Positions 1-64,000 of a stretch of 64,000 nucleotides of DNA are shown one piece after another. Location: the NCBI RefSeq assembly GCF_004345025.1, contig NZ_CP037745.1, positions 1,984,001 through 2,048,000 on the forward strand. Direction: 5' to 3'. The translations under genes were made by a program, and so were the position numbers. Origin of the DNA: Rheinheimera sp. D18 (GTDB lineage Bacteria > Pseudomonadota > Gammaproteobacteria > Enterobacterales > Alteromonadaceae). The notes under the pieces are model-generated. The model did no database searches. It was given only the letters and a program-made list of their open reading frames with translations, and was not told the DNA's origin. Each line of letters opens with the position of its first letter. Within the stretch, counting starts at the first letter, position 1.

Positions 1-626
1 TAAATTAAATCTAAGTTTATTGAGCTAAAGCCTAGCTGGCGACATAGTTGTACTTGATGGCGAATTAAATCGGTGTCTTGTACCCGATTAATCGCAATTT
101 GTACTTTTTCATCTAAATCTTGCACACCAAAACTAACGCGATTAAAGCCTAAGTAACGTAAATGGCCTAACTTGGCATCGCTACAGGTGCGGGGGTCAAT
201 TTCAATACTAATTTCAGCATCAGCGTTAATACTAAAGTGTTTATGCAACAACGCCATTAATTGGCTAAGCTGCACTTCAGTTAAAAAGGTTGGCGTGCCA
301 CCACCTAAATGCAATTGATTAATGCGCTTATTAACTAATAAGGGCGCATATAAGGCCATTTCTTGTGCCAGTGCCGTTAAATAGGTATCAGCTTTGTCTT
401 GGTGGCGAGTAATAACTTTATTGCAGCCACAGTAGTAACATAGCTTTTGGCAAAACGGGATATGGATATATAGGCTTAGCTCGTCGGCGCTTTCGCCAAT
501 GGCGCGAGTAATTAATGTGCGGTCAAACTCGGTGCTTAATGCCAGCGCAGTAGGGTACGAGGTGTAACGTGGGCCATTAATATTGTACTTACTGATTAAC
601 TTTGCATCCCACTGTATTGCGCTCAT
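1..626 (-). CDS. hemN: Oxygen-independent coproporphyrinogen III oxidase (3' end outside window)
   Basis: The reading frame from ATG at 624-626 is open to the window edge, giving about 208 N-terminal residues of a family usually near 455 residues. Translation shows YIHIPFCQKLCYYCGCNK, the radical-SAM CxxxCxxC cluster motif with the extra HemN cysteine, then LHLGGGTPTFL and SIEIDPR. HemN converts coproporphyrinogen III to protoporphyrinogen IX without oxygen, using S-adenosylmethionine, in the cytoplasm. It lies 44 bp downstream of ubiT on the same strand and is probably co-transcribed with it, which fits shared use at low oxygen. No FNR box was seen in the 44 bp gap. Confidence 0.95.
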   Translation of the reverse strand, partial: MSAIQWDAKLISKYNINGPRYTSYPTALALSTEFDRTLITRAIGESADELSLYIHIPFCQKLCYYCGCNKVITRHQDKADTYLTALAQEMALYAPLLVNKRINQLHLGGGTPTFLTEVQLSQLMALLHKHFSINADAEISIEIDPRTCSDAKLGHLRYLGFNRVSFGVQDLDEKVQIAINRVQDTDLIRHQVQLCRQLGFSSINLDLI

Positions 627-670
627 ATTTACCTCTGTTATTTAGTACGCTTGGCTATTAAGCGCCGTTA

Positions 671-1201
671 TTATAGTGGTGCCCGTGGTGCTAAACTTTG
701 ATCTGCCGCAGCTGTAACTACTTCGCGTTGTTGTTGCACCAGCCAATTTAAACAAGCGGGTAATGGTTTTGGCAAACGCGCAATACCAATGCTATCTAGC
801 AAGTTTTTGCAATACAAACCCAACTCGGTGTCACCTAGCATTAATAAGCGGCGGCGAAAAAACAGCGTATCAGGGTCAACGCTATTGTTAATCATTGCCA
901 AGAAATCTGCCGAGCTAGCACGTATTAGCAAATCTTGCTGCGGGCTTTGCATATCAACCTTAAGCTGCTTGCCTTGTAACTGTATGGCAAAGCTTAACTG
1001 ATAGTCGCTTACCTCGATTACTACCGTTTTACCGGTTAAAAATGCCAGCTCGCCGGTTTTACATTCTGGGCGAAAAAAGCTGTTCAGCGCCAAGGATAAC
1101 AGGCTGGCTTGCAGCGGTTTGGGTGCATAGCGGTTAAGTTGTTGCATCAAAGTGGGTATACCCGCTACCAAATTATGGTTAACTCTTTTTATATCAATCA
1201 T
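671..1201 (-). CDS. ubiT: Anaerobic ubiquinone biosynthesis accessory factor UbiT (SCP2 domain)
   Basis: This 176-residue protein matches the UbiT/YhbT family, with an SCP2-type lipid-binding domain over about residues 45-140 (TGELAFLTGKTVVIEVSD, then PDTLFFRRRLLMLGDTELG). UbiT is thought to bind prenylated quinone intermediates and works with UbiU and UbiV in oxygen-independent ubiquinone synthesis. It is divergent from ubiU-ubiV, 106 bp away, and upstream of hemN on its own strand. The start ATG is at 1199-1201. The divergent gap has AT-rich -10-like stretches but no convincing FNR box. Confidence 0.93.
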   Translation of the reverse strand: MIDIKRVNHNLVAGIPTLMQQLNRYAPKPLQASLLSLALNSFFRPECKTGELAFLTGKTVVIEVSDYQLSFAIQLQGKQLKVDMQSPQQDLLIRASSADFLAMINNSVDPDTLFFRRRLLMLGDTELGLYCKNLLDSIGIARLPKPLPACLNWLVQQQREVVTAAADQSLAPRAPL

Positions 1202-1307
1202 ATAGGCTTACTCCGGCGATATAGCACCCTATAATAAAACCACAGTTAACCCCGCCTGCGCTATAACCTGTCAGAGGTAGCAAGGTGGCAGCAACCTCAG
1301 GAACACT

Positions 1308-2300
1308 ATGGAACTGTTATGTCCGGCCGGAAGCATGCCAGCCTTAATCGCCGCAATTGAAAACGGTGCCGACGCGGTGTATGTGGGTTTAAAAGACGAT
1401 ACTAATGCTCGCCATTTTGCCGGCTTAAATTTTGATCAAGGCAAATTAGAACAGGCGGTGCGTTATGTGCACCAGCATGGCAAAAAAATACATGTCGCTA
1501 TTAATACTTTTGCCCACCCCGATAACTGGCAGCGCTGGCAACATGCGGTAGATAGCGCGGTTGCCGCCGGTGTTGACGTGCTTATTATTGCCGACATGGC
1601 CGTATTGGCCTACGCCGCCGAACGATACCCTTATGTAGAACGGCATTTATCGGTGCAAGCGTCGGCCACCAATGCCGCTGCTATTGAGTTTTATCGCCAG
1701 TTTGGCGTTAGCCGCGTGGTGCTACCGCGGGTGTTATCGTTACAACAAGTGCGCGCTTTGGCCCGTAGCTGCGATGTCGATTTAGAAGTATTTGCCTTTG
1801 GTAGCTTATGCATTATGGCCGAAGGCCGTTGTTATTTAAGCTCGTATATGACCGGTGAATCACCCAATACTGCGGGTGCCTGTTCGCCCGCTGCTTTTGT
1901 GCGCTGGGACGAGCAAGATGGCCATTTAGAGTCACGTTTAAACGGCATTTTAATTGACCGTTTTGCGCCATATGAAACTGCAGGTTACCCTACGTTGTGC
2001 AAAGGCCGTTTTACGGTCGGCGAAGACACCTATCACGCGCTGGAAGAACCTACCAGCTTGAATACCCTAGATATTTTGCCGCAATTACACGCCGAGGGCA
2101 TTAAGTCGTTAAAAATAGAAGGCCGGCAGCGCAGCCCGGCTTATGTCGCGCAAATTACTCAAGTATGGCGCGCCGCCATTGATGCGGTAATGAAAGATCC
2201 TGAGCATTTCGCGGTGCAAAACCATTGGCAGCAAACCTTAGCCGGTTTATCTGAAGGCAGCCAAACTACCCTTGGCGCTTATCATCGAAAATGGAAATAA
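1308..2300 (+). CDS. ubiU: O2-independent ubiquinone hydroxylation protein UbiU (U32 family)
   Basis: This is a 330-residue U32-family protein beginning MELLCPAGS. Four cysteines at residues 168, 175, 192 and 231 match the spacing of the four that hold the [4Fe-4S] cluster in E. coli UbiU. UbiU and UbiV form a complex that hydroxylates ubiquinone precursors without O2, using prephenate as oxygen donor in E. coli (established for the family). A Shine-Dalgarno-like AGGA precedes the ATG. The stop codon lies 4 bp before ubiV, so the two are almost certainly co-translated; mogA follows in the same run. Confidence 0.96.
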   Translation: MELLCPAGSMPALIAAIENGADAVYVGLKDDTNARHFAGLNFDQGKLEQAVRYVHQHGKKIHVAINTFAHPDNWQRWQHAVDSAVAAGVDVLIIADMAVLAYAAERYPYVERHLSVQASATNAAAIEFYRQFGVSRVVLPRVLSLQQVRALARSCDVDLEVFAFGSLCIMAEGRCYLSSYMTGESPNTAGACSPAAFVRWDEQDGHLESRLNGILIDRFAPYETAGYPTLCKGRFTVGEDTYHALEEPTSLNTLDILPQLHAEGIKSLKIEGRQRSPAYVAQITQVWRAAIDAVMKDPEHFAVQNHWQQTLAGLSEGSQTTLGAYHRKWK

Positions 2301-2304
2301 CGCT

Positions 2305-3177
2305 ATGAAATTCTCATTAGGGCCGGTGCAATATTTTTGGCCTAAAGCGCAAATGCAGCAATTTTATCAAGATGCCGCCGATAGCAGTGTAGATATTGTT
2401 TACCTAGGCGAAACCGTATGCAGCAAACGGCGTGAATTAAAATTTGAAGACTATATGGCCATAGGCCATATGTTACGTGACGCTGGCAAGCAAGTGTGCT
2501 TATCGTCGATGACCTTGTACGAAGCACCGAATGAGCTGCGCGAGCTGCGTAAATATATCGACAATGGTGAGTTTTCAGTTGAAGCCAATGACGTTGGCGC
2601 AATTGCTATGTTGCAAGAAAAAGCCTTGCCGTTTGTCGCAGGTGCGGCCATTAACTGTTATAACCAGCATAGCCTGCGCCGCTTAGTTGGCATGGGCTTA
2701 ACCCGCTGGGTAATGCCGGTAGAGTTATCGCAACATTGGTTAGATACGCTATTAAGCCAAAGTGTTATTCAAGATATTCGCGATTGCTTTGAAACCGAAG
2801 TATTGGCCTTTGGCCATTTGCCGTTAGCATGGAGCGGCCGTTGCTTTACTGCACGTTCAGAAAACCGCGCCAAAGATCAATGTGAGCTGTGCTGCATTAA
2901 ATACCCACAAGGGCGCGAAGTGGCTAGCCAAGATGGGACCTCGGTATTTGTGTTAAACGGCATTCAAACCCAGTCTGGTTACTGTTATAACCTTATAAAC
3001 CAATTACCTACTATGCAGGGCATGGTAGATGTAGTACGGTTAAGCCCACAAGTAACAGGCACCTTTGCTTGGTTAGAGAAATTTAAAGCCAATCTTAACG
3101 GTAACGCCCCCCAAGCACTTTCAAAAACCGATAGCAATGGCTATTGGCTTAGCTTAGCCGGCATGGCCAGTGGTTAA
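2305..3177 (+). CDS. ubiV: O2-independent ubiquinone hydroxylation protein UbiV (U32 family)
   Basis: Starting at ATG 2305 (MKFSLGPVQYFWP), the protein has 290 residues. An upstream in-frame start at 2272 would overlap ubiU and is not needed. Cysteines at residues 39, 180, 193 and 197 fall exactly on the E. coli UbiV [4Fe-4S] ligand positions; C196 is an extra neighbour. It is the partner of UbiU in anaerobic ubiquinone hydroxylation. GGAAA lies just upstream of the ATG, overlapping the end of ubiU. The gene is followed 15 bp later by mogA, so ubiU-ubiV-mogA appears to be one transcription unit. Confidence 0.96.
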   Translation: MKFSLGPVQYFWPKAQMQQFYQDAADSSVDIVYLGETVCSKRRELKFEDYMAIGHMLRDAGKQVCLSSMTLYEAPNELRELRKYIDNGEFSVEANDVGAIAMLQEKALPFVAGAAINCYNQHSLRRLVGMGLTRWVMPVELSQHWLDTLLSQSVIQDIRDCFETEVLAFGHLPLAWSGRCFTARSENRAKDQCELCCIKYPQGREVASQDGTSVFVLNGIQTQSGYCYNLINQLPTMQGMVDVVRLSPQVTGTFAWLEKFKANLNGNAPQALSKTDSNGYWLSLAGMASG

Positions 3178-3192
3178 TTTTCAGGATAAATA

Positions 3193-3729
3193 ATGACTCA
3201 ACATAGTACTAAAATTGGCATAGTCACGGTAAGTGACCGTGCTAGCGCGGGCGAGTATCAAGACTTATCGGGCCAAGCAATTATCGACACCTTAAACGAC
3301 TATTTAACCAGTGAATGGCAGGCGGAATATCGGCTTATTCCGGATGAGCGTGAGCTAATAGAACAAACCCTAATAGAACTGGCTGATGAGTCTGGTTGCT
3401 GTTTAATTGTTACCACCGGTGGCACTGGGCCATCAAAGCGTGACGTTACCCCAGAAGCTACCGAAGCGGTGTGTGATCGCCTAATGCCAGGTTTTGGCGA
3501 GCTAATGCGTACTGAGTCATTAAAGTATGTGCCAACGGCCATTTTATCACGGCAAACGGCGGGCCTACGTGGCAGCTGCTTAATGATTAACTTACCGGGT
3601 AAGCCCAAGGCAATTCGCCAATGCTTAGATGCGGTGTTCCCTGCGGTGCCTTATTGCATTGATTTAATGGATGGGCCCTATTTAACCTGCAACGAGCAAG
3701 TAATAAAACCATTTCGGCCGAAAAGCTAA
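3193..3729 (+). CDS. mogA: Molybdopterin adenylyltransferase
   Basis: This 178-residue protein is of the MoaB/Mog fold and closer to MogA than MoaB by recalled sequence: VSDRASAGEYQD near the start, VTTGGTGPSKRDVTPEAT for the nucleotide-binding loop around residues 75-92, PTAILSRQ and VPYCIDLMDGPY. MogA adenylylates molybdopterin before Mo insertion, giving cofactor for nitrate reductase and similar enzymes. It is the third gene of the ubiU-ubiV-mogA run. A weak 6-bp hairpin (AATTAG/CTAATT) lies just downstream, too weak to call a terminator. Confidence 0.93.
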   Translation: MTQHSTKIGIVTVSDRASAGEYQDLSGQAIIDTLNDYLTSEWQAEYRLIPDERELIEQTLIELADESGCCLIVTTGGTGPSKRDVTPEATEAVCDRLMPGFGELMRTESLKYVPTAILSRQTAGLRGSCLMINLPGKPKAIRQCLDAVFPAVPYCIDLMDGPYLTCNEQVIKPFRPKS

Positions 3730-3764
3730 TTAGCCCTATTAGCGTCTAATTAAAAATAGAGATA

Positions 3765-5495
3765 TTAACGGCGAATTAAAAATAGCCATACCAATAACAG
3801 CAAGGTTACAAACCAAAAGCCTGATAATAGTTGCCAAAACAATAGCGGGTTAGCTTTGCGTTCTTGCTTTACCTCTTCGTGCAAAAATGCGGGGTTTGGC
3901 TGCTGCAAGTCACGCAGTAAGCTAGTAATACTTTGATAGCGTTCAGCGAGATCTAGGCTTACACCTTTTTGTAACGCACGGTCAAACCAGGTTGGTATAA
4001 CGGGGTTAAATTGGCTAGCACTTAGGTAGCGTAATTTGTCGTAATCGCGTGCAGTGCGACACTGCTCTACCTTATCGCCATAGGGTAAATATCCACCGCT
4101 AAATAGCTCATAGGTAATGGTGGCTAAAGCGTAAATATCGCCCTGAACACCCGAGTTGTGGCCTAATAAATAATGTGGATCAGAATATACCGCTGTGCCT
4201 AAGGCAGCGTCTTGCTGCAGTGGGCTGTATATTTCGGCTAGCCCCGCCACATATACCGAGCCAAAATCGACAATTTTTAAACTGCCATCGGCTAGATAAA
4301 TAATATTACCCGGTTTTAAATCTTGATGTACCGCGCCCATCCGATGAAAAGCTTTTAAGCCTTCGGCTATCTGTTTTACCAGCTTTATTGCCTGTGACGG
4401 TTTTAACGGTTTGGCTTGCAACTCTAGCCACTGCTCAAGATCTTGGCCGTTTAAATGCTCCATTAAATAATATAAAAACGTGCGTGGCCGACATTGGCGA
4501 ATAACCTTAACCACGTATGGGCTTTGAATGCGCAGGCCAATCCATTCTTCGCGAATAAAACGGTCAATATATAAGGCATCATCGTCGTAGTTTATCGACG
4601 GGCATTTCAGCACGTACTCTTTGCCATCAAGTTCATCTGCAACCAAATACAAATGGCTGCGGCTACTGGCAAATAAGGTTTTTATTACTTTATAGCCATC
4701 CAGTTTCATGCCAGGGTTTAATGCTGGAGGAAAGGGTAAACGGGTTAGGGTTTGGTTTAAATCATCAAAGCTTTGTTCGGGTATGGCTTCTACGTTTATC
4801 ACTATGGCACTTAAGTTATCATCGCTGCGATTTGTTTTAGCCAAGGCGAGCAAGCTATCGCAGCACTGCTTGGCATCACTAATTTGCGATAATTGCTGCT
4901 GTAAAACACTATCGTTAATAAAGTCGCTGATACCGTCAGAGCATAGTAAAAACCGATCGCCGGCTTGAATGCTAATGCTGCCCTGCTGCGCTTTTACTTG
5001 CGCATCCATACCTAGCGCGCGGCCTAAAAACTGGCGCTGTTCAGACAATACCGTGGTGTGATCTTCTGATAACTGCTTTAAAACGCCAGTACGCCAATGG
5101 TATAGCCGACTGTCGCCGATATGAAAAAAGTGCGCGGTTTGTGATTTCAACACTAGCGCAGTAAAGGTAGTAAGAAAGCCTTTTTGTTGCTGACTAAAAC
5201 TATGACTTAGCTCGTATAATTCATTATTAATGGTCGCCAGTAGCTGCTCGGCACTGTAAGTTACCGACCAGCTATCAGGCGTTTGCATATACTCTTGGCA
5301 AAAACGCTGCACTGCCGTTTTACTGGCTTGTTGCCCCGCCTCTGCAGTACTAACCCCGTCGGCGACCACAAAACAGGCGCCCTTAAAGGTAAGCAAGTGG
5401 GTATCGTCAGGCACATTACAGGCAACCGCATCTTCATTTATCGGCTTGATACCTGCGTTAGTGCCGCTGGCTAGGCTTAGTTTAAGCTGTTGCAT
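3765..5495 (-). CDS. Fused PP2C phosphatase / Ser-Thr kinase, C-terminally membrane-anchored
   Basis: About 576 residues from ATG at 5493-5495, which has AAAGGTG upstream; a GTG two codons earlier is also in frame. Residues about 8-240 form a PP2C phosphatase (INEDA, FVVADGVS, GDSRLY, LLCSDGISD, DDNLSAIVI). Residues about 265-530 form a protein kinase with a Lys in YVLKCPS, HQDLKPGNII in the catalytic loop and DFGSVYVAG at the DFG motif. The last 25 residues are hydrophobic (FWFVTLLLLVWLFLIRR), so the protein is probably tail-anchored with both domains in the cytoplasm. It follows narK by 48 bp on the same strand. A role in controlling nitrate/nitrite uptake or assimilation is inferred from that linkage alone. 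Confidence 0.93.
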   Translation of the reverse strand: MQQLKLSLASGTNAGIKPINEDAVACNVPDDTHLLTFKGACFVVADGVSTAEAGQQASKTAVQRFCQEYMQTPDSWSVTYSAEQLLATINNELYELSHSFSQQQKGFLTTFTALVLKSQTAHFFHIGDSRLYHWRTGVLKQLSEDHTTVLSEQRQFLGRALGMDAQVKAQQGSISIQAGDRFLLCSDGISDFINDSVLQQQLSQISDAKQCCDSLLALAKTNRSDDNLSAIVINVEAIPEQSFDDLNQTLTRLPFPPALNPGMKLDGYKVIKTLFASSRSHLYLVADELDGKEYVLKCPSINYDDDALYIDRFIREEWIGLRIQSPYVVKVIRQCRPRTFLYYLMEHLNGQDLEQWLELQAKPLKPSQAIKLVKQIAEGLKAFHRMGAVHQDLKPGNIIYLADGSLKIVDFGSVYVAGLAEIYSPLQQDAALGTAVYSDPHYLLGHNSGVQGDIYALATITYELFSGGYLPYGDKVEQCRTARDYDKLRYLSASQFNPVIPTWFDRALQKGVSLDLAERYQSITSLLRDLQQPNPAFLHEEVKQERKANPLLFWQLLSGFWFVTLLLLVWLFLIRR

Positions 5496-5543
5496 ACCCA
5501 CCTTTATTGTTGCTGTTAAAACGGTTATTTATTCCACACTGAT

Positions 5544-7037
5544 TTAGCCTACACTAATACGGTGCACTGTGCCGTCTTCACCAACTTCAGTAATATGACC
5601 TTTGGGGTCGTCTAAAAACATTACCGCAAATAGCCCTACCAGTGCTGAAGCTGCAATAACATAGAAAAAGTTACTGTAGCTCACGTAACTTAACACCGTT
5701 AAATAAATTACCGCACCAACGTTACCATAAGCACCGGCCATACCAGCAATTTGGCCGGTCATGCTGCGTTTAATCAGTGGCACTATAGCAAATACCGCGC
5801 CTTCACCGGCTTGCACAAAGAAGCTACAAGCCATAGTGGCAAATACCGCTAGTGGGATCCACCAATGGCTGTCCATTAAACCCATTACAAAATAGCCCGA
5901 TGCCAAACCAGCAATTAAAATTAACATACTTTTGCGGCGGCCAAATTTGTCAGAAAACCAGCCGCCCATCGGCCGTGAGACTAAATTCATAAAGGCAAAG
6001 CCTGATGCCAACAAACCCGCTTCAATTGCGGTTAAGCCTTCAAAAGTTTCTAAGAAATACAGCGGTAACATTGACACTACCGCTAGCTCAGAGCCAAAGG
6101 TAGCAAAATAGGCCACGTTAAGTATGGCGACCTGTTTAAAGCTGTATTTATCGGCCTCGGGTACGCCAGCACGCAAATTCTCGGCGTTAATACGCCATGC
6201 TTGTTGCGTTTGTACCAGTAACAAAAAGGCTAACACCGCCCATAATGCATACATCATATTAGTGGAAAATAAATTTACGCCGGCTGGTGATAAGCGCCAT
6301 GCCAACATACCCAGTGCCAAGTGCATAGGAATATTCATTAGCATAAGCAAATACAGATCGCGCCAGCTGGTTACCACCATAGCGCCAGTTTTTTTCGGTT
6401 TAAAATACACCGAGCCTTTTGGCGTATTGCGGGCAAAATAGTAGAAAACTAAGGCGTAAACGGCACTGATCACACCAACAGACGCAATAGCATAGCGCCA
6501 GCCATCGGCACCACCAAAGGTTAGCGCTAATGCAGGTAGTGTCATCGCAGCAGCGGCCGAACCAAAGTTACCCCAGCCACCATAGATACCTTCCGCCGTA
6601 CCTACTTGATGATGCGGAAACCACTCGCCCACTAAGCGAATGCCGATAACAAAACCTGCACCGACAAAGCCAAGTAAAAAACGGAACATCGCAAGTGCTG
6701 TATAAGTTTGCGCAAAGGCAAAACCAATACACAGCAGCGCTGAAATAAACAGCACTACGGTATAAATAATACGCGGACCGTAACGGTCAACCAGCATACC
6801 CACCACAATACGCGCCGGAATGGTCATCGCTACGTTTAAAATAAGTAAGGCTTTAATTTGCGCATCGGTTAAGGCTAGCGCTTCTTTAATATGAATAAGT
6901 AAAGGCGCATGGGCAAACCAGATAACAAAGGTTAAAAAGAATGCAAACCAAGTAAGGTGTAACATTTTGATTTTTTGCTCGGCAAAGTTCAGCAGCTTTA
7001 TGCCACCGTTATCTTGCCCAGAAGCTGCAGTGCCCAT
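5544..7037 (-). CDS. narK: NarK-family nitrate/nitrite transporter (MFS)
   Basis: This 497-residue multi-spanning membrane protein belongs to the nitrate/nitrite porter branch of the [22 protein letters not shown] followed by [13 protein letters not shown], the nitrate-signature helix, and [15 protein letters not shown] in the second half. It should exchange nitrate and nitrite across the inner membrane. The ATG at 7035-7037 has a strong GGAGGATATT ribosome-binding site. A near-consensus FNR box lies about 71 bp upstream with a suitably spaced -10, so anaerobic activation is likely. The PP2C-kinase gene follows. Whether this copy is a proton symporter or antiporter cannot be read from sequence. 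Confidence 0.95.
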
Positions 7038-7337
7038 AATATCCTCCTACGGATACCTAAATAAACTTTAGCAAGTGTAAAGACTAAATAAGCCGAAATC
7101 ATTGATGCAAAACAAAGCCACAACATCACTTTTATTAATAAAAATAGGCAGATACCACTAATTTGGTAAGCAATAACCTAACGTACAGCCACAGTTAATC
7201 GCCAGCCGCTACCCACAAAGTGATAGTTAAAAACACTGACGTTTAGTAAATTGCGCGTTAGAGGTACACCCTTAGAAGCTGCTGCGCTACTGCGTTTAGG
7301 CGTTAGAATAAAACCACTTACACTGTAGGAGCCAACT
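7038..7337. promoter_or_regulatory. Divergent narK / narK2 intergenic region (300 bp)
   Basis: No gene is seen here. The region separates two divergent NarK-family genes. It holds one FNR-type box (separate entry) that serves the leftward narK. For the rightward copy only the TAGGAG ribosome-binding site at about 7324-7330 is clear. I found no second FNR box and no convincing paired NarL heptamers. Confidence 0.6.
7074..7115 (-). promoter_or_regulatory. FNR/Anr-type promoter for narK
   Basis: TTGAT-GCAA-AACAA at 7102-7115 matches nine of ten positions of the FNR consensus TTGAT-N4-ATCAA. Reading leftwards, TACACT (7074-7079) is centred 32 bp from the centre of the box, the spacing of class II FNR-activated promoters (box at -41.5). 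The predicted start is near 7067, leaving a leader of about 30 nt before the narK ATG. Confidence 0.65.
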
Positions 7338-8654
7338 ATGCTTCTTTCTGCACCGGCCAATACTCTGCCCCAAGCCACGCTTAACGGTGCGCGGCGTGCA
7401 TTGCTTATGGCAACTTTGGCGTTTGCAGCCTGCTTTTCGGTTTGGACGTTATACGCAGTAATGGGCTTAACACTGCGTCAGCAATTGGCACTATCGGCAA
7501 CGGAGTACGGCATTTTATTAGCCACACCGATATTAAGTGGCGCGCTGTTTCGCATTCCGCTGGGGCTAATGGCCGACCGCTACCGCGCACGAAACTTATG
7601 GGGCTATTTAATGCTCGCCGTATTACCGGCTTTAGCATTGCTGCCACAAATTAGCAGTTACAGCGGCTATTTATGCTTGGGTTTATGGTTTGGTATTAGC
7701 GGCGGCGCGTTTACGCTGGGTATACGCTATGTCTCAGACTGGTTTAGTTCAGACCGGCAAGGCTTAGCACTGGGGTTATTTGGTGTGGGTAATGCCGGTG
7801 TAGCACTTACCTTTATTTTAGTTCCATTAATACAACATTATGCTGGCTGGAACTGGATTGGCCCCATATACGCAGCAGGTTTAGCTTTTATTGCACTACT
7901 GTTTTTCGTACTAGCGCCAACCTTACCCCTAGCCTATCGCGCCACAACCGCACAGCCTAACGCTTCGGCATTAAACTTAAAGCAATTAGTTAGCGATGCT
8001 AGAATTTGGCGTTTTGGCCTGTATTATTACTTTGTATTTGGTAGTTTTTTAGCCCTACTGTTGTGGCTACCGCAGTATTATATGCAGGCGTATCAAATGA
8101 CTGAGCCGCAAGCAATGGCATTTACGCTGTTTTTTGTTGCTACCTCCAGTATGATACGCGCACTGGGTGGCTGGTTTGCCGATCGCTACGGTGGCCGTGC
8201 GGTAAACTGGGGCGTATTCTGGGTATGCATTGTCTGTTTGTTTTTCTTGAGTTATCCCCCCACTACTTTAGTGATCCACGGTGTAGAAAAGGACGTGCAA
8301 CTCGAAATTTCCATGAATGTCTGGTGGTTTACGCTACTTATTTTTATTATTGGCGTAGCCCAAGGGCTGGGCCGAGCTAGTGTGTATAAAGTACTGCACG
8401 ATTATTATCCGCGCCATATGGGCGCTGCTGGCGGCTTTGTCGGTGCCATTGGTGCACTAGGTGGCTGCACGCTGCCAATATTATTTGGTATGGCACAAGA
8501 TATTCTCGGTATTGTTACCGGCTGCTTTATGATTTTGTATGGCGTGTTAGCGCTGTGCATGATTACCATGTTTTTTGCTAATCAGGCTGCGCGCTATCAA
8601 TATAAGCTACACCGCGCTCGCGAACATAATTTTTTACTGGACGAGGATGACTAA
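7338..8654 (+). CDS. Second NarK-family nitrate/nitrite MFS transporter
   Basis: This 438-residue, roughly 12-helix MFS protein has the NNP-family features GALFRIPLGLMADRYRAR (loop 2-3), FTLGIRYVSDWFSSDRQGLA and GLFGVGNAGVALT (nitrate-signature helix). It is more distant from the neighbouring narK than a recent duplicate would be. TAGGAG sits 8 bp before the ATG. The stop TAA overlaps the nnrS ATG as TAATG, so transporter and nnrS are translationally coupled. It is likely a nitrate/nitrite carrier used together with NO-tolerance functions. Confidence 0.92.
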   Translation: MLLSAPANTLPQATLNGARRALLMATLAFAACFSVWTLYAVMGLTLRQQLALSATEYGILLATPILSGALFRIPLGLMADRYRARNLWGYLMLAVLPALALLPQISSYSGYLCLGLWFGISGGAFTLGIRYVSDWFSSDRQGLALGLFGVGNAGVALTFILVPLIQHYAGWNWIGPIYAAGLAFIALLFFVLAPTLPLAYRATTAQPNASALNLKQLVSDARIWRFGLYYYFVFGSFLALLLWLPQYYMQAYQMTEPQAMAFTLFFVATSSMIRALGGWFADRYGGRAVNWGVFWVCIVCLFFLSYPPTTLVIHGVEKDVQLEISMNVWWFTLLIFIIGVAQGLGRASVYKVLHDYYPRHMGAAGGFVGAIGALGGCTLPILFGMAQDILGIVTGCFMILYGVLALCMITMFFANQAARYQYKLHRAREHNFLLDEDD

Positions 8655-9856
8655 TGCAAATCACCGATCTCGCCACTGAGCAAAAGCTAACACCGCTGCT
8701 GCGTCAGGCGTTTAGACCCATGTTTTTATTTGGCGCAGCTTTTAGCGCCATTGCTATATTACTTTGGGTATTAGCGCTCACTGGCAATATTCAGTTAACG
8801 CCATTTCGTGACGTAATGTTTTGGCATAGCCATGAAATGATCTTTGGCTTTGTTAGCGCCATCATCGTAGGCTTTTTACTTACAGCGGTGCAAAACTGGA
8901 GTGGCCTGCGCGCCACTCACGGTAAAACACTCTTCGTTATTGTTGCACTGTGGTTTAGCGCTAGGTTGTTGCTGTTATTTGGCGCCGGCTTACCACTATG
9001 GTTAGTGGCTGGCGTTGACCTACTATTTTTACCGTTATCCGCCGTTTTACTCGCGATACCGCTAGTTAAAACTGGGCAAAAACGTAACCTGTTTTTTATA
9101 CCGGTATTATTACTAATCACCGCATGTAACGCGTTAATGTATATCGGCGTGGCGTACAACCGTTATGACATTCAGCAACTGGGCAGCCAAAACGCGGTGT
9201 GGTTAATTACCTTGTTAATGGCAATTGTCGGTGGCCGTGTGCTGCCAATGTTTACCGCTAATGGCACACAAACGAAAAAAGCGAAAGCCATAATTTGGGT
9301 AGACCGCATTGCACTAACTTCGTTATGGCTTATTTTTGCGCTGCACTTTTTAAACATAGCGACACGCTTACCTAGTTTGGCAATCAGTATCTTGTTTGCT
9401 ATTAGTGCCATTTTTACTGCGATACGCTGTTTTCGCTGGAAATTTTGGCTCACCGTTAAGGTGCCATTACTATGGTCGTTACATATTGCCTATTGGTGTA
9501 TTCCGATTGGCTTAGCCTTATACAGCGCACGTTATGCTGGTGTTAATATTAGCAATAGCATAGCGCTACACACACTGACTGCCGGCGCTATGGGTTCAAT
9601 GATTCTGTCGATGATGGCGCGGGTATCATTAGGCCACAGTGGCCGAGTATTAAAACCTAAAGCTATTATGTCGCTGGCGTTTATCTTAGTTATTATTGCC
9701 GCCATTAGCCGCACCGTGCTGATTGGCTTTTGGCCAGAGCAAACCATGCAATGGTTATGGTTAGCGGCTATTGGCTGGGTAACCGCCTATACCTTGTATG
9801 TGATAGTGTATTTTCCAGTGCTGACGACACCAAGACCCGATGGTCGTCCGGGTTAA
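8654..9856 (+). CDS. nnrS: NnrS family haem-copper membrane protein
   Basis: A 400-residue protein with about 12 hydrophobic segments and the NnrS hallmarks: LLRQAFRPMFLFGAAF at the start, FWHSHEMIFGFVSAIIVGFLL, IVGGRVLPMFTANG, and the late HTLTAGAMGSMILSMMARVSLGHSGR (quoted here in part). NnrS proteins protect against nitrosative stress, probably by countering NO effects on iron pools; the biochemical activity is not settled. The ATG overlaps the stop of the upstream transporter by one base, and a terminator follows directly. Confidence 0.93.
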   Translation: MQITDLATEQKLTPLLRQAFRPMFLFGAAFSAIAILLWVLALTGNIQLTPFRDVMFWHSHEMIFGFVSAIIVGFLLTAVQNWSGLRATHGKTLFVIVALWFSARLLLLFGAGLPLWLVAGVDLLFLPLSAVLLAIPLVKTGQKRNLFFIPVLLLITACNALMYIGVAYNRYDIQQLGSQNAVWLITLLMAIVGGRVLPMFTANGTQTKKAKAIIWVDRIALTSLWLIFALHFLNIATRLPSLAISILFAISAIFTAIRCFRWKFWLTVKVPLLWSLHIAYWCIPIGLALYSARYAGVNISNSIALHTLTAGAMGSMILSMMARVSLGHSGRVLKPKAIMSLAFILVIIAAISRTVLIGFWPEQTMQWLWLAAIGWVTAYTLYVIVYFPVLTTPRPDGRPG

Positions 9857-9871
9857 GCCGACAAGACAAAA

Positions 9872-9914
9872 CGCAGTAGCTTACCTATGAAGAGGTAAAC
9901 ACTACTGCGCTTTG
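9872..9914 (+). terminator. Rho-independent terminator after nnrS
   Basis: Outer arms CGCAGTAG (9872-9879) and CTACTGCG (9902-9909) and inner arms TTACC (9881-9885) and GGTAA (9894-9898) form a long hairpin followed by CTTTGATTT. It overlaps the start of the FNR box of the next gene. Confidence 0.7.
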
Positions 9915-9952
9915 ATTTATATCAAGCCGCTAGCCTGTAGCGGCTTTACACT
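9912..9952 (+). promoter_or_regulatory. Perfect FNR box and -10 for the DGC-domain gene
   Basis: TTGAT-TTAT-ATCAA at 9912-9925 is a full 10/10 match to the FNR/Anr consensus and a perfect dyad. TACACT at 9947-9952 is centred 31 bp downstream of the box centre, the same hexamer and nearly the same spacing as at narK. The predicted transcription start is near 9959, ahead of both possible start codons. Confidence 0.8.
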
Positions 9953-9984
9953 GAAATTCATCGTTATATTGCATGGAATTCAGT

Positions 9985-10368
9985 ATGAACACCGAACAGC
10001 ACCACAAACCCTTGGTTTATTCATGCTCAGGTTGCTCTAATGTAGCGCAGCTAGCTAATGATCTTGCCGTAGTACTAGACCGTGAAGGCTCAGCCGAGAT
10101 GTCTTGCATTGCGGGTATCGGCGGTAACGTTAAACAACTGGTTAAGTTGGCGAAATCTGGGCGGCCGATTCTAGCCGTGGATGGTTGTGCTTTAAACTGC
10201 GTTAAAAAAACACTCGCAACAATAGATGTAGTGCCAACCTGGCATCTTGAATTAACGTCGTTAGGGTATAAAAAACGCGAGCGTGAAGACTGCGGTTTAG
10301 CCGAAACCTATGCGCTAATGAAAATGGTACACCAAGATATTCTAGCGCCGATGGCGAACCCTAATTAA
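9985..10368 (+). CDS. DGC-domain putative zinc-binding protein
   Basis: About 127 residues from ATG 9985, which has GGAA six bases upstream; an in-frame ATG at 9973 has no such site. The protein starts with YSCSGCSNVAQLAND, has SCIAGIGGN in the middle and DGCALNCVKK around residues 62-71, the signature of the DGC family (Pfam putative zinc-binding). It has no signal peptide or membrane segment and is probably cytoplasmic. Function is unknown. The clustered cysteines suggest a metal or cluster site. A perfect FNR box and its place between nnrS and moeB link it to anaerobic nitrogen-oxide metabolism. Its stop overlaps the convergent moeB stop (shared TTAA). Confidence 0.85.
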   Translation: MNTEQHHKPLVYSCSGCSNVAQLANDLAVVLDREGSAEMSCIAGIGGNVKQLVKLAKSGRPILAVDGCALNCVKKTLATIDVVPTWHLELTSLGYKKREREDCGLAETYALMKMVHQDILAPMANPN

Positions 10369-11120
10369 ACCTGAGCACACACACTGCAAGCAGGATCTTT
10401 AGCTAAATTGAATTGCCGCCACTGGCTGTGCATGGCATCGAACAGTTGTAGCTTGCCAAACAACGGGCTACCTAGTTTTGCCAGTATTTTTACGGCTTCA
10501 AGCGCTTGCATAGTGCCAACTATGCCTACGACGGGGCTTAAAATTCCGGCTTCCATACAACTCAGTTGCTGTTCACCAAATAACTGACTTAAACAGTGAT
10601 AACAGGCTTGTTCGCCATTCATGCTAAAGCTAGCAACTTGGCCTTCCAGACGAATGGCTGCGCCTGATACCAGCGGTACTTTAGCGACCACACAGGCCGC
10701 ATTAATGGCATTGCGGGTGGCTAAATTGTCGCTGCAATCTAATACCAAAGAAAACTGCGGTATTAGCGTTAACAAGTCCTCTGCCGTTAGGCGTTTATTG
10801 ATTGCTGTTAATGTAATGCCACTGTTCAATGTGGTTAAACGTTGTCGCGCTTGCTCAACTTTTGCCAAACCAATATCGGTTTCACTATATAAAATTTGCC
10901 GCTGCAAGTTTGAGCTATCAATATTGTCATCATCAACCAGTGTAATATTGCCGACACCCGACGCCACCAAATAGGGGGCTGCGGCACAGCCCAAGCCGCC
11001 CATGCCGATAACAAGCACCTTGCTGGCTAATAGTGCTTCTTGGCCGTGAAAATCTAGCGCCGGCAGCATCAGTTGTCGGCTGTAACGCATCGCCTGCGCA
11101 GGGGTTAAAATATCAGTCAT
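10365..11120 (-). CDS. moeB: Molybdopterin-synthase adenylyltransferase (MoeB/ThiF family)
   Basis: This 251-residue ThiF/MoeB-type E1-like enzyme has the nucleotide-binding VLVIGMGGLGCAAAPYL near residues 35-51, DDDNIDSSNLQRQILY, LDCSDNLATRN, a Cys in SCMEAGILSPVVG, and CxxC pairs CYHC and CSVC for structural zinc. MoeB adenylates the C-terminal Gly-Gly of MoaD in Mo-cofactor synthesis. A ThiF role cannot be excluded, but the mogA and narK context favours MoeB. It is last in the norR-DUF454-moeB run and overlaps the preceding gene by 8 bp. Confidence 0.88.
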   Translation of the reverse strand: MTDILTPAQAMRYSRQLMLPALDFHGQEALLASKVLVIGMGGLGCAAAPYLVASGVGNITLVDDDNIDSSNLQRQILYSETDIGLAKVEQARQRLTTLNSGITLTAINKRLTAEDLLTLIPQFSLVLDCSDNLATRNAINAACVVAKVPLVSGAAIRLEGQVASFSMNGEQACYHCLSQLFGEQQLSCMEAGILSPVVGIVGTMQALEAVKILAKLGSPLFGKLQLFDAMHSQWRQFNLAKDPACSVCAQV

Positions 11121-11499
11121 GGTTTTGCTCTATCTGTTCGGGTCGGCACCATAGCCATACTGCTACGGCAAGTAAAAATAACGGCAATGCCAGCTTCATG
11201 CCCCAAGGCGCGGCCGAAAACTGGAGCATTATGGCACTTAATGCCATCATTATGCTGGCCAGATATTTAGCGCGCCGCGACACGATACCGTGCGCTCGCC
11301 ATTGTTGTATTGGTGGGCCAAGTGTGGGATGAGCTAATAGCTTTTGCTCTAATGCTGGCCAGCCTTTGCCGGCGGCCCAAGCACTTAATAATACAAAAGG
11401 TACCGTGGGCAAACCCGGTAAAGGTATACCAATTAACCCCAGTATTAGGCTAACAATAGCCAGTGTGCGCCATGCTAACACTCGTGTAAACTGCCACAT
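11113..11499 (-). CDS. DUF454 (YbaN-like) inner-membrane protein
   Basis: A 128-residue protein with the DUF454 pattern: a first helix over about residues 10-40 containing LGLIGIPLPGLPTVPFVLL, then KGWPALEQKLLAHPTLGPPIQQW and two further hydrophobic segments near residues 83-118. Function is unknown; YbaN is the E. coli relative. Its ATG overlaps the norR stop (TAATG on the minus strand) and its end overlaps moeB, so it is translationally coupled on both sides. Confidence 0.85.
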   Translation of the reverse strand: MWQFTRVLAWRTLAIVSLILGLIGIPLPGLPTVPFVLLSAWAAGKGWPALEQKLLAHPTLGPPIQQWRAHGIVSRRAKYLASIMMALSAIMLQFSAAPWGMKLALPLFLLAVAVWLWCRPEQIEQNHD

Positions 11500-13028
11500 T
11501 ATTTTAAACCCAGCCGCTGTGCTAATTTATGCAGGTTACTGGGATCTAACTCTAGCTGTCGTGCGGCTTGCGACCAACTCCCGCTATGTTGTTGCAACGC
11601 GGCTTCTATCATTTGTCGTTGTAGCTGGCTTACTGCTAACTTAAGTGGAATAGCTAGGTTGTTGCTAGGTATTAAATTTTGCGCACTATGCTGCACCGCT
11701 GCTGTTACGCTATCAATATCAAGAAGTTCCGCACCTAGAGTAACAATGTCGGTGCGCGCCACGCCTTGGCTTAAAGCTTTTATCGCCGCGCGGCTAATAA
11801 CATGCTCTAGCTCTCGCACATTACCCGGCCAATCGTAACTGAGTAACGCCAGTTCAGCTTCTGGCGACAAACGCAGCGCTCTTAAGCCTAAGCGTCCACG
11901 GTTTTGCTCAAGAAAATGCCCAGCTAATAGCGGAATATCGTCTCGCCGTTCCCGCAGAGGTGGAATAGGCAGCGGATATACCGACAAACGGTGATACAAG
12001 TCAGCACGAAACTCACCCTGCTTTACTTGCTGCTTTAAATCACGGTTAGTGGCCGCAACTAAACGCACGTTTACTTGGCGTGGTTTATCAGAGCCTAAGC
12101 GTTGTATTTCACCGTTTTGTAGTACTCGCAGTAATTTAGCCTGCACGCCAAGTGGCAACTCACCCACTTCATCTAAAAATAAGGTGCCGCCATCTGCGGC
12201 TTCAAACCGACCAGCGCGTTCAGTATGGGCACCAGAAAATGCGCCCTTGTTATGACCAAATAATTCACTTTCAGCCAAGCTTTCTGGCAAAGCAGCGCAG
12301 TTAATGTAAATAAGTGGTTTACCCGAGCGTGACGAACTGCGATGTAAATGCCGAGCAAACAGTTCTTTACCTACACCCGTTTCACCCAGCAACAACACCG
12401 GCAAATCGGAGGTGGCTACCACGGTTAACTCTTGCAGAATTTGCTGTAATACTTTGCTTTGTCCTATTAGCTCATAACGCTGTTGTGCTGCAGGCTCAAA
12501 TTGCTGGCTACCATTTTGATGGTTTAACCTAAGCGCACGATTGGCCTGCTCTAGCTCAGTAATGCGCACCGCCGCTTCGACAAATAAGCTAAAACGTTGT
12601 AATTCGAATAGGGTGGCTTGAGAAAAGCTACCGGCTTGTAACGCGTCTAAAGTTAATACACCCCAGCAACGGCCTTCTATGTATAACGAAATGCCCATGC
12701 AATCATGCACCGGCAAGGCGTGGCCTGGCTTTTCTGCCAGCAAGCCATCGTACGGATCCGGCAATTCAGAGTCAGGTTCAAACCGCACCGGATTGCGACT
12801 GGCTAATATTGCCGCCAACCTTGGGTGTTCAGCCACCGTAAAACGTCGGCCCAACGCATCACGCACTAAACCATACATAGCCACTGGCTTTAACACATCA
12901 TGTTCTAGCTTTAATAAGCCAACCGCACCGCACGTAAAATGGTTGCATAGCGTGGTTACCAAACGCTGCAACCTAACTGCTGCTGGTAAATCAGTTACCA
13001 AATCAACAACTAAAATTTCTTCCAGCAT
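11499..13028 (-). CDS. norR: NO-responsive sigma-54 activator NorR
   Basis: About 509 residues from ATG 13028 with AAAGG upstream; a longer frame to 13112 would run through the regulatory region. Residues 1-165 are a GAF domain resembling E. coli NorR (LVRDALGRRFT, LPDPYDGL, VHDC). The AAA+ domain (about 185-420) has GETGVGKE (Walker A), GTLFLDEVGE (Walker B) and GAFSGA at 262-267 where NorR normally has GAFTGA. The C-terminal Fis-type helix-turn-helix ends ARQLELDPSNLHKLAQRLGLK-like sequence. NorR senses NO at a non-haem iron and activates sigma-54 promoters. It is divergent from ric and heads the norR-DUF454-moeB run. No norVW genes are in the window. Confidence 0.93.
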   Translation of the reverse strand: MLEEILVVDLVTDLPAAVRLQRLVTTLCNHFTCGAVGLLKLEHDVLKPVAMYGLVRDALGRRFTVAEHPRLAAILASRNPVRFEPDSELPDPYDGLLAEKPGHALPVHDCMGISLYIEGRCWGVLTLDALQAGSFSQATLFELQRFSLFVEAAVRITELEQANRALRLNHQNGSQQFEPAAQQRYELIGQSKVLQQILQELTVVATSDLPVLLLGETGVGKELFARHLHRSSSRSGKPLIYINCAALPESLAESELFGHNKGAFSGAHTERAGRFEAADGGTLFLDEVGELPLGVQAKLLRVLQNGEIQRLGSDKPRQVNVRLVAATNRDLKQQVKQGEFRADLYHRLSVYPLPIPPLRERRDDIPLLAGHFLEQNRGRLGLRALRLSPEAELALLSYDWPGNVRELEHVISRAAIKALSQGVARTDIVTLGAELLDIDSVTAAVQHSAQNLIPSNNLAIPLKLAVSQLQRQMIEAALQQHSGSWSQAARQLELDPSNLHKLAQRLGLK

Positions 13029-13044
13029 GGTAGTTTTTACCTTT

Positions 13045-13082
13045 GGGTAAATTAAACCCGAAATTGAGTGGGTGTAATGTAC
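13045..13082. promoter_or_regulatory. Two candidate NorR binding sites
   Basis: GGGT-N7-ACCC at 13045-13059 and GT-GTAATGT-AC at 13072-13082 both fit the NorR core GT-N7-AC. They lie about 70-100 bp upstream of the predicted start from the sigma-54 promoter, as expected for enhancer sites, and overlap the norR leader, so autoregulation is possible. The first also overlaps the dyad TTACC-TTTG-GGTAA (13037-13050). Confidence 0.5.
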
Positions 13083-13124
13083 CATGACACATAATAAAGC
13101 TATATAAATCAAAGGTGGTAGTTT

Positions 13125-13140
13125 TGGCCTGACTCTTGCT
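13125..13140 (+). promoter_or_regulatory. Sigma-54 promoter of ric
   Basis: TGGCCTGACTCTTGCT has the invariant GG and GC separated by 10 bases (-24/-12 elements) and TTGCT matching the -12 consensus. The expected start near 13151 leaves a leader of about 48 nt before the ric ATG. A NorR gene is directly divergent. Confidence 0.75.
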
Positions 13141-13198
13141 CTTTAACTGTAGTCGCGTGCAGGACGCGGAATATTTCGTTAAGTATGCAGGAGTTAGT

Positions 13199-13894
13199 AT
13201 GCAATTATTAGATCAGTCTTTAGGCCAAATTGCCACATCAGTAGCCGGTGCCACAGCGGTATTTCATCAGCATAAATTAGATTTTTGTTGTGGTGGCCAG
13301 CACAGCTTACGCGACGCATTAGCGAAAAAAGGCCTGCCAGAACAGGACATCGTTAATGCGTTAACCGCATTAACGTTACAGCCAGTTCAGTTTACCGATT
13401 GGCGCAAAGCACCAACTAAAGAGCTAATCACGCATATTTTAGAACGTTTTCATCAACGTCATCGTTTACAGTTACCAGAGCTTAGCCGCTTAGCGCGTAG
13501 GGTTGAGCATGTGCACGGTGATGATCCAAGCTGCCCTACCGGTTTAACGGATCACCTTGATGATATGTATCAAGAATTAGAAAGCCATATGATGAAAGAA
13601 GAACAAATTTTGTTTCCAATGCTAGCTGGCGGTATTTATCCTGCTGGCCCGATAAGCGTAATGGAAGAAGAACATATACAGCACGGTGATGCGTTAGAAA
13701 AACTTGAGCTATTAACTAACAACATTACGCTGCCAGCACACGCATGTAATACTTGGACGGCGTTATACATTGGTTTAAAAGAGCTTAAAGAAGATTTAAT
13801 GCAGCACATTTTATTAGAAAACGAAATTTTGTTTGTGCAACCTAAAGCCAAAGCGCACGGCGAAGGTGGTGTGTGCTGCGGTGGTTGTCAGTAG
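13199..13894 (+). CDS. ric: Iron-sulfur cluster repair di-iron protein (RIC/YtfE/ScdA/DnrN)
   Basis: About 231 residues from ATG 13199, which has AGGAG seven bases upstream; an upstream in-frame start at 13136 would overlap the sigma-54 promoter. The N-terminal ScdA-type domain carries FHQHKLDFCCGG. The hemerythrin-like part has histidines in ILERFHQRHR, EHVHGDD, ESHMMKEEQILFP, EEEHIQHGDAL and HILLENEILF for a di-iron site. RIC proteins restore Fe-S clusters damaged by NO. The tail ends GGVCCGGCQ, a short Cys-rich extension. The promoter context points to NorR control. Confidence 0.93.
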   Translation: MQLLDQSLGQIATSVAGATAVFHQHKLDFCCGGQHSLRDALAKKGLPEQDIVNALTALTLQPVQFTDWRKAPTKELITHILERFHQRHRLQLPELSRLARRVEHVHGDDPSCPTGLTDHLDDMYQELESHMMKEEQILFPMLAGGIYPAGPISVMEEEHIQHGDALEKLELLTNNITLPAHACNTWTALYIGLKELKEDLMQHILLENEILFVQPKAKAHGEGGVCCGGCQ

Positions 13895-13909
13895 TTTTTA
13901 GCCGTATCT

Positions 13910-13946
13910 AACCTGTGTTAGTGCTTAAGCATTAACACAGGTTTAT
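13910..13946 (+). terminator. Terminator after ric
   Basis: AACCTGTGTTA (13910-13920) pairs perfectly with TAACACAGGTT (13933-13943) around a 12-base loop and is followed by TATT. It separates ric from the convergent ABC transporter gene and may act both ways. Confidence 0.75.
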
Positions 13947-13967
13947 TCCACTGTTTAGGTCCGCTTA

Positions 13968-15707
13968 TTAACTTAATAATTGCAGTTTGGCTAACTCGCT
14001 ATACAGCTCGCTAGTTTGCATTAGCTCTTGGTGGGTGCCGCTGGCAATAATCTGGCCTTTATCTAATAACAAAATACGATCAGCGTTAATCACTGTCGCT
14101 AAGCGATGGGCAATAATTAATGTGGTTTTACCCTGCATCAGATGATCTAGCGCTTGTTTAACCTGCAGCTCGCTTAACGCATCTAATGCGCTGGTGGCTT
14201 CATCTAACAGCAATACAGGTCGGTCGGCTAATATAGCTCTGGCAATAGCAATACGCTGCTTTTGCCCACCCGATAACCTTACTCCTCGCTCACCAAGCTC
14301 GGTGGCATAACCAGCACTAAACTCCTGAATAAACTCATCAGCGCGCGCAGCAATACAGGCTTGGCGCACTTCAGCTTCACTAGCATCGGGCCGGCCATAA
14401 CGCACGTTTTCTAACACAGAGCTGGCAAAAATAACCGAGTCTTGCGGTACTAAAGCAAATTGTGCCCGTAGCGTGGCTAAATCTAATAAGCTGATATCGG
14501 TATCATCGAGTAAAATTTGCCCTGAACTTGGCAAGTAAAAGCGCTGTAACAACTGAAATAACGTGGTTTTACCGGCGCCGCTGGGGCCAACTAATGCTAC
14601 CCGCTCACCGCGTTGTATCGTTAAATTAAGCTGATGCAGCACGGTTCTATCTGCTACTTGTGGGTAAGCAAAGCTAAGTTGCTGCAAACGAATATTCCCT
14701 TGCACCGGCAAGCTAAGTGATACTGGCTGCGCTGGTGAGCCAATGTCTACCGGTGCACTGACTAACTCAATTAGGCGATCGGCGGCACCCGCCGCCCGTT
14801 GAATGTCGCCAATTACCTCGCTGATGGTCGCGGCTGCACCTGCCACCATCACCGCATAAAACATAAAAGCCGTAAGCTGACCGGCCGTAACGTTACCGTG
14901 CATCACATCTCGTGCGCCGACCCAGCTAATTAATACCATGGCACTAATACTTAATAACATAACGCCAGCAATAAGCATGGCACGGTATAAAATACGCCCT
15001 TCTGCTGCCTGCATTACTTGCTCAATACGCCCAGCAAACAGCTGTTGATCACGTGGTTCGTGGCCGTATGATTGCACGGTATGAATTTCGTGTATGCTTT
15101 CATCAACGTACGCACCAACATCGGCTAGCCTATCTTGGCTAGCGCGTGACAATTTACGCACCTTGCGGCCAAGTAAAATAATCGGCAGCAGCACCAAAGG
15201 CACGGCCAGTAGCACCAAGCCGGTCATTTTAAAACTGGTTAATGCCATCATAACCAAGCCACCGACTGCGGTAACAGCCGAGCGTAACGCCATGGATAAA
15301 CTCGAACCAACCACACTTTGTAATAATGTGGTGTCGGCGGTAAAACGCGAAATGACTTCGCCCGTGCGCATTTGGCTATAAAACGTTGGCGAGAGCTTTA
15401 ACATATGCTGATATAGCTTATTACGAATATCGGCACTAACCCGCTCACCTAGCCAGCTCATTAAGTAAAATCGGCAGAAAATAGCGGCAGAAGAGAGTAA
15501 ACACAGCAGTAAGATCAGCAGCGTGATTTGATTAAGCTTATCGGTATTATTGGCAACAAAGCCATCATCTACCAACATGCGCACGCCCTGCCCCAGCGCC
15601 AACCAGCCGAGTGAACCAATTAGTAAAAATAATAATGCCAGCAACACACGTTTACGATACGGCTGTAAAAAGCCAACAATCCAGGGCAATACCTTTGGCT
15701 GCGACAT
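13968..15707 (-). CDS. ABC half-transporter (MsbA/ABCB type permease-ATPase)
   Basis: A 579-residue type IV exporter half-transporter. Residues 1-310 hold about six membrane helices; the ATPase follows with GPSGAGKTTLFQLLQRFY (Walker A), LSGGQKQRIAIARAI (signature), PVLLLDEATSALD (Walker B) and IIAHRLATV (H-loop). AAGGACACC precedes the ATG. It lies 18 bp after the ElyC-like gene at the end of the glycan run, so it could flip a lipid-linked glycan or another lipid. It could equally be a general lipid or drug exporter; the sequence does not decide the substrate. Confidence 0.9.
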   Translation of the reverse strand: MSQPKVLPWIVGFLQPYRKRVLLALLFLLIGSLGWLALGQGVRMLVDDGFVANNTDKLNQITLLILLLCLLSSAAIFCRFYLMSWLGERVSADIRNKLYQHMLKLSPTFYSQMRTGEVISRFTADTTLLQSVVGSSLSMALRSAVTAVGGLVMMALTSFKMTGLVLLAVPLVLLPIILLGRKVRKLSRASQDRLADVGAYVDESIHEIHTVQSYGHEPRDQQLFAGRIEQVMQAAEGRILYRAMLIAGVMLLSISAMVLISWVGARDVMHGNVTAGQLTAFMFYAVMVAGAAATISEVIGDIQRAAGAADRLIELVSAPVDIGSPAQPVSLSLPVQGNIRLQQLSFAYPQVADRTVLHQLNLTIQRGERVALVGPSGAGKTTLFQLLQRFYLPSSGQILLDDTDISLLDLATLRAQFALVPQDSVIFASSVLENVRYGRPDASEAEVRQACIAARADEFIQEFSAGYATELGERGVRLSGGQKQRIAIARAILADRPVLLLDEATSALDALSELQVKQALDHLMQGKTTLIIAHRLATVINADRILLLDKGQIIASGTHQELMQTSELYSELAKLQLLS

Positions 15708-15725
15708 TAATTAGGTGTCCTTTGT

Positions 15726-16433
15726 TTATTCGGTATCGGGAATATACCAGTCTGTCCAGCTATAGGTCAGTGAATATACGGCAAAGCTAGAGAACTCAGA
15801 GATCAGCTTGCTATAAAAATCAAAGTTAGACAGGTTGACGGTAAACATACAGTTACCGTTACAGTTTAGCTCGCGAAAGGTTTGGCTGGACGTCGATAAC
15901 ACCTTGCTGTGCATATTGTGTTGTTTAACCAGCTGATTTACCCGCCACGCATGAAAATCGCTAGTAACAATATAATCGGGTTTTAATTCAGTTCTTGCCG
16001 CTAGGCTATTAAACTCTTGATAAGTATTTTCGCCGCCATCAATACAGTCTACCGCAACTTGTTTATGTTCAATTAACGACTTCAGCTTATTTAAATACGG
16101 CTTACAATGCTTACTGGTCATCAGTACGCTTGCGCCCTCTGCTGGTAATAATTCGGCCAAATGTTGTATACGTGCACTAGCGCAGGCCGTTAATTTATCG
16201 TCTGTGCCACCGCAGCCCAATAATACCACTGCACTGCCAGGTGCTATAGCATGGCTAACCGTTTGGCCGACATAAAGGCTACGAAATTGATTAGCAATAA
16301 AATTATTACCACTTAAATAATAAAACAATAACAACACCAGCAAACCTTTCTTACGATAGCAGATATAGGCTGCCACCAAGCCTAACAACGTAAGATTATG
16401 TGGATATAAAAACGGTTCAAAAAAATCTTTCAC
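15726..16433 (-). CDS. ElyC/SanA/YdcF family (DUF218) membrane protein
   Basis: A 235-residue protein with an N-terminal membrane region (two short hydrophobic segments, residues about 12-48) and a DUF218 domain marked by SAVVLLGCGG, GGENTYQEF and VTSDFHAWRVNQL. Family members act in cell-envelope and lipid-carrier metabolism, but the reaction is not defined. The start is GTG at 16431-16433, overlapping the stop of the ligase-like gene by 4 bp (GTGA). Its position between the ligase and the ABC transporter suggests a part in the same envelope-glycan pathway. Confidence 0.82.
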   Translation of the reverse strand: MKDFFEPFLYPHNLTLLGLVAAYICYRKKGLLVLLLFYYLSGNNFIANQFRSLYVGQTVSHAIAPGSAVVLLGCGGTDDKLTACASARIQHLAELLPAEGASVLMTSKHCKPYLNKLKSLIEHKQVAVDCIDGGENTYQEFNSLAARTELKPDYIVTSDFHAWRVNQLVKQHNMHSKVLSTSSQTFRELNCNGNCMFTVNLSNFDFYSKLISEFSSFAVYSLTYSWTDWYIPDTE

Positions 16434-17722
16434 GCGCTCTCCTTCTGTTGGCGTAAATGATGGCTAACGCCAAGCTTATCCGGTTGCAATAGCAATACCG
16501 CGGTTAACGCCCAAGGCAGCCAGAGCATACCGGATGTCATAATATGCCCCACTACCGAGGAGACGGTTAATAACAAAACGTTAAGTAAGATTAGACAACG
16601 AGCCATACCGCTCGCCCGGGCTTGCCAGCTACGACGAATAAATAGGCTAAAGGTGAGTAAGAAAGCGAACAATCCGGGTAAACCATGAAATATCAGTAAG
16701 TCAAACCAGTCTAATTCAGCAAAGTATTTTTTAAGATACAAACCTACTCCACCCTGACCAACGCCAAGATAGCGCTGCCATTCGCTATAATGTTGGCTGG
16801 TAGTTTGCCAAATTTTGCCGGCATAATAATCGCGTGATGACAGCAAGATGCCGCTAATGCCGCGCTGGTGGTAAACAAACGTTAACTTGTCGTAGATACC
16901 TAGGCTACGAAGCAAATATTCGCCATTAAGCCATACCAGTAATAATACTAACGCCAGAACTACTGCTCCTGCTAGCAAGCCAAGCCGCTTTTGCTGCCAA
17001 AATGGCGCAGGCTGCAACAGTAGCGGAACAAACAACACCAACACTAAAACACCAAAGAGGCCGGTTTTAGTGAGCATAAGTGCCGCTGCCGCCACGGCTA
17101 ATAAGCTAATGATGAGATAACGTGGTTTGTGTTGGGGCCAACTGAGCGCCAGCACGGCCGCAGATAGCACCAATAGCACTGCAGATAGCTCGTTGGTTGA
17201 GTAGAAAAAACCTTTAATACCCAAAAACGATTGCGCTACGCCCTCTAGCGGTTGGTAAGCATTAAAACCCAAACCAGCCAGCCCAGCCAATATGTTCACT
17301 AACAAGACTAAGGCGGAAAAATACAAACTGCGTTGGCACAATAACCGACAGTGTTCTGGCATGCGCTGTGACAACGCCGACAAATAAGCAAACGCCAGTA
17401 ACGGACTAATGATTTTTAGCGCTAACTGTAAATCAGCCTGTATCCAGCGCATTGGTAGCGCTGACCAATGTAACCCTGGGCCGATTAGCAGCAAAACCAA
17501 CAACAGCGCTAAACCAGCCACGAGCTTTGGCTTTTGTGCTACTAACGAAACCGTCATTAAGCTTAACAGTAGTAATTTATAAATACTGGCTAAGACAAAA
17601 CTGCTACCGGTATATTGCAGTAATGCGCCATTGACGCAGTCAACTAATAGAAACAGCGGAATAATACGCAGCAGCAGCGCATCACTGTTGCGCTGCCAGT
17701 TAGACACGAAATGAATTGGCAT
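16430..17722 (-). CDS. O-antigen ligase / polymerase-like membrane protein (WaaL/Wzy family)
   Basis: A 430-residue protein with about ten to twelve hydrophobic segments and a large loop around residues 280-345 (YHQRGISGILLSSRDYYAG, GVGQGGVGLYLKKYF), the pattern of the Wzy_C O-antigen ligase/polymerase superfamily. It could polymerise a repeat unit or transfer a finished glycan to an acceptor; sequence alone does not separate these roles. ATG at 17720-17722 overlaps the stop of the GT2 gene by one base, so the genes are coupled. Confidence 0.8.
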   Translation of the reverse strand: MPIHFVSNWQRNSDALLLRIIPLFLLVDCVNGALLQYTGSSFVLASIYKLLLLSLMTVSLVAQKPKLVAGLALLLVLLLIGPGLHWSALPMRWIQADLQLALKIISPLLAFAYLSALSQRMPEHCRLLCQRSLYFSALVLLVNILAGLAGLGFNAYQPLEGVAQSFLGIKGFFYSTNELSAVLLVLSAAVLALSWPQHKPRYLIISLLAVAAAALMLTKTGLFGVLVLVLFVPLLLQPAPFWQQKRLGLLAGAVVLALVLLLVWLNGEYLLRSLGIYDKLTFVYHQRGISGILLSSRDYYAGKIWQTTSQHYSEWQRYLGVGQGGVGLYLKKYFAELDWFDLLIFHGLPGLFAFLLTFSLFIRRSWQARASGMARCLILLNVLLLTVSSVVGHIMTSGMLWLPWALTAVLLLQPDKLGVSHHLRQQKESA

Positions 17723-18621
17723 TATTTTTTAAATAGCCCACTAACGCCTTTACTAAACATTTTAATACGCCAGCGACTAAGCACACCAAGCTTATGTTTT
17801 ATATAGTAACGCCACTTTAGCTTTACTAAGCCAAAACGTGTGCTATTTATCAGCTGCATAAAACTAAGCGGAATATGCTCCATACTTTGGCGATAAAACA
17901 TTTGGTTATGTAAATTACGCTCATTCATTAAAGCTCGGTGTTTCGACACAAACTGCTTATGTGCATCTAAACGCTTTGGTGAATTAGTAATGCGACCTAG
18001 TTCATGGCCAACATTAACTTTATACGTCGGCTCGGCAATACGCAGCGCAGGGCCAAAACCTAGCACCACACGCACCCACATGTCATAGTCTTGAAACGCC
18101 GCTAACGACACATCAAAACCGCCAAGTTGCATCATACGCTCGCGCCGCACTAAAGCTTGATTAGATAAGCTATGTAAATCAAGCAATTGTGGCAAACTAA
18201 CCACTTCTCTTGTCGCAAACAGTTGTTTTTGCACTGTGCCGTAATCCCAAATATAGCCCGAGCAGACGCAGCTATATTTGTCATCATAGGCCTGATATAA
18301 ACTGGTTAAACGATTAGGTAAAAACTCATCGTCGTCGTCAATGCCGGTAACAAAATCGCCTTTAGCCTGTTCAATTGCTCGATTACGCGCAGCACAGGCG
18401 CCTTGACCGGTACTCTGACGAAAAAAACGTAGGCGCTCGTCATTAATATATTTATTAGTCAGTACCTGCCAAGTATCGTCGGTTGACGCATCGTCCACCA
18501 CCAATAGCTCTATATTCGGGTAATCTTGTGCTAATACCGATTCAATGGCGCGAATAGCCATATTCACTCGATTAAAGGTTGGCATGTAAACGCTGATCAA
18601 AGGTAAGTTTTGCTGAGTCAT
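17722..18621 (-). CDS. Family 2 glycosyltransferase
   Basis: A 299-residue GT-A fold enzyme: ISVYMPTFNRVNMAIRAIES at the N-terminus, VVDDASTDDTW, and the DxD-type TGIDDDDEFLPNRL near residues 93-106, followed by GGFDVSLAAFQDYDMWVRV. It should transfer a sugar from a nucleotide donor in the cytoplasm. The donor and acceptor are unknown. It lies 18 bp downstream of the WecG-like gene in the minus-strand glycan run. Confidence 0.9.
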   Translation of the reverse strand: MTQQNLPLISVYMPTFNRVNMAIRAIESVLAQDYPNIELLVVDDASTDDTWQVLTNKYINDERLRFFRQSTGQGACAARNRAIEQAKGDFVTGIDDDDEFLPNRLTSLYQAYDDKYSCVCSGYIWDYGTVQKQLFATREVVSLPQLLDLHSLSNQALVRRERMMQLGGFDVSLAAFQDYDMWVRVVLGFGPALRIAEPTYKVNVGHELGRITNSPKRLDAHKQFVSKHRALMNERNLHNQMFYRQSMEHIPLSFMQLINSTRFGLVKLKWRYYIKHKLGVLSRWRIKMFSKGVSGLFKK

Positions 18622-18639
18622 ATCATTTCATCCGTGACA

Positions 18640-19386
18640 TTAAATTTTGCCAGTCCAGTACCACCACAAATATCGTAGTAAACCTAATTGCCGGCCAATA
18701 CGGCTGGGCTGAGACAACAAGCGGTAGGCCCATTCTAAATTAAGCTTACACCACAGTTCTGGTGCCCGTTTTACATTACCGGTATAAACATCATAAGTAC
18801 CACCAACACCCATATAAAAACAATTTGGGTGTTGCGCTCGAATACGCTGGATCAGCAGTTCTTGTTTAGGTGAGCCCATAGCTATACTGACAAAACGCGC
18901 ACCACTTTGCTTTATTTGCGCAATAAGTTCAGCTTCATCTTTAAAGTAGCCATCTACGGCGCCGACTAAATTGACCTGTTCTGCACGCAGTTTTTCTGCC
19001 GTTTGCTGATTTACGTCCGGTTTGGCACCAACAATAAATACTGGCACCTTAAATTGTGCCGCGCGCTTTACCAACTGCTGCCAAAGCTCACACCCCGGAA
19101 TACGCTGTACGTTTTTCTTTAAACGCTTACGCATTACCTTTACTACACCAATACCATCGGCATAGCGGATATCAGCCGCGTTAATTACCGCTTCAATATC
19201 AGGGCTACGCATCGCCGTGAGCACTTTCTCAGGGTTTATCGCAATAGCTGAACCGGCATAAACGCTACCATCAGGGCGAATAATAAATTCCATTAATTGC
19301 TGCATATCGGCAAATGCAGATACCATTACTGGGCCAATTTTTACTTCAGCAATAGGTTGCTGTAATTCTGCTACCGCTTGGTTCAT
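18640..19386 (-). CDS. WecG/TagA/CpsF family glycosyltransferase (GT26)
   Basis: A 248-residue GT26 enzyme. Family motifs include NAADIRYADGIGVV, VFIVGAKPDV, FVSIAMGSPKQELLIQ and GVGGTYDVYTGNVKRAPE. Members add the second sugar to polyprenyl-diphospho-GlcNAc: ManNAcA for WecG, ManNAc for TagA. With wecA divergent from this run, acting on a WecA product is the natural inference; the donor sugar is not known because no wecB or wecC is in the window. ATG overlaps the GT4 stop (ATGA). Confidence 0.88.
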   Translation of the reverse strand: MNQAVAELQQPIAEVKIGPVMVSAFADMQQLMEFIIRPDGSVYAGSAIAINPEKVLTAMRSPDIEAVINAADIRYADGIGVVKVMRKRLKKNVQRIPGCELWQQLVKRAAQFKVPVFIVGAKPDVNQQTAEKLRAEQVNLVGAVDGYFKDEAELIAQIKQSGARFVSIAMGSPKQELLIQRIRAQHPNCFYMGVGGTYDVYTGNVKRAPELWCKLNLEWAYRLLSQPSRIGRQLGLLRYLWWYWTGKI

Positions 19387-20438
19387 AACACAACTCTCTG
19401 ATATATCTGTTGTAATTCGTTAACTACCTGACCTAGCAAATACTGCTCCGCACTGGTGCGACTATGCAGTTGCATAGTGTGATACTGCTGTGGCGTTTGC
19501 TGAAAAAACTGTTCTAACGCGTATGAAAACCGGTTAATTACTGTGACGTCGTCGCCTTGTTGGCTTATAAGTACGCCGTTAACACCGCTAACTAATTGCT
19601 CAGCACTGCCATCCGTTTGGCTGGCAATCACTGGCGTATAACAGGCCATTGCCTCTGCCATGACTAAACCAAAGGCTTCATGGCGCGATAAACTAATAAA
19701 ACACCGCGCTTGCCGATATAGCTCTTTTAACGCTGCGCTATCTTTTGGCCCAACCACCAACACATTAGGAAACTGCTGCGCTGCAAGCTGTAATTTTTCC
19801 AACCACGGCCCAGAACCGGCAATGACTACTTTCTTATCTTTTACTACCGGCAATAAAGCTAATAAGCGGTCCATGCCTTTATTCTGATCTAAGCTACCTA
19901 CATATAAAATATCAATCGTTTTATCCTGCCAAGATACCGGCTCAACCACGCGAAACAACTCGCTAATGCCAGCGGGTAATACCTGAGCCTGTTTTACTGG
20001 CAAACTAAAATGTTGCGCCAAGGCTTTACTGGCGAAAATCCACTGGTCAACCTTGGTTGCACACCACGTATACAACTTGCCTGGTGGTTGATATTTATAA
20101 ATATCACTGCCATGACAGGTAACAACAATTTTAACTTTAGGGTTACGCAGTGCTTTATACAATAATGCTAGCCAAATCGTCGGATAATAAAAATGTACAT
20201 GGACAATATCAAAACGACGCCGACTAAGCATATAACGCCAAATAAAATCGAGTATAAAAACAGGGTATTTCAATAACTTGTTCAGCAAAGAGTCACTGTG
20301 CCAGCGCATATAATGATAACTAGGATGAAGCGCCGCCAGGGCCCACACTTGGTTATGCACAAACTTCCCCTGAAACGGTGAAGATGGCTTGGGCCCCATG
20401 TTGCTCACAATCAAGATATTATTATTTATGCTTTGCAC
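19383..20438 (-). CDS. Family 4 glycosyltransferase
   Basis: A 351-residue GT-B enzyme: VVTCHGSDIYKY around residues 105-116, DILYVGSLDQNKGMDRL (donor-domain start), VVAGSGPWLEKLQ-like sequence and SRHEAFGLVMAEAMACYTPV, the EX7E-type motif. GTG at 20436-20438 is the best start; the Shine-Dalgarno is weak. It is the first gene of the minus-strand glycan run. Upstream, a CTGACAG repeat occurs twice at about 20453-20468. Confidence 0.9.
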   Translation of the reverse strand: MQSINNNILIVSNMGPKPSSPFQGKFVHNQVWALAALHPSYHYMRWHSDSLLNKLLKYPVFILDFIWRYMLSRRRFDIVHVHFYYPTIWLALLYKALRNPKVKIVVTCHGSDIYKYQPPGKLYTWCATKVDQWIFASKALAQHFSLPVKQAQVLPAGISELFRVVEPVSWQDKTIDILYVGSLDQNKGMDRLLALLPVVKDKKVVIAGSGPWLEKLQLAAQQFPNVLVVGPKDSAALKELYRQARCFISLSRHEAFGLVMAEAMACYTPVIASQTDGSAEQLVSGVNGVLISQQGDDVTVINRFSYALEQFFQQTPQQYHTMQLHSRTSAEQYLLGQVVNELQQIYQRVVL

Positions 20439-20610
20439 GCTGAACTTTCACCCTGACAGCCTGACAGACTGTGTACAATACTTGTTGCTTGATAAAAAAA
20501 CACTTAGTTTATATCGCTTTGCGTATTAAACCCTGAACTATAGTAATAACCGATTTCAGCTGACGCTTGGCTGAATAAACACTAACACTTGTTAACAACC
20601 GGATCGGTAA

Positions 20611-21687
20611 ATGCCAACACACTTACTTTTCGCTATCAGCGCTTTTTTCGCGGCCTGCGCCGCCATCTGGCTATTATATCCATTATCGGTGCGCGTCGGC
20701 TTAGTTGATGTTCCGCGTGGCCGTAAACAACATCAAGGTGCGGTGCCGTTAATTGGCGGCATTGCTACCTACTGCGGCCTTTGTATCGCTATGCTTTTAT
20801 TTGCCGACTCCAGCGTTGAGCCACTATATTACTTAGCCTGCGCCGGTGTTATTGTTATTTTAGGTGCCTTTGATGACTACCTAGATTTAAGCGTAAAGCT
20901 GCGTTTAGCGGTACAAACCTTAGTCGGTTTAGCCATGACCTACAGCCTAGATTTACATCTTGCCAGCTTAGGTAATTTATTTGGTATGGGCCAAGTAGAG
21001 CTAGGCGTGCTGGGTTTGCCTATTACGCTGGTTGCAGTTATTGCCGCAATTAACGCTTTTAACATGACCGATGGCATCGACGGCTTAGCCGGCATGCTAA
21101 GCTTAGTCAGTTTTAGCGCTATCGCGATTTTTATGGCATTGTGGGGGCAGCCTTTACATGCCATGTTCGCTATGGTGATTGTGCTGGCAATGCTGCCTTA
21201 TTTAGCCTGCAATTTAAATTTAATACCCGGTAAACGTATTTTTCTCGGTGATGCCGGCAGTATGCTGATTGGGTTAAGTGTAATTTGGTTGCTTATTGTT
21301 GGCACCCAAAGTGAAAGCGCCAGCTTTCGTCCAGTGACGGCACTGTGGATCATTGCCATTCCACTAATGGATATGATAGCGATAATGGTACGCCGCATCC
21401 GCAAAGGTCAGTCGCCATTTCAAGCCGACCGTGAGCATTTGCACCATATTTCGCTGCGTTTAGGCCTAAGCTCGCGTGAATCATTAGCATTAATAACCGC
21501 TTTGGCTAGTATTTTTGCCTGTATTGGCATTATTGGTGAGTATTTATTAGTACCCGATATCGTTATGTTGCTGCTATTTTTACTGGTATTTACCGGTTAT
21601 TTATATTTGCTACAAAACATCTGGCGTATTATTTCGCACGTTCGTAGACAACGGCTACAGCACAAATTTCCTAGGGTTATTAAGTAG
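20611..21687 (+). CDS. wecA: Undecaprenyl-phosphate GlcNAc-1-phosphate transferase (WecA family)
   Basis: A 358-residue polytopic enzyme with the polyprenyl-phosphate sugar-1-P transferase motifs: ILGAFDDYLDLSVKLR (Asp-Asp pair near residue 90), NAFNMTDGIDGLAGMLSL, KRIFLGDAGSMLIG and DREHLHHISLRLGLS. It transfers GlcNAc-1-P (or a related sugar) to undecaprenyl phosphate at the inner membrane and starts the lipid-linked glycan. It is divergent from the minus-strand glycosyltransferase run (172 bp gap) and upstream of a small ORF and the pyruvyl transferase gene. Confidence 0.92.
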   Translation: MPTHLLFAISAFFAACAAIWLLYPLSVRVGLVDVPRGRKQHQGAVPLIGGIATYCGLCIAMLLFADSSVEPLYYLACAGVIVILGAFDDYLDLSVKLRLAVQTLVGLAMTYSLDLHLASLGNLFGMGQVELGVLGLPITLVAVIAAINAFNMTDGIDGLAGMLSLVSFSAIAIFMALWGQPLHAMFAMVIVLAMLPYLACNLNLIPGKRIFLGDAGSMLIGLSVIWLLIVGTQSESASFRPVTALWIIAIPLMDMIAIMVRRIRKGQSPFQADREHLHHISLRLGLSSRESLALITALASIFACIGIIGEYLLVPDIVMLLLFLLVFTGYLYLLQNIWRIISHVRRQRLQHKFPRVIK

Positions 21688-21791
21688 TGAAAATAATTAA
21701 GAAAATTTTACTGGCTCGCGCCAGCGCAACCAATTATGGCAATTATGGCGCGCACGTAAATCCACTTCACCTAGCTAAAGGTTACTTATGA
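21687..21791 (+). CDS. Possible 34-residue small ORF between wecA and pyruvyl transferase
   Basis: GTG at 21687 shares its G with the wecA stop TAG, and the stop TGA at 21789-21791 overlaps the next ATG (ATGA). AGGG lies 11 bases upstream. The peptide starts VKIIKKILLARASATNYG, basic then polar, and matches nothing I recognise. It may be a real coupled small protein, a coupling leader that keeps ribosomes moving into the next gene, or chance. Confidence 0.3.
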   Translation: MKIIKKILLARASATNYGNYGAHVNPLHLAKGYL

Positions 21792-22957
21792 GCAAACCGT
21801 TTTACGTCGAAATTAAAGGTGTTCAGTTTCGCAATAAAGGCGCCTATTTAATGTTACTGGCCTGCCTTGATGGCTTAAAGCAACTGCCGCACCCGATTGA
21901 ACTGGTGCTATCACCCGGCCCTAACTTGCCCTATCCAGAACGCGCCCGCTTAGGCGCTTGGCAAAAGCTGTCGTTTCGCCGTGGCGGCTTAGATTTAACG
22001 GCAGTGATTGGTAAGTTACCAAGCGCAATGCAACGCCTATTTAATCGCTACGGCATGGTAACCGAGCAGCAAATAGATTTAGCACTCGAAGCCAGTGGCT
22101 TTGCCTATGGTGATCAGTGGCCACTGCGTTTTTTACAAAACACCGCCAAAGAAGTAGTGCGTTTTGCTAAAGCCGGTAAGCCGTTTATTTTTATGCCCCA
22201 AGCTTTTGGCCCGTTTAAAAGCGAAGCCAGTAAAGCGGCGATGCGCGACATTGTTAACCATGCCACACTGGTATTTGTGCGCGATCCAGTATCTCTAGAA
22301 CACGTAAAAGGCTGTGTTGGCACCCTACCCGATACTGTGGTGTTAACGCCTGATTTCACTGTAGGTTTAACCGCGCGCGCCAATGATGAAATACCGGCAA
22401 TAACGCAGCCTTATGCTGCACTTATTCCCAATAATAAAGTGGTGTCTAAGTTTAACCACGCCAATGCTGAACAACTACGCAGTAATTATATTAATGCCTT
22501 TGCCGGCGCAGCGAATAAACTAAGAGCACAAGGCATGCAATGCGTGCTGGTAAACCATGAGGGCAAAGAAGATGCGCTGTTATGTGACGAAATTGCTGCC
22601 AAAGCGCCCTGCACTATAGTGCAAATAGAAGATCCGCTAGCGGTTAAAGCGTTTATTGGTAAAGCCGAGCTGGCTATTAGTTCGCGGTTTCATGGTGCAG
22701 TAAATGCACTAAGCCAAGGCGTACCTTGCATTGCTACCAGTTGGAGCCATAAATATCACGCGATGATGAGCGATTTTGGTATGGGCGAATATTGTGTTGC
22801 CGAACTAACAGAGCAAAGCTTACTTACGGCGCTAGAGCAGCTATTAACCCACAAAGTCGAACTGGCCAGTGAAATAAAAGTTAAAGCCGCAGCGTTAAAA
22901 CAGCAAAACCAACAAATGTGGCAGAAGTTATATCAAGCTGTTAGTAAAACACACTAA
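21788..22957 (+). CDS. Polysaccharide pyruvyl transferase family protein
   Basis: A 389-residue protein of the CsaB/WcaK-type family: VEIKGVQFRNKGAYLMLLA at the start, EASGFAYGDQWPL, IFMPQAFGPFKS, and late SSRFHGAVNALSQGVPC and ATSWSHKYHAMM. The family transfers pyruvyl from phosphoenolpyruvate to a sugar, giving a negatively charged ketal. The acceptor here is unknown but is likely the glycan begun by WecA. It is downstream of wecA on the same strand and ends 6 bp from the convergent response regulator gene. Confidence 0.88.
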   Translation: MSKPFYVEIKGVQFRNKGAYLMLLACLDGLKQLPHPIELVLSPGPNLPYPERARLGAWQKLSFRRGGLDLTAVIGKLPSAMQRLFNRYGMVTEQQIDLALEASGFAYGDQWPLRFLQNTAKEVVRFAKAGKPFIFMPQAFGPFKSEASKAAMRDIVNHATLVFVRDPVSLEHVKGCVGTLPDTVVLTPDFTVGLTARANDEIPAITQPYAALIPNNKVVSKFNHANAEQLRSNYINAFAGAANKLRAQGMQCVLVNHEGKEDALLCDEIAAKAPCTIVQIEDPLAVKAFIGKAELAISSRFHGAVNALSQGVPCIATSWSHKYHAMMSDFGMGEYCVAELTEQSLLTALEQLLTHKVELASEIKVKAAALKQQNQQMWQKLYQAVSKTH

Positions 22958-22963
22958 CAGCAA

Positions 22964-23491
22964 CTAAGGCCGGCGCTTTTGCAGTTTACGCTGCAACGTG
23001 CGCCGGTGCATGCCAAGCAAACGCGCAGTTTGCGATACATTCCCCTCGTGCTGTTGTAATACTCGCTGAATATGTTCCCATTCAACCTGTTCTGGGCTTA
23101 ACATTAACGTAGTTTCTTGCTCTGTTGTTAACGTGTTTGTACCGGCTAAACTTTGCAACAAGGTGCTAAAATCGACCGGTTTAGTGAGAAAGTCATCTGC
23201 ACCTAACTTAATGGCCTGCACCGCACTGGCGATACTGGCAAACCCAGTTAACATAACAATACGTGCTTGCGGTAAGGCTTGACGCAACGGCGCAACAAAA
23301 TGTAAGCCCGACTGTGCGGCAAAACGCATGTCTAACAAAAAGCAGTGTGCATTGGTGTGTATTAATTGCTGCTCAGTAACAGGTTCAGTAAACACAACCA
23401 CACTATAATCGTTTGCCGTTAAACGCCGCGCCAATACCTGGGTTAAAGCAATGTCGTCATCAACAATACATAGCTTAGGCAAATCAGTCAT
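22964..23491 (-). CDS. RegA/ActR/PrrA-type response regulator
   Basis: A 175-residue regulator. The receiver domain (1-120) has the acidic pair in CIVDDDIALTQVL, the phospho-acceptor Asp in FLLDMRF, T in VMLTGFA and K in FLTKPVD. A short Fis-type helix-turn-helix closes the protein (EGNVSQTARLLGMHRRTLQRK), typical of RegA/ActR/PrrA redox regulators. It overlaps the end of the histidine-kinase remnant by 8 bp, so the pair once formed an operon. The kinase is now truncated, so the regulator may be unregulated or unexpressed. Confidence 0.9.
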   Translation of the reverse strand: MTDLPKLCIVDDDIALTQVLARRLTANDYSVVVFTEPVTEQQLIHTNAHCFLLDMRFAAQSGLHFVAPLRQALPQARIVMLTGFASIASAVQAIKLGADDFLTKPVDFSTLLQSLAGTNTLTTEQETTLMLSPEQVEWEHIQRVLQQHEGNVSQTARLLGMHRRTLQRKLQKRRP

Positions 23492-23807
23492 ATTTTACCT
23501 TTACACTGGTAAAGATGATCTGAGTAAGCATGCCACCTTCGGGCAAGTTACTACGGGTAATTTCCCCGCCTAGACTTTCAATGGTCAGGTTAGCTAAGTA
23601 CTGGCCTAAACCTAAACCTTGCGTGCTTGGCTGCGGTATATGCCCTAGTTCAGCTAAACGCGCATCAGATAAACCTTCACCAAAATCACGAATACTTAGC
23701 ACTATTTGTTGATACTGCTGTTGCAGTGTTAATTCAAGCTGCGCGTTACCTTGCGCTAAACTGGCGTCAGCCGCGTTATTTAAAATGTTATAAATGGCAG
23801 CCGGCAA
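23484..23807 (-). pseudogene. Histidine kinase remnant (RegB/PrrB-type, C-terminal ATPase only)
   Basis: Only about 107 residues of a HATPase domain remain: the N-box LPAAIYNILNNAADAS, then SIRDFGEGLSD and GLGLGQYLANLTIESLGGE. The membrane sensor, H-box and dimerisation region are missing. The frame runs into TonB-receptor DNA beyond about 23807; the nominal start is a TTG without a Shine-Dalgarno. The gene stood upstream of, and overlapped, the response regulator gene. A deletion removed its 5' part and promoter. Confidence 0.88.
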
Positions 23808-24598
23808 GTGACAATTTGCATAGTGCTTTTGCCCGTGTTGAACACAAACTAGCTAACACATCAGCACTGGTTTACTTTGGTATTGGCCACACTGAACGCT
23901 TTCCCGATTACTGGGAGCTAATAGCCAAAGAAGCGGAACAAAGCATTAGTGGCTTTAATATTAAACCCGAACAAACCACGCAGCTTGATACCGGCATAAT
24001 GTACCGTAACGAAAAAACTGAGTTTTCCGTATCTGCATTTTATAATCAAGTAGACGATTTTATCTTAGTAAACTACAGCAACATGATGAAAGCCAACGGC
24101 TTTGTGCAAAACATTGATACAAGAAGTTACGGCGCCGAGTTAAGTATTGCACACGCGTTAAGTACCACGTGGAAGGCAGAATCCGCGCTATCCTATGTGC
24201 ATGCCACTAACACTAGCGATAACACGCCGCTACCGCAAATATCGCCATTAGAATGGCGTACTGGGCTAAGTTATAGCCGCGACAACTGGTCAGTAGGCTC
24301 GCTAATGCGGGTAGTCGATAGGCAAAATCGTTATACGTTAAACCAAGGTAATATTGTTGGCAAAGACTTAGGTGCCGCGGCCGGTTTTGTTATTTATTCA
24401 CTTAATGCTAGCTGGCAACTAACCGATAGCACACTGTTTAGCGCGGGTGCCGACAACCTATTTGATAAGAATTATGCCGAGTTTGTTAGCCGTGCAGGCG
24501 GCAATGGTATGGGTGGCGGTATTCCAGGGTTTATTCAAACCGAACGTGTTAACGAGCCCGGCCGCACCTTTTGGCTGAAGTTACAACTAACCTTGTAA
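23802..24598 (+). pseudogene. TonB-dependent copper-type receptor remnant (C-terminal beta-barrel)
   Basis: About 265 C-terminal residues of an OprC/NosA-like outer-membrane receptor remain: FARVEHKLANTSALVYFGIG, HTERFPDYWELI, NTRSYGAELS-like strands, AGADNLFDKNYAEFVSRAG, and the terminal barrel strand FWLKLQLTL. The signal peptide, plug and first strands (normally about 400 residues) are gone, and there is no start. The left end merges with the antisense of the kinase remnant near 23802-23812. Copper as substrate is inferred from recalled similarity to OprC. Confidence 0.85.
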
Positions 24599-24622
24599 AG
24601 CTAGCCATAGCACCTATAAATT

Positions 24623-24667
24623 AAGGCTAGCATAGCAATATTTACCGCTACGCTAGCCTTTTATATA
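24623..24667 (+). terminator. Terminator after the TonB-receptor remnant
   Basis: AAGGCTAGC-A-TAGC pairs with GCTA-C-GCTAGCCTT (24623-24660), and TTATATA follows the last TT. A strong hairpin that still marks the original end of the receptor gene. Confidence 0.75.
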
Positions 24668-24672
24668 CCCAG

Positions 24673-24882
24673 CTACTTAATGCCTTTATCACTATCACTC
24701 ACTTGCACTTTCTGTTGCATTACCTGCATTTCAATATCGGCTTTTAAACGACATACCGCCAATTGTGCCAAGCGCATGGCTTTAATTTCTGCTAGAGGGT
24801 CAACCGTTTGCAGCCGATTATTTTCAGTAGCATAAGATAAACCGTCATTCTTTGTTGGCGCATTATTTTGGTTTTCCATCAT
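24673..24882 (-). CDS. Hypothetical protein, 69 residues
   Basis: A small acidic/polar protein starting MMENQNNAPTKNDG, with a helical middle (PLAEIKAMRLAQLAVCRLKA) and a polar tail. AAGAGA lies about 9-12 bases upstream of the paired ATG codons. No family recognised; no signal peptide or membrane segment. It sits between a receptor remnant and a broken amidohydrolase, so it could be a bystander of that decay or a genuine small gene. Confidence 0.5.
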   Translation of the reverse strand: MMENQNNAPTKNDGLSYATENNRLQTVDPLAEIKAMRLAQLAVCRLKADIEMQVMQQKVQVSDSDKGIK

Positions 24883-24963
24883 CGAAAAATATCTCTTACA
24901 TCGTTATTTACTGGCATTAAAAGTACTTAGCTACATAGTTAGGTACAACACACTCAACGCGTA

Positions 24964-25993
24964 TTATTGAGTAAGCTCACGCACTAACGGCTTATCAGTA
25001 AAGGGTTTAATACCAAGTTTTGGATAAACTTCTGTCGGGTAATAAAACACGCCACTGCGCGAAACTAAGCTAATCGTTTTAATGGCTTTAAGATCTTCAG
25101 TTGGGTTACCCGGCACTAAAAAGAAGTCAGCCAATTTACCGGCTTCAATACTACCTCGGTCGCTATGCCCCAAATAGTTCGCCATATCATAGCTGCCTAG
25201 TTTTAGTAATTCTGCGGCGCTATAACCCAACTGTTGAAAAAGCTCTAGTTCACGATGCAACGTAAAGGCCCCGCCCAAGTCTGTCGGTAGAGTATTTTGC
25301 TGAAAGCTGACGTAACTGCGCTTCTTCAGCTTCAAAACCTTGTCTAATAACAATATATTGTGGTGTTATAAAGGCAAAAAACTGCTGTTTGCTGTCAACC
25401 ACTAAATAATCAGGGTTTACGTTAGCGCCGGCTAAAGCGTAAGTCATTAAATTCAGTTTACTACCATCGGTATCTATATTCAGGCTTTCTAACTTTTCTA
25501 GCGATAACTGCCCAGCTGGCAGTGCCGGCATAGTCTTATTCTCAGTCTGCATTAGCGCTTTAGCTAAGATGTATTGGGTATAAGGGCTACTGTTTTGTGG
25601 CACGTACAATGCGCTTTGTTGCAGAGTTTTCTCACCAGAACCGGTTGCATCTTGCCAACTCACTTTCTCCCCTAGGCTGTGCATGTATTCGGTAATGCTA
25701 TTACCAAAGGTAGTATTACCGCTAATTTGCCAATTGGTTGGCACGCCTTGTTGATCTAAAGTTAGGCTTTCCTGAGAGCCAGGCCCACGGCCATTACTCT
25801 TATAGTCAAAATCGACCTTTATCTGGCTGCCACTTGGGATCAGGTTAGTGGTCACATTTAAATGCCCCACTGTATTGCCATTAAGCATTACTGTATAGTT
25901 ATCCTGACTCGCAACGGGTTCTTTGGTTTGTTCTACTGGATCAGAACAACCCAATACTAAGCCTAACATAGCGCCATATATTAACACTCGCAT
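24964..25993 (-). pseudogene. Amidohydrolase lipoprotein gene with internal deletion and frameshift
   Basis: The 5' part (25993 to about 25290) encodes a lipoprotein signal (GAMLGLVLGC lipobox) and the N-terminal domain up to EEAQLRQLSAKYS. The 3' part, in another frame (about 25310 to 24964), encodes the end of an amidohydrolase: GGAFTLHRELELFQQLGY, DRGSIEAGKLADFFLVPGNP. The central barrel with the metal-binding His and Asp residues, probably 300 residues or more, is missing. The upstream GGAG site and start ATG are intact, so a truncated 247-residue lipoprotein could still be made. Confidence 0.85.
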
Positions 25994-26085
25994 TACCTAG
26001 CTCCTTTAAAGCGGATTATCGTGGTATCAGCTCAAACCAATAGTTAAAGCCCAAGTTGCTGCCCACAGTCAAATATTTAAAATAA

Positions 26086-26640
26086 TTAGTTATTTTTTAT
26101 CGTGTTAAGCCAACCAACATAGCCTTGTATATATTTATCGAGAAATTCTGCAGTTTTTTGATCAGCTAGTTTACCGTTTTCATCAAATGCTTTATGTGCC
26201 GACGCGAGTAAAAATTCAGGCGCCAAATATACCGGTGATAAAGTGCCAAACAAGATATCTCGTAAGTGTATTTGCGCCCTAGCACCCCCTAGCGTACTCA
26301 TGGACGCACTTACTATACCGCAAGGTTTCTTGGTTAGTGCGGCATTAAAACCCGGCCGTGACGCCCAATCGATGGCATTTTTAAGTACACCAGAAATGCT
26401 GTAGTTATATTCTGGCGTTGAAAATAGTAGGCCATCAGCGCTTTTTATCGCAGCATTAAATTTGACTACAGCGTCAGGCTTATTATCAGCATCCAGATCA
26501 GAATTATAAAATGGAATGTCAGAAATATCGTATATCTCGAATTTTACACCGGCTTTTTGCGCTAATTCAGCAGCGACCTTTAATAAAGCCGTATTAAAAG
26601 AACCTGCTCTTAAGCTGCCACTTATACCTAATATTTTCAT
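26086..26640 (-). CDS. NADPH-dependent FMN reductase family protein
   Basis: A 184-residue flavodoxin-like protein: ILGISGSLRAGSFNTALL binds the FMN phosphate near the N-terminus, and TPEYNYSISGVLKNAIDW around residues 78-95 is the family signature. Such enzymes reduce quinones, chromate or azo dyes with NAD(P)H; the natural substrate here is not evident. AAGGACAACAG precedes the ATG, which lies 9 bp after the serine hydrolase stop, so the two genes are likely one unit. Confidence 0.92.
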   Translation of the reverse strand: MKILGISGSLRAGSFNTALLKVAAELAQKAGVKFEIYDISDIPFYNSDLDADNKPDAVVKFNAAIKSADGLLFSTPEYNYSISGVLKNAIDWASRPGFNAALTKKPCGIVSASMSTLGGARAQIHLRDILFGTLSPVYLAPEFLLASAHKAFDENGKLADQKTAEFLDKYIQGYVGWLNTIKNN

Positions 26641-26649
26641 CTGTTGTCC

Positions 26650-27795
26650 TTAGATGTTATCAATGATGGAATCACAATTTTCGTGCTGTTCTAGGTGATA
26701 AAATACTGCCGTAATTAAAGCTTTAAAATACGCCTCCATACTGACATTGTCTGTATTTACTTGCATGGCAATGGCAATTTTCTTATCTGGGAAATACGCT
26801 AACACACTATTATATCCAGGAAAAAAACCATCATGCCGATAACAGGTGCCAAACGCTGACTTTACGATGTTAACACCTAAACCGTAGCCTAACATGCAAC
26901 CGGTGTCATCGGCTAACGGCTTGGGGCGCGCTATGGATGTCAGCATCTGTGTTAATAAAACGGGTGTAAGCACCGAGCCCTCAAACAACGCTTTGGCCCA
27001 GCGCACCAAATCTGCCGTAGTACTAACTATGCCGCCACCTGTCCATTCCAACGAGGGATGCAGCACTAGCTGCCCATGCTCAAGCATGCGTTTGGGGATC
27101 CCGAATAAGCGTCGACTCTGCTGCGCATAGCCTTGAACTAAACGGGGCATGTCAATGCAGTCAAATGCCAAGGTGTCAGCTAGGTGGCGTGGTTTAAGCA
27201 AGCGCTGCGATAACGTGGCGTAATAGCTAGCTGAGCTTGCGCGTTCAATTAGCATACCTATCAACACATAGCCTGTATCGCTGTAATGAAAGCCCATACC
27301 GGCTAAAAACAACGGCGGGCGATCCAGCGCAAATTGTATTAGTTCTTCGGCTGCAATGGGTTGATGTAGCATTTCATCTACTAATTTTTGTTTAATAAAA
27401 TTTGAAAAACCGACTCCAGTATCAAAAACGTGGTCGATAAGGCCACTGCTGTGATTGAGCAAATGCCGTAAGGTTATGGTTTTATAATTTGGTAGCCGAC
27501 AAAACCAGTTGGTATTAGCAAACCATGGTGCAATCGGCGCATCTAATACTAAGATGCCATCAGCAACCATGCTAAGCACCACCGCAGCAACAAAGGTTTT
27601 ACCAATACTGCCCGCAGGCATTTTTGCAGAAATTGTCATAGGTCGTTGTAATTGCCTATCGGCGTACCCCGCGGCAGCGCTTGCCAGCATGCCATCTGGC
27701 ATAGCAACTGACACAGTAACACCTGGCAGCCGCTTATTGCTTTGCAGCATGAGTTCACATTGCGTGCGCAAGATTTGTGCTATTTGTGCAGCCAA
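26650..27795 (-). CDS. Beta-lactamase-fold serine hydrolase
   Basis: A 381-residue protein of the AmpC/EstB-like family. S63-I-G-K66 is the SxxK catalytic motif (AGSIGKTFVA), YSDTGY stands at the YxN position (Asp in place of Asn, seen in esterase members), and RHDGFFPGYNS is near the C-terminus. The best start is TTG at 27793-27795 with AGGAG about 10 bases upstream. No signal peptide is visible, so it may act in the cytoplasm. Esterase or peptidase activity is more likely than beta-lactam resistance. Confidence 0.88.
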   Translation of the reverse strand: MAAQIAQILRTQCELMLQSNKRLPGVTVSVAMPDGMLASAAAGYADRQLQRPMTISAKMPAGSIGKTFVAAVVLSMVADGILVLDAPIAPWFANTNWFCRLPNYKTITLRHLLNHSSGLIDHVFDTGVGFSNFIKQKLVDEMLHQPIAAEELIQFALDRPPLFLAGMGFHYSDTGYVLIGMLIERASSASYYATLSQRLLKPRHLADTLAFDCIDMPRLVQGYAQQSRRLFGIPKRMLEHGQLVLHPSLEWTGGGIVSTTADLVRWAKALFEGSVLTPVLLTQMLTSIARPKPLADDTGCMLGYGLGVNIVKSAFGTCYRHDGFFPGYNSVLAYFPDKKIAIAMQVNTDNVSMEAYFKALITAVFYHLEQHENCDSIIDNI

Positions 27796-27936
27796 ATGTA
27801 ATCCACTCCTATCTATTACTCATCTCTAGAGGCATACTGAAATCGTCATACACCAAGTTGTCGGGTTGAAAAGGTCATGACGTAGCTACAGCCATTAAGT
27901 TGGCTCAGTTTGCTTTAGATTAAAGAGGGAAATATC

Positions 27937-28053
27937 ATGAGCAAAGGCAAAGACAGTAAGAAAGACGTTAAAAAGAAACCACTTTTAACAGCAAAAGAGA
28001 AAAAAGCGGCGAAAGAGTCCAAGAAATCCTCAAAAAATGTTCTAGGCAATTAA
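27937..28053 (+). CDS. Lys-rich small protein, 38 residues
   Basis: ATG at 27937 has AGAGGGA six bases upstream and a terminator starts 10 bases after the stop, so this looks like a genuine single-gene unit. The peptide starts MSKGKDSKKDVKKKP and ends SSKNVLGN; about 40% is Lys, with KEKKAAKESKK in the middle. No signal peptide or membrane segment. It may bind nucleic acid by charge, but no function is known to me. Confidence 0.6.
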   Translation: MSKGKDSKKDVKKKPLLTAKEKKAAKESKKSSKNVLGN

Positions 28054-28062
28054 ACGTAGCAT

Positions 28063-28096
28063 AGCCATCGCAATGTGTTGATGGCTTTTATTTTTT
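28063..28096 (+). terminator. Terminator after the Lys-rich small gene
   Basis: AGCCATC (28063-28069) pairs with GATGGCT (28080-28086) around a 10-base loop, followed by TTTATTTTTT. A textbook intrinsic terminator. The following 226 bp up to the cls remnant show nothing else recognisable. Confidence 0.85.
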
Positions 28097-28322
28097 GTAG
28101 CATTAATAATATTATTCGCCATCATTAAATTTGCCTTATCCTCACGCTATTTTAAATCAGCATCTTGATCGATTATCTCAGCTATTAGTATAAATTTCAG
28201 CTGTTACGGATAGTACTCGAATTCTGCTTTGGAATATCACTATAGCTTGTTTGTATTTATTCTATAGAATCAATGCCTAATCAATATGCCAAGCTAGCGG
28301 CAACGAAGATGGATAGAGAAAA

Positions 28323-29094
28323 TTGACGACAGTTGTTGTTACCCTGCATTTGCTTTTAGTTTTAAGCTTTACCACGCGAATTTTACTACGTGATGATTTA
28401 TCACCACCGGGCCGCTTGGCGTGGTTTATTGTGTTAAACGTAATGCCTTATTTTGGTGTAGTGATATATTTTCTGTTTGGCGAAATTGATATTGGCCACC
28501 GAGCAATTAAACGCATTTAAACTCAATGCCACTGCTGCCGCAGCTGGATTTCCCGCACAGGTCATGGGCGTTGGCCCTACTGAACGTCGAGCTGCAACAC
28601 CTCAACTGTTTGCTAATTTGATTGCCAGTGCAGAAACCCAACTTACTATTTCTACACCCTACTTTGTGCCTGACGCAACGTTACTAGATTCTTTATGCGC
28701 GGCGTCACATCGTGGCGTTCGGGTTACATTAATTTATCCCAAAGCGAACGACAGCTGGATTGTCTCAGCCGCCAGTCGTAGTTACTACCATCAACTGCTC
28801 GATGCTGGGTGTATTATCTATGAGTTCAACGCCGGCTTGTTACATGCAAAAACGCTGACTATTGATAATTGTGTTAGCTTAATTGGCTCGTCAAATCTTG
28901 ACCTGCGCAGCTTTGATCTAAATTACGAAAACAATATTTTGCTACAAGACAGTACAATTACCACGGCAATTCGCGAGCGGCAGCAAAGTTATATTACCGA
29001 TTCTGAGTTGGTTGAACTAAATACCGTGCTTAAATGGCGCTATTCGCGGCGCATCTGGAATAACATTATTGCCACTATTGGGCCTATTCTATAG
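28323..29094 (+). pseudogene. cls: Cardiolipin synthase gene with internal deletion and frameshift
   Basis: The 5' part, from a TTG near 28323, encodes the two N-terminal membrane helices (LLLVLSFTTRILLRDD, GVVIYFLFGEIDIGHR), then stops at 28518-28520. In another frame from about 28510, the C-terminal phospholipase-D domain follows: FPAQVMGVGPTER, STPYFVPD, and the second HKD motif HAKTLTIDN-GSSNLDLRSF. The first phospholipase-D domain, with the first HKD motif, is absent, so the enzyme cannot be active. Intact family members have about 480 residues. Confidence 0.88.
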
Positions 29095-29178
29095 CAACCC
29101 AATTAAAGTAAAATGCCATAAAACAGTTAAGTGGCTTTTGATTATGTTGGCTCAGTAACTTATAGGCTTCGCCATTAA

Positions 29179-29427
29179 TTAACTGTAAAAAGCTTCAACT
29201 GTGCCTTTTAGGGTCATTAATAACGGTTGACCACGACGGTCTAACGCTTTTGGTGACGCTGCTTTTACCCAGCCTTCGCTGATGCAATATTCTTCAATAT
29301 CAAAACGTTCTTTACCGTTAAGGCGAATACCAATGCTATGTTCGAAAACCTCAGCGACATAATGCGGGCTGCGTGGGTTGCTAGAAAGGCGATCGGGTAG
29401 CGCCGGTAGAGATTTAGTATCGTTCAT
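29179..29427 (-). CDS. DUF3297 family protein
   Basis: An 82-residue protein starting MNDTKSLPALPDRLSSNPRS, with HSIGIRLNGKERFDIEEYC and GWVKAASPKALDRRGQP, matching DUF3297. AGGTTAAAC precedes the ATG. Function unknown; no membrane segment. Confidence 0.88.
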   Translation of the reverse strand: MNDTKSLPALPDRLSSNPRSPHYVAEVFEHSIGIRLNGKERFDIEEYCISEGWVKAASPKALDRRGQPLLMTLKGTVEAFYS

Positions 29428-29489
29428 GTTTAACCTATAATAAATAAAAGTGCGCTATTGTAGACAATATAGGCCAATCGCTCAATAAG

Positions 29490-29828
29490 CTAGGCTAACC
29501 TCGCGCCATTGGGTAAATTCAGATCAACCGTCGATAGCACCACCGAACCGTCAGCACGATGTAATCCGGTAACTAAACACTCTGACATCATTGGGCCAAT
29601 TTGTTTAGGTTTAAAATTTACTACAGCCAATACCTGCTTACCTAAAAGCGATTCTTTGGTATATAGCTCTGTTATTTGCGCGCTAGATTTTTTAATACCC
29701 AGCTCTGGGCCAAAATCTATCTGTAATTTATATGCCGGGCGGCGGGCTTCTGGAAAATCTTCCACGGCAACTATAGTACCGACACGGATATCAACTTTCT
29801 GAAAGTCGCCCCACTCAATATAATGCAT
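29490..29828 (-). CDS. CsaA-like tRNA-binding protein
   Basis: A 112-residue OB-fold protein: [46 protein letters not shown] and [11 protein letters not shown] are CsaA/Trbp111-type tRNA-binding motifs. The family binds tRNA structure and has also been described as a secretion-related chaperone. GGAGG lies about 12 bases before the ATG, a long spacing. The neighbouring DUF3297 gene follows 62 bp downstream on the same strand. Confidence 0.9.
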
Positions 29829-29976
29829 CTGCTAGTAAGGCCTCCTAATCCAGTTATAATTTTACATCTAGCCAAGCTAACTAATATTTATCACTAATTC
29901 AATGGTGTATTGTTATCGCTATATAAGTAGCTGCGCTGACATAACTGCTGGTAATCGGTTAGTATCGGCGTTTTAA

Positions 29977-30738
29977 ATGTATAAGGCTTACACTTTGACA
30001 CCTAGGGTAACAACACAACGTTTAGCAAAATGGATTGCACAAAGCGGTTATTGCTCGCGCCGTGCGGCCGAGCGTTTAATTAGCGAGGGCAGCGTTAGCT
30101 GTAATGGTCAGCTGGGCAAGCATACCGATTTGGTAGGTAACGCCGATACTATTACCATTGCCGGAAAAGCGTTACCCGCACAAGCCGAGCACCAATACTT
30201 GCTATACCACAAGCCAATTGGTATTGACTGTAATAACCGTCCTAGCGATCCAGCCAGTTTATATCAGTTACTAAAAACCTTGCCGCAACGTTTATTCGCC
30301 GTCGGCCGGTTAGATAAAGACTCTAGTGGTTTATTATTACTTACCAATGACGGCGAGTTAAGCCAACGCCTAATGCATCCGGATTACTACCATGAAAAAA
30401 CCTATCAGGTTGATGTCGATAAAGATATTAACGCAGAATTTATACAAAAAATGGCTAATGGCGTTAGCTGGCGATTGGGCGAAACGCAGTATTATTCTCG
30501 CCCGTGTCTGGTGCAACAAACTACTACGCGGCAGTTTAATATCACGCTAACTCAAGGCCTGCATCGGCAAATTCGCTACATGTGTAAAACACTAGGCTAT
30601 CGGGTTACTGCATTGCAGCGCCTTAGTCTACATAACTTACAACTAGGCAATTTGGCCGCCGGTGAACTGCGTGAGCTCAGCGTGGCTGAATTAACTCAGC
30701 TGCAAGCGCTTAGCCTGTTGCCACAACCAAAGACATAA
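29977..30738 (+). CDS. rluF: 23S rRNA pseudouridine synthase, RluF-like
   Basis: A 253-residue protein with an N-terminal S4 RNA-binding domain (RLAKWIAQSGYCSRRAAERL, residues about 15-70) and an RsuA/RluF-type catalytic domain: VGRLDKDSSGLLLLTNDG carries the catalytic Asp, followed by EKTYQVDVDK and GLHRQIRYMCKTLGY. In E. coli RluF modifies U2604 of 23S rRNA. RluF is preferred over RluB or RluE from the GLHRQIRYMC region, but exact specificity is an inference. Its 3' end overlaps the convergent MFS gene by 48 bp. Confidence 0.88.
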   Translation: MYKAYTLTPRVTTQRLAKWIAQSGYCSRRAAERLISEGSVSCNGQLGKHTDLVGNADTITIAGKALPAQAEHQYLLYHKPIGIDCNNRPSDPASLYQLLKTLPQRLFAVGRLDKDSSGLLLLTNDGELSQRLMHPDYYHEKTYQVDVDKDINAEFIQKMANGVSWRLGETQYYSRPCLVQQTTTRQFNITLTQGLHRQIRYMCKTLGYRVTALQRLSLHNLQLGNLAAGELRELSVAELTQLQALSLLPQPKT

Positions 30739-31881
30739 CAGCAAGGTAACGCTATACATTAATAGCGCGCCAACTACGATGCCAGGCCAGTGTAACCATT
30801 GCCAAAACGGCTGCAAATATAAGCTGCCAGTGCTGGCCCCCAGATAATAAAACACCAAATACAACGCACTGGCGCTAGCTTTAGCGCGTGTGGCACATTG
30901 GTTTACCCAACTGCTAGCCAATGAATGGGTTAGGAAAAAGCCAAACGCGTTGATAAAGAAGCCTAGCACAATACCCAATAGACTTGGGCTTAACGTTATC
31001 AAAGTACCAAACACAAGAATAACAATGCCCAAAGCCATACCCAAAGGTACAGGCATTTTAGCCGCAACCTTACCTGAGATGGCAGAGCCTATGGTGCCGG
31101 TAAAGTAGGTGACAAATAACAGGCCAATCCAAAAGCTGGATAAATAATAAGGCGCTTCTGACAACACAAAAGCAATATAGGTATATTGATTTAAAAAAAT
31201 AAAAAAGCTAAGTCCACCAATAAGATAGGTTAACAGCAATAAAGGCTGGCGTAAGTGATACCAGTTATCGGCTATTGCTTGGCGTGCGTTAAATGAGCTT
31301 GCCACAAAACGTCGTGCTGGCGGCAAGGTTCGCCAAACAAGCAGGCAACTAAGAATGCCAAGCACAGTAACCGGCCAAAACACCCACTGCCAATGGCCAA
31401 TATCAGCCAGCGCGCCAGCCATTAATCGACCACTAATACCGCCTAGCGAGCTAGCACTAATATAAAAGCCGACCGCCGCCACTAATGCCGGCTTAGTATA
31501 TTCTTCGCCCATATAGGCAATGGCAATAGCTGGCAAGCCACCTAAAAATATCCCTTGTATCGCCCGCCAAAATAATAATGCGGAAAAGCTATCTACCTGA
31601 GTTAATGCCAATGTACTTAAGTTCATACCCACTAAGGTGATTAACAGCAGCTTTTTTCGGCCCCAAGCATCTGATAATGCAGCGTAAACTAATAACGACA
31701 AGCCGAGAAACAACGTACTAATGGTATAAGCCCAAGAGGTTTGTAACAGGCTTAAGCCAAATTTACGGCTTAATTCAGGCAGTAATGGCTGCATTAAATG
31801 CAAATTAGCAAACACCACTACTGCGGCTAAGCACAAGGCAAAGGTACTGCGATAAAACATCGCACTTTTGTACTCAATCAC
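30691..31881 (-). CDS. MFS transporter (YnfM-like)
   Basis: A 396-residue, about 12-helix transporter: FANLHLMQPLLPELSRKFGL at the start, then YAALSDAWGRKKLLL (MFS loop 2-3 motif) and GGISGRLMAGALADIG. GTG at 31879-31881 is a possible start with AGG upstream; an ATG seven codons later (31860) is the alternative. The substrate is not evident. Its C-terminal codons lie inside the end of rluF on the opposite strand. Confidence 0.9.
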   Translation of the reverse strand: MIEYKSAMFYRSTFALCLAAVVVFANLHLMQPLLPELSRKFGLSLLQTSWAYTISTLFLGLSLLVYAALSDAWGRKKLLLITLVGMNLSTLALTQVDSFSALLFWRAIQGIFLGGLPAIAIAYMGEEYTKPALVAAVGFYISASSLGGISGRLMAGALADIGHWQWVFWPVTVLGILSCLLVWRTLPPARRFVASSFNARQAIADNWYHLRQPLLLLTYLIGGLSFFIFLNQYTYIAFVLSEAPYYLSSFWIGLLFVTYFTGTIGSAISGKVAAKMPVPLGMALGIVILVFGTLITLSPSLLGIVLGFFINAFGFFLTHSLASSWVNQCATRAKASASALYLVFYYLGASTGSLYLQPFWQWLHWPGIVVGALLMYSVTLLLCLWLWQQAKRLQLS

Positions 31882-32013
31882 AGCATTAAACCTATTAAAA
31901 AATAATGCCTAGTATAAAGCCTATTAGTTTATAAATATAAAAATTAAAGTTTTATTAGTTGCTACCGATAACCTGATAAGCACTATACTAAGGTAAAATT
32001 TTAGGAGCATATT

Positions 32014-32610
32014 ATGGCTATCACATCAGGTGGTAATACGTCGATTACAAACGCGGCGAAACCCAGCACTGCGCCGGTTAAACCCGAAGAAAATCAAGAA
32101 ATTAAAAATCAAGCGGCGCAAGCTAAGCAAGTGCAAAACATCGCCATTATGCGCGCTAATGAACAGGTATCATTGCGCAGTAATAACGATTCGTTAAGTT
32201 TATTATATAAAACCGCACTAGATGGTATTAACGCAGAGCTTGAACCTGTTATGGGTGCAAATGCTGCACAAAAAATTTACGACTCGGGTATAGACACGTC
32301 ACCAGAAGCGACAGCGGATCGCATTGTTGCCTTTGCCACTGGTTTTTATAGCCGCTATAAAGAGCAAAACCCCAATAAATCGGAAGAAGAAAACCTTGAT
32401 AACTTTTTAAAGGTTATTGGTGGTGGCATTGAAAAAGGCTTTGCTGATGCTAAAAATATCCTTAAAGGTTTACAAGTATACGAAGGTGAAGTGGAAACGG
32501 GTGTAGATAAAACTTATGGCTTAGTGATGAAAGGCTTAACCAGTTTTCGCGAAAAAATGCTAGAACTGGCGACCAATCCCGAAAAGGCTGCTGCGGATAA
32601 TACGCAATAG
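32014..32610 (+). CDS. DUF5610 domain protein
   Basis: A 198-residue protein with a polar, Ala/Pro/Gln-rich N-terminus (about 50 residues) and a domain containing LYKTALDGINAELEPVMGAN, DTSPEATADRIVAFATGFY and DAKNILKGLQVYEGEVETGV, as in DUF5610 proteins. No signal peptide. Function unknown. AGGAG lies seven bases before the ATG. The stop codon is within the terminator hairpin. Confidence 0.85.
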   Translation: MAITSGGNTSITNAAKPSTAPVKPEENQEIKNQAAQAKQVQNIAIMRANEQVSLRSNNDSLSLLYKTALDGINAELEPVMGANAAQKIYDSGIDTSPEATADRIVAFATGFYSRYKEQNPNKSEEENLDNFLKVIGGGIEKGFADAKNILKGLQVYEGEVETGVDKTYGLVMKGLTSFREKMLELATNPEKAAADNTQ

Positions 32611-32633
32611 CAGCCTTACGGCTGCTATGTTAT
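32607..32633. terminator. Terminator between DUF5610 gene and paeA-like gene
   Basis: ATAGCAGCC (32607-32615) and GGCTGCTAT (32620-32628) form a 9-bp stem with loop TTAC; GTTATTT follows. It includes the DUF5610 stop codon and can serve the two convergent genes. Confidence 0.65.
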
Positions 32634-33941
32634 TTAGGCTTTATCGCTAGTTTCAATTGGTGCAATGCGGGTTACTAACAGCTGATCTATCTTGTAGCTG
32701 TCAATATCAACTACCTCAAATTTATAATCGCCGTGTAACACAAAGTCGGTACGTTTGGGTATTTTACGCAAAGTAAACATCATAAAACCAGCAATGGTTT
32801 CATAGTTTTCTGAATTAGGAAAACCGTCTATATCGAGTACACGCATTACATCTTGTAACGGTGTAAGCCCTTCTACTAGCCAAGAGTTTTCATCACGAGC
32901 AACAATCTGGTCTTCCTCTGAATTTACCAGCTCACCCATCACAATACTCATTACGTCTTTTAGCGTAATAATACCCACCACCAACGCGTACTCATTCATA
33001 ATGATGGCAAAATCAACACCAGCCGATTTAAAATGCTCTAGCACTTCGTATAGTGACAAGGTATCAGGAATAATTAACGGTGCTCGAACTATACCTTCTT
33101 TTTTTAGCGATATAGGTTGGTCATGCAATACCTGCATTAAAATATCTCGGGTATCAATATAACCAACCACTTTATCCAGTACGCCTTCTACCACTAAAAA
33201 CTTTGCATGTGGATGCTCGGCAAGCTTAGCTTTAATACCTTCTTGCGTTTCATCAGCGGTAAAATAAATAAGGCTTTCACGCGCTGTCATTGCTGAGGTT
33301 ACGGTGCGAGATTCCATATCAAATACATTTTCTAGTAACTGATGCTCATGCTCTTGTAATACACCAGCCTGCGCGCCAGCTTCCATCATGGCAATAATAT
33401 CATCTGGCGTAATATCATCTTTACGCATCGTTGGCACTTTAAATAAGCTAAAAAACAGGTTGGCTAAGCCGTTAAATAACCAGACAAAAGGCTTAAGTAC
33501 GGTAATTAAAAACAACATTGGTGTAACAACACGCACGGCAATTTTTTCAGGTGAAATCATCGCCAAACGTTTTGGCATTAAGTCAGCAAATAAAATAAAT
33601 AATGAGGTAACAAAAAATACTGATAAAGCGAAACCGGCTTTAGGCACCCAACTGCCGCTAAAAAATAATGATAATAAGTGACTAAAGTATGGCGTGAATG
33701 CCGACTCACCTAAAATACCGCCCAAAATAGCTACCGCATTTAAACCAATTTGCACAATAGTAAAAAAGTTACCTGGGTGTTCTTGCAGCGCTAATACCTT
33801 TTCAGCGTCCACATTACCCTCGGTAGCCATTAGGCGTAAGCGCATTTTACGCGATGCCGCTAAGGCTATTTCTGATACCGAAAAAAACGCACTGCTTGCA
33901 ACCAATAAAATGATTAGCAGCATATACTCTAGCGTGGACAT
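32634..33941 (-). CDS. paeA: PaeA/YtfL-like DUF21-CBS-CorC membrane protein
   Basis: About 435 residues from ATG 33941, with AGGAG five bases upstream; a GTG two codons earlier is in frame. Residues 1-190 are a DUF21 membrane domain (FFSVSEIALAASRK, FFTIVQIGLNAVAILGG), then two CBS domains (about 205-335; MNEYALVVGIITLKDVM) and a C-terminal CorC/HlyC domain ending KFEVVDIDSYKIDQLLVTRI. It is very close to recalled E. coli YtfL/PaeA, reported as a cadaverine/putrescine exporter. Transport of polyamine here is by homology only. Confidence 0.88.
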   Translation of the reverse strand: MSTLEYMLLIILLVASSAFFSVSEIALAASRKMRLRLMATEGNVDAEKVLALQEHPGNFFTIVQIGLNAVAILGGILGESAFTPYFSHLLSLFFSGSWVPKAGFALSVFFVTSLFILFADLMPKRLAMISPEKIAVRVVTPMLFLITVLKPFVWLFNGLANLFFSLFKVPTMRKDDITPDDIIAMMEAGAQAGVLQEHEHQLLENVFDMESRTVTSAMTARESLIYFTADETQEGIKAKLAEHPHAKFLVVEGVLDKVVGYIDTRDILMQVLHDQPISLKKEGIVRAPLIIPDTLSLYEVLEHFKSAGVDFAIIMNEYALVVGIITLKDVMSIVMGELVNSEEDQIVARDENSWLVEGLTPLQDVMRVLDIDGFPNSENYETIAGFMMFTLRKIPKRTDFVLHGDYKFEVVDIDSYKIDQLLVTRIAPIETSDKA

Positions 33942-34141
33942 GTTCACTCCTGTAACAACGAGTCAGCACCATAAACTGAACTACTGCGCTATTATAGCGT
34001 TGTTCTGGCATAATCTTGCTAACTTACTGAAAATATTCAAACAGAATTTAGCTTAGCACCAAGCTTACGCCCTAAAGTCAGTCTATACTTTGTCAGCAAA
34101 TAACGAATTTGCTTGCCATAACATATTCCCTGGAGGGATTT

Positions 34142-34504
34142 ATGCAGAAAGTTGTATTGGGTATTGCCGCTTTACTGTTAACGTCAGCGTTTCATCTGCA
34201 CGCTAATGATCAGTTAGCAGGCACAATGTGTAGCTATATCAAAGAAGACAACCGTAACCAATTACGCAAGATATTGGCAGATAATAAAATAAACGTACGA
34301 ACGGTGTTTGGAAGCGTTTTCTGTAACAACGAAAATATGCTGCAGTTTGCTATCAGAAATGATGCCTATGAATCAGGCACTTTTATTGTAAAGCAAATGC
34401 CATCAAAAACCCTTGGCGAGTTTGATTACGCAAAATGGGCCAGCGAAAACAATTTTACCGCCTCACCTTTAGTTAACGAAATACGTACCCGTATTGGCGA
34501 ATAA
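34142..34504 (+). CDS. DUF3718 family exported protein
   Basis: A 120-residue protein from ATG 34142, which has GGAGGG four bases upstream; a longer frame from 34109 lacks one. The signal peptide is QKVVLGIAALLLTSAFHLHA, with cleavage likely after the Ala. The mature part has two conserved cysteines (GTMCSYI, SVFCNNENMLQFA), matching DUF3718, common in Alteromonadales. Periplasmic, function unknown. Confidence 0.82.
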   Translation: MQKVVLGIAALLLTSAFHLHANDQLAGTMCSYIKEDNRNQLRKILADNKINVRTVFGSVFCNNENMLQFAIRNDAYESGTFIVKQMPSKTLGEFDYAKWASENNFTASPLVNEIRTRIGE

Positions 34505-34513
34505 TTTATTAAC

Positions 34514-34543
34514 AAGCAAAGCAGCGTTTGTGCTGCTTTGCTT
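34514..34543. terminator. Hairpin terminator after DUF3718 gene
   Basis: AAGCAAAGCAGC and GCTGCTTTGCTT form a perfect 12-bp stem with loop GTTTGT. It has no long T-tract on the plus strand. Positioned between convergent genes. Confidence 0.6.
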
Positions 34544-34568
34544 AATAGCATTGTACTGTGAGCGCCGA

Positions 34569-35834
34569 TTATAATAAGGCAAAGGCTAACGCAAGGCTTC
34601 GCCAACTCAATAGTAAACTTACCAACAGCACCAGCAAGCCCAATATATTTTGCTTGCGGTTATTTTTATATTGTCCTAACACCGCATGGTTCATCGCTAA
34701 CAATAAACACAGACAAATTATGGGTAATAAAATACCGTTTGCAACCTGCGCAAACCAAATAATGCTTACCGGTTTAATTCCCAAAGATGACAACACTACG
34801 CCGCAAATAATGATAAATAACCACGTAAGTCGAAATACCGGCTGCTTTAAATTTAGCGGTTTACCTAAGATGCCCGCTAACGCATAGGCGGCAGCCAAAG
34901 GTGCAGTAATCGCCGATGATAAACCCGCCGCCATTAACCCTAATGCTAAACACCAGGTTGCCGCGCTACCAAATAACGGCGTTAGTGCCTGCGCTAATTG
35001 CGCGACATTATCTAATTGCAATTTACTACCAAAAAAAGCGGAGGCAGCCGTTGAGACAATAGCAATAGAAATTAAACCGCCTAAAGGAATGGCGATGGCG
35101 ATATCTTGTCGTGCGGCATGCAAAGCTTCGTTAGTGTCTATGCCGTGCCGCGGCCATTTTTGTGCAGCTGCAGCAGCGTGTAAAAATAGCGAATATGGCA
35201 CAACAGTGGTACCAACTAAGGCCACCACCGTTAATACCGCACCATCTGGCATAGTTGGCCAAAGCGCACCTTGTAACAAGGCAAGCAAATTTGGCTGAGT
35301 TAACACCATAGTACCAATAAAGGCCAAACTCATTAGTAGCACTAAGATGATAAGGCTGCGTTCTATTAACTTGTACTGGCCGAACCACAAGATCAATGCG
35401 GCTAGCGCGCCAAGCAATAGTGCCCAAAGATTAACGCCGGTAGCAATGCCCCATGTATAAATAACGCTATTATCAGCAAATAGCGCTTCTGCACCTAATG
35501 CTGCCCCACTAATATTACCGCCTTGATAAGCCGCATTGCCCACAACAATGGCAACCACCACTAACAATAGTAGTGGCCAACGCAACAAAGGTTGCTGCAC
35601 CAGCTCACGTAAATTCTCACCCAAGCCTCTGCCTGTAACAATACCTAACCTTGCCGCCATTTCTTGCAACACCATAGTCGCAAATACCGAAAACAACAGT
35701 GCCCAAACTAAAGCATAACCGTAATTAGCACCTGCTAATGACGCGGTAATCACTGTGCCTGGGCCGATAAATGCCGCGGTAACTAAGGTCGCTGGGCCAA
35801 ACAAGGTCTTCTTATGCGTTGCAACTGTTGACAT
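34569..35834 (-). CDS. Nramp-family transporter with non-canonical metal site
   Basis: About 421 residues from ATG 35834 (MSTVATHKKTLFGP); an 18-codon longer frame is possible, and neither start has a clear Shine-Dalgarno. It has about eleven membrane helices and Nramp-like segments (AAFIGPGTVITASLAGANYG, LVGTTVVPYSLFLHAAAAAQ). In canonical Nramp metal transporters helix 1 has DPGN and helix 6 has a Met in VMPH; here they read GPGT and VVPY. The metal-binding Asp, Asn and Met are therefore missing. The protein belongs to a divergent Nramp branch and may carry a different ion or substrate. Confidence 0.88.
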   Translation of the reverse strand: MSTVATHKKTLFGPATLVTAAFIGPGTVITASLAGANYGYALVWALLFSVFATMVLQEMAARLGIVTGRGLGENLRELVQQPLLRWPLLLLVVVAIVVGNAAYQGGNISGAALGAEALFADNSVIYTWGIATGVNLWALLLGALAALILWFGQYKLIERSLIILVLLMSLAFIGTMVLTQPNLLALLQGALWPTMPDGAVLTVVALVGTTVVPYSLFLHAAAAAQKWPRHGIDTNEALHAARQDIAIAIPLGGLISIAIVSTAASAFFGSKLQLDNVAQLAQALTPLFGSAATWCLALGLMAAGLSSAITAPLAAAYALAGILGKPLNLKQPVFRLTWLFIIICGVVLSSLGIKPVSIIWFAQVANGILLPIICLCLLLAMNHAVLGQYKNNRKQNILGLLVLLVSLLLSWRSLALAFALL

Positions 35835-36030
35835 AGATAATAACTGACAAAGATAGTGTGGTATCACCTTAGCATACGCAGGCTGCAATACGATAAACAG
35901 AAATATATTTAAAAACCTTGGCTAATTCAGAACAATTACCTCATGCTATTTTTAACGTTTCAACATTTGTATTTAGACAATTTGTTGCAATAATCAAAGG
36001 TATATAACAATAAAATAGGTAGTAGATATT

Positions 36031-37737
36031 ATGGTTCAACGCCTAATGACGCTCGTGTTTGCAGTAATACTACTTATCTTTGCGCTGTCGGTAGCGCTAG
36101 TGTTTCACCTAAAAACCCAAGTCAATAATCTTGGCGATATGTCGCAATTACGCTACAAATCGTATCAAGCTGCCGATGAATTAAGGCATAGTTCGGATGA
36201 ACTTACCCGTTTTTCCCGCACTTATGTGGCCACCGGCAATGCGCAATATAAAAAGATGTATAACGACGTCGTTGCTATTCGTAGCGGCAATAAAAATCGG
36301 CCCGAAGGTTATGAAGGTATCTATTGAGACCTAGTACTTGATTACGGCGATAAGCCCAGACAAGACGGTAAGACTCAGTCGTTACAAGCGCAGATGCGCG
36401 AACTGAACTTTAGCGCTAAAGAATTTGAGCTATTACAACAAGCAGAAAACAATTCAAACCAGTTAGTTGAGCTTGAAGTTAACGCAATGAACATTATTGA
36501 TAACCCTGCGCACAGCGAACAACAGCAATTAGAGGCTATTAGCTTACTAAATGGCGAAAAACATCATCAAGAAAAAGCGCGTGTCATGCAGCCAATAAAT
36601 GAGTTTTTTCTAGCACTTGAACAACGAACTAAAACACAATATGAAGCGGCAATGGCATCTGTTGCCTGGTTTGTTATGCTAACCACACTCGTGGTTTGTC
36701 TTGGTATCTTGGGCTGTATTATTGGTTATATAATTGTAAAAACCAAAATAACCACACCGATCAGTACCATTTCTCAAGAACTGTTAAATATCAATAAAAG
36801 TAAAGATTTAACTAGCCGTTTATCAGACAAAAGCCAATCTGAAATTGGTGCTATTGCTGGAAATTTCAATGAGTTGCTACAGTTATTTCAATCTAGCTAT
36901 AAAGCTATTAATACCGCAACTAACCAAGTTGCTATTGTTACCGACGTGGTCGCGTCCTTAGCCCGTGATAGTAGCCAACAGGCAACCTCGCAAATGGAAG
37001 AGCTAGAAATGGCCGCTGTCGCGATAGAGCAAATGACTACAGCCCTTGCTTCGGTGTCAGAAAGCACGCAAAATGCCGAAATTCAGGCCGCTAAAAGTGA
37101 AGATCATGTCGACTCCGGCTTACGCTTATTCTCGGTAGCAGTTAATGAAATGCAGTCACTATCAACCAACTTGGCACATAACAGCTCGTTAATTCAGGCA
37201 TTATCTGATGAAAGTAAAAATGTAGGTAATGTGCTCGATGTTATTAAGTCTATTGCTGAACAAACTAATCTGTTAGCACTAAATGCGGCAATTGAAGCGG
37301 CCAGAGCCGGAGAACAAGGCCGCGGTTTTGCTGTCGTTGCCGACGAAGTAAGAACCCTAGCGCAACGTACTTCTCAATCTACGAAAGAAATTGAGCAAAT
37401 GATTGCCAATTTACAACAAAAATCTGAACAAACGCGAATTGCCATTAACGACAGTAATAGCTTGATGTTAAGCACCCAAGATAAGGTACAACAAGCATCG
37501 GATTCACTATCCGAAATTGGTAATGCCTCAGCCGAAATTCATAATTTAAATACATCGATCGCAGCAGCAACGGAAGAGCAACTCGCTGTATCAAGCGAAA
37601 TTTCTAGTAATATTACCCGAGTCAAAGATCTGTCGTTAAATATGAAAACAGCCATCACCGGCTTGCCGACAAAATTACATGAGTTAAGTAACAGCATGAC
37701 GCAGCTGGTAAAAATATCCTCTGAATTTAAAGTGTAA
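36031..37737 (+). pseudogene. Methyl-accepting chemotaxis protein with in-frame TGA
   Basis: One frame from ATG 36031 to 37737 is broken only by TGA at 36325-36327, between IY and DLVLDYG. A single change from TGG (Trp) would restore about 568 residues. Before the stop: helix 1 (LVFAVILLIFALSVALVF) and part of the periplasmic domain. After it: helix 2 ([20 protein letters not shown]), a HAMP region and the signalling tip [20 protein letters not shown] with [12 protein letters not shown]. Translation could restart at 36394, giving a protein without helix 1. It may be a pseudogene, a phase-variable state or a sequencing error. Confidence 0.85.
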
Positions 37738-37780
37738 ATGCACAAAATAGCGTGCTTGCACCGTAACAATAAAATACCTC

Positions 37781-37811
37781 GTCGCTGTTTTCGACTTTAA
37801 ATAACAGCGAC
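37781..37811 (+). terminator. Hairpin after MCP gene
   Basis: GTCGCTGTT (37781-37789) pairs with AACAGCGAC (37803-37811); TTTACAG follows. A 9-bp stem 44 bp after the MCP stop, probably its terminator. Confidence 0.55.
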
Positions 37812-37893
37812 TTTACAGTGCCAGTAATAGTCGGTTAAAACTAGCTGTGGTATAACATTACAATAAAAACAACCTTGTAATGGGATACAGGCT

Positions 37894-39624
37894 ATGACGC
37901 TGGGTCAATGTTTATCTGCTGCCACACTGCTAGTATTTACCCCACAAAGCTATGCAACCAGTGCTACCGAGCAGCTACAGCAGTTGCTTGCTGAGCACTG
38001 GGCACAGGCTAATAAAGAACAAATTTTCTTTCGCAAAGACCCTGACGCATTTCGCATGAATGGCAAATTACCGGATATGTCCAAAGCGGGACGTGAGCGG
38101 CGTGAAGCCTTTAATCAACGTATGTTGCAACAGCTCGCGAAAATTAAGCCTGATACGCTCTCAGCCGCGGATAGCATCACTTTACGCTTATTTAAATACG
38201 AGCGAGAAACGGAAGCCCAAAGCTATCAGCAATTTGATTATATGTTTCCAATGCAGGCGTATTCTGGTTACCACAGTTATTTTGCCGGCGCACCAGATAA
38301 TATGTCGTTTTTAACTAAGCAAGATTACGATAACTATCTTATTAGCTTGGCTGATTTTCCGCGCTACAATCAGCAACATATTGACGATATGCGTCAAGCT
38401 ATTAAGAAAGGTTACACCCAGTACTGTGATAGCTTTGCTAATTACGATAAAACCATTAGCCAGCATATGGTAAACAAGGTTACTGACAGCGTATTTTATG
38501 CACCTTTAGCCAAGCAACCGGCCCAGTTTAGCCAAGCACAGCAAGATTATTATCAAGCTAACGGTAAAAAGCTGATTACTGAAACAGTAATTCCTGAGTA
38601 CGCCAAGCTATATACGTTCTTTAGCCAAGAATATATGCCGGCTTGTCGTAAAGAGGTCGGCATTACTGCTCTAGAAGATGGCAAAGCGTATTATCAGTAC
38701 CTGATTAACTTTTACACTACAACCAATATGACGCCAGAGCAGATCCATCAGCTTGGTATAGATGAGGTAAAACGTATTCGTTTACAGATGACGAAAATTA
38801 TTAAAGACGTTGGATTTAAAGGCGATTTTAAAGCCTTTATTAACTTTTTACGTACTGATGATCAGTTTTATGCCAATTCACCACAGCAGTTACTGGAAAA
38901 AACCAGCTACATTACCCGTAAAATGGCCGGTCAGTTGCCCAAATGGTTTGCCACCCTGCCCAGAAATACCTTTGACGTTAAAGCCAGCCCAAATAGTGGC
39001 GCGTATTATGTGGCATCAGATGGCAGTGGCACCACATCAGGCACCTACTTTATTGGTGCAAATGACTTGCGCAGTGCGCCACTCTATAACTTAGAAGCCC
39101 TTACATTTCATGAAGCAGAGCCCGGTCATCATTTGCAAAGTGCTTTAGCACAAGAAATGGATATGCCCGAATTTCGCAAAACCCTATACCATAGTGCTTA
39201 TGGTGAAGGCTGGGGCTTATATGCCGAAAGCTTAGGGAAAGAAATGGGTTTTTATCAAGATCCGTACAGCGACTTTGGCCGACTAACCTATGAGACGTGG
39301 CGTGCTTGTCGTTTAGTGGTAGACACTGGCATGCATGCGATGGGCTGGAGCCGTCAACAAGCTATAGATTATCTAGCCGATAATACTGCGCTAACAATGC
39401 CCGAAGTGGAAGCACAAATTGACCGTTATATAACTTGGCCAGCGCAAGCCTTGTCGTACAAAATTGGTGAAATAAAAATTCGCCAATTGCGCCAGCAAGC
39501 TGAACAACAACTCGGTGATAAATTTGATATTCGTTTGTTTCACCAACAAATCTTACAATCCGGTAGCCTGCCACTAGAGCTATTAGAACAGCTAACGTTA
39601 GAATGGATAGCCAAGCAACAATAA
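37894..39624 (+). CDS. DUF885 family exported metallo-peptidase-like protein
   Basis: A 576-residue protein with signal peptide SAATLLVFTPQSYA (about 21 residues). The central region has DKTISQHMVNKVTDSVFYAP and YYVASDGSGTTSGTYF, and the zinc-type motif LTFHEAEPGHHLQSALAQE lies near residue 410, followed by HSAYGEGWGLYAESLGKEMG. These are DUF885 hallmarks, and the HExxxGHH arrangement suggests metal-dependent hydrolase activity. Likely periplasmic; the substrate is unknown. Confidence 0.9.
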   Translation: MTLGQCLSAATLLVFTPQSYATSATEQLQQLLAEHWAQANKEQIFFRKDPDAFRMNGKLPDMSKAGRERREAFNQRMLQQLAKIKPDTLSAADSITLRLFKYERETEAQSYQQFDYMFPMQAYSGYHSYFAGAPDNMSFLTKQDYDNYLISLADFPRYNQQHIDDMRQAIKKGYTQYCDSFANYDKTISQHMVNKVTDSVFYAPLAKQPAQFSQAQQDYYQANGKKLITETVIPEYAKLYTFFSQEYMPACRKEVGITALEDGKAYYQYLINFYTTTNMTPEQIHQLGIDEVKRIRLQMTKIIKDVGFKGDFKAFINFLRTDDQFYANSPQQLLEKTSYITRKMAGQLPKWFATLPRNTFDVKASPNSGAYYVASDGSGTTSGTYFIGANDLRSAPLYNLEALTFHEAEPGHHLQSALAQEMDMPEFRKTLYHSAYGEGWGLYAESLGKEMGFYQDPYSDFGRLTYETWRACRLVVDTGMHAMGWSRQQAIDYLADNTALTMPEVEAQIDRYITWPAQALSYKIGEIKIRQLRQQAEQQLGDKFDIRLFHQQILQSGSLPLELLEQLTLEWIAKQQ

Positions 39625-39641
39625 GCAGCCTGTTAGCACAG

Positions 39642-39678
39642 CACCGGCATATTACACACCATCGAGTAATTGCCGGTG
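39642..39678 (+). terminator. Hairpin after DUF885 gene
   Basis: CACCGGCA (39642-39649) with TGCCGGTG (39671-39678), extended by ATTAC/GTAAT inside. TAACTGTTTTAG follows. Probable terminator 18 bp after the stop. Confidence 0.6.
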
Positions 39679-39785
39679 TAACTGTTTTAGCTGCTTAATA
39701 TCACCGCTATCTGTCATAGCCTGCTCGGTACCTCTATTTGCGGCAACTAAACCACGCTAAGTAATTAAGTACGGTTTATATAAGG

Positions 39786-40904
39786 CTACACATGCTTGGA
39801 ATGCGGTAGTTGTTGCCACCACTGTAGCAGCTGCTCAGCATTGCCGCGCATAATTATCGGCACATTGCGTTTTTTTAGCTGATACGCATACATAGGATCG
39901 TAATAATCGGTTAATAACCGCTTGATCCAAAGCCGATGTAAATGGATATCGCCGCTTTGCTGCTGCTCAAGCAATGCCTGTTGTAACAATGTTTGTAACT
40001 GCGCATATAGTGCCCCGCCTAAACGCTTACGAATACGCAGCATGGCTTGTTGCAACATGTCGCTATAGATAGCAAAGCCTTGCTCTGCATTATGTTGCTG
40101 AGCTTCCAGTTGTAAATCGATAATATAGTCTTGCAGTATCACTTCAACCCGCTCGGCTAAAGGCTCTTCTAATAACAATAATGGCCCACGCTGCATAGCT
40201 TGGTGTAACAGCGCGGGAATATTACGCTGGCCAATTAATAAGCTTTCATCTTCTAATAACAAGTAGCTGGGGTTGGTTGCCATTACCTGCAAAATAGCGC
40301 CGGCTAAATCGTTTTCAAAGCGTATTTGTTCGGGCTGTGCTGATAGCCGGCGGCCAAATGACGAGCCACGATGATTAGCAAGTGCTTCTAAATCTACGGC
40401 CTGTAATTGTTGTAACAAACGGGTTTTACCACTGCCAGTTGGCCCGCCCAGTAACAGCAAGTTTTCATACGCAGCTTGGTTAATAACACTTATTGCCTCG
40501 TTGCGTAGGGCTTTAAAGCCGCCTTTAATACGCGGGTAAATTATGCCGTTGTCAGCTAACCATTGCTGTGCAATTTGTGAGCGCAACCCGCCTCTGGCGC
40601 AATACAGCATGCCATTCGGGTTAGCTTGCGCAAATTGCTGCCAGCTGGCTATTCTAGCTTGCTTAACTTCACCAGTAACCAGCTGATAGCCCAGTTCTAT
40701 GGCAGCCTGTTGGCCTTGCTGTTTATAGCAAGTACCAACGGCAGCCCGCTCGCTATCGCTCATCAATGGTAAATTATAGCTATGCTTAAATGCGCCTTTA
40801 CTAAACTCTATTGGTGCACGTAAATCCAGCAGCGCGGGCTGCTGGCGTAAAATGTCATGATAATTGTCAAGCAATGGCAAGTGGTTAGGCTGTTTAGCGA
40901 ACAC
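39786..40904 (-). CDS. mnmH: tRNA 2-selenouridine synthase
   Basis: A 372-residue protein with an N-terminal rhodanese domain (catalytic Cys102 in [12 protein letters not shown]) and a P-loop domain with [18 protein letters not shown], followed by NHRGSSFGR. This matches MnmH (SelU/YbbB), which converts 2-thiouridine to 2-selenouridine at the tRNA wobble position through a geranylated intermediate, using selenophosphate. It overlaps selD by 11 bp, so the two form a selenium-tRNA unit. Confidence 0.95.
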
Positions 40905-41934
40905 GAATAAGGTGGCCTTTTCTCGCTGACTTTAACTCGCCAATTGGGCTCAGTACTAAATCGTGGGCTACCGCCAAATGAATAAACGCCGCTTCAGCTT
41001 CGGGGCTTACCGCCACTAGCAAGCCACCACTGGTTTGTGGATCACACAATAACGCTTGTTGTTCTACAGTTAACGCCGAAACTTTACCGCCATAGCTGGC
41101 AAAATTACGACCGCTACCACCCGGAATGCAACCCAGCTTAATGTATTCGTTAATATGTGGTAAAACCGGCACAGTATGGCTATCAATCTCGGCGCGCACA
41201 CCACTGCCTTCACACATTTCAACCAAATGGCCCAGCAAACCAAAGCCAGTAACATCGGTCATGGCCGAAATGCCCTCCAGCTGCGCTATTTCGGCACCAA
41301 TACTATTGAGTTGCACCATAGAATCGCGCGCAAGGTTCGCATGTTCTGGTTGCAGCTTTTTCTGCTTTTGCGCTGTAGTTAAAATACCTACGCCTAGCGG
41401 CTTAGTTAAATATAACCTATCACCGGCTTTGGCCGTATTGTTACGTTTTAACTGAGCAATATTTACTCGGCCAGTAACGGCTAAACCAAAAATAGGTTCA
41501 GGTGCATCAATACTATGGCCACCTGCTAACATTATGCCGGCGTCTTTACAGGCTTGTCGCCCACCTTCCAGTACTTGTTGCGCTAACTCTGGCGGTAATT
41601 TATTGACTGGCCAGCCTAAAATAGCAATAGCCAGCATCGGCTTGCCGCCCATAGCGTAAATGTCACTTATGGCGTTAGTTGCAGCAATGCGGCCAAAATC
41701 AAAGGCGTCGTCAACTATTGGCATAAAAAAATCGGTCGTGCTTAGCACCGCACTGCCGTCACCTAAATCGTATGCTGCCGCATCATCTTTACTGCTATTG
41801 CCTACCAGTAAATTAGGATCGGTAAATTGCAGTGAAGAAACGAGTATTTTATCCAATACCTGAGGCGAGATTTTACACCCGCAACCGGCACCGTGACTGT
41901 ATTCTGTTAAATTAATAGAGGAAAAATCAGACAT
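40894..41934 (-). CDS. selD: Selenophosphate synthetase (SelD)
   Basis: A 346-residue protein. [13 protein letters not shown] at the N-terminus carries catalytic Cys18 and Lys21 (Cys, not selenocysteine), as in E. coli; [27 protein letters not shown] and [14 protein letters not shown] follow. SelD makes selenophosphate from selenide and ATP. It is the first gene of the selD-mnmH unit. No selA, selB or selC is in this window, so the visible use of selenium is tRNA modification. Confidence 0.96.
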
Positions 41935-42050
41935 ATATAAACTTGGCTATAACCTAGTGGCGGTAACATAACGAAAGCATGGCTCAAGCACAAGAGCCAG
42001 CAGCAATTTCTGATATAGCGGCTAAGGCAAAACCCTAGCCGCTAGTCTAT

Positions 42051-43724
42051 TTAGTGTGTAGCCCTCAGTGAATGGTCCCGAATGGTGCGAAACTCTTTAC
42101 CCTGATGCCAATTCGGCCAGCTAGAGCTATTGGCTAGCTCGGTGCCTACCTGAAAAAACAAATATAGATCTTGTTGGCTGCCACGTAAATCCCAGTTTGG
42201 GTCAAACTCGTCGGTAACTTTATGATAATAATCGCGCACATAAATACGGCGCTGTTCTAAACCCCAATCTTTACCATTAACAAAGCTATCCACACCGCCG
42301 CGCGCATATAACATCGGCACGCCTTTTTTCGCTAAATTAAAATGGTCTGAGCGATAATAAAAACCGTCTTGCGGTGTTGGCTCTGGCGCAATATAGCGGT
42401 TTTGTTGCTTAGCATATTTCGCTAGTATTGGTTCAAGTTCGGAGCTGCCATAGCCAAATACTAAAACATCACGCATTGGACCGTAGACGTTAAGCACATC
42501 CATATTAATACCGGCGACGGTTTTATTCACCGGAAATAGAGGGTTATCAGCATACCAGGCAGAACCTAGCAAACCACGCTCTTCTGCAGTAACAGCAACA
42601 AAAGCAACTGAGCGCTTCGGCGGCGGGCCAGCTTTAAATTTTTCTGCTAAAGCTAACAAAGCTGCAACACCACCGGCGTTATCTTGCGCGCCGTTAAATA
42701 TTTTATCGTCTGGACGACTAAAATCTAAACCGAAATGATCCCAATGTGCCATATAAATAATGGCTTCATCAGGCTGCTCAGTGCCTTTAATATAACCAAT
42801 CACATTGCTTGAAGTTAACTCACGCAGGTTATTGCTAATACTTACTGCGGCTTTAGCATTTAATGGCACAGGTTTAAAATCGCGTTTCAATGCTTGCTGA
42901 CGTAGTTGCTCTAATGAGGTGTTATTAGCAGCAAATAGTTGCTCTGCAGCATCTAACGACAACCAGCCATAGACTTCTGAGCGGTCCATGTTTTTATTAT
43001 CATTTGCTAGCTCAAAGCGTATTGGGCTAGTGCCCGCAACCACGTTCCAACCATAACTGGCAGCGTCGGTTTCGTGCACAATAAGCGCCATTGCTGCGCC
43101 TTGGCGCGCGGCCTCTTCATATTTGTAGGTCCAGCGGCCGTAGTAAGTCATGGCATTGCCGGTAAACAGCGCGTCATCTTGCGTGGCATAACCGGGGTCG
43201 TTAACTAATATCACCACGGTTTTACCTTTTACGTCTAAACCGGCGTAATCGTTCCAGTTATACTCCGGCGCTACTATGCCGTAACCCACAAACACCACGT
43301 CACTATTGGCAACATCAACTTGCGGTACCATCCGCGTAGACCAAGCCATCATATCGGTTTTATAACCTAAGCTACGGGTTTTGCCGCTACTATCCGTTAG
43401 CGTTAATGCTGATACCTTAACCGGATCAATTTGCACAACGGGTACTGGCTGGCGATAGCTATCACCGCTGTATGGCGTTAAACCAATACGAGCAAACTGC
43501 TGTTCAAGGTAACTTACGGTAACTTCTTCACCCTTGGTTGCAGGTGCTCGCCCCAACATTTCATCTGAGGCGATATGCTGAAAATAACCAGCAAAATTAT
43601 CACTAAAGTCAGTTTGTACTATTTCCTTATCCGCTAAGAGTGCGGTTTTTTGCTCGGCGCATGACACCGATAACAACGCAGCAGCACCAATTAGTGCTAG
43701 CGTATAACCAGAAGGGTGTTTCAT
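42051..43724 (-). CDS. M28 family metallopeptidase lipoprotein
   Basis: A 557-residue lipoprotein: IGAAALLSVSC is the lipobox with Cys near residue 22. A PA domain lies about residues 140-280, then an M28 zinc aminopeptidase-type domain: IYMAHWDHFGLD (first metal His/Asp), AQDNAGGVAALLALAEKF, VTAEERGLLGS (catalytic Glu), INMDVLNVYG and YRSDHFNLAKKGVPMLY. It should cleave peptides in the envelope. AAGGAAAATAA precedes the ATG. It is divergent from an M1 aminopeptidase gene. Confidence 0.92.
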   Translation of the reverse strand: MKHPSGYTLALIGAAALLSVSCAEQKTALLADKEIVQTDFSDNFAGYFQHIASDEMLGRAPATKGEEVTVSYLEQQFARIGLTPYSGDSYRQPVPVVQIDPVKVSALTLTDSSGKTRSLGYKTDMMAWSTRMVPQVDVANSDVVFVGYGIVAPEYNWNDYAGLDVKGKTVVILVNDPGYATQDDALFTGNAMTYYGRWTYKYEEAARQGAAMALIVHETDAASYGWNVVAGTSPIRFELANDNKNMDRSEVYGWLSLDAAEQLFAANNTSLEQLRQQALKRDFKPVPLNAKAAVSISNNLRELTSSNVIGYIKGTEQPDEAIIYMAHWDHFGLDFSRPDDKIFNGAQDNAGGVAALLALAEKFKAGPPPKRSVAFVAVTAEERGLLGSAWYADNPLFPVNKTVAGINMDVLNVYGPMRDVLVFGYGSSELEPILAKYAKQQNRYIAPEPTPQDGFYYRSDHFNLAKKGVPMLYARGGVDSFVNGKDWGLEQRRIYVRDYYHKVTDEFDPNWDLRGSQQDLYLFFQVGTELANSSSWPNWHQGKEFRTIRDHSLRATH

Positions 43725-43874
43725 TTATTTTCCTTTTACAACAGAAAAAGCCAACGCTTACCTTAACGTATAATGCCAGTGGAAACGACAAAATTGCGAC
43801 TAGCTGTTACCTTGTAATTATTATTAGTTTGCCAGTACACTGCTTATTCTTATCGTTGCAAGGAAAGAACAACC

Positions 43875-45713
43875 ATGTCTGCTCGACTTATTCCCCTCGC
43901 CGCCGGCTTGCTATGCAGCAGCTATGTTATGGCTAATACCGATGCTCATAGCTATGCCAATTATGAGGCTGTTGTCGTAAATCATCTGCATTTAGATTTA
44001 AATCTAAATTTTGCCCAAAAAGCCTTAACCGGCTTCGCTGATTTACAACTTAAGTGGCTAGATAACAGCGCTAACAACATCTACTTAGATACGCGAGATC
44101 TATTAATAGATCGCATTTACGCAAAACGGGCCGACGGTAACTGGGTAAAAGTGCCATTTTCATTGGCAAAGCGGGACGACATACTCGGCAGCAAATTAAG
44201 TATTACGCCGTCATTTAAAGCTCAAACGCTGCGCATTTACTATAGTTCAACCGATAAGGCGTCGGGTTTGCAATGGCTAACACCGGAACAAACTGCCGGT
44301 AAAACCACACCCTTTATGTTCAGCCAAAATCAGGCTATTCATGCTCGTAGCTGGATGCCAATTCAAGATACACCAGCAGTGCGCATGACGTACACCGCGC
44401 GTATTCATGCGCCTGATAACATACTGGCCATCATGAGCGCCAGCAATGAACCTGGTATGGTTCGCGATGGCGATTACCAATTTGTCATGTCTAAAGCGAT
44501 ACCTGCCTATTTAATTGCCATCGCCGCAGGCGACTTACAATTTAAAGCCATGAGCCAGCAAACTGGTGTTTATGCTGAGCCCTATATTTTAACTGCAGCG
44601 GCCGACGAGTTCGCAAGTACGCAAGCAATGATTAATGCTACTGAAAAACTGTACGGAGATTACCGCTGGGGACGTTACGATTTATTAATGCTGCCGCCCA
44701 GCTTTCCTTTTGGCGGCATGGAAAACCCAGAACTGTCATTTATTACCCCTACCGCAGTAGCGGGCGATAGCAGCCTAGTCAGTTTAATTGCGCATGAGTT
44801 ATCACACTCTTGGTCAGGTAATTTAGTGACTAATGCGAGCTGGCGAGATCTGTGGCTAAATGAAGGTTTTACCTCCTACGTAGAAAACCGCATTATGGAG
44901 CAGGTATTTGGTACCGACCGTGCGGTAATGGAACAAGCCCTGGCGATACAAGGTTTAAAAGAAGAGATCGCCAATTTGCCGCCAGCCGACACGATGTTGT
45001 ACATCGATTTAGCCGGTCGCGATCCTGATGATGCGTTTAGTGGTATCCCTTATACCAAAGGTCAGATGTTCTTAATGTTTTTAGAGCAACAGTTTGGCCG
45101 AGACAAGTTTGACCCCTTTGTACAGCAGTATTTTAACGATCATGCGTTTCAAAGTATTAATACCGAAGAGTTTATTCAGTATTTACAGCTTAATTTACTG
45201 CAAAAGTATCCCAATACGGTAACGCTAGAGCAGGTAAAAGAGTGGATATACGGCACAGGTCTGCCAGCTAACGCGCCAGATCCTAAATCAGATGCATTTA
45301 ATCAGGTGCAACAACAAGCCAGAGCTTGGCTTAACGGCGAGCAGCCCTTGGCTGATGTTCCGACCAGCAATTGGACGGTGCATGAGTGGTTGTATTTTAT
45401 TAATAATTTGCCGCTAAATATTAGCGCCGAGCAAATGGCCGAGTTAGATAACACCTTTGATCTTACCCATTCCACTAATGCTGAAATTGCTCATGCCTGG
45501 TTTTTAATCTCACTTAAAACTGGCTATCAAGAAATTGCCCCAGCGTTAGAGCAATACTTAATTAAGATTGGTCGTCGTAAACTGATCATCCCGTTATATA
45601 AACAACTTGCAGTAACGCCAGAAGGTTTAGCCTTTGCCCGTGCAGTATATGAAAAGGCTCGTCCAGGTTATCACCCGCTATCACAAAGCACGGTTGATGA
45701 GCTACTAAAATAG
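43875..45713 (+). CDS. M1 family aminopeptidase (leukotriene-A4-hydrolase-like)
   Basis: A 612-residue protein with signal peptide [18 protein letters not shown]. The M1 signature is clear: [15 protein letters not shown] (GxMEN), then [13 protein letters not shown] (HExxH) and [11 protein letters not shown], the third zinc ligand Glu. A helical C-terminal domain (about residues 450-610) resembles the leukotriene A4 hydrolase end. It removes N-terminal residues from peptides, probably in the periplasm. AAGGA precedes the ATG. Confidence 0.94.
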
Positions 45714-45723
45714 TAAACCAGAG

Positions 45724-45749
45724 GCCGGCACCATTAAATGGGTGCCGGC
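45724..45749. terminator. GC-rich hairpin after M1 peptidase gene
   Basis: GCCGGCACC (45724-45732) and GGTGCCGGC (45741-45749) form a perfect 9-bp stem with an 8-base loop, 10 bp after the stop. No T-tract follows, so it may be a pause or RNA-stability hairpin rather than an intrinsic terminator. Confidence 0.5.
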
Positions 45750-45834
45750 GCTGATCCAAGCCCGCCAATAAGCGTATACCCGTTAGCAAAATACGTTTTT
45801 CACTTGTATTACGTTTAACCTAACGGGCATAACG

Positions 45835-46212
45835 ATGAAAAAACTTTTTTTTGATGGCAGCTGTAAACTCTGCTTACGCGAAATTTCTTGGTTGGCAGCT
45901 AAACTTAGCCCTCACCTGCAGTTGGTGGATATTAGCGACGCTAGCTTTATTGGTTTTGCTGGTGTTACTAAAGCTCAAATGATGCAGCAAATTCATTTAT
46001 GGAACCATGACCACTTTGTTACAGGTGTAGATGCGACCTTATTCTATTGGCACGTGGCTGGTTATACCCGCTTAGTGCGTTTTTTACGTTTTACGCCCTG
46101 CTATTGGTTAGCCAGTGTCGGCTATAAATTTGGGGCGATAAAACGCATACAGTGCAGTGATGGCCAGTGCGAGTTACTTAAAAAGTTAAACCACGCCGAT
46201 AAAGCAGAATAA
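45835..46212 (+). CDS. DCC-family (DUF393) thiol-disulfide oxidoreductase-like protein
   Basis: A 125-residue protein: KKLFFDGSCKLCLREISWLA has the DxxCxxC redox-type motif of the DCC/DUF393 family, followed by LVDISD, GVDATLFYWHVAGYTRL and PCYWLASVGYKFGA. The fold is thioredoxin-like; function is not defined. It ends 19 bp from the convergent c-di-GMP gene. Confidence 0.9.
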   Translation: MKKLFFDGSCKLCLREISWLAAKLSPHLQLVDISDASFIGFAGVTKAQMMQQIHLWNHDHFVTGVDATLFYWHVAGYTRLVRFLRFTPCYWLASVGYKFGAIKRIQCSDGQCELLKKLNHADKAE

Positions 46213-46231
46213 CGGCATGCTAGGTTACTAC

Positions 46232-48766
46232 TTAATGCGACAGTAAGTACTGCTTGATCCATTGTGCAGTATCAGCGGCTGGTGCGGGTTTAGCATACAG
46301 ATAGCCTTGGTAACAACGACAACCGCTTTGTTGTAATAGTTGTTGTTGCTCATGAGTTTCGACACCTTCTGCTACTAGTTTCATGCCATAAGTATTCGCA
46401 ATACCGACAATAGCATCAATAATAACCCAGTCTCGGGGCTGGCCGGTGCTGCCACTGCGGACAAAGTACTGATCTATTTTTACTTCATCAAACGGTAAGC
46501 GCGATAAGTACGATAACGACGAATAGCCTGTGCCAAAATCATCCATCGAAAACTTAACACCTAACTGCTTAATTTGCTGCATACGTGCTACAGCATCGTC
46601 TAAATCAGCCAATACCAAGCTTTCGGTTAGTTCTAACATTAGGTATTCGGGTGTCAGGTTATATTGGCGTAAACACTGTTCTACTAAGCTAACAAACTCC
46701 GGCAAATAGAACTGCTGGGCACTAATATTAACTGACATGGTGATACCGACTAGTTGGGGATCAGTTTGCCATTTTTGTAATTGCTGACAAGCCTGATGTA
46801 ATACCCAAAACCCGATATCTTCAATTAGCCCTGTTTCTTCTGCCACCGGTATAAAAGTGGCTGGTGATACGGTGCCCAGTTCAGGATGAAACCAGCGTAA
46901 CAACGCTTCAACCCCGATAACTCTGCCGGTGTCGGTTATTTGTGGTTGATAATGCAAACTAAACTGTTGCTGCTCTATGGCATTAACTAATGCCTGCTCC
47001 ATATTAAAGCGCTGCTGAATATTCTGATACATTTGTGGTGCAAACATCGACTGGCTATTACCGCCAGCCGTTTTGGCATGAGAAACCGCAATGTCCGCTT
47101 GCTTTAATAATTCATCCGCATTGGCGTGCAAATTGTTAAACACCGAATAGCCTAAACTGACGCTACTACTATAGTAATGGCCGCTAATCGCATAAGGCTG
47201 TTGCAGCGTTTTACGCAGCTCTGCGGCAAACTGCTTAAGTTGTTGCTCAGCCAGCGGTAACTGCGACGGTAAACTGTTTACTAGCAATACAAACTCATCA
47301 CTACCTAAACGACCACAAATACTGCCCACCGGCGCAAATTGCGCCAACCTAGCCGCCACTTGTTTTAATAATTCATCGCCTGCTTTATGGCCTTGGGTAT
47401 CATTTATTCGTTTAAAATCATCAATATCTACCAAAATTACTGAGCCACTTTGCGCCTCACCATCAAATTGTTCGAGTAAATCTTGTAAACATTGCTGAAT
47501 TTTACGCCGATTAAATAAGCCGGTTAAACCGTCAAAAAAGGCCAGCTGATAAATATGTTGCTCGGTGGCTTTACGCTGCGAAATATCGGTAATAAAGCCG
47601 CTCCAACTCACACCAGTTTCATCACGCTCTGGCATGGCATTACCGAGTAACCAACGGATATCACCATTAGTATTTTGTACCCGATATTCGTGATGCCACG
47701 GCGACAACTGTTGGGCTGAGTCATAAATAGACTGACGCATAGCGTCGCGATCATCCGGATGTATCGCTAGCATTATCGGCATAGCATCAAGCTGAGCTTG
47801 TTCTGGGCTAACACCGTAGTAATCTTGTATAGCATCACTGGCGTAAGGAAAGGTAAAGCTGCCATTATCGTCTAATCTGAATTCATACACTAAGCCTGGC
47901 ACCCTAGAGGCAATACGCTGTAACCTAATAGCAAGCATTTTGGCATGTTCATTAGCTTTATCTGTGTTGTGCTCGGCACTACTAACGCGTTGTCGCATAA
48001 TAACGGCAACCGTAGCCAATAATAAAATAGCCACAGCAACCACTACGGCTAATGTGCCTAAAGTAGCTTTGTTCAGTACAATACTGCTAATGGTGTTAGG
48101 CGATAATGTTGGTACAAATACCGTAGCGTGCATCGCCACATAATGCATACTGGCAATGGCCATGCCCATCACAACCGAGCTAATAATCTCTAATAGCAGC
48201 TTATTGCGCAGTATATTATTAAGACAAGGCCGAACGGCTAACGCCAATACTGCCATGAGTACGGCAACCAAAATAGATAACGCAAAAATTTCCGGCACAT
48301 ATAAACGTTCAGCTTGCAGCACCATCGCTGCCATGCCGATATAATGCATACAGCCGATACCTGCGCCCATTAATACGCCACCCACCAGAATACGCCCGGC
48401 ACTTTGCTGTGGTGCAGCCACAACATTAAGCGTAACAAAAGCGGCAATAATTGCGGGTAATACTGAGATAAGCGTTAAATCGAGGCGGTAATTTACGTCG
48501 ACTGGCAGTTGTAGCGACATCATACCGGTAAAGTGCATAGCCCAAACACCCAAGCCCATAGCTATGGCGCCACTGGTATGCCATAAATAACGTGACACCG
48601 GCTTAGCAGCCCCCTGCATTAGGTGGCGATGGCTAAAACTAGTATAAGCAGCCAGTATGGCAATGAGTAATGATAATAATACTAAAGCCATCGCATGATG
48701 GCCATGATAAGCAACAGACAAGTTAGTGGTGTCAGAGGTAAAGGCAAGCAGCATAGTACGACTCAT
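46232..48766 (-). CDS. MHYT-PAS-GGDEF-EAL c-di-GMP signalling protein
   Basis: About 844 residues from ATG 48766 (MSRTMLLAF). Residues 1-255 are an MHYT membrane sensor with seven helices and repeated MHYI/MHYV/MHFT motifs (gas or copper sensing is proposed for the family). A PAS domain follows (about 285-395), then a GGDEF domain with GRLGSDEFVLLV, where GSDEF replaces GGDEF, and an EAL domain with GVEALLRW, NISAQQFYLPEFV, LELTESLVL and MDDFGTGYSSLSYL. The intact EAL residues suggest phosphodiesterase activity; cyclase activity is uncertain. Confidence 0.93.
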   Translation of the reverse strand: MSRTMLLAFTSDTTNLSVAYHGHHAMALVLLSLLIAILAAYTSFSHRHLMQGAAKPVSRYLWHTSGAIAMGLGVWAMHFTGMMSLQLPVDVNYRLDLTLISVLPAIIAAFVTLNVVAAPQQSAGRILVGGVLMGAGIGCMHYIGMAAMVLQAERLYVPEIFALSILVAVLMAVLALAVRPCLNNILRNKLLLEIISSVVMGMAIASMHYVAMHATVFVPTLSPNTISSIVLNKATLGTLAVVVAVAILLLATVAVIMRQRVSSAEHNTDKANEHAKMLAIRLQRIASRVPGLVYEFRLDDNGSFTFPYASDAIQDYYGVSPEQAQLDAMPIMLAIHPDDRDAMRQSIYDSAQQLSPWHHEYRVQNTNGDIRWLLGNAMPERDETGVSWSGFITDISQRKATEQHIYQLAFFDGLTGLFNRRKIQQCLQDLLEQFDGEAQSGSVILVDIDDFKRINDTQGHKAGDELLKQVAARLAQFAPVGSICGRLGSDEFVLLVNSLPSQLPLAEQQLKQFAAELRKTLQQPYAISGHYYSSSVSLGYSVFNNLHANADELLKQADIAVSHAKTAGGNSQSMFAPQMYQNIQQRFNMEQALVNAIEQQQFSLHYQPQITDTGRVIGVEALLRWFHPELGTVSPATFIPVAEETGLIEDIGFWVLHQACQQLQKWQTDPQLVGITMSVNISAQQFYLPEFVSLVEQCLRQYNLTPEYLMLELTESLVLADLDDAVARMQQIKQLGVKFSMDDFGTGYSSLSYLSRLPFDEVKIDQYFVRSGSTGQPRDWVIIDAIVGIANTYGMKLVAEGVETHEQQQLLQQSGCRCYQGYLYAKPAPAADTAQWIKQYLLSH

Positions 48767-48859
48767 AAACACGGCTATAGAATTTGACGTCCAGTATTGC
48801 CCAGCCTTGGTCTTACCACAAGCGAGAAACTATAAATCACATTGTTAACGAGACCAGCA

Positions 48860-49909
48860 TCAAAACGGTAAGCTATGTTGACGCAAAAACAGCGCGATAT
48901 CATCTTGTATTGCTGGCGTTAAGTTCAGGGTAAAGGCAGCAATGTTTTGCTGCAATTGCTTCATATTAGTTGCGCCAATAATAGTAGAGGTAACACCGTC
49001 TACCTGATTAACCCAAGCTAAAGCTAAACTTGTTGCCGCTAAACCGTGATCTTGAGCCACTCGACTAAATGCCGCTATCGCCTGCTCCGACTGCGGTGTA
49101 TCGCGAAACAAGCCATTGCGCTGCAACATGCTCCAGCGCGTGCCTTCAGGGCGTTTACCCTGTAAATATTTACCGCTTAATGCACCACCCGCTAATGGCG
49201 ACCAAGGTAAATAAGCAATATCTTCATGCACACATTGCTCAATTAAATATGGCCAATCTTTAGTGTGTAGCGCACTAAATTCATTTTGAATAGACACCAT
49301 GCGCGGCAAGTTATGCTCTGCACTTAGTTTAAGATACTGATTTATTCCCCAGGGCGTATCATTAGACAAACCACAATACCGAATTTTTCCAGCATTAACG
49401 CAACTTTGCAACGCTTGTAGCAGGCCTAACATCTGTTCGGTGTGCTGCTGTGCATTAACACTAGAAAAATTAAGCCTATTTACGCTGTGACGCGCAAAAT
49501 GTGGTGTCGCTCTATTGGGCCAGTGTAGCTGATACAGGTCAATATAGTCAGTTTGCAATCTAATAAGCGAGTCATCAACCGCTTGCAGTAAGGTTTCTGG
49601 CGTCATATCACCGCCGCCGCGAATATGCGCTAAACCATTACCCGACATTTTGCTTGCCAGCACTAACTCGTGGCGCTTACCAGAACGCGCTAACCAATTA
49701 CCAATAATACGTTCAGTTGCACCATAGGTTTGTGGTGATGGCGGCACCGAATACATCTCGGCAGTATCGACAAAATTTATACCCTGAGCTAAAGCATACT
49801 CTAGCTGGGCATCAGCATCGGTTTGCGTATTTTGACAGCCCCAAGTCATTGACCCCAAGCACACCCGAGATACCCTAACCTTACTACTACCTAATACTGA
49901 ATATTGCAT
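48860..49909 (-). CDS. Aldo/keto reductase (Tas-like)
   Basis: A 349-residue TIM-barrel oxidoreductase: VCLGSMTWGCQN, NFVDTAEMYSVPPSPQTYG with catalytic Asp and Tyr, LASKMSGNG, DYIDLYQLHWPNR with the His, and LPWSPLAGGALSGKYLQG. It resembles E. coli Tas. It should reduce carbonyls with NADPH; the substrate is unknown. AGGGTTTTAG precedes the ATG. Confidence 0.93.
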   Translation of the reverse strand: MQYSVLGSSKVRVSRVCLGSMTWGCQNTQTDADAQLEYALAQGINFVDTAEMYSVPPSPQTYGATERIIGNWLARSGKRHELVLASKMSGNGLAHIRGGGDMTPETLLQAVDDSLIRLQTDYIDLYQLHWPNRATPHFARHSVNRLNFSSVNAQQHTEQMLGLLQALQSCVNAGKIRYCGLSNDTPWGINQYLKLSAEHNLPRMVSIQNEFSALHTKDWPYLIEQCVHEDIAYLPWSPLAGGALSGKYLQGKRPEGTRWSMLQRNGLFRDTPQSEQAIAAFSRVAQDHGLAATSLALAWVNQVDGVTSTIIGATNMKQLQQNIAAFTLNLTPAIQDDIALFLRQHSLPF

Positions 49910-50041
49910 CTAAAACCCTATTATTCTATTAACTACTGCGTTAACGCGTATTGTGGCACCAGTTTAGTGTTACAACACTAGCAGTGTCGTAACGTTTTGT
50001 ATCATAATCACAACCATTATTCTTACAGAAAAGAGTTAACC

Positions 50042-50452
50042 ATGAAATTAATCCATTTACTCACCGCCGTTATCTTAACCCTTAGCTTAGCGGCATGCTC
50101 TGACAAACCTACCGAAGCCAAATTAGAAAACATTCTTCAGCAACAAGTTGATGAGCGTTACAACGGACTCATATCGGTAGACGATGTAAAAAAACTAAAT
50201 GGTTGGCAAGACAACGACAAGCATTATGCCGCCGAGGTGTCGTACACTATTACCTTTAAACAATCTTTTAAAGATTATATTGATGCACAAACCACGAAAC
50301 CCGGTAACCCATTGGAAAAAATGGCTAACGGTATGTCGGCGGGTATGTTGAAGCTGCAATACGGCGATTTTAAAGCCGGCGATCACTATCAGGTGGCCAA
50401 AGAAATTATTACACTACGTAAAAGTGAAAACGGCTGGATATTAGATAACTAA
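50042..50452 (+). CDS. Small lipoprotein, unknown function
   Basis: A 136-residue protein from ATG 50042 with AAGAG upstream (an earlier ATG at 49997 would only add a non-signal extension). HLLTAVILTLSLAACSD is a lipoprotein signal with lipobox LAAC, Cys near residue 19. The mature part has LENILQQQVDERYNG and KLQYGDFKAGDHYQVAKEI and no recognised domain. Probably anchored in the outer membrane. Confidence 0.8.
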   Translation: MKLIHLLTAVILTLSLAACSDKPTEAKLENILQQQVDERYNGLISVDDVKKLNGWQDNDKHYAAEVSYTITFKQSFKDYIDAQTTKPGNPLEKMANGMSAGMLKLQYGDFKAGDHYQVAKEIITLRKSENGWILDN

Positions 50453-50523
50453 AGCCGCTAATCGGGCCATAATGTCGTCGCTACAGGATTGAACTTTAGC
50501 GCGTAATCTACTATGGTATCGCT

Positions 50524-50604
50524 ATGCAAACCCTGTTAGTTATTCCAGCCACAATGTTAATTGTGTGCTACCAATCATATATCGCTATTGCCTTCCATTC
50601 CTAG
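50524..50604 (+). CDS. Possible 26-residue hydrophobic peptide
   Basis: ATG at 50524, stop TAG at 50602-50604. MQTLLVIPATMLIVCYQSYI followed by AIAFHS could span a membrane once. The terminator begins directly after the stop. There is no clear Shine-Dalgarno, and a TTGAAC/TATGGT promoter pair upstream would put the start of RNA at the ATG itself, so this may instead be part of an sRNA or lipoprotein 3' UTR. Confidence 0.25.
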   Translation: MQTLLVIPATMLIVCYQSYIAIAFHS

Positions 50605-50650
50605 GCCGGTTTTGCCCTGCGCGAAACCGGCTGAACAGTTTTAATTTTTA
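50605..50650 (+). terminator. Intrinsic terminator upstream of rnk
   Basis: GCCGGTTT (50605-50612) pairs with AAACCGGC (50624-50631); a T-rich run (AGTTTTAATTTTTAA) follows after a few bases. It ends transcription from the lipoprotein gene or from a short RNA. Confidence 0.7.
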
Positions 50651-50792
50651 ATTTCTTTGCTGTCACAGCTGGCTACTATGCTACTTAGCAACACTTTACA
50701 AAGAGAACTCGAACTAACCCTGCTTCGTCAGCGCTCATATTTTGCGTACTAACGAAGCAACATGTAACACATACTTTAAAAGGATTGAATAA

Positions 50793-51197
50793 ATGAACAC
50801 ACCAGAAATAACGCTTTCTATTACAGACAGTGACCGTTTAGAACAGTTATTAGACAACCTAAGCCCAGACGCTGTTGGTGCAGCGACCTTGCGTCAAGAA
50901 CTAGACCGCGCCAATATTGTGCCAACGGCTGAACTTCCTGCCGATGTTGTGAGCATGAACTCTACCGTTCGCTTTAGCTTCGCCGATGGTAAAAGTAGTT
51001 GCTTAACCTTGGTTTATCCAAAAGATTTAGATCAAAGTGGCAGCAAAATTTCTGTGCTAGCCCCAGTTGGTAGTGCCCTGCTTGGCCTGCGTATTGGTAA
51101 CAGCATTAATTGGCCCTTACCACACGGTGAAATGTCGACTATTACCGTTGACGAAATTGTTTATCAACCAGAACGTGAAGGTGCATTGCATCGCTAA
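50793..51197 (+). CDS. rnk: Nucleoside diphosphate kinase regulator Rnk
   Basis: A 134-residue protein of the Rnk/GreA-C fold: ITDSDRLEQLLDNL at the N-terminus, LRQELDRANIV, LVYPKDLDQSGSKISVLAPV and GSALLGLRIGNSINWPLPHG, the FKBP-like GreA/Rnk domain. Rnk binds RNA polymerase and influences nucleotide pools in E. coli. AAGGA precedes the ATG. A stem-loop (50722-50758) lies in its leader. Confidence 0.92.
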   Translation: MNTPEITLSITDSDRLEQLLDNLSPDAVGAATLRQELDRANIVPTAELPADVVSMNSTVRFSFADGKSSCLTLVYPKDLDQSGSKISVLAPVGSALLGLRIGNSINWPLPHGEMSTITVDEIVYQPEREGALHR

Positions 51198-51338
51198 GCT
51201 TAACCACTGCCATCGGCCGGGGTTAACCCGGCTACCGCTTTTACGAGGCTTATTGTTAGCTTATTTTTCACGCTTCGCTTATCTAGTAAACTACTATAGA
51301 ATGCGCCACCGAAAACTGGCCTTAGGTGTGGCGTCGCT

Positions 51339-52097
51339 ATGTTGTTATCTACCTTGTTGCCCAATGCGTTATATACCGATCTGTCCGGTTATTACGATCT
51401 TATGTGTGCCGATATTGATTATCAGGCGCAAACCAACACGGTACTAAGGCTGGCTCAAGCACTGGGTAATGGTGGCAAAACGCACCTAGATTTAGCCTGC
51501 GGCACCGCACCACATATCTATCATTTTCTTAAGGCTGGTTATCAAAGCATTGGCTTAGATATTAATCAGCCGATGTTAGACATAGCTCAGCAACGCTGCC
51601 CACAAGCACAGTTTATGCTACAAAACATGTGTGATTTTACGCTAAACCAACCGGTTGATTTAGTAACCTGCTTTTTATACTCAATTCATTACAGCGCTAG
51701 CATTTTACAACTACAACACTGTATTAGTCGCGTGTACCAAGCGCTTAAGCTGGGTGGTGTATTTTGTTTTAATGCGGTAGATAAAGATAAAATTTGTAAT
51801 AACAGTTCTGTGCGACACAGCGCGCAGCATGATGGTAGCCAGTTTGTGTTTGAGTCAGGCTGGCATTACAGCGGCCAAGGCGAACAACAAGCCTTAAACC
51901 TTAGCATCAGCAAAACCTGCAACGTACAAACACAACATTGGCAAGACCAGCACACCATGGTAGCAATCAGCTTTACTGAACTTGAAGCCATACTCCTACC
52001 CTACTTTGAAGTGCACATATTGGCGCACGACTACGACAAGCTCACGCCTTGGGACACCCAATCAGGTAACGCCTTGTTTGCCTGCGTAAAACGTTAA
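51339..52097 (+). CDS. Class I SAM-dependent methyltransferase
   Basis: A 252-residue protein. THLDLACGTAPHIYHFL (motif I) around residues 48-64, SIGLDINQPMLDIAQQ (motif II acidic residue) and LVTCFLYSIHY (motif IV region) define a Rossmann-type methyltransferase. The substrate is not evident. It stands alone between rnk and the XRE gene. Confidence 0.88.
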   Translation: MLLSTLLPNALYTDLSGYYDLMCADIDYQAQTNTVLRLAQALGNGGKTHLDLACGTAPHIYHFLKAGYQSIGLDINQPMLDIAQQRCPQAQFMLQNMCDFTLNQPVDLVTCFLYSIHYSASILQLQHCISRVYQALKLGGVFCFNAVDKDKICNNSSVRHSAQHDGSQFVFESGWHYSGQGEQQALNLSISKTCNVQTQHWQDQHTMVAISFTELEAILLPYFEVHILAHDYDKLTPWDTQSGNALFACVKR

Positions 52098-52129
52098 CGA
52101 CAAACAAATTCGTAATCTACATATTTTGT

Positions 52130-52186
52130 ATTTACGTATAATCAAAACATAAATTTACGTTTATCATAAAATAATTATTGATAAAC
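52130..52186. promoter_or_regulatory. Inverted and direct repeats upstream of the XRE regulator gene
   Basis: GTTTATCA (52159-52166) and TGATAAAC (52179-52186) are perfect 8-bp arms 12 bp apart. TTTACGT also occurs twice (52130-52136 and 52154-52160). They lie 27-83 bp before the regulator ATG in an AT-rich region, a likely operator for autoregulation. Confidence 0.45.
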
Positions 52187-52212
52187 ATAATTTATTGCGC
52201 TAAATTAACCGC

Positions 52213-52434
52213 ATGAACATACAAATTAATCTTGATATACAACTTGCTAAAAACAAGATGTCACTTACCGAATTGTCGCAACAAGTTGGTGTGTCGCTAA
52301 CGAATTTGTCGCTATTAAAAACAGGCAAGGTAAAGGCTATCCGCTTTAGTACATTAGAAGCAATTTGTCAGGCTTTAAACTGTCAGCCTGGTGATATTTT
52401 GCAATACCTACCACAGGACACTAACGCCCAATAG
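52213..52434 (+). CDS. XRE-family regulator (YozG-like)
   Basis: A 73-residue single-domain helix-turn-helix protein: MSLTELSQQVGVSLTNLSLL is the HTH, followed by IRFSTLEAICQALNCQPGDIL, typical of small Cro/YozG-type regulators. It lacks a visible Shine-Dalgarno (TAAATTAACCGC before ATG). It is 26 bp upstream of a membrane-protein gene, an arrangement common for such regulators with DUF2975-type partners. Confidence 0.9.
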   Translation: MNIQINLDIQLAKNKMSLTELSQQVGVSLTNLSLLKTGKVKAIRFSTLEAICQALNCQPGDILQYLPQDTNAQ

Positions 52435-52460
52435 GCATAGTTTAAAAACTCGGAGCTTTT

Positions 52461-53075
52461 ATGATTAAACATAATTATGTTTTACCCGGAATTGCCGCTT
52501 TGCTGCTGGCCGTATTATTTCCGGTTTATTGGCTTTATGCCTTTGACGTTGGCGTAGAAAATTTTATTGAAGTATATCGTGCTGACTTACTTAGCCTTAG
52601 CTTATCAGACTTAGCTTTTGTACTGATTGGTGCATTAGAAGTGTATATTTACCTGTGTTTACGCCACAGTTTTAATCAGCGTTTAGCAACCAATACGGCC
52701 GGTATATTACTGTTACTAATGGCAATATTGGTGGCTATATTTCATGCCACCGTATTAGTTGACGTAGTACTAACGTTTAACGGCTCAGGCATCTCTGAGC
52801 AGACCATTAACACTATTTGTGAGCTAACAATAGTTGTTGCATTAGGTGTGCTATTTGCCTATGCGGTAGTGGGTTTCATTCTTAGTATAGTATTGCTACT
52901 TAACCGCACTGGCGCACCGAGTGTACTGAAATACTTTTCCGCGGTGTTATTGGTATGCTGCATACTGCAATTAAGTGTTATTTTAAGCCCTATCAATACT
53001 TTTGTCTTTCCAGTTGCACTGCTGTTGCTAGCCGTTTATTTTTTAAAACCACCACAGATGCTAGAAGTGGTTTAA
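52461..53075 (+). CDS. Small multi-spanning membrane protein (DUF2975-like)
   Basis: A 204-residue protein with about five hydrophobic segments (near residues 8-27, 48-66, 80-103, 122-147 and 156-197). It has no catalytic motif. GGAG lies five bases before the ATG. The pairing with a YozG-type regulator and the overall topology suggest a DUF2975 protein, but I cannot confirm the family from motifs. Function unknown. Confidence 0.75.
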   Translation: MIKHNYVLPGIAALLLAVLFPVYWLYAFDVGVENFIEVYRADLLSLSLSDLAFVLIGALEVYIYLCLRHSFNQRLATNTAGILLLLMAILVAIFHATVLVDVVLTFNGSGISEQTINTICELTIVVALGVLFAYAVVGFILSIVLLLNRTGAPSVLKYFSAVLLVCCILQLSVILSPINTFVFPVALLLLAVYFLKPPQMLEVV

Positions 53076-53085
53076 CCTATACATG

Positions 53086-53118
53086 AGATAGTACGAAAGC
53101 ATATCGTACTATCTTGTT
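53086..53118. terminator. Bidirectional-type terminator
   Basis: AGATAGTACGA (53086-53096) and TCGTACTATCT (53104-53114) form a perfect 11-bp stem with a 7-base loop; TGTTTATAG follows. It lies between the convergent membrane-protein and histidine-phosphatase genes. Confidence 0.7.
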
Positions 53119-53126
53119 TATAGTAT

Positions 53127-53654
53127 TTATTGTGCCGCAAGCTCAGCTTCTAGCATATTATTACAATCAAATGTTTGCCGGTGTAACGTTACACTAACGT
53201 CATCACCCAATTCTACTTGATATAACATGCTGAAGTCTTGCTCACTAAGTGGCGCGATATCGATACCACTTAACTGAGTAATAAGCTGTGGAATAGTATT
53301 ACTATGCCCTACTACCAACACGGGGTTTTCTGCCGCACGTAATAAACCCAATAAGGTGCTGGGATCTCTTGCATCATATAAATAAATTTTACTCTGATGC
53401 TGCCGTGCTACCGGGGCACCCGTTTGCTGTGTGCGCTGATAAGCTGTTGCATATACTGCACTTATATCAGCATTAGCAAAATAACCGGCTAAAGCGTCGG
53501 CTCTGGCTTGGCCACAGCTGGTTAGCTCTGGATCAGCACCGACATTTTGCTTTTCTGCATGACGCACAAAATACAAAGTATTAGCTGTTACCTGTAGCGA
53601 TATTAAACACAAAGCACCGCTAAGCAGACCCAACAAGCTAATTTTGCCAAACAT
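53127..53654 (-). CDS. Exported histidine phosphatase family protein
   Basis: A 175-residue protein with a signal peptide (ISLLGLLSGALCLISLQVTA). TLYFVRHAEKQN has the catalytic RHxE-type motif, LTSCGQARADAL follows, and VLVVGHSNTIPQL contains the second His. Two cysteines in the mature protein may form a disulfide. A periplasmic phosphatase with unknown substrate. Confidence 0.9.
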   Translation of the reverse strand: MFGKISLLGLLSGALCLISLQVTANTLYFVRHAEKQNVGADPELTSCGQARADALAGYFANADISAVYATAYQRTQQTGAPVARQHQSKIYLYDARDPSTLLGLLRAAENPVLVVGHSNTIPQLITQLSGIDIAPLSEQDFSMLYQVELGDDVSVTLHRQTFDCNNMLEAELAAQ

Positions 53655-53750
53655 AATAATATCTCCCTAGCACACTGATTTAATTCATAGTATGACAGAA
53701 TAACTAGCGTAAAAAATATCGATGTGTGGTTTGAAGCGAAAAATAACCCG

Positions 53751-54740
53751 CTAAAATGCTACACGGTTACGGCCTTCACGTTTCGCCTGCATCATTGCTT
53801 GATCAGCACTATTTAACAGCTCATCAAACGCATTTTGTGGTAATACATCGCTTGTCGCTTGGGTTAAATCAAGCGTAGCTATGCCAAAGCTTGCGGTGCA
53901 ATGTATGGTATCGCCCTTAAGACTTATACTTTGTGCATCAAAAGCAAACCGCATGCGCTGCGCCAATTGCTTAGCCTGCTTAAGCATAGTATTGGGGAGT
54001 ATTATGGCAAACTCCTCACCACCAATTCTTGCTAGCGTATCTGCGGCTCTAACCAGCTGTGTTGCCAAAGCGGCAATATTCACCAACACAGTATCGCCAG
54101 CGACATGCCCAAATTGGTCATTAATCTGTTTGAAGTTGTCTAAGTCAAACATAATTAGCGAAAGGTGAGTTTTGCTACGTTGGGTTTGTTGTACTACGCG
54201 CTTACCTTGATTAAAAAACGCACGTCGATTATTTAATTGGGTTAACTCGTCAGTATCAGCCAGCTTTTCGGCCAGCGCTTTTGCATCGTATAATGCTTGC
54301 TCCATCAATTTACGCTCGGTAATATCAGTGGCTATTTCTAGCCGCACCGTTCGGCCATCAATCCAAGTAATGGCTTGATCTCGACATTGATACCAACGAT
54401 TATCTTTTGGGTTTTGAATTTCCCAAACATGCGCTCCAAGCAGGCCACCGCTTTCATCGACAAGTTTCTTGTTAGTGCAAAAATCGCAAGGGCCAGTCTG
54501 ACCAGGCTGAAAAACTTGATAACATTTGCGCCTTGCGATAGCACCCCAAATAGATACACCATAGTCATTTAAATACACTAACTCATGTGTCTGCAGATCT
54601 GCGACATATACCAGTGCATCGAGGCTATTAAGCACTCTATCTACGGCTTTATAGCTTTGCGCCGCTTCAGCTGGCAGCAATAATGTACTGTCAATCTCGA
54701 CGTTACTGGTATCTGGGTTCATGCTTTGAAAACCATCCAT
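53751..54740 (-). CDS. PAS-GGDEF diguanylate cyclase
   Basis: A 329-residue soluble protein. A PAS domain (about residues 30-145) carries RRKCYQVFQPGQTGPCDFCT, a Cys cluster (C-x13-C-x2-C). The GGDEF domain follows: DELTQLNNRRAFF, MFDLDNFKQINDQFGH and ARIGGEEFAIILP, so the active site (GGEEF) is intact. It should make c-di-GMP. The start at 54740 lacks a good Shine-Dalgarno; an internal ATG six codons later is an alternative. Confidence 0.92.
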   Translation of the reverse strand: MDGFQSMNPDTSNVEIDSTLLLPAEAAQSYKAVDRVLNSLDALVYVADLQTHELVYLNDYGVSIWGAIARRKCYQVFQPGQTGPCDFCTNKKLVDESGGLLGAHVWEIQNPKDNRWYQCRDQAITWIDGRTVRLEIATDITERKLMEQALYDAKALAEKLADTDELTQLNNRRAFFNQGKRVVQQTQRSKTHLSLIMFDLDNFKQINDQFGHVAGDTVLVNIAALATQLVRAADTLARIGGEEFAIILPNTMLKQAKQLAQRMRFAFDAQSISLKGDTIHCTASFGIATLDLTQATSDVLPQNAFDELLNSADQAMMQAKREGRNRVAF

Positions 54741-54803
54741 GTGAATTCAATAAAAATAACATTTAACAACTGTAGCATACTTTGTATTTGTACTCAGCGG
54801 TCC

Positions 54804-57206
54804 TTAAATTGGAGCGCCTGGCGGTAAGGCTTTGGGTACAAAATTCGCTTGCCAAACGCCTGTATTTACATAACTTTGCCAATCACTGAGTAATTTTTGA
54901 TGATCGGCATCTTTTTGTTTAGCCAGCCAAACTGCTGTATCAACCAGCTTACTATGCAATAGTGCCCTTGCTTCTGGCGCCAATTCTTTTGCATTAAGAC
55001 TTTGCATTAGCTGATAAAAAGCAACATGTGCCACTCGCTGCTGTACTAGTAAATCTGCCCCTGTTAATTTTTGCTTAATAGTTGCAGTCAATACGGCATC
55101 TACCACATTACCTAATTGCTGCTGGCCGCTAATTCGGTTTAACCGTTGTGGATGCAATATTAGCTTTAGCGTATGGTTTGCCGAGGCCTCGGCTGCTGAC
55201 AGTGGATCAAACGCTAACCCATAGCGGCCGTTAAAACTTTCGCGGCCGTTACTATCGCCAAATATTTTCGGCGGTATTAGCGCTAACAAACTGTCTGATA
55301 ACGCCAAATACTCTGCGCTTAGGGTATTAAGCAACGCCTGCAGTGCCTGTTGTTGAGTGTTACTATCGACCCAACGAAAGCCCTTGGGTGTTTTATAATC
55401 ACCTTTTAGCTCGTACTCATAATAAGCGCCGCCAAGCAATTTACTTACTGCTTCTACTTGGTACCGGTGCAATAAATAAACTGGTACTAACGCTTCTTGT
55501 AGCGACGACAGCGCCTGCCCATTAGCAAGGTTATTTAAACCGAAGTTAGCCAGCGCGACTTTACGCACATCGGCTAAGCGGTTTAGCTCAGCTACCGCAT
55601 CAGCGCCACTATCCCATAAATGGCCAATAGCGCTAACACCGCCTTCTGGTCGTGCATCTTCGTCGGCCATAAACTCTAGCCCTTTAGTTCTAACCTGCGT
55701 TACAAGCTGCTGCAGCTGCGTTGTAGAATAGTCACCATAACCATAGGAAATAGCATAGTTGTCCCACTCGGCTAAACCTTCGCGATACGCGTTTTCTAAG
55801 CTTATTTTGCCATCGGTTAGTGTTACCTGCGGATGCGGGTAATCCATTACTGTGGATTGGCCGTTAGCACTGCCGGCAAAGTTATGAATAAGCCCAAGGG
55901 TGTGGCCTACTTCGTGCGCTGATAGCTGGCGAATTCGCGCCAATGCCATCGCTTTTTGCTTTTCTAGATCAACATTATCGCCAGTAAAAGGTGCCGTAAG
56001 GCCGGTGGCAATTAAAAAATCTTGCCGTACCCGCAATGAGCCTAAAGTAACATGGCCTTTAATAATTTCACCGGTGCGAGGGTCAGTAACACTGGCACCA
56101 TAAGACCAACCGCGAGTGGCACGATGCACCCACTGAATCACGTTATAGCGCACGTCCATAGGGTCGGCATCAGACGGCAAATCTTTTACTTGAAACGCGT
56201 TTTTATAGCCTATTTTTTCATACGCGCTATTCCACCACGTTGCACCTTCAATTAGTGCCGTGCGCACAGGCTCTGGCACTCCTGGGTCTAAGTAATACAC
56301 TATCGGCTCAACCGCTTCACTTAACGCGGCACTAGGGTCTTTTTTTACTAAACGGTGGCGAGGTAATAGCTTTTTCACTATAGGTGCATCAAAGCTAGTG
56401 GCGTAATCCATATATTCTACCGGCCAATAACCCGAGTAAGGATGAAACTCACGGCTTTGATAGCCTTCTTCAGGCAAAGCAATTAACGAATGATGTAAAT
56501 GCACGCTAATAGCATGCGAAGCCGGTGTTACTTGCCTGACATACTCACCGGCATTAGTGCCGCTGTAAGTCACCAAGGCTTCAAGTTCAGTGTTTCGCTC
56601 AAAGGCTTTACTACGCGGTAAATATACACCGCTACGTTTACTATCAACGCTATAGCTACCCTGTTTTTGTGCAGCAAGGCTAGCACTTACTTGATGAATA
56701 TCACTTTGCAAGAAATCGGTATAATCAACTAATACGCTTTTACCATCAGAGGCGACTACCGATAAGCCCGCAATAACCGAGCTAGCAAAGGCTTCTTCGA
56801 TACTTAAACGCTCAGCACTATTATTAGATTCGGCGCGATAATAGGTGTTCAACTGCTTTAGCATCACTTTATTGCCAAAGCGTTCAAACTGCACTAACCG
56901 CGTATCGCCTAGCTGGCCACGGTCTAAACCAATATCGTTTGAACCAATGCCGCGCGGTAATGAACTTTGAAAAATAAACGGTTGGGCTAATTTATCTACT
57001 TTTAAATACAGCTTATCGTTAGTGTTATCGTGATAAAAATCAAAATAGCCGCTTTGGTGTGTCATGCCACGGGTAAAGCTAGCAATAGAGGTAAGGTTAT
57101 TTACACTGGTTTTATCACTATTATTAGCGTTTGCCGCATGTACAGCAGTAACAGGTAACATTCCTGATGCTAGCAATAACAGACTTAGCAGACTGACAAT
57201 CTTCAT
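54804..57206 (-). CDS. DUF5117/DUF5118-type zinc metalloprotease
   Basis: An 800-residue exported protein with signal peptide SLLSLLLLASGMLPVTAVHA. The N-terminal half matches the DUF5118-DUF5117 layout (TNDKLYLKVDKLAQPFIFQS, DYTDFLQSDIHQV). SAHEVGHTLGLIHNFAGS near residue 435 is the HExxHxxGxxH zinc motif. A long helical C-terminal part follows. Probably an envelope protease. AAGGGAATAGGC precedes the ATG. Confidence 0.93.
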   Translation of the reverse strand: MKIVSLLSLLLLASGMLPVTAVHAANANNSDKTSVNNLTSIASFTRGMTHQSGYFDFYHDNTNDKLYLKVDKLAQPFIFQSSLPRGIGSNDIGLDRGQLGDTRLVQFERFGNKVMLKQLNTYYRAESNNSAERLSIEEAFASSVIAGLSVVASDGKSVLVDYTDFLQSDIHQVSASLAAQKQGSYSVDSKRSGVYLPRSKAFERNTELEALVTYSGTNAGEYVRQVTPASHAISVHLHHSLIALPEEGYQSREFHPYSGYWPVEYMDYATSFDAPIVKKLLPRHRLVKKDPSAALSEAVEPIVYYLDPGVPEPVRTALIEGATWWNSAYEKIGYKNAFQVKDLPSDADPMDVRYNVIQWVHRATRGWSYGASVTDPRTGEIIKGHVTLGSLRVRQDFLIATGLTAPFTGDNVDLEKQKAMALARIRQLSAHEVGHTLGLIHNFAGSANGQSTVMDYPHPQVTLTDGKISLENAYREGLAEWDNYAISYGYGDYSTTQLQQLVTQVRTKGLEFMADEDARPEGGVSAIGHLWDSGADAVAELNRLADVRKVALANFGLNNLANGQALSSLQEALVPVYLLHRYQVEAVSKLLGGAYYEYELKGDYKTPKGFRWVDSNTQQQALQALLNTLSAEYLALSDSLLALIPPKIFGDSNGRESFNGRYGLAFDPLSAAEASANHTLKLILHPQRLNRISGQQQLGNVVDAVLTATIKQKLTGADLLVQQRVAHVAFYQLMQSLNAKELAPEARALLHSKLVDTAVWLAKQKDADHQKLLSDWQSYVNTGVWQANFVPKALPPGAPI

Positions 57207-57385
57207 GCCTATTCCCTTTATTTTTCTAGTTAGTCGTTATAATTAGTTATCTATATCACGCAGACAGTAGCTCGCGCATTAGCGAACTACTATATAACGA
57301 CTGGCGCTAGGTTAACAGACACAAAACCGCAGCTGGCCAATGGCAGTAAAATTTATTACGGTAAGTAAGATTAAGCTTAATCAGC

Positions 57386-57937
57386 TTATTTTTTATTCGC
57401 TAACATTCGACGCAGCGTATTATCTTTAAAGCCATAATGGTGAACTAACGCCGCAAAAGCGTGCAAGCCAATTAAATAATAACCAAGAGTACCAATCGTT
57501 TCGTGGATCTCTTTTATCTGTTTAGATAAGTCTTTATTTTCTGCTACCAATGCCGGTAGCTCAAGGCCAAAAAATGGAATAGGTTTACCGGCAAAACTGA
57601 GTATTAACCAACCGGCTATTGGCATACCCAACATTAAGCCGTACAACGCATAATGCATTAACGCAGCCACTAGTGTCTGCCAGCGCTCTATGGGTGGTGT
57701 GATGGTAGGTTTAATGCCCCCAATAAACCGAGCAACTACGCGTAATAACACTAATAACAATACCGACAAGCCCAGCATAAAATGCCAAGTTTTTAGCAGT
57801 TCACGTAATTCACTGCCTTTAGGATAAAGTTCACGTAATTCGATACAAGCATAAACCGCCGCTATTAAAATAAACATTAACCAATGTAAGCCAATTGATA
57901 CCGAACTATAACGTTCAGAGGTATTTTTCCAGATCAT
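57386..57937 (-). CDS. Cytochrome b561 family protein
   Basis: A 183-residue four-helix membrane protein. Candidate haem ligands include His18 (SIGLHWLMF), the His in TWHFMLGLS, and histidines in helices 3-4 (LMHYALYGLM, YYLIGLHAFAALVHHY). It resembles YceJ/CybB-type b561 proteins, which move electrons between quinol and periplasmic acceptors. A one-mismatch FNR-like box lies about 80 bp upstream. Confidence 0.9.
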   Translation of the reverse strand: MIWKNTSERYSSVSIGLHWLMFILIAAVYACIELRELYPKGSELRELLKTWHFMLGLSVLLLVLLRVVARFIGGIKPTITPPIERWQTLVAALMHYALYGLMLGMPIAGWLILSFAGKPIPFFGLELPALVAENKDLSKQIKEIHETIGTLGYYLIGLHAFAALVHHYGFKDNTLRRMLANKK

Positions 57938-58016
57938 AGTTTGCCCAACATGCTCAATAATTAAGATATAAATTTAGTGAACAAAAAGACAAAAAGCGAA
58001 CCTAGCTGTATTTTTT

Positions 58017-58030
58017 ATGATTTACATCAA
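58017..58030. promoter_or_regulatory. FNR-like box upstream of cytochrome b561 gene
   Basis: ATGAT-TTAC-ATCAA matches nine of ten FNR positions. It is centred about 57 bp from a TATATC -10 candidate (57964-57969) for the leftward b561 gene, closer to a class I than a class II arrangement. CRP-like proteins bind related dyads. Confidence 0.35.
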
Positions 58031-58054
58031 ACATTAATCTTATTTAATAAAGAT

Positions 58055-58088
58055 ATAAAAAAACCCAGCCTTGCAGCTGGGTTTTGTT
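58055..58088. terminator. Terminator after gcvP
   Basis: AACCCAGC (58062-58069) pairs with GCTGGGTT (58076-58083) around CTTGCA. For the leftward gcv operon the stem is followed by seven T residues. A good T-run on the other side could serve rightward transcripts too. Confidence 0.85.
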
Positions 58089-58110
58089 GTTTTAACCTAT
58101 TATTTAAACC

Positions 58111-61002
58111 TTACCGATACGCCTCTGGGCTTGGGCAAGAGCAAATTAGGTTACGGTCGCCGTAAACATCATCGATACGTGATACTGCTGGCCAAAACTT
58201 GTTTTCACTAACATAGCTAGCTGGAAACGCCGCATATTGACGCTCGTAAGCACGGTCCCACTCTGGGTCGAAAATGTCTTGCATAGAGTGCGGTGCAAAC
58301 GCCAATGGGTTGTTATCCACTGTCCATTCACCGGCTACTACTTTGTCAATTTCGGCACGGATGGTGCTCATCGCTTCGATAAACTTGTCCATTTCAGCTT
58401 TGCTTTCAGACTCGGTTGGCTCAATCATCAGCGTGCCGGCTACCGGGAAGCTCATGGTCGGCGAGTGATAACCAAAGTCCATTAAGCGTTTAGCAATGTC
58501 CATTTCGGTAATGCCGCTGGCTTCTTTTAATGGACGAATGTCGATAATACACTCGTGCGCCACGCGATCGTTTGCGCCGCGGTATAATACCGGGAATAAC
58601 GGATCAAGCTTATTCGCCATATAGTTAGCGTTTAAAATAGCGTATTCAGTCGCCTGTTTTAAACCCTCGCCGCCCATCATGGCAATATACATCCAGCTGA
58701 TAGGTAAAATACCGGCACTACCATAAGGTGCAGCTGAAACAGCACCATTACTAGCGCCGGTACCGGCAATATTCACTACTGTGTGGTTAGGTAAAAATGG
58801 CGCTAAATGGCTTTTCACACCGATTGGTCCCATACCTGGGCCGCCACCGCCGTGTGGAATACAAAACGTTTTATGCAGGTTTAAGTGCGATACGTCTGAG
58901 CCGATGAAGCCAGGTGAAGTTAAGCCAACCTGCGCGTTCATGTTAGCACCGTCCATATACACTTGGCCGCCGTAACTGTGCACTATGTCACACAGCTCGC
59001 GAATGTTTTGTTCAAACACACCGTGCGTTGATGGATAGGTAACCATAATTGCTGCTAAGCGATCGCCCACTTCTGCGGCTTTGGCTTTTAAGTCAGCCAT
59101 ATCAATATTGCCGCGTTTATCGCAGTCAACCAATACCACTTCGTAGCTAGTCATAGACGCTGTAGCTGGGTTAGTACCGTGTGCAGACACCGGAATTAAA
59201 CAGATATTACGATGACCTTCGCCACGGCTTTCATGGTATTTACGAATAGCTACCATACCAGCGTATTCACCCTGTGCGCCCGAGTTTGGCTGCATAGAGA
59301 TATTGTCATAACCGGTAATATTAACTAACCAATCGCCCAGTTGGCTGATCATTTCGTCATAACCTTGGGCTTGGTCGCGCGGTACAAATGGGTGCAACGA
59401 GCCAAATTCAGGCCAAGTGATTGGAATCATCTCAGCGGTTGCGTTTAGCTTCATGGTGCACGAACCCAAAGATATCATTGAATGGTTTAATGATAAGTCT
59501 TTGTTTTCCAGCTTTTTGATATAACGCAGCATTTCAGTTTCACTGTGATACTGGTTAAATACTGGGTGGCCCAATACACTGCTGTTACGCACCAAATCGG
59601 CTGGAATAGACTTGCTGCCATCTTTAACAATAGCCGCATCTAACGCGTCTACGTTTAAACCGTGACCTGTGCCTAATACAATATCAAACAACTCAGCAAT
59701 ATCATTGCTGTTAGTGGTTTCGTTAAAGCTTACCGCTAAAGTATCGGCAACATCGGTACGCAAGTTAACACCAGCAGCTAAAGCACGCTTAATAACACCA
59801 GCGCGGTCGGTAACCTTAAAGGTAATAGTATCAAACCAATGCGCGTTAACAATTTCTATTGCTTTAGCTTTTAAGCCAGCAGCAAAAATATCGGTGCTAC
59901 GGTGAATACGCTCAGCAATATTCTTCAGGCCTACTGGGCCATGATACACCGCATAAAACGACGCCATATTGGCTAACAATACTTGTGCCGTACAGATATT
60001 CGAGTTGGCTTTCTCGCGACGAATATGTTGCTCACGGGTTTGCATTGCCATACGCAGGGCCTGATTGCCGCGACGGTCTTTCGACACACCAATAATACGG
60101 CCTGGCATAGAGCGCTTATACGCATCACGGGTAGCAAAAAATGCCGCGTGTGGGCCGCCGTAAGCCATAGGTACGCCAAAACGCTGGGCAGAACCTAATA
60201 CTACGTCGGCACCTAATTGACCAGGCGCTTTTAATAGCATTAATGCCATAGGATCTGTGGCTACCGCAACAATGGCTTTATTTGCCTGTAACTGGGCAAT
60301 TAATGCGCTGTCGTTACGAATATCGCCATTAGTCGTTGGGTACTGAATTAATGCACCAAACACGTCATGCGCTGCCGCATCTGCCGCTTTACCTACGATG
60401 ATGTCAAAGCCAAACATTTCGGCACGCGTTTTCACTACGTCGATAGTTTGCGGGTGTACATCATCGGCAATAAAGTACTGATTAGATTTGCTCTTAGTTA
60501 CACGTTTAGCCAACGCCATCGCTTCTGCCGCAGCCGTTGCTTCGTCTAACAGTGACGCACTGGCTAATTCCATCGCGGTTAAATCCAGTGTTATTTGCTG
60601 GAAATTCAACAACGACTCTAACCGGCCTTGCGCAATTTCTGGTTGATATGGCGTATACGCAGTATACCAACCCGGGTTTTCTAACACATTACGCAGAATA
60701 ACATTAGGCGTTAACGTCGGGTGATAACCCATGCCAATGTACGATTTGAACATTTTATTCTTGCTAGCGGCTTTTTTAATATGGGCCAGCGCGTTAGCTT
60801 CTGTCGTTGCTGGGCCAGTGGCCAGCGGCGTTTTCAAGCGAATGTCAGCTGGTAAGGTTTGCGCAATCAGTGCCTCTAGACTATCAACGCCTAGTTCACT
60901 TAACATTGCGGCCGTTTCGGCAGCATCTGGGCCGATATGGCGCTGAATAAATTCTTCGTGATTCGCAAGTTGCGACAGGGTTTTCACAGCGGAGTTGGTC
61001 AT
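58111..61002 (-). CDS. gcvP: Glycine dehydrogenase (decarboxylating), P protein
   Basis: A 963-residue PLP enzyme of full-length fused type. The N-terminal half has [12 protein letters not shown] and [18 protein letters not shown]; the C-terminal half has [27 protein letters not shown], and [20 protein letters not shown] with the PLP Lys. It decarboxylates glycine and loads aminomethyl onto lipoyl-GcvH. It is last in gcvT-gcvH-gcvP. AGGA lies 12 bases before the ATG, and a hairpin stands between gcvH and gcvP. Confidence 0.97.
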
Positions 61003-61043
61003 GCCTTGAATGTCCTGATAATGGTTCTAGAACGACTAAAATT

Positions 61044-61066
61044 AAACCCCGTGCAATACGGGGTTT
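61044..61066 (-). other. Intercistronic hairpin between gcvH and gcvP
   Basis: AAACCCCGT (61044-61052) and ACGGGGTTT (61058-61066) form a perfect 9-bp stem with a 5-base loop. On the coding strand it is followed by AATTTTAG, only weakly T-rich. It could act as a partial terminator or an RNA-processing/stability element that sets the gcvH to gcvP ratio. Confidence 0.55.
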
Positions 61067-61087
61067 AAACGAGGTGTATTTATTGGC

Positions 61088-61474
61088 TTACTCGTCAATA
61101 GAGTTTTTATAGCCGTCTGCATCTAACAACGCAGCAAGCTCAGCACTATCTGATACTTTAATTTTAAAGAACCAGCCATCTTCGTATGGGCTGCTGTTTA
61201 CCAATTCTGGTGCATCAGCTAAAGCTTCGTTAATTTCAACAATTTCACCCGATAAAGGAGCATAAATGTCTGATGCCGCTTTTACTGACTCAGCAACGGC
61301 ACAATCGTTACCTTGAGTTACGCTATCGCCTACGCTTGGTAATTCAACAAATACCATGTCGCCTAACAAACCTTGCGCATGTTCACTGATACCAACAGCA
61401 TAAACGCCGTTACCTTCGTCGCGCACCCACTCGTGGCTGCTGGCATACTTTAAATTATTAGGAATTGAGCTCAT
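61088..61474 (-). CDS. gcvH: Glycine cleavage system H protein
   Basis: A 128-residue lipoyl carrier. Lys65 in [16 protein letters not shown] is the lipoylation site; [20 protein letters not shown] and [14 protein letters not shown] are family motifs. It shuttles the aminomethyl group between P and T proteins. GAGGGTTAAATA precedes the ATG. It lies 40 bp after gcvT. Confidence 0.97.
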
Positions 61475-61514
61475 TATTTAACCCTCAGATAGTCATTTAT
61501 TTAATATAGTTCGT

Positions 61515-62594
61515 TTAGATTACGCTTTTTCCCATACGGACAAAAGCTGGCTTAATGACCTTAACTGGGATCATTTTACCGCGAATATCAACTTCTGCCA
61601 CATCAGCCGTATTAGCTGGAACACGGGCAATGGCAATGCTAAAGCCTAGCGTTGGCGAGAAAGTACCTGAGGTAATTTCGCCTTCGCCGCCTGCAACCAC
61701 AACGCGTTGGCCGTGGCGCAATACGCCTTTTTGTTCCATTACTAAGCCAACTAGCTTAAAGGTGCCATCGGCTTTGTGTTGTTCAATGGCTTTACGGCCA
61801 ATAAAATCACGATCTTCCGGTGCCCAAGCAATAGTCCAGCCCATATTGGCTGCCAGTGGCGATACCGTTTCATCCATATCTTGGCCGTATAAATTCATAC
61901 CGGCTTCTAAGCGCAGCGTATCACGCGCACCTAAACCTGCAGGTGCAACACCTGCGTCAATTAATTTTTGCCAAAAATCTGCGGCTTGCTCATTTGGTAA
62001 TACGATTTCATAGCCATCTTCACCAGTGTAACCGGTAGTAGCAATAAATAAATCACCTGCTTGCTGGCCAAAAAACGGCTTCATACCATCGATGGCCTTG
62101 CGCTGCTCTGCCGTTAGTAAGGTTGCAACTTTAGCTTTAGCATTAGGACCTTGTACGGCGATATTAGCAAACTCGGTACGCTCAGTTACCTTAACATCAA
62201 AGGCTTTAGCATGGGCATTGATATGCGCTAAGTCTTTATCACGGGTAGCTGAGTTTGCCACTACACGGAATAAATCTTCTTGCAGAAAATACACGATTAA
62301 GTCATCAATGATGCCGCCAGTTTCGTTTAGCATAGGGCTATAAAGCGCTTTACCTGGCACAGTTAATTTAGCCACATCGTTGGCTAATAAATAACGCAAG
62401 AACTCGCGCGTTCTAGCACCGTGTAAATCAATGATATTCATGTGAGAGACGTCAAACATACCCGCGTCACGGCGTACCGCGTGGTGTTCTTCGATTTGTG
62501 AACCGTAATTGATTGGCATGTCCCAACTAAAGAAGTCGACCATTTTGGCACCGGCTTCTAGGTGTTTGCCATGTAACGCAGTTTGCTTAGCCAT
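61515..62594 (-). CDS. gcvT: Glycine cleavage system T protein (aminomethyltransferase)
   Basis: About 359 residues from ATG 62594, which has CAGGAAATAAC upstream; a longer frame to 62651 would cover the leader hairpin. Features: [48 protein letters not shown] and [20 protein letters not shown], all GcvT hallmarks. It transfers the methylene group to tetrahydrofolate and releases ammonia. First gene of the gcv operon. Confidence 0.97.
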
Positions 62595-62614
62595 TGTTAT
62601 TTCCTGCTTATTGT

Positions 62615-62725
62615 AAGGCCGGTACGGCGCCAAAACGTAGCGCCGCAGCACAGTCTAACTTTATGTTATGCTGCCCTGGCGGATAAAAAGGCGTCTGGAT
62701 TATAGCGCAAGGTTGCGCCGGTCAA
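62615..62725 (-). promoter_or_regulatory. Promoter and leader of the gcv operon
   Basis: TATAAT at 62699-62704 (minus strand) is a perfect -10; TTGACC at 62720-62725 is the -35 with a short 15-bp spacer. The spacer holds a perfect inverted repeat GCGCAA-CC-TTGCGC, a possible operator. The leader holds a hairpin with arms CGGCGC/GCGCCG around 62620-62645, just ahead of the gcvT Shine-Dalgarno. No glycine riboswitch is seen. Confidence 0.6.
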
Positions 62726-62783
62726 CAGCCCCTAATTAATTAGTTTTTGTAATGCGACAACTACTATTACAAAAAAAACTAAC

Positions 62784-64000
62784 TCAGGCATGGTGGCTGG
62801 TTTTGCTTTGCTCGCAGGCCAATTTAGGTAAGTCGCCACTATTACCAAGGGCTGCAGCAATGATCTTAGCTTTAAGCCACGGCCATTGATTTACGCCACT
62901 CATACCAACAGCTCGAACCAGCTTAAGTAACGGCTGTGAATTGCTGAAACCGCGTTTGAAAACTTCCATACTAGCAATTAAGGTTTGGGCTTCCGCTTTA
63001 CGCCAACGCTCATAGCGCCGTAATAACCGGTTGTCGGTAAAGTCTTTGTTTTGTTCAACAGCCTCATTTATTAGTTCTGCTAATGCAGTTACATCCATTA
63101 AACCCAGGTTCATACCCTGACCAGCAAGCGGATGTACGCTGTGTGCCGCATCGGCTACCAATACTACTCGACCACGCAACCAAGTGCTGGCATAGCGCAT
63201 TTTTAAGTCAAATGCCGTTGGTTGGTTTTCTAAACTGAGTACACCAAGTACTGAATTGCTCGCCGCTGTGAGTGCTTGATTAAAACCCTGAGCATCGAGC
63301 AATAATAACTCAGCAGCACGCTGTGGATTACAGCTCCAAACAATAGAGCACTGCTTAGTATTAGGCAGAGGTAATAGCGCCAGCGGGCCAGTAGGTAAAA
63401 ATACCTGCCGAGCAATGGCCTGATGTGGCAGCTCGGTATTAATAGTGGCAACTATGGCTTGCTGATCATAATCCCAGTGCGTAACGGGCAGTTGCATAGC
63501 TTTACGCACCATAGAGTTAACACCATCAGCACCGACTAATAAACGGCTAAGTAATAACTGCTGCTGATTAATATTTACTAATACATCGCGCTCGCTTTGC
63601 ACCACACTATTAATAGTGCAGTTAAATTCGCAGCGCACGTTAGTAAAGCTTTTAAGCTGCTGGTATAAGGCCAGGCGAATATTTTCGTTATCGCAAATCC
63701 AGCCTAAACTTTCGACGCGCTCGGTTAGCGCATCAAATTCAATGCGGGCGAAGCTGTCGGCATCCCATACCTGCATTTTGTCATACGCTTGCGCCGTTGC
63801 GACAATAGCTGGCCAAGCACCAACATGAGCAAGCACACGCTGCGAGGCCAAATTAAGCGCACTAACGCGATGTTGCTCACCTTTGCGCCCTGCTGGTTCG
63901 CTGCCCTGCTCTAACACGGCTAACGATAAACCTAACGGCGCTAACAGCAGCGCTAGCGTTAAACCCGCACTACCAGCACCAACAATAGTAATATCGACGT
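62784..64000 (-). CDS. ubiI: UbiI/VisC-type FAD-dependent ubiquinone monooxygenase (5' end outside window)
   Basis: The frame is open to the window edge, giving about 405 residues. The first visible residues VDITIVGAGSAGLTLALLL are the FAD-binding GxGxxG segment, so only a few N-terminal residues are missing. Later, LLVGADGVNSMVRKA (DG motif) and VVLVADAAHSVHPLAGQGMN (second FAD motif) are standard for UbiH/UbiI/UbiF-type aromatic hydroxylases. In many gammaproteobacteria ubiI directly precedes gcvTHP, so UbiI (C5 hydroxylation) is preferred over UbiH. With UbiTUV at the other end of the window, the cell appears to have both O2-dependent and O2-independent ubiquinone routes. Confidence 0.9.
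   Translation of the reverse strand, partial: VDITIVGAGSAGLTLALLLAPLGLSLAVLEQGSEPAGRKGEQHRVSALNLASQRVLAHVGAWPAIVATAQAYDKMQVWDADSFARIEFDALTERVESLGWICDNENIRLALYQQLKSFTNVRCEFNCTINSVVQSERDVLVNINQQQLLLSRLLVGADGVNSMVRKAMQLPVTHWDYDQQAIVATINTELPHQAIARQVFLPTGPLALLPLPNTKQCSIVWSCNPQRAAELLLLDAQGFNQALTAASNSVLGVLSLENQPTAFDLKMRYASTWLRGRVVLVADAAHSVHPLAGQGMNLGLMDVTALAELINEAVEQNKDFTDNRLLRRYERWRKAEAQTLIASMEVFKRGFSNSQPLLKLVRAVGMSGVNQWPWLKAKIIAAALGNSGDLPKLACEQSKTSHHA

Follow-up and report, generated by a model that had tools for sequence, protein, structure and literature searches.

An AnvM-type gene of the DGC-domain family (PF08859) lies in the window, by which the whole 64,000-nt stretch of Rheinheimera sp. 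D18 DNA is meant, behind what appears to be a class II FNR promoter of its own, upstream of which stands a NarL/NarP site. Its product may be an accessory protein that protects against reactive nitrogen or oxygen species during nitrate reduction, a reading to which we give a probability of about 0.5. Control of the gene by FNR and NarL, judged from the conservation of its promoter, is likely, and its distribution among genomes of the host family argues strongly for a link to dissimilatory nitrate reduction.

Genomic context of the DGC gene

The source genome is a single contig of 3.3 Mb. The gene order in the window is ubiT, ubiU, ubiV, a moaB-like gene, a phosphatase-kinase fusion, narK, narK2, nnrS, DGC, moeB, DUF454, norR and ytfE (Table 1); for ubiV, the moaB-like gene and the fusion, the names rest on position and sequence and not on family profiles. 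The placement of a DGC-domain gene between nnrS and moeB, proposed in an earlier sequence-only reading, is confirmed: the open reading frame ending at 10368 matches PF08859 with 115.2 bits against a cut-off of 27, over 105 of 106 profile positions. Its preferred start, which agrees with those of close relatives, is listed in Table 1; an alternative in-frame ATG lies at 9973. PF08859 is the sole Pfam match at E ≤ 0.001 and a GGDEF domain is absent; despite the common abbreviation, the product is not a diguanylate cyclase. The PF08859 family bears the label 'putative zinc-binding protein'.

Table 1. Features in and around the DGC locus, in window coordinates
Feature	Position	Strand	Remarks
ubiT	671-1201	-	UbiT NF047962 above cut-off
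ubiU + ubiV, O2-independent ubiquinone synthesis	1308-3177	+	UbiU NF047963 above cut-off; ubiV by position only
narK, nitrate/nitrite transporter 1	5544-7037	-	TIGR00886, 321 bits, above cut-off
narK-like nitrate/nitrite transporter 2	7338-8654	+	TIGR00886, 182 bits, under cut-off of 312
nnrS, next gene 5' of DGC	8654-9856	+	PF05940, 368 bits
NarL/NarP 7-2-7 site TACCTAT-GA-AGAGGTA	9882-9897	+	centre 9889.5; exact consensus match
FNR box TTGATTTATATCAA	9912-9925	+	centre 9918.5; zero mismatches
-10 hexamer TACACT, then G	9947-9952	+	21 nt after FNR box
DGC-domain (PF08859) gene, AnvM homologue	9985-10368	+	ATG start; 127 aa; Cys14, Cys17, Cys41, Cys68, Cys72 conserved
moeB-type adenylyltransferase, convergent to DGC	10365-11120	-	NF004281 above cut-off
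norR, NO-responsive sigma-54 activator	11499-13112	-	NF003451, 724 bits
ytfE/RIC di-iron repair protein	13136-13894	+	NF008221 above cut-off

The fusion, in our reading a PP2C phosphatase joined to a Ser/Thr kinase (3765-5501, minus strand, between moaB and narK), is retained in the blocks of 10 of 11 relatives, the exception (L057) being a short contig; a bifunctional kinase/phosphatase also lies near a DGC gene on a Shewanella plasmid (L115). In the gap between the two narK genes (7102-7168) there is an FNR box with one mismatch (7102), and inspection by eye suggests a weak sequence of 7-2-7 type (7153-7168); one-mismatch sites of both motifs, FNR and 7-2-7, are present near narK in L050 and L054. 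From these sites, the narK transporters may share FNR/NarL control with the DGC gene.

Elsewhere the source genome contains narG, one FNR, NarL (324 bits, above a cut-off of 250) and a NarX/NarQ-type sensor scoring 431 bits as NarQ and 430 as NarX, both under the cut-offs of 553 and 578. It also has a NirK-like gene (197 bits, under the cut-off of 296) and a putative qNor, a name of our own for a protein with no NCBIfam match at 1e-20. The notion of a shared denitrification island was rejected: in the fetched stretches of the 11 other genomes with the same block (A-type, below), relatives of the NirK-like gene were found in none and of the putative qNor in four, and a search of six loci for such relatives gave no match.

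Promoter architecture

The sequence-only reading had described a 10/10 FNR dyad followed by a TACACT -10 element at class II spacing. Both are present, the dyad being an exact match, and counting from the position of the -10 hexamer places the box centre at about -41, as expected of a class II site. FNR boxes with at most one mismatch number nine in the window against 1.73 expected, and 11 exact boxes occur in the 3.3-Mb genome against three for a reversed control pattern. By our reading of the flanking open reading frames five of these 11 are intergenic: four precede DGC, narG, a gene pair for anaerobic ribonucleotide reductase and a TlpA/ResA-like gene, and the fifth stands a long way 5' of a Zur/Fur-like gene. 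The remainder lie inside genes. A consensus scan of 9700-10500 found no intrinsic terminator between nnrS and DGC; the same scan also passed over the TACACT promoter, since it required a -35 element. An inverted repeat, CCGCTA-N5-TAGCGG (9927-9943), was dropped as an extra site, as it is not kept in 12 aligned promoters.

The NarL/NarP site is new relative to the sequence-only reading. It matches exactly the consensus TACYYMT-N2-AKRRGTA, with its centre placed 29 bp 5' of the FNR centre, hence at about -70 if the latter is at about -41. By chance the window should hold 0.38 matches with no more than one mismatch, and taken alone the site is weak evidence. The E. coli nirB promoter carries FNR near -41.5 and NarL/NarP near -69.5. 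The order of sites is thus the same and their centres are 29 bp apart here against 28 there, although the nirB-type promoter drives a gene other than DGC. Activation of nirBDC by FNR, NarXL and NarQP is described in the accessible text of PMC8139620.

Conservation of the promoter within the family

In a sample of 147 family genomes drawn from a larger group, a DGC gene scored above cut-off in 31, giving 32 genes since G003 carries two. One further genome, G027, was excluded as DGC-positive: it has napA, and at G027:C1:997239-997370 a DGC remnant of 23.7 bits, under the cut-off and with two in-frame stops. G117 was likewise excluded as NnrS-positive, being under cut-off. Twelve DGC loci, the window included, lie downstream of nnrS within 0.9 kb and in the same block (A-type); in these, norR is present in 11, ytfE in all 12, and narK is also conserved. 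Nineteen lie in other, varied neighbourhoods (B-type), which include mfd-like or cobalamin genes as read from flanking open reading frames, and the second gene of G003 (L048) was kept separate.

Of the 32 family DGC genes, 29 have a perfect FNR box upstream, namely 12/12 A-type and 17/19 B-type; the other two B-type genes have one mismatch and L048 has two. Most boxes begin 70-83 nt 5' of the start codon, and those of L049, L064, L073, L074 and L075 lie farther away. Among the 31 promoters with at most one mismatch, 30 have a -10 element (TA...T) exactly 21 nt downstream of the box, L059 being the exception. As a control, a perfect box was found within 200 bp upstream of 2 of 156 other genes in the A-type loci and 6 of 294 in the others, and the six appear to be divergently oriented genes next to DGC that share its box; allowing one mismatch raises the counts to 14/156 and 24/294. 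The claim of a dedicated anaerobic promoter is thereby strongly supported, as far as conservation across the family can indicate.

The NarL site is confined to the A-type group, where it is counted as present in 11 of 12 DGC promoters. It stands 29 bp from the FNR centre with 0-2 mismatches in 10/12; L051 has it at 32 bp, and L052 has a degenerate form with four mismatches. In 36 other loci examined the best 7-2-7 match has at least three mismatches. A composite of NarL site, 14 nt and FNR box (at most two mismatches) occurs in 15 of the 147 genomes, once in each, and 10 of these 15 sites are DGC promoters; in the source genome the DGC promoter is the sole instance, and the reversed control pattern gave one match in the same 147-genome scan. 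Other genes too can have a 7-2-7 site (no more than one mismatch) in the 200 bp before them, as do 11 of 156 in A-type loci and 0 of 294 in the other group, so that in A-type loci DGC is not alone in having the NarL site.

The presence of the site follows the regulator and the reductase. Above cut-off, narG is found in 12/12 A-type and 1/19 B-type genomes, narL likewise in 12/12 and 1/19, and napA in 0/12 and 19/19. G079, alone among B-type genomes in having narG and narL, has a DGC gene (L063) lacking the NarL site, its best match having four mismatches. A tree of the A- and B-type rows alone splits the two groups on one branch (support 100/97). In the tree of all 52 rows, 11 of 12 A-type sequences group together (95/88) and L052, the A-type locus with the degenerate NarL site, is placed on the B side (91/92).

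Association with nitrate reductases

For this comparison narG, nirS, napA and narL were counted only above cut-off, and 43 further genomes with weaker narG-profile matches were left out. All 31 DGC genomes contain narG or napA, against 47 of 116 genomes without DGC (p 1.3e-10); at genus level the figures are 15/15 and 17/37 (p 1.4e-4), both tests ignoring phylogeny. Among the 46 napA genomes, nirS (PF02239) is present in 14/19 with DGC and 5/27 without (p 2.7e-4, again ignoring phylogeny); the other 5 of the 19 have no nirS match, and nirS was found in no A-type genome. These associations bear out the earlier suggestion of a link to nitrogen-oxide metabolism. Of 78 genomes with narG or napA, 47 have no DGC gene, some of them within the same genera, which makes the gene dispensable and not essential.

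The sequence-only reading had also raised the question whether DGC co-occurs with nnrS. Twelve loci are linked to nnrS. Among the 78 Nar/Nap genomes, NnrS is present in 31/31 with DGC and 46/47 without, so that NnrS adds nothing and was rejected as a specific partner.

DGC genes outside the family

At class level a DGC match was found in 15 of 369 genomes, our own included. Sixteen places lay outside our own genome, and their regions were fetched except for that of G156. Searched by tblastn with the window protein, 12 of the 14 fetched class-level regions contained DGC, and the following covers these 12, leaving out L110 and L111. Genes ubiUVT lie nearby in L098, L104 and L107, and norR-ytfE in L098, among the 12 loci read. 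L102 has the order narH, narJ, narI, PPIase, moaB, moeA, DGC, moaA. A COX1-family gene is near DGC in L100, and in L099 and L105 the neighbours are instead a TPP enzyme or CCG/Fe-S proteins. Some of the class-level genes may lie inside operons. At L101 two DGC genes stand in tandem (L101:8782-9243 and L101:9622-10857), the second within a longer open frame.

Another search gave five further loci. Among these five, ubiUVT is accompanied by an nnrS-like gene in L031 and L033, while NnrS and MoaA are found in L034. Named records agree with this picture in part: in Cupriavidus necator pHG1 (L113) the gene is found with nosZ and ubiTUV, and in Ideonella (L117) with nnrS, hemerythrin, ubiUVT, ytfE and norR. 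The DGC protein and the 170 upstream bases shown are identical in L034, a Methylotenera MAG, and L035, from Pelomonas, which suggests a mis-binned contig.

In other records DGC follows narXL on a P. aeruginosa plasmid, is accompanied by a kinase/phosphatase and an MFS transporter in Shewanella aestuarii, and is without nitrogen-oxide-type neighbours on a Klebsiella plasmid and a haloarchaeal plasmid. Plasmids of Klebsiella, Raoultella and Enterobacter carry DGC genes (matches H1-H13, H17 and H25-H29); in L114, a Klebsiella plasmid typed as conjugative, the gene is near IS and restriction-modification genes, and the divergent group H25-H29 matches residues 29-112 only.

The FNR box is perfect in one of the 12 class-level loci (L101, at -107) and has one mismatch at -74/-76 in L098 and L108. 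In L103 and L107 one-mismatch boxes lie beyond -200, and the other class-level loci have more mismatches; L031 and L033 each have a one-mismatch box near -118. From the class-level counts, the box is not general outside the family.

The protein and its homologue AnvM

The window protein contains the cysteines of the CxxC, MSC and DGCxxxC motifs. Across 21 aligned sequences there is no variation at Cys14, Cys41, Cys68 or Cys72, and 20 of them have Cys17; in a wider set of 44, Cys14 and Cys68 are present in all and Cys17, Cys41 and Cys72 in 43. In an AlphaFold2 model from 15 sequences (pLDDT 90, pTM 0.84), Cys14/17, Cys41 and Cys68/72 are each predicted to come after a strand or strand-like stretch (residues 10-13, 38-39 and 62-66). 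Were these strands parallel, as in a Rossmann-like fold, the loops would share one edge, making a single five-cysteine site likely, and the model suggests that the five cysteines probably form one metal or redox-thiol site. The protein covers nearly the full PF08859 domain. No sequence relative was found in the PDB at E ≤ 1, no fold match at E ≤ 0.001, and no distant Pfam relative near a cut-off. ArsH and flavodoxin, the best fold matches, were set aside as guides (E about 0.06, TM-scores ≤ 0.43).

The homologue in P. aeruginosa is AnvM (PA3880), with 69.5% identity over 95 aa and 54% over the multi-sequence alignment. It has the same five cysteines and a DGC domain of 114.7 bits, its gene lies beside narXL/narK/narG, and an FNR-like box, TTGATTCCGGTCAA, with one mismatch is found at -71 from the start. 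It differs in having no NarL 7-2-7 site within 400 bp upstream (the best has five mismatches) and in that publications treat it chiefly as a regulator of virulence that works together with MvfR and Anr.

In open-licence literature one functional study of the DGC/AnvM family was found (PMC6650552). Its accessible text describes induction of AnvM by anaerobiosis and nitrate, a mainly cytoplasmic location, a hyper-reactive Cys44 and a 2-fold greater peroxide sensitivity of the anvM mutant; Cys41 of the window protein aligns with this Cys44. Interaction with Anr (by pulldown and two-hybrid) and MvfR is also reported in the accessible part of PMC6650552. An Anr motif is present in the anvM promoter, and that part gives a negative EMSA, in which the protein used is ambiguous in the text, and says the gene is not Anr-regulated (PMC6650552). 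By our count AnvM in record L112:7968-8363 has eight cysteines, against 11 stated in the accessible text of PMC6650552. The portion of PMC7035377 available lists PA3880 as of unknown function. The earlier statement that the family has no settled function thus overlooked a studied member, and holds in so far as the AnvM work leaves the biochemistry unsettled, the refolded protein having shown no significant Zn, Cu or Fe in the accessible text (PMC6650552).

Proposed role and alternatives

In the absence of O2, FNR would activate the DGC gene, and nitrate or nitrite, sensed by the NarX/NarQ-type sensor, would act through NarL to give higher expression. The product, a small and probably cytoplasmic alpha/beta domain, would deal with the reactive nitrogen or oxygen species that the cell produces or encounters in the course of dissimilatory nitrate reduction, not as part of nitrate reductase and presumably alongside NnrS, NorR and YtfE. 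We infer the binding of FNR and NarL at the promoter, the single cysteine site and the protective role from the promoters, genomes and model described above. The NO-stress genes nnrS, norR and ytfE share a conserved block with DGC; in the accessible text of PMC1274295, nnrS and dnrN (ytfE) belong to regulons such as NsrR, NorR, DNR and NnrR, and the word 'DGC' does not occur in its main text. A role in handling metal, sulfur or NO-damaged sites, as first suggested for the gene, is compatible with the data.

The protective role is favoured over two other functions, each of which we consider rather unlikely. The protein could be a maturation or repair factor for molybdenum-cofactor nitrate reductase, delivering Moco, sulfur or Fe-S to Nar or Nap; moeB and the moaB-like gene in the window cluster, the nar-moa-moe run around DGC in L102, moaA near DGC in L034 and the presence of Nar or Nap in every DGC genome would all suit such a factor. 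It would sit poorly with the 47 Nar/Nap genomes that lack DGC, and it would not predict the association of DGC with nirS among napA genomes.

Of about the same standing is the view that the protein, like AnvM, is a binding partner of FNR (in Pseudomonas, Anr) and tunes it when O2 is absent, giving feedback on the regulon. The reported AnvM-Anr interaction and the 34 Anr-regulated genes within the AnvM regulon (PMC6650552, accessible text) agree with this. Duplicated images in that work, including the Anr two-hybrid figure 2I, have since been replaced in a correction, the authors holding results and conclusions unchanged (PMC7554671). A general FNR partner, moreover, need not track nitrate reductases, yet in the Nar/Nap survey of the 147 family genomes DGC is found only with them.

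As to the promoter, the box could instead be a site for Dnr or Crp, with NO or cAMP and not O2 as the signal, which is very unlikely. Dnr and FNR have the core TTGAT-N4-ATCAA in common. The genome, however, yielded one PF00325 regulator, which scores as Fnr (372 bits against a cut-off of 228) and has cysteines 13, 16, 22 and 115; the cluster cysteines of E. coli FNR are 20, 23, 29 and 122, and by this spacing all four are present. The only other cNMP-domain match lies inside a 618-codon open frame, and Dnr and Crp were rejected as regulators since no second PF00325 protein was found. No CRP was found among the PF00325 proteins of this genome. That the box is a functionless chance match is scarcely credible: exact boxes do occur inside genes of this genome, and chance could account for the 7-2-7 site in the window when it is taken by itself, but the near-fixed position of the box before 29 of 32 genes, other neighbourhoods included, contradicts a chance origin.

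Implications

A domain family of open function becomes testable, in that regulation and distribution both point to nitrate respiration. This link offers conditions and partners for finding the function, and another frame for the AnvM results. It is conceivable, though we would sooner bet against it, that dissimilatory nitrate reduction has in the AnvM/DGC family a dedicated partner that has so far gone unrecognised, whose five cysteines form a site labile to NO or redox change on an alpha/beta fold lacking close solved relatives, and that the published virulence role is a downstream effect. The NarL site, present with Nar and NarL and missing where Nap replaces them, makes the DGC promoter a clear natural case of promoter rewiring.
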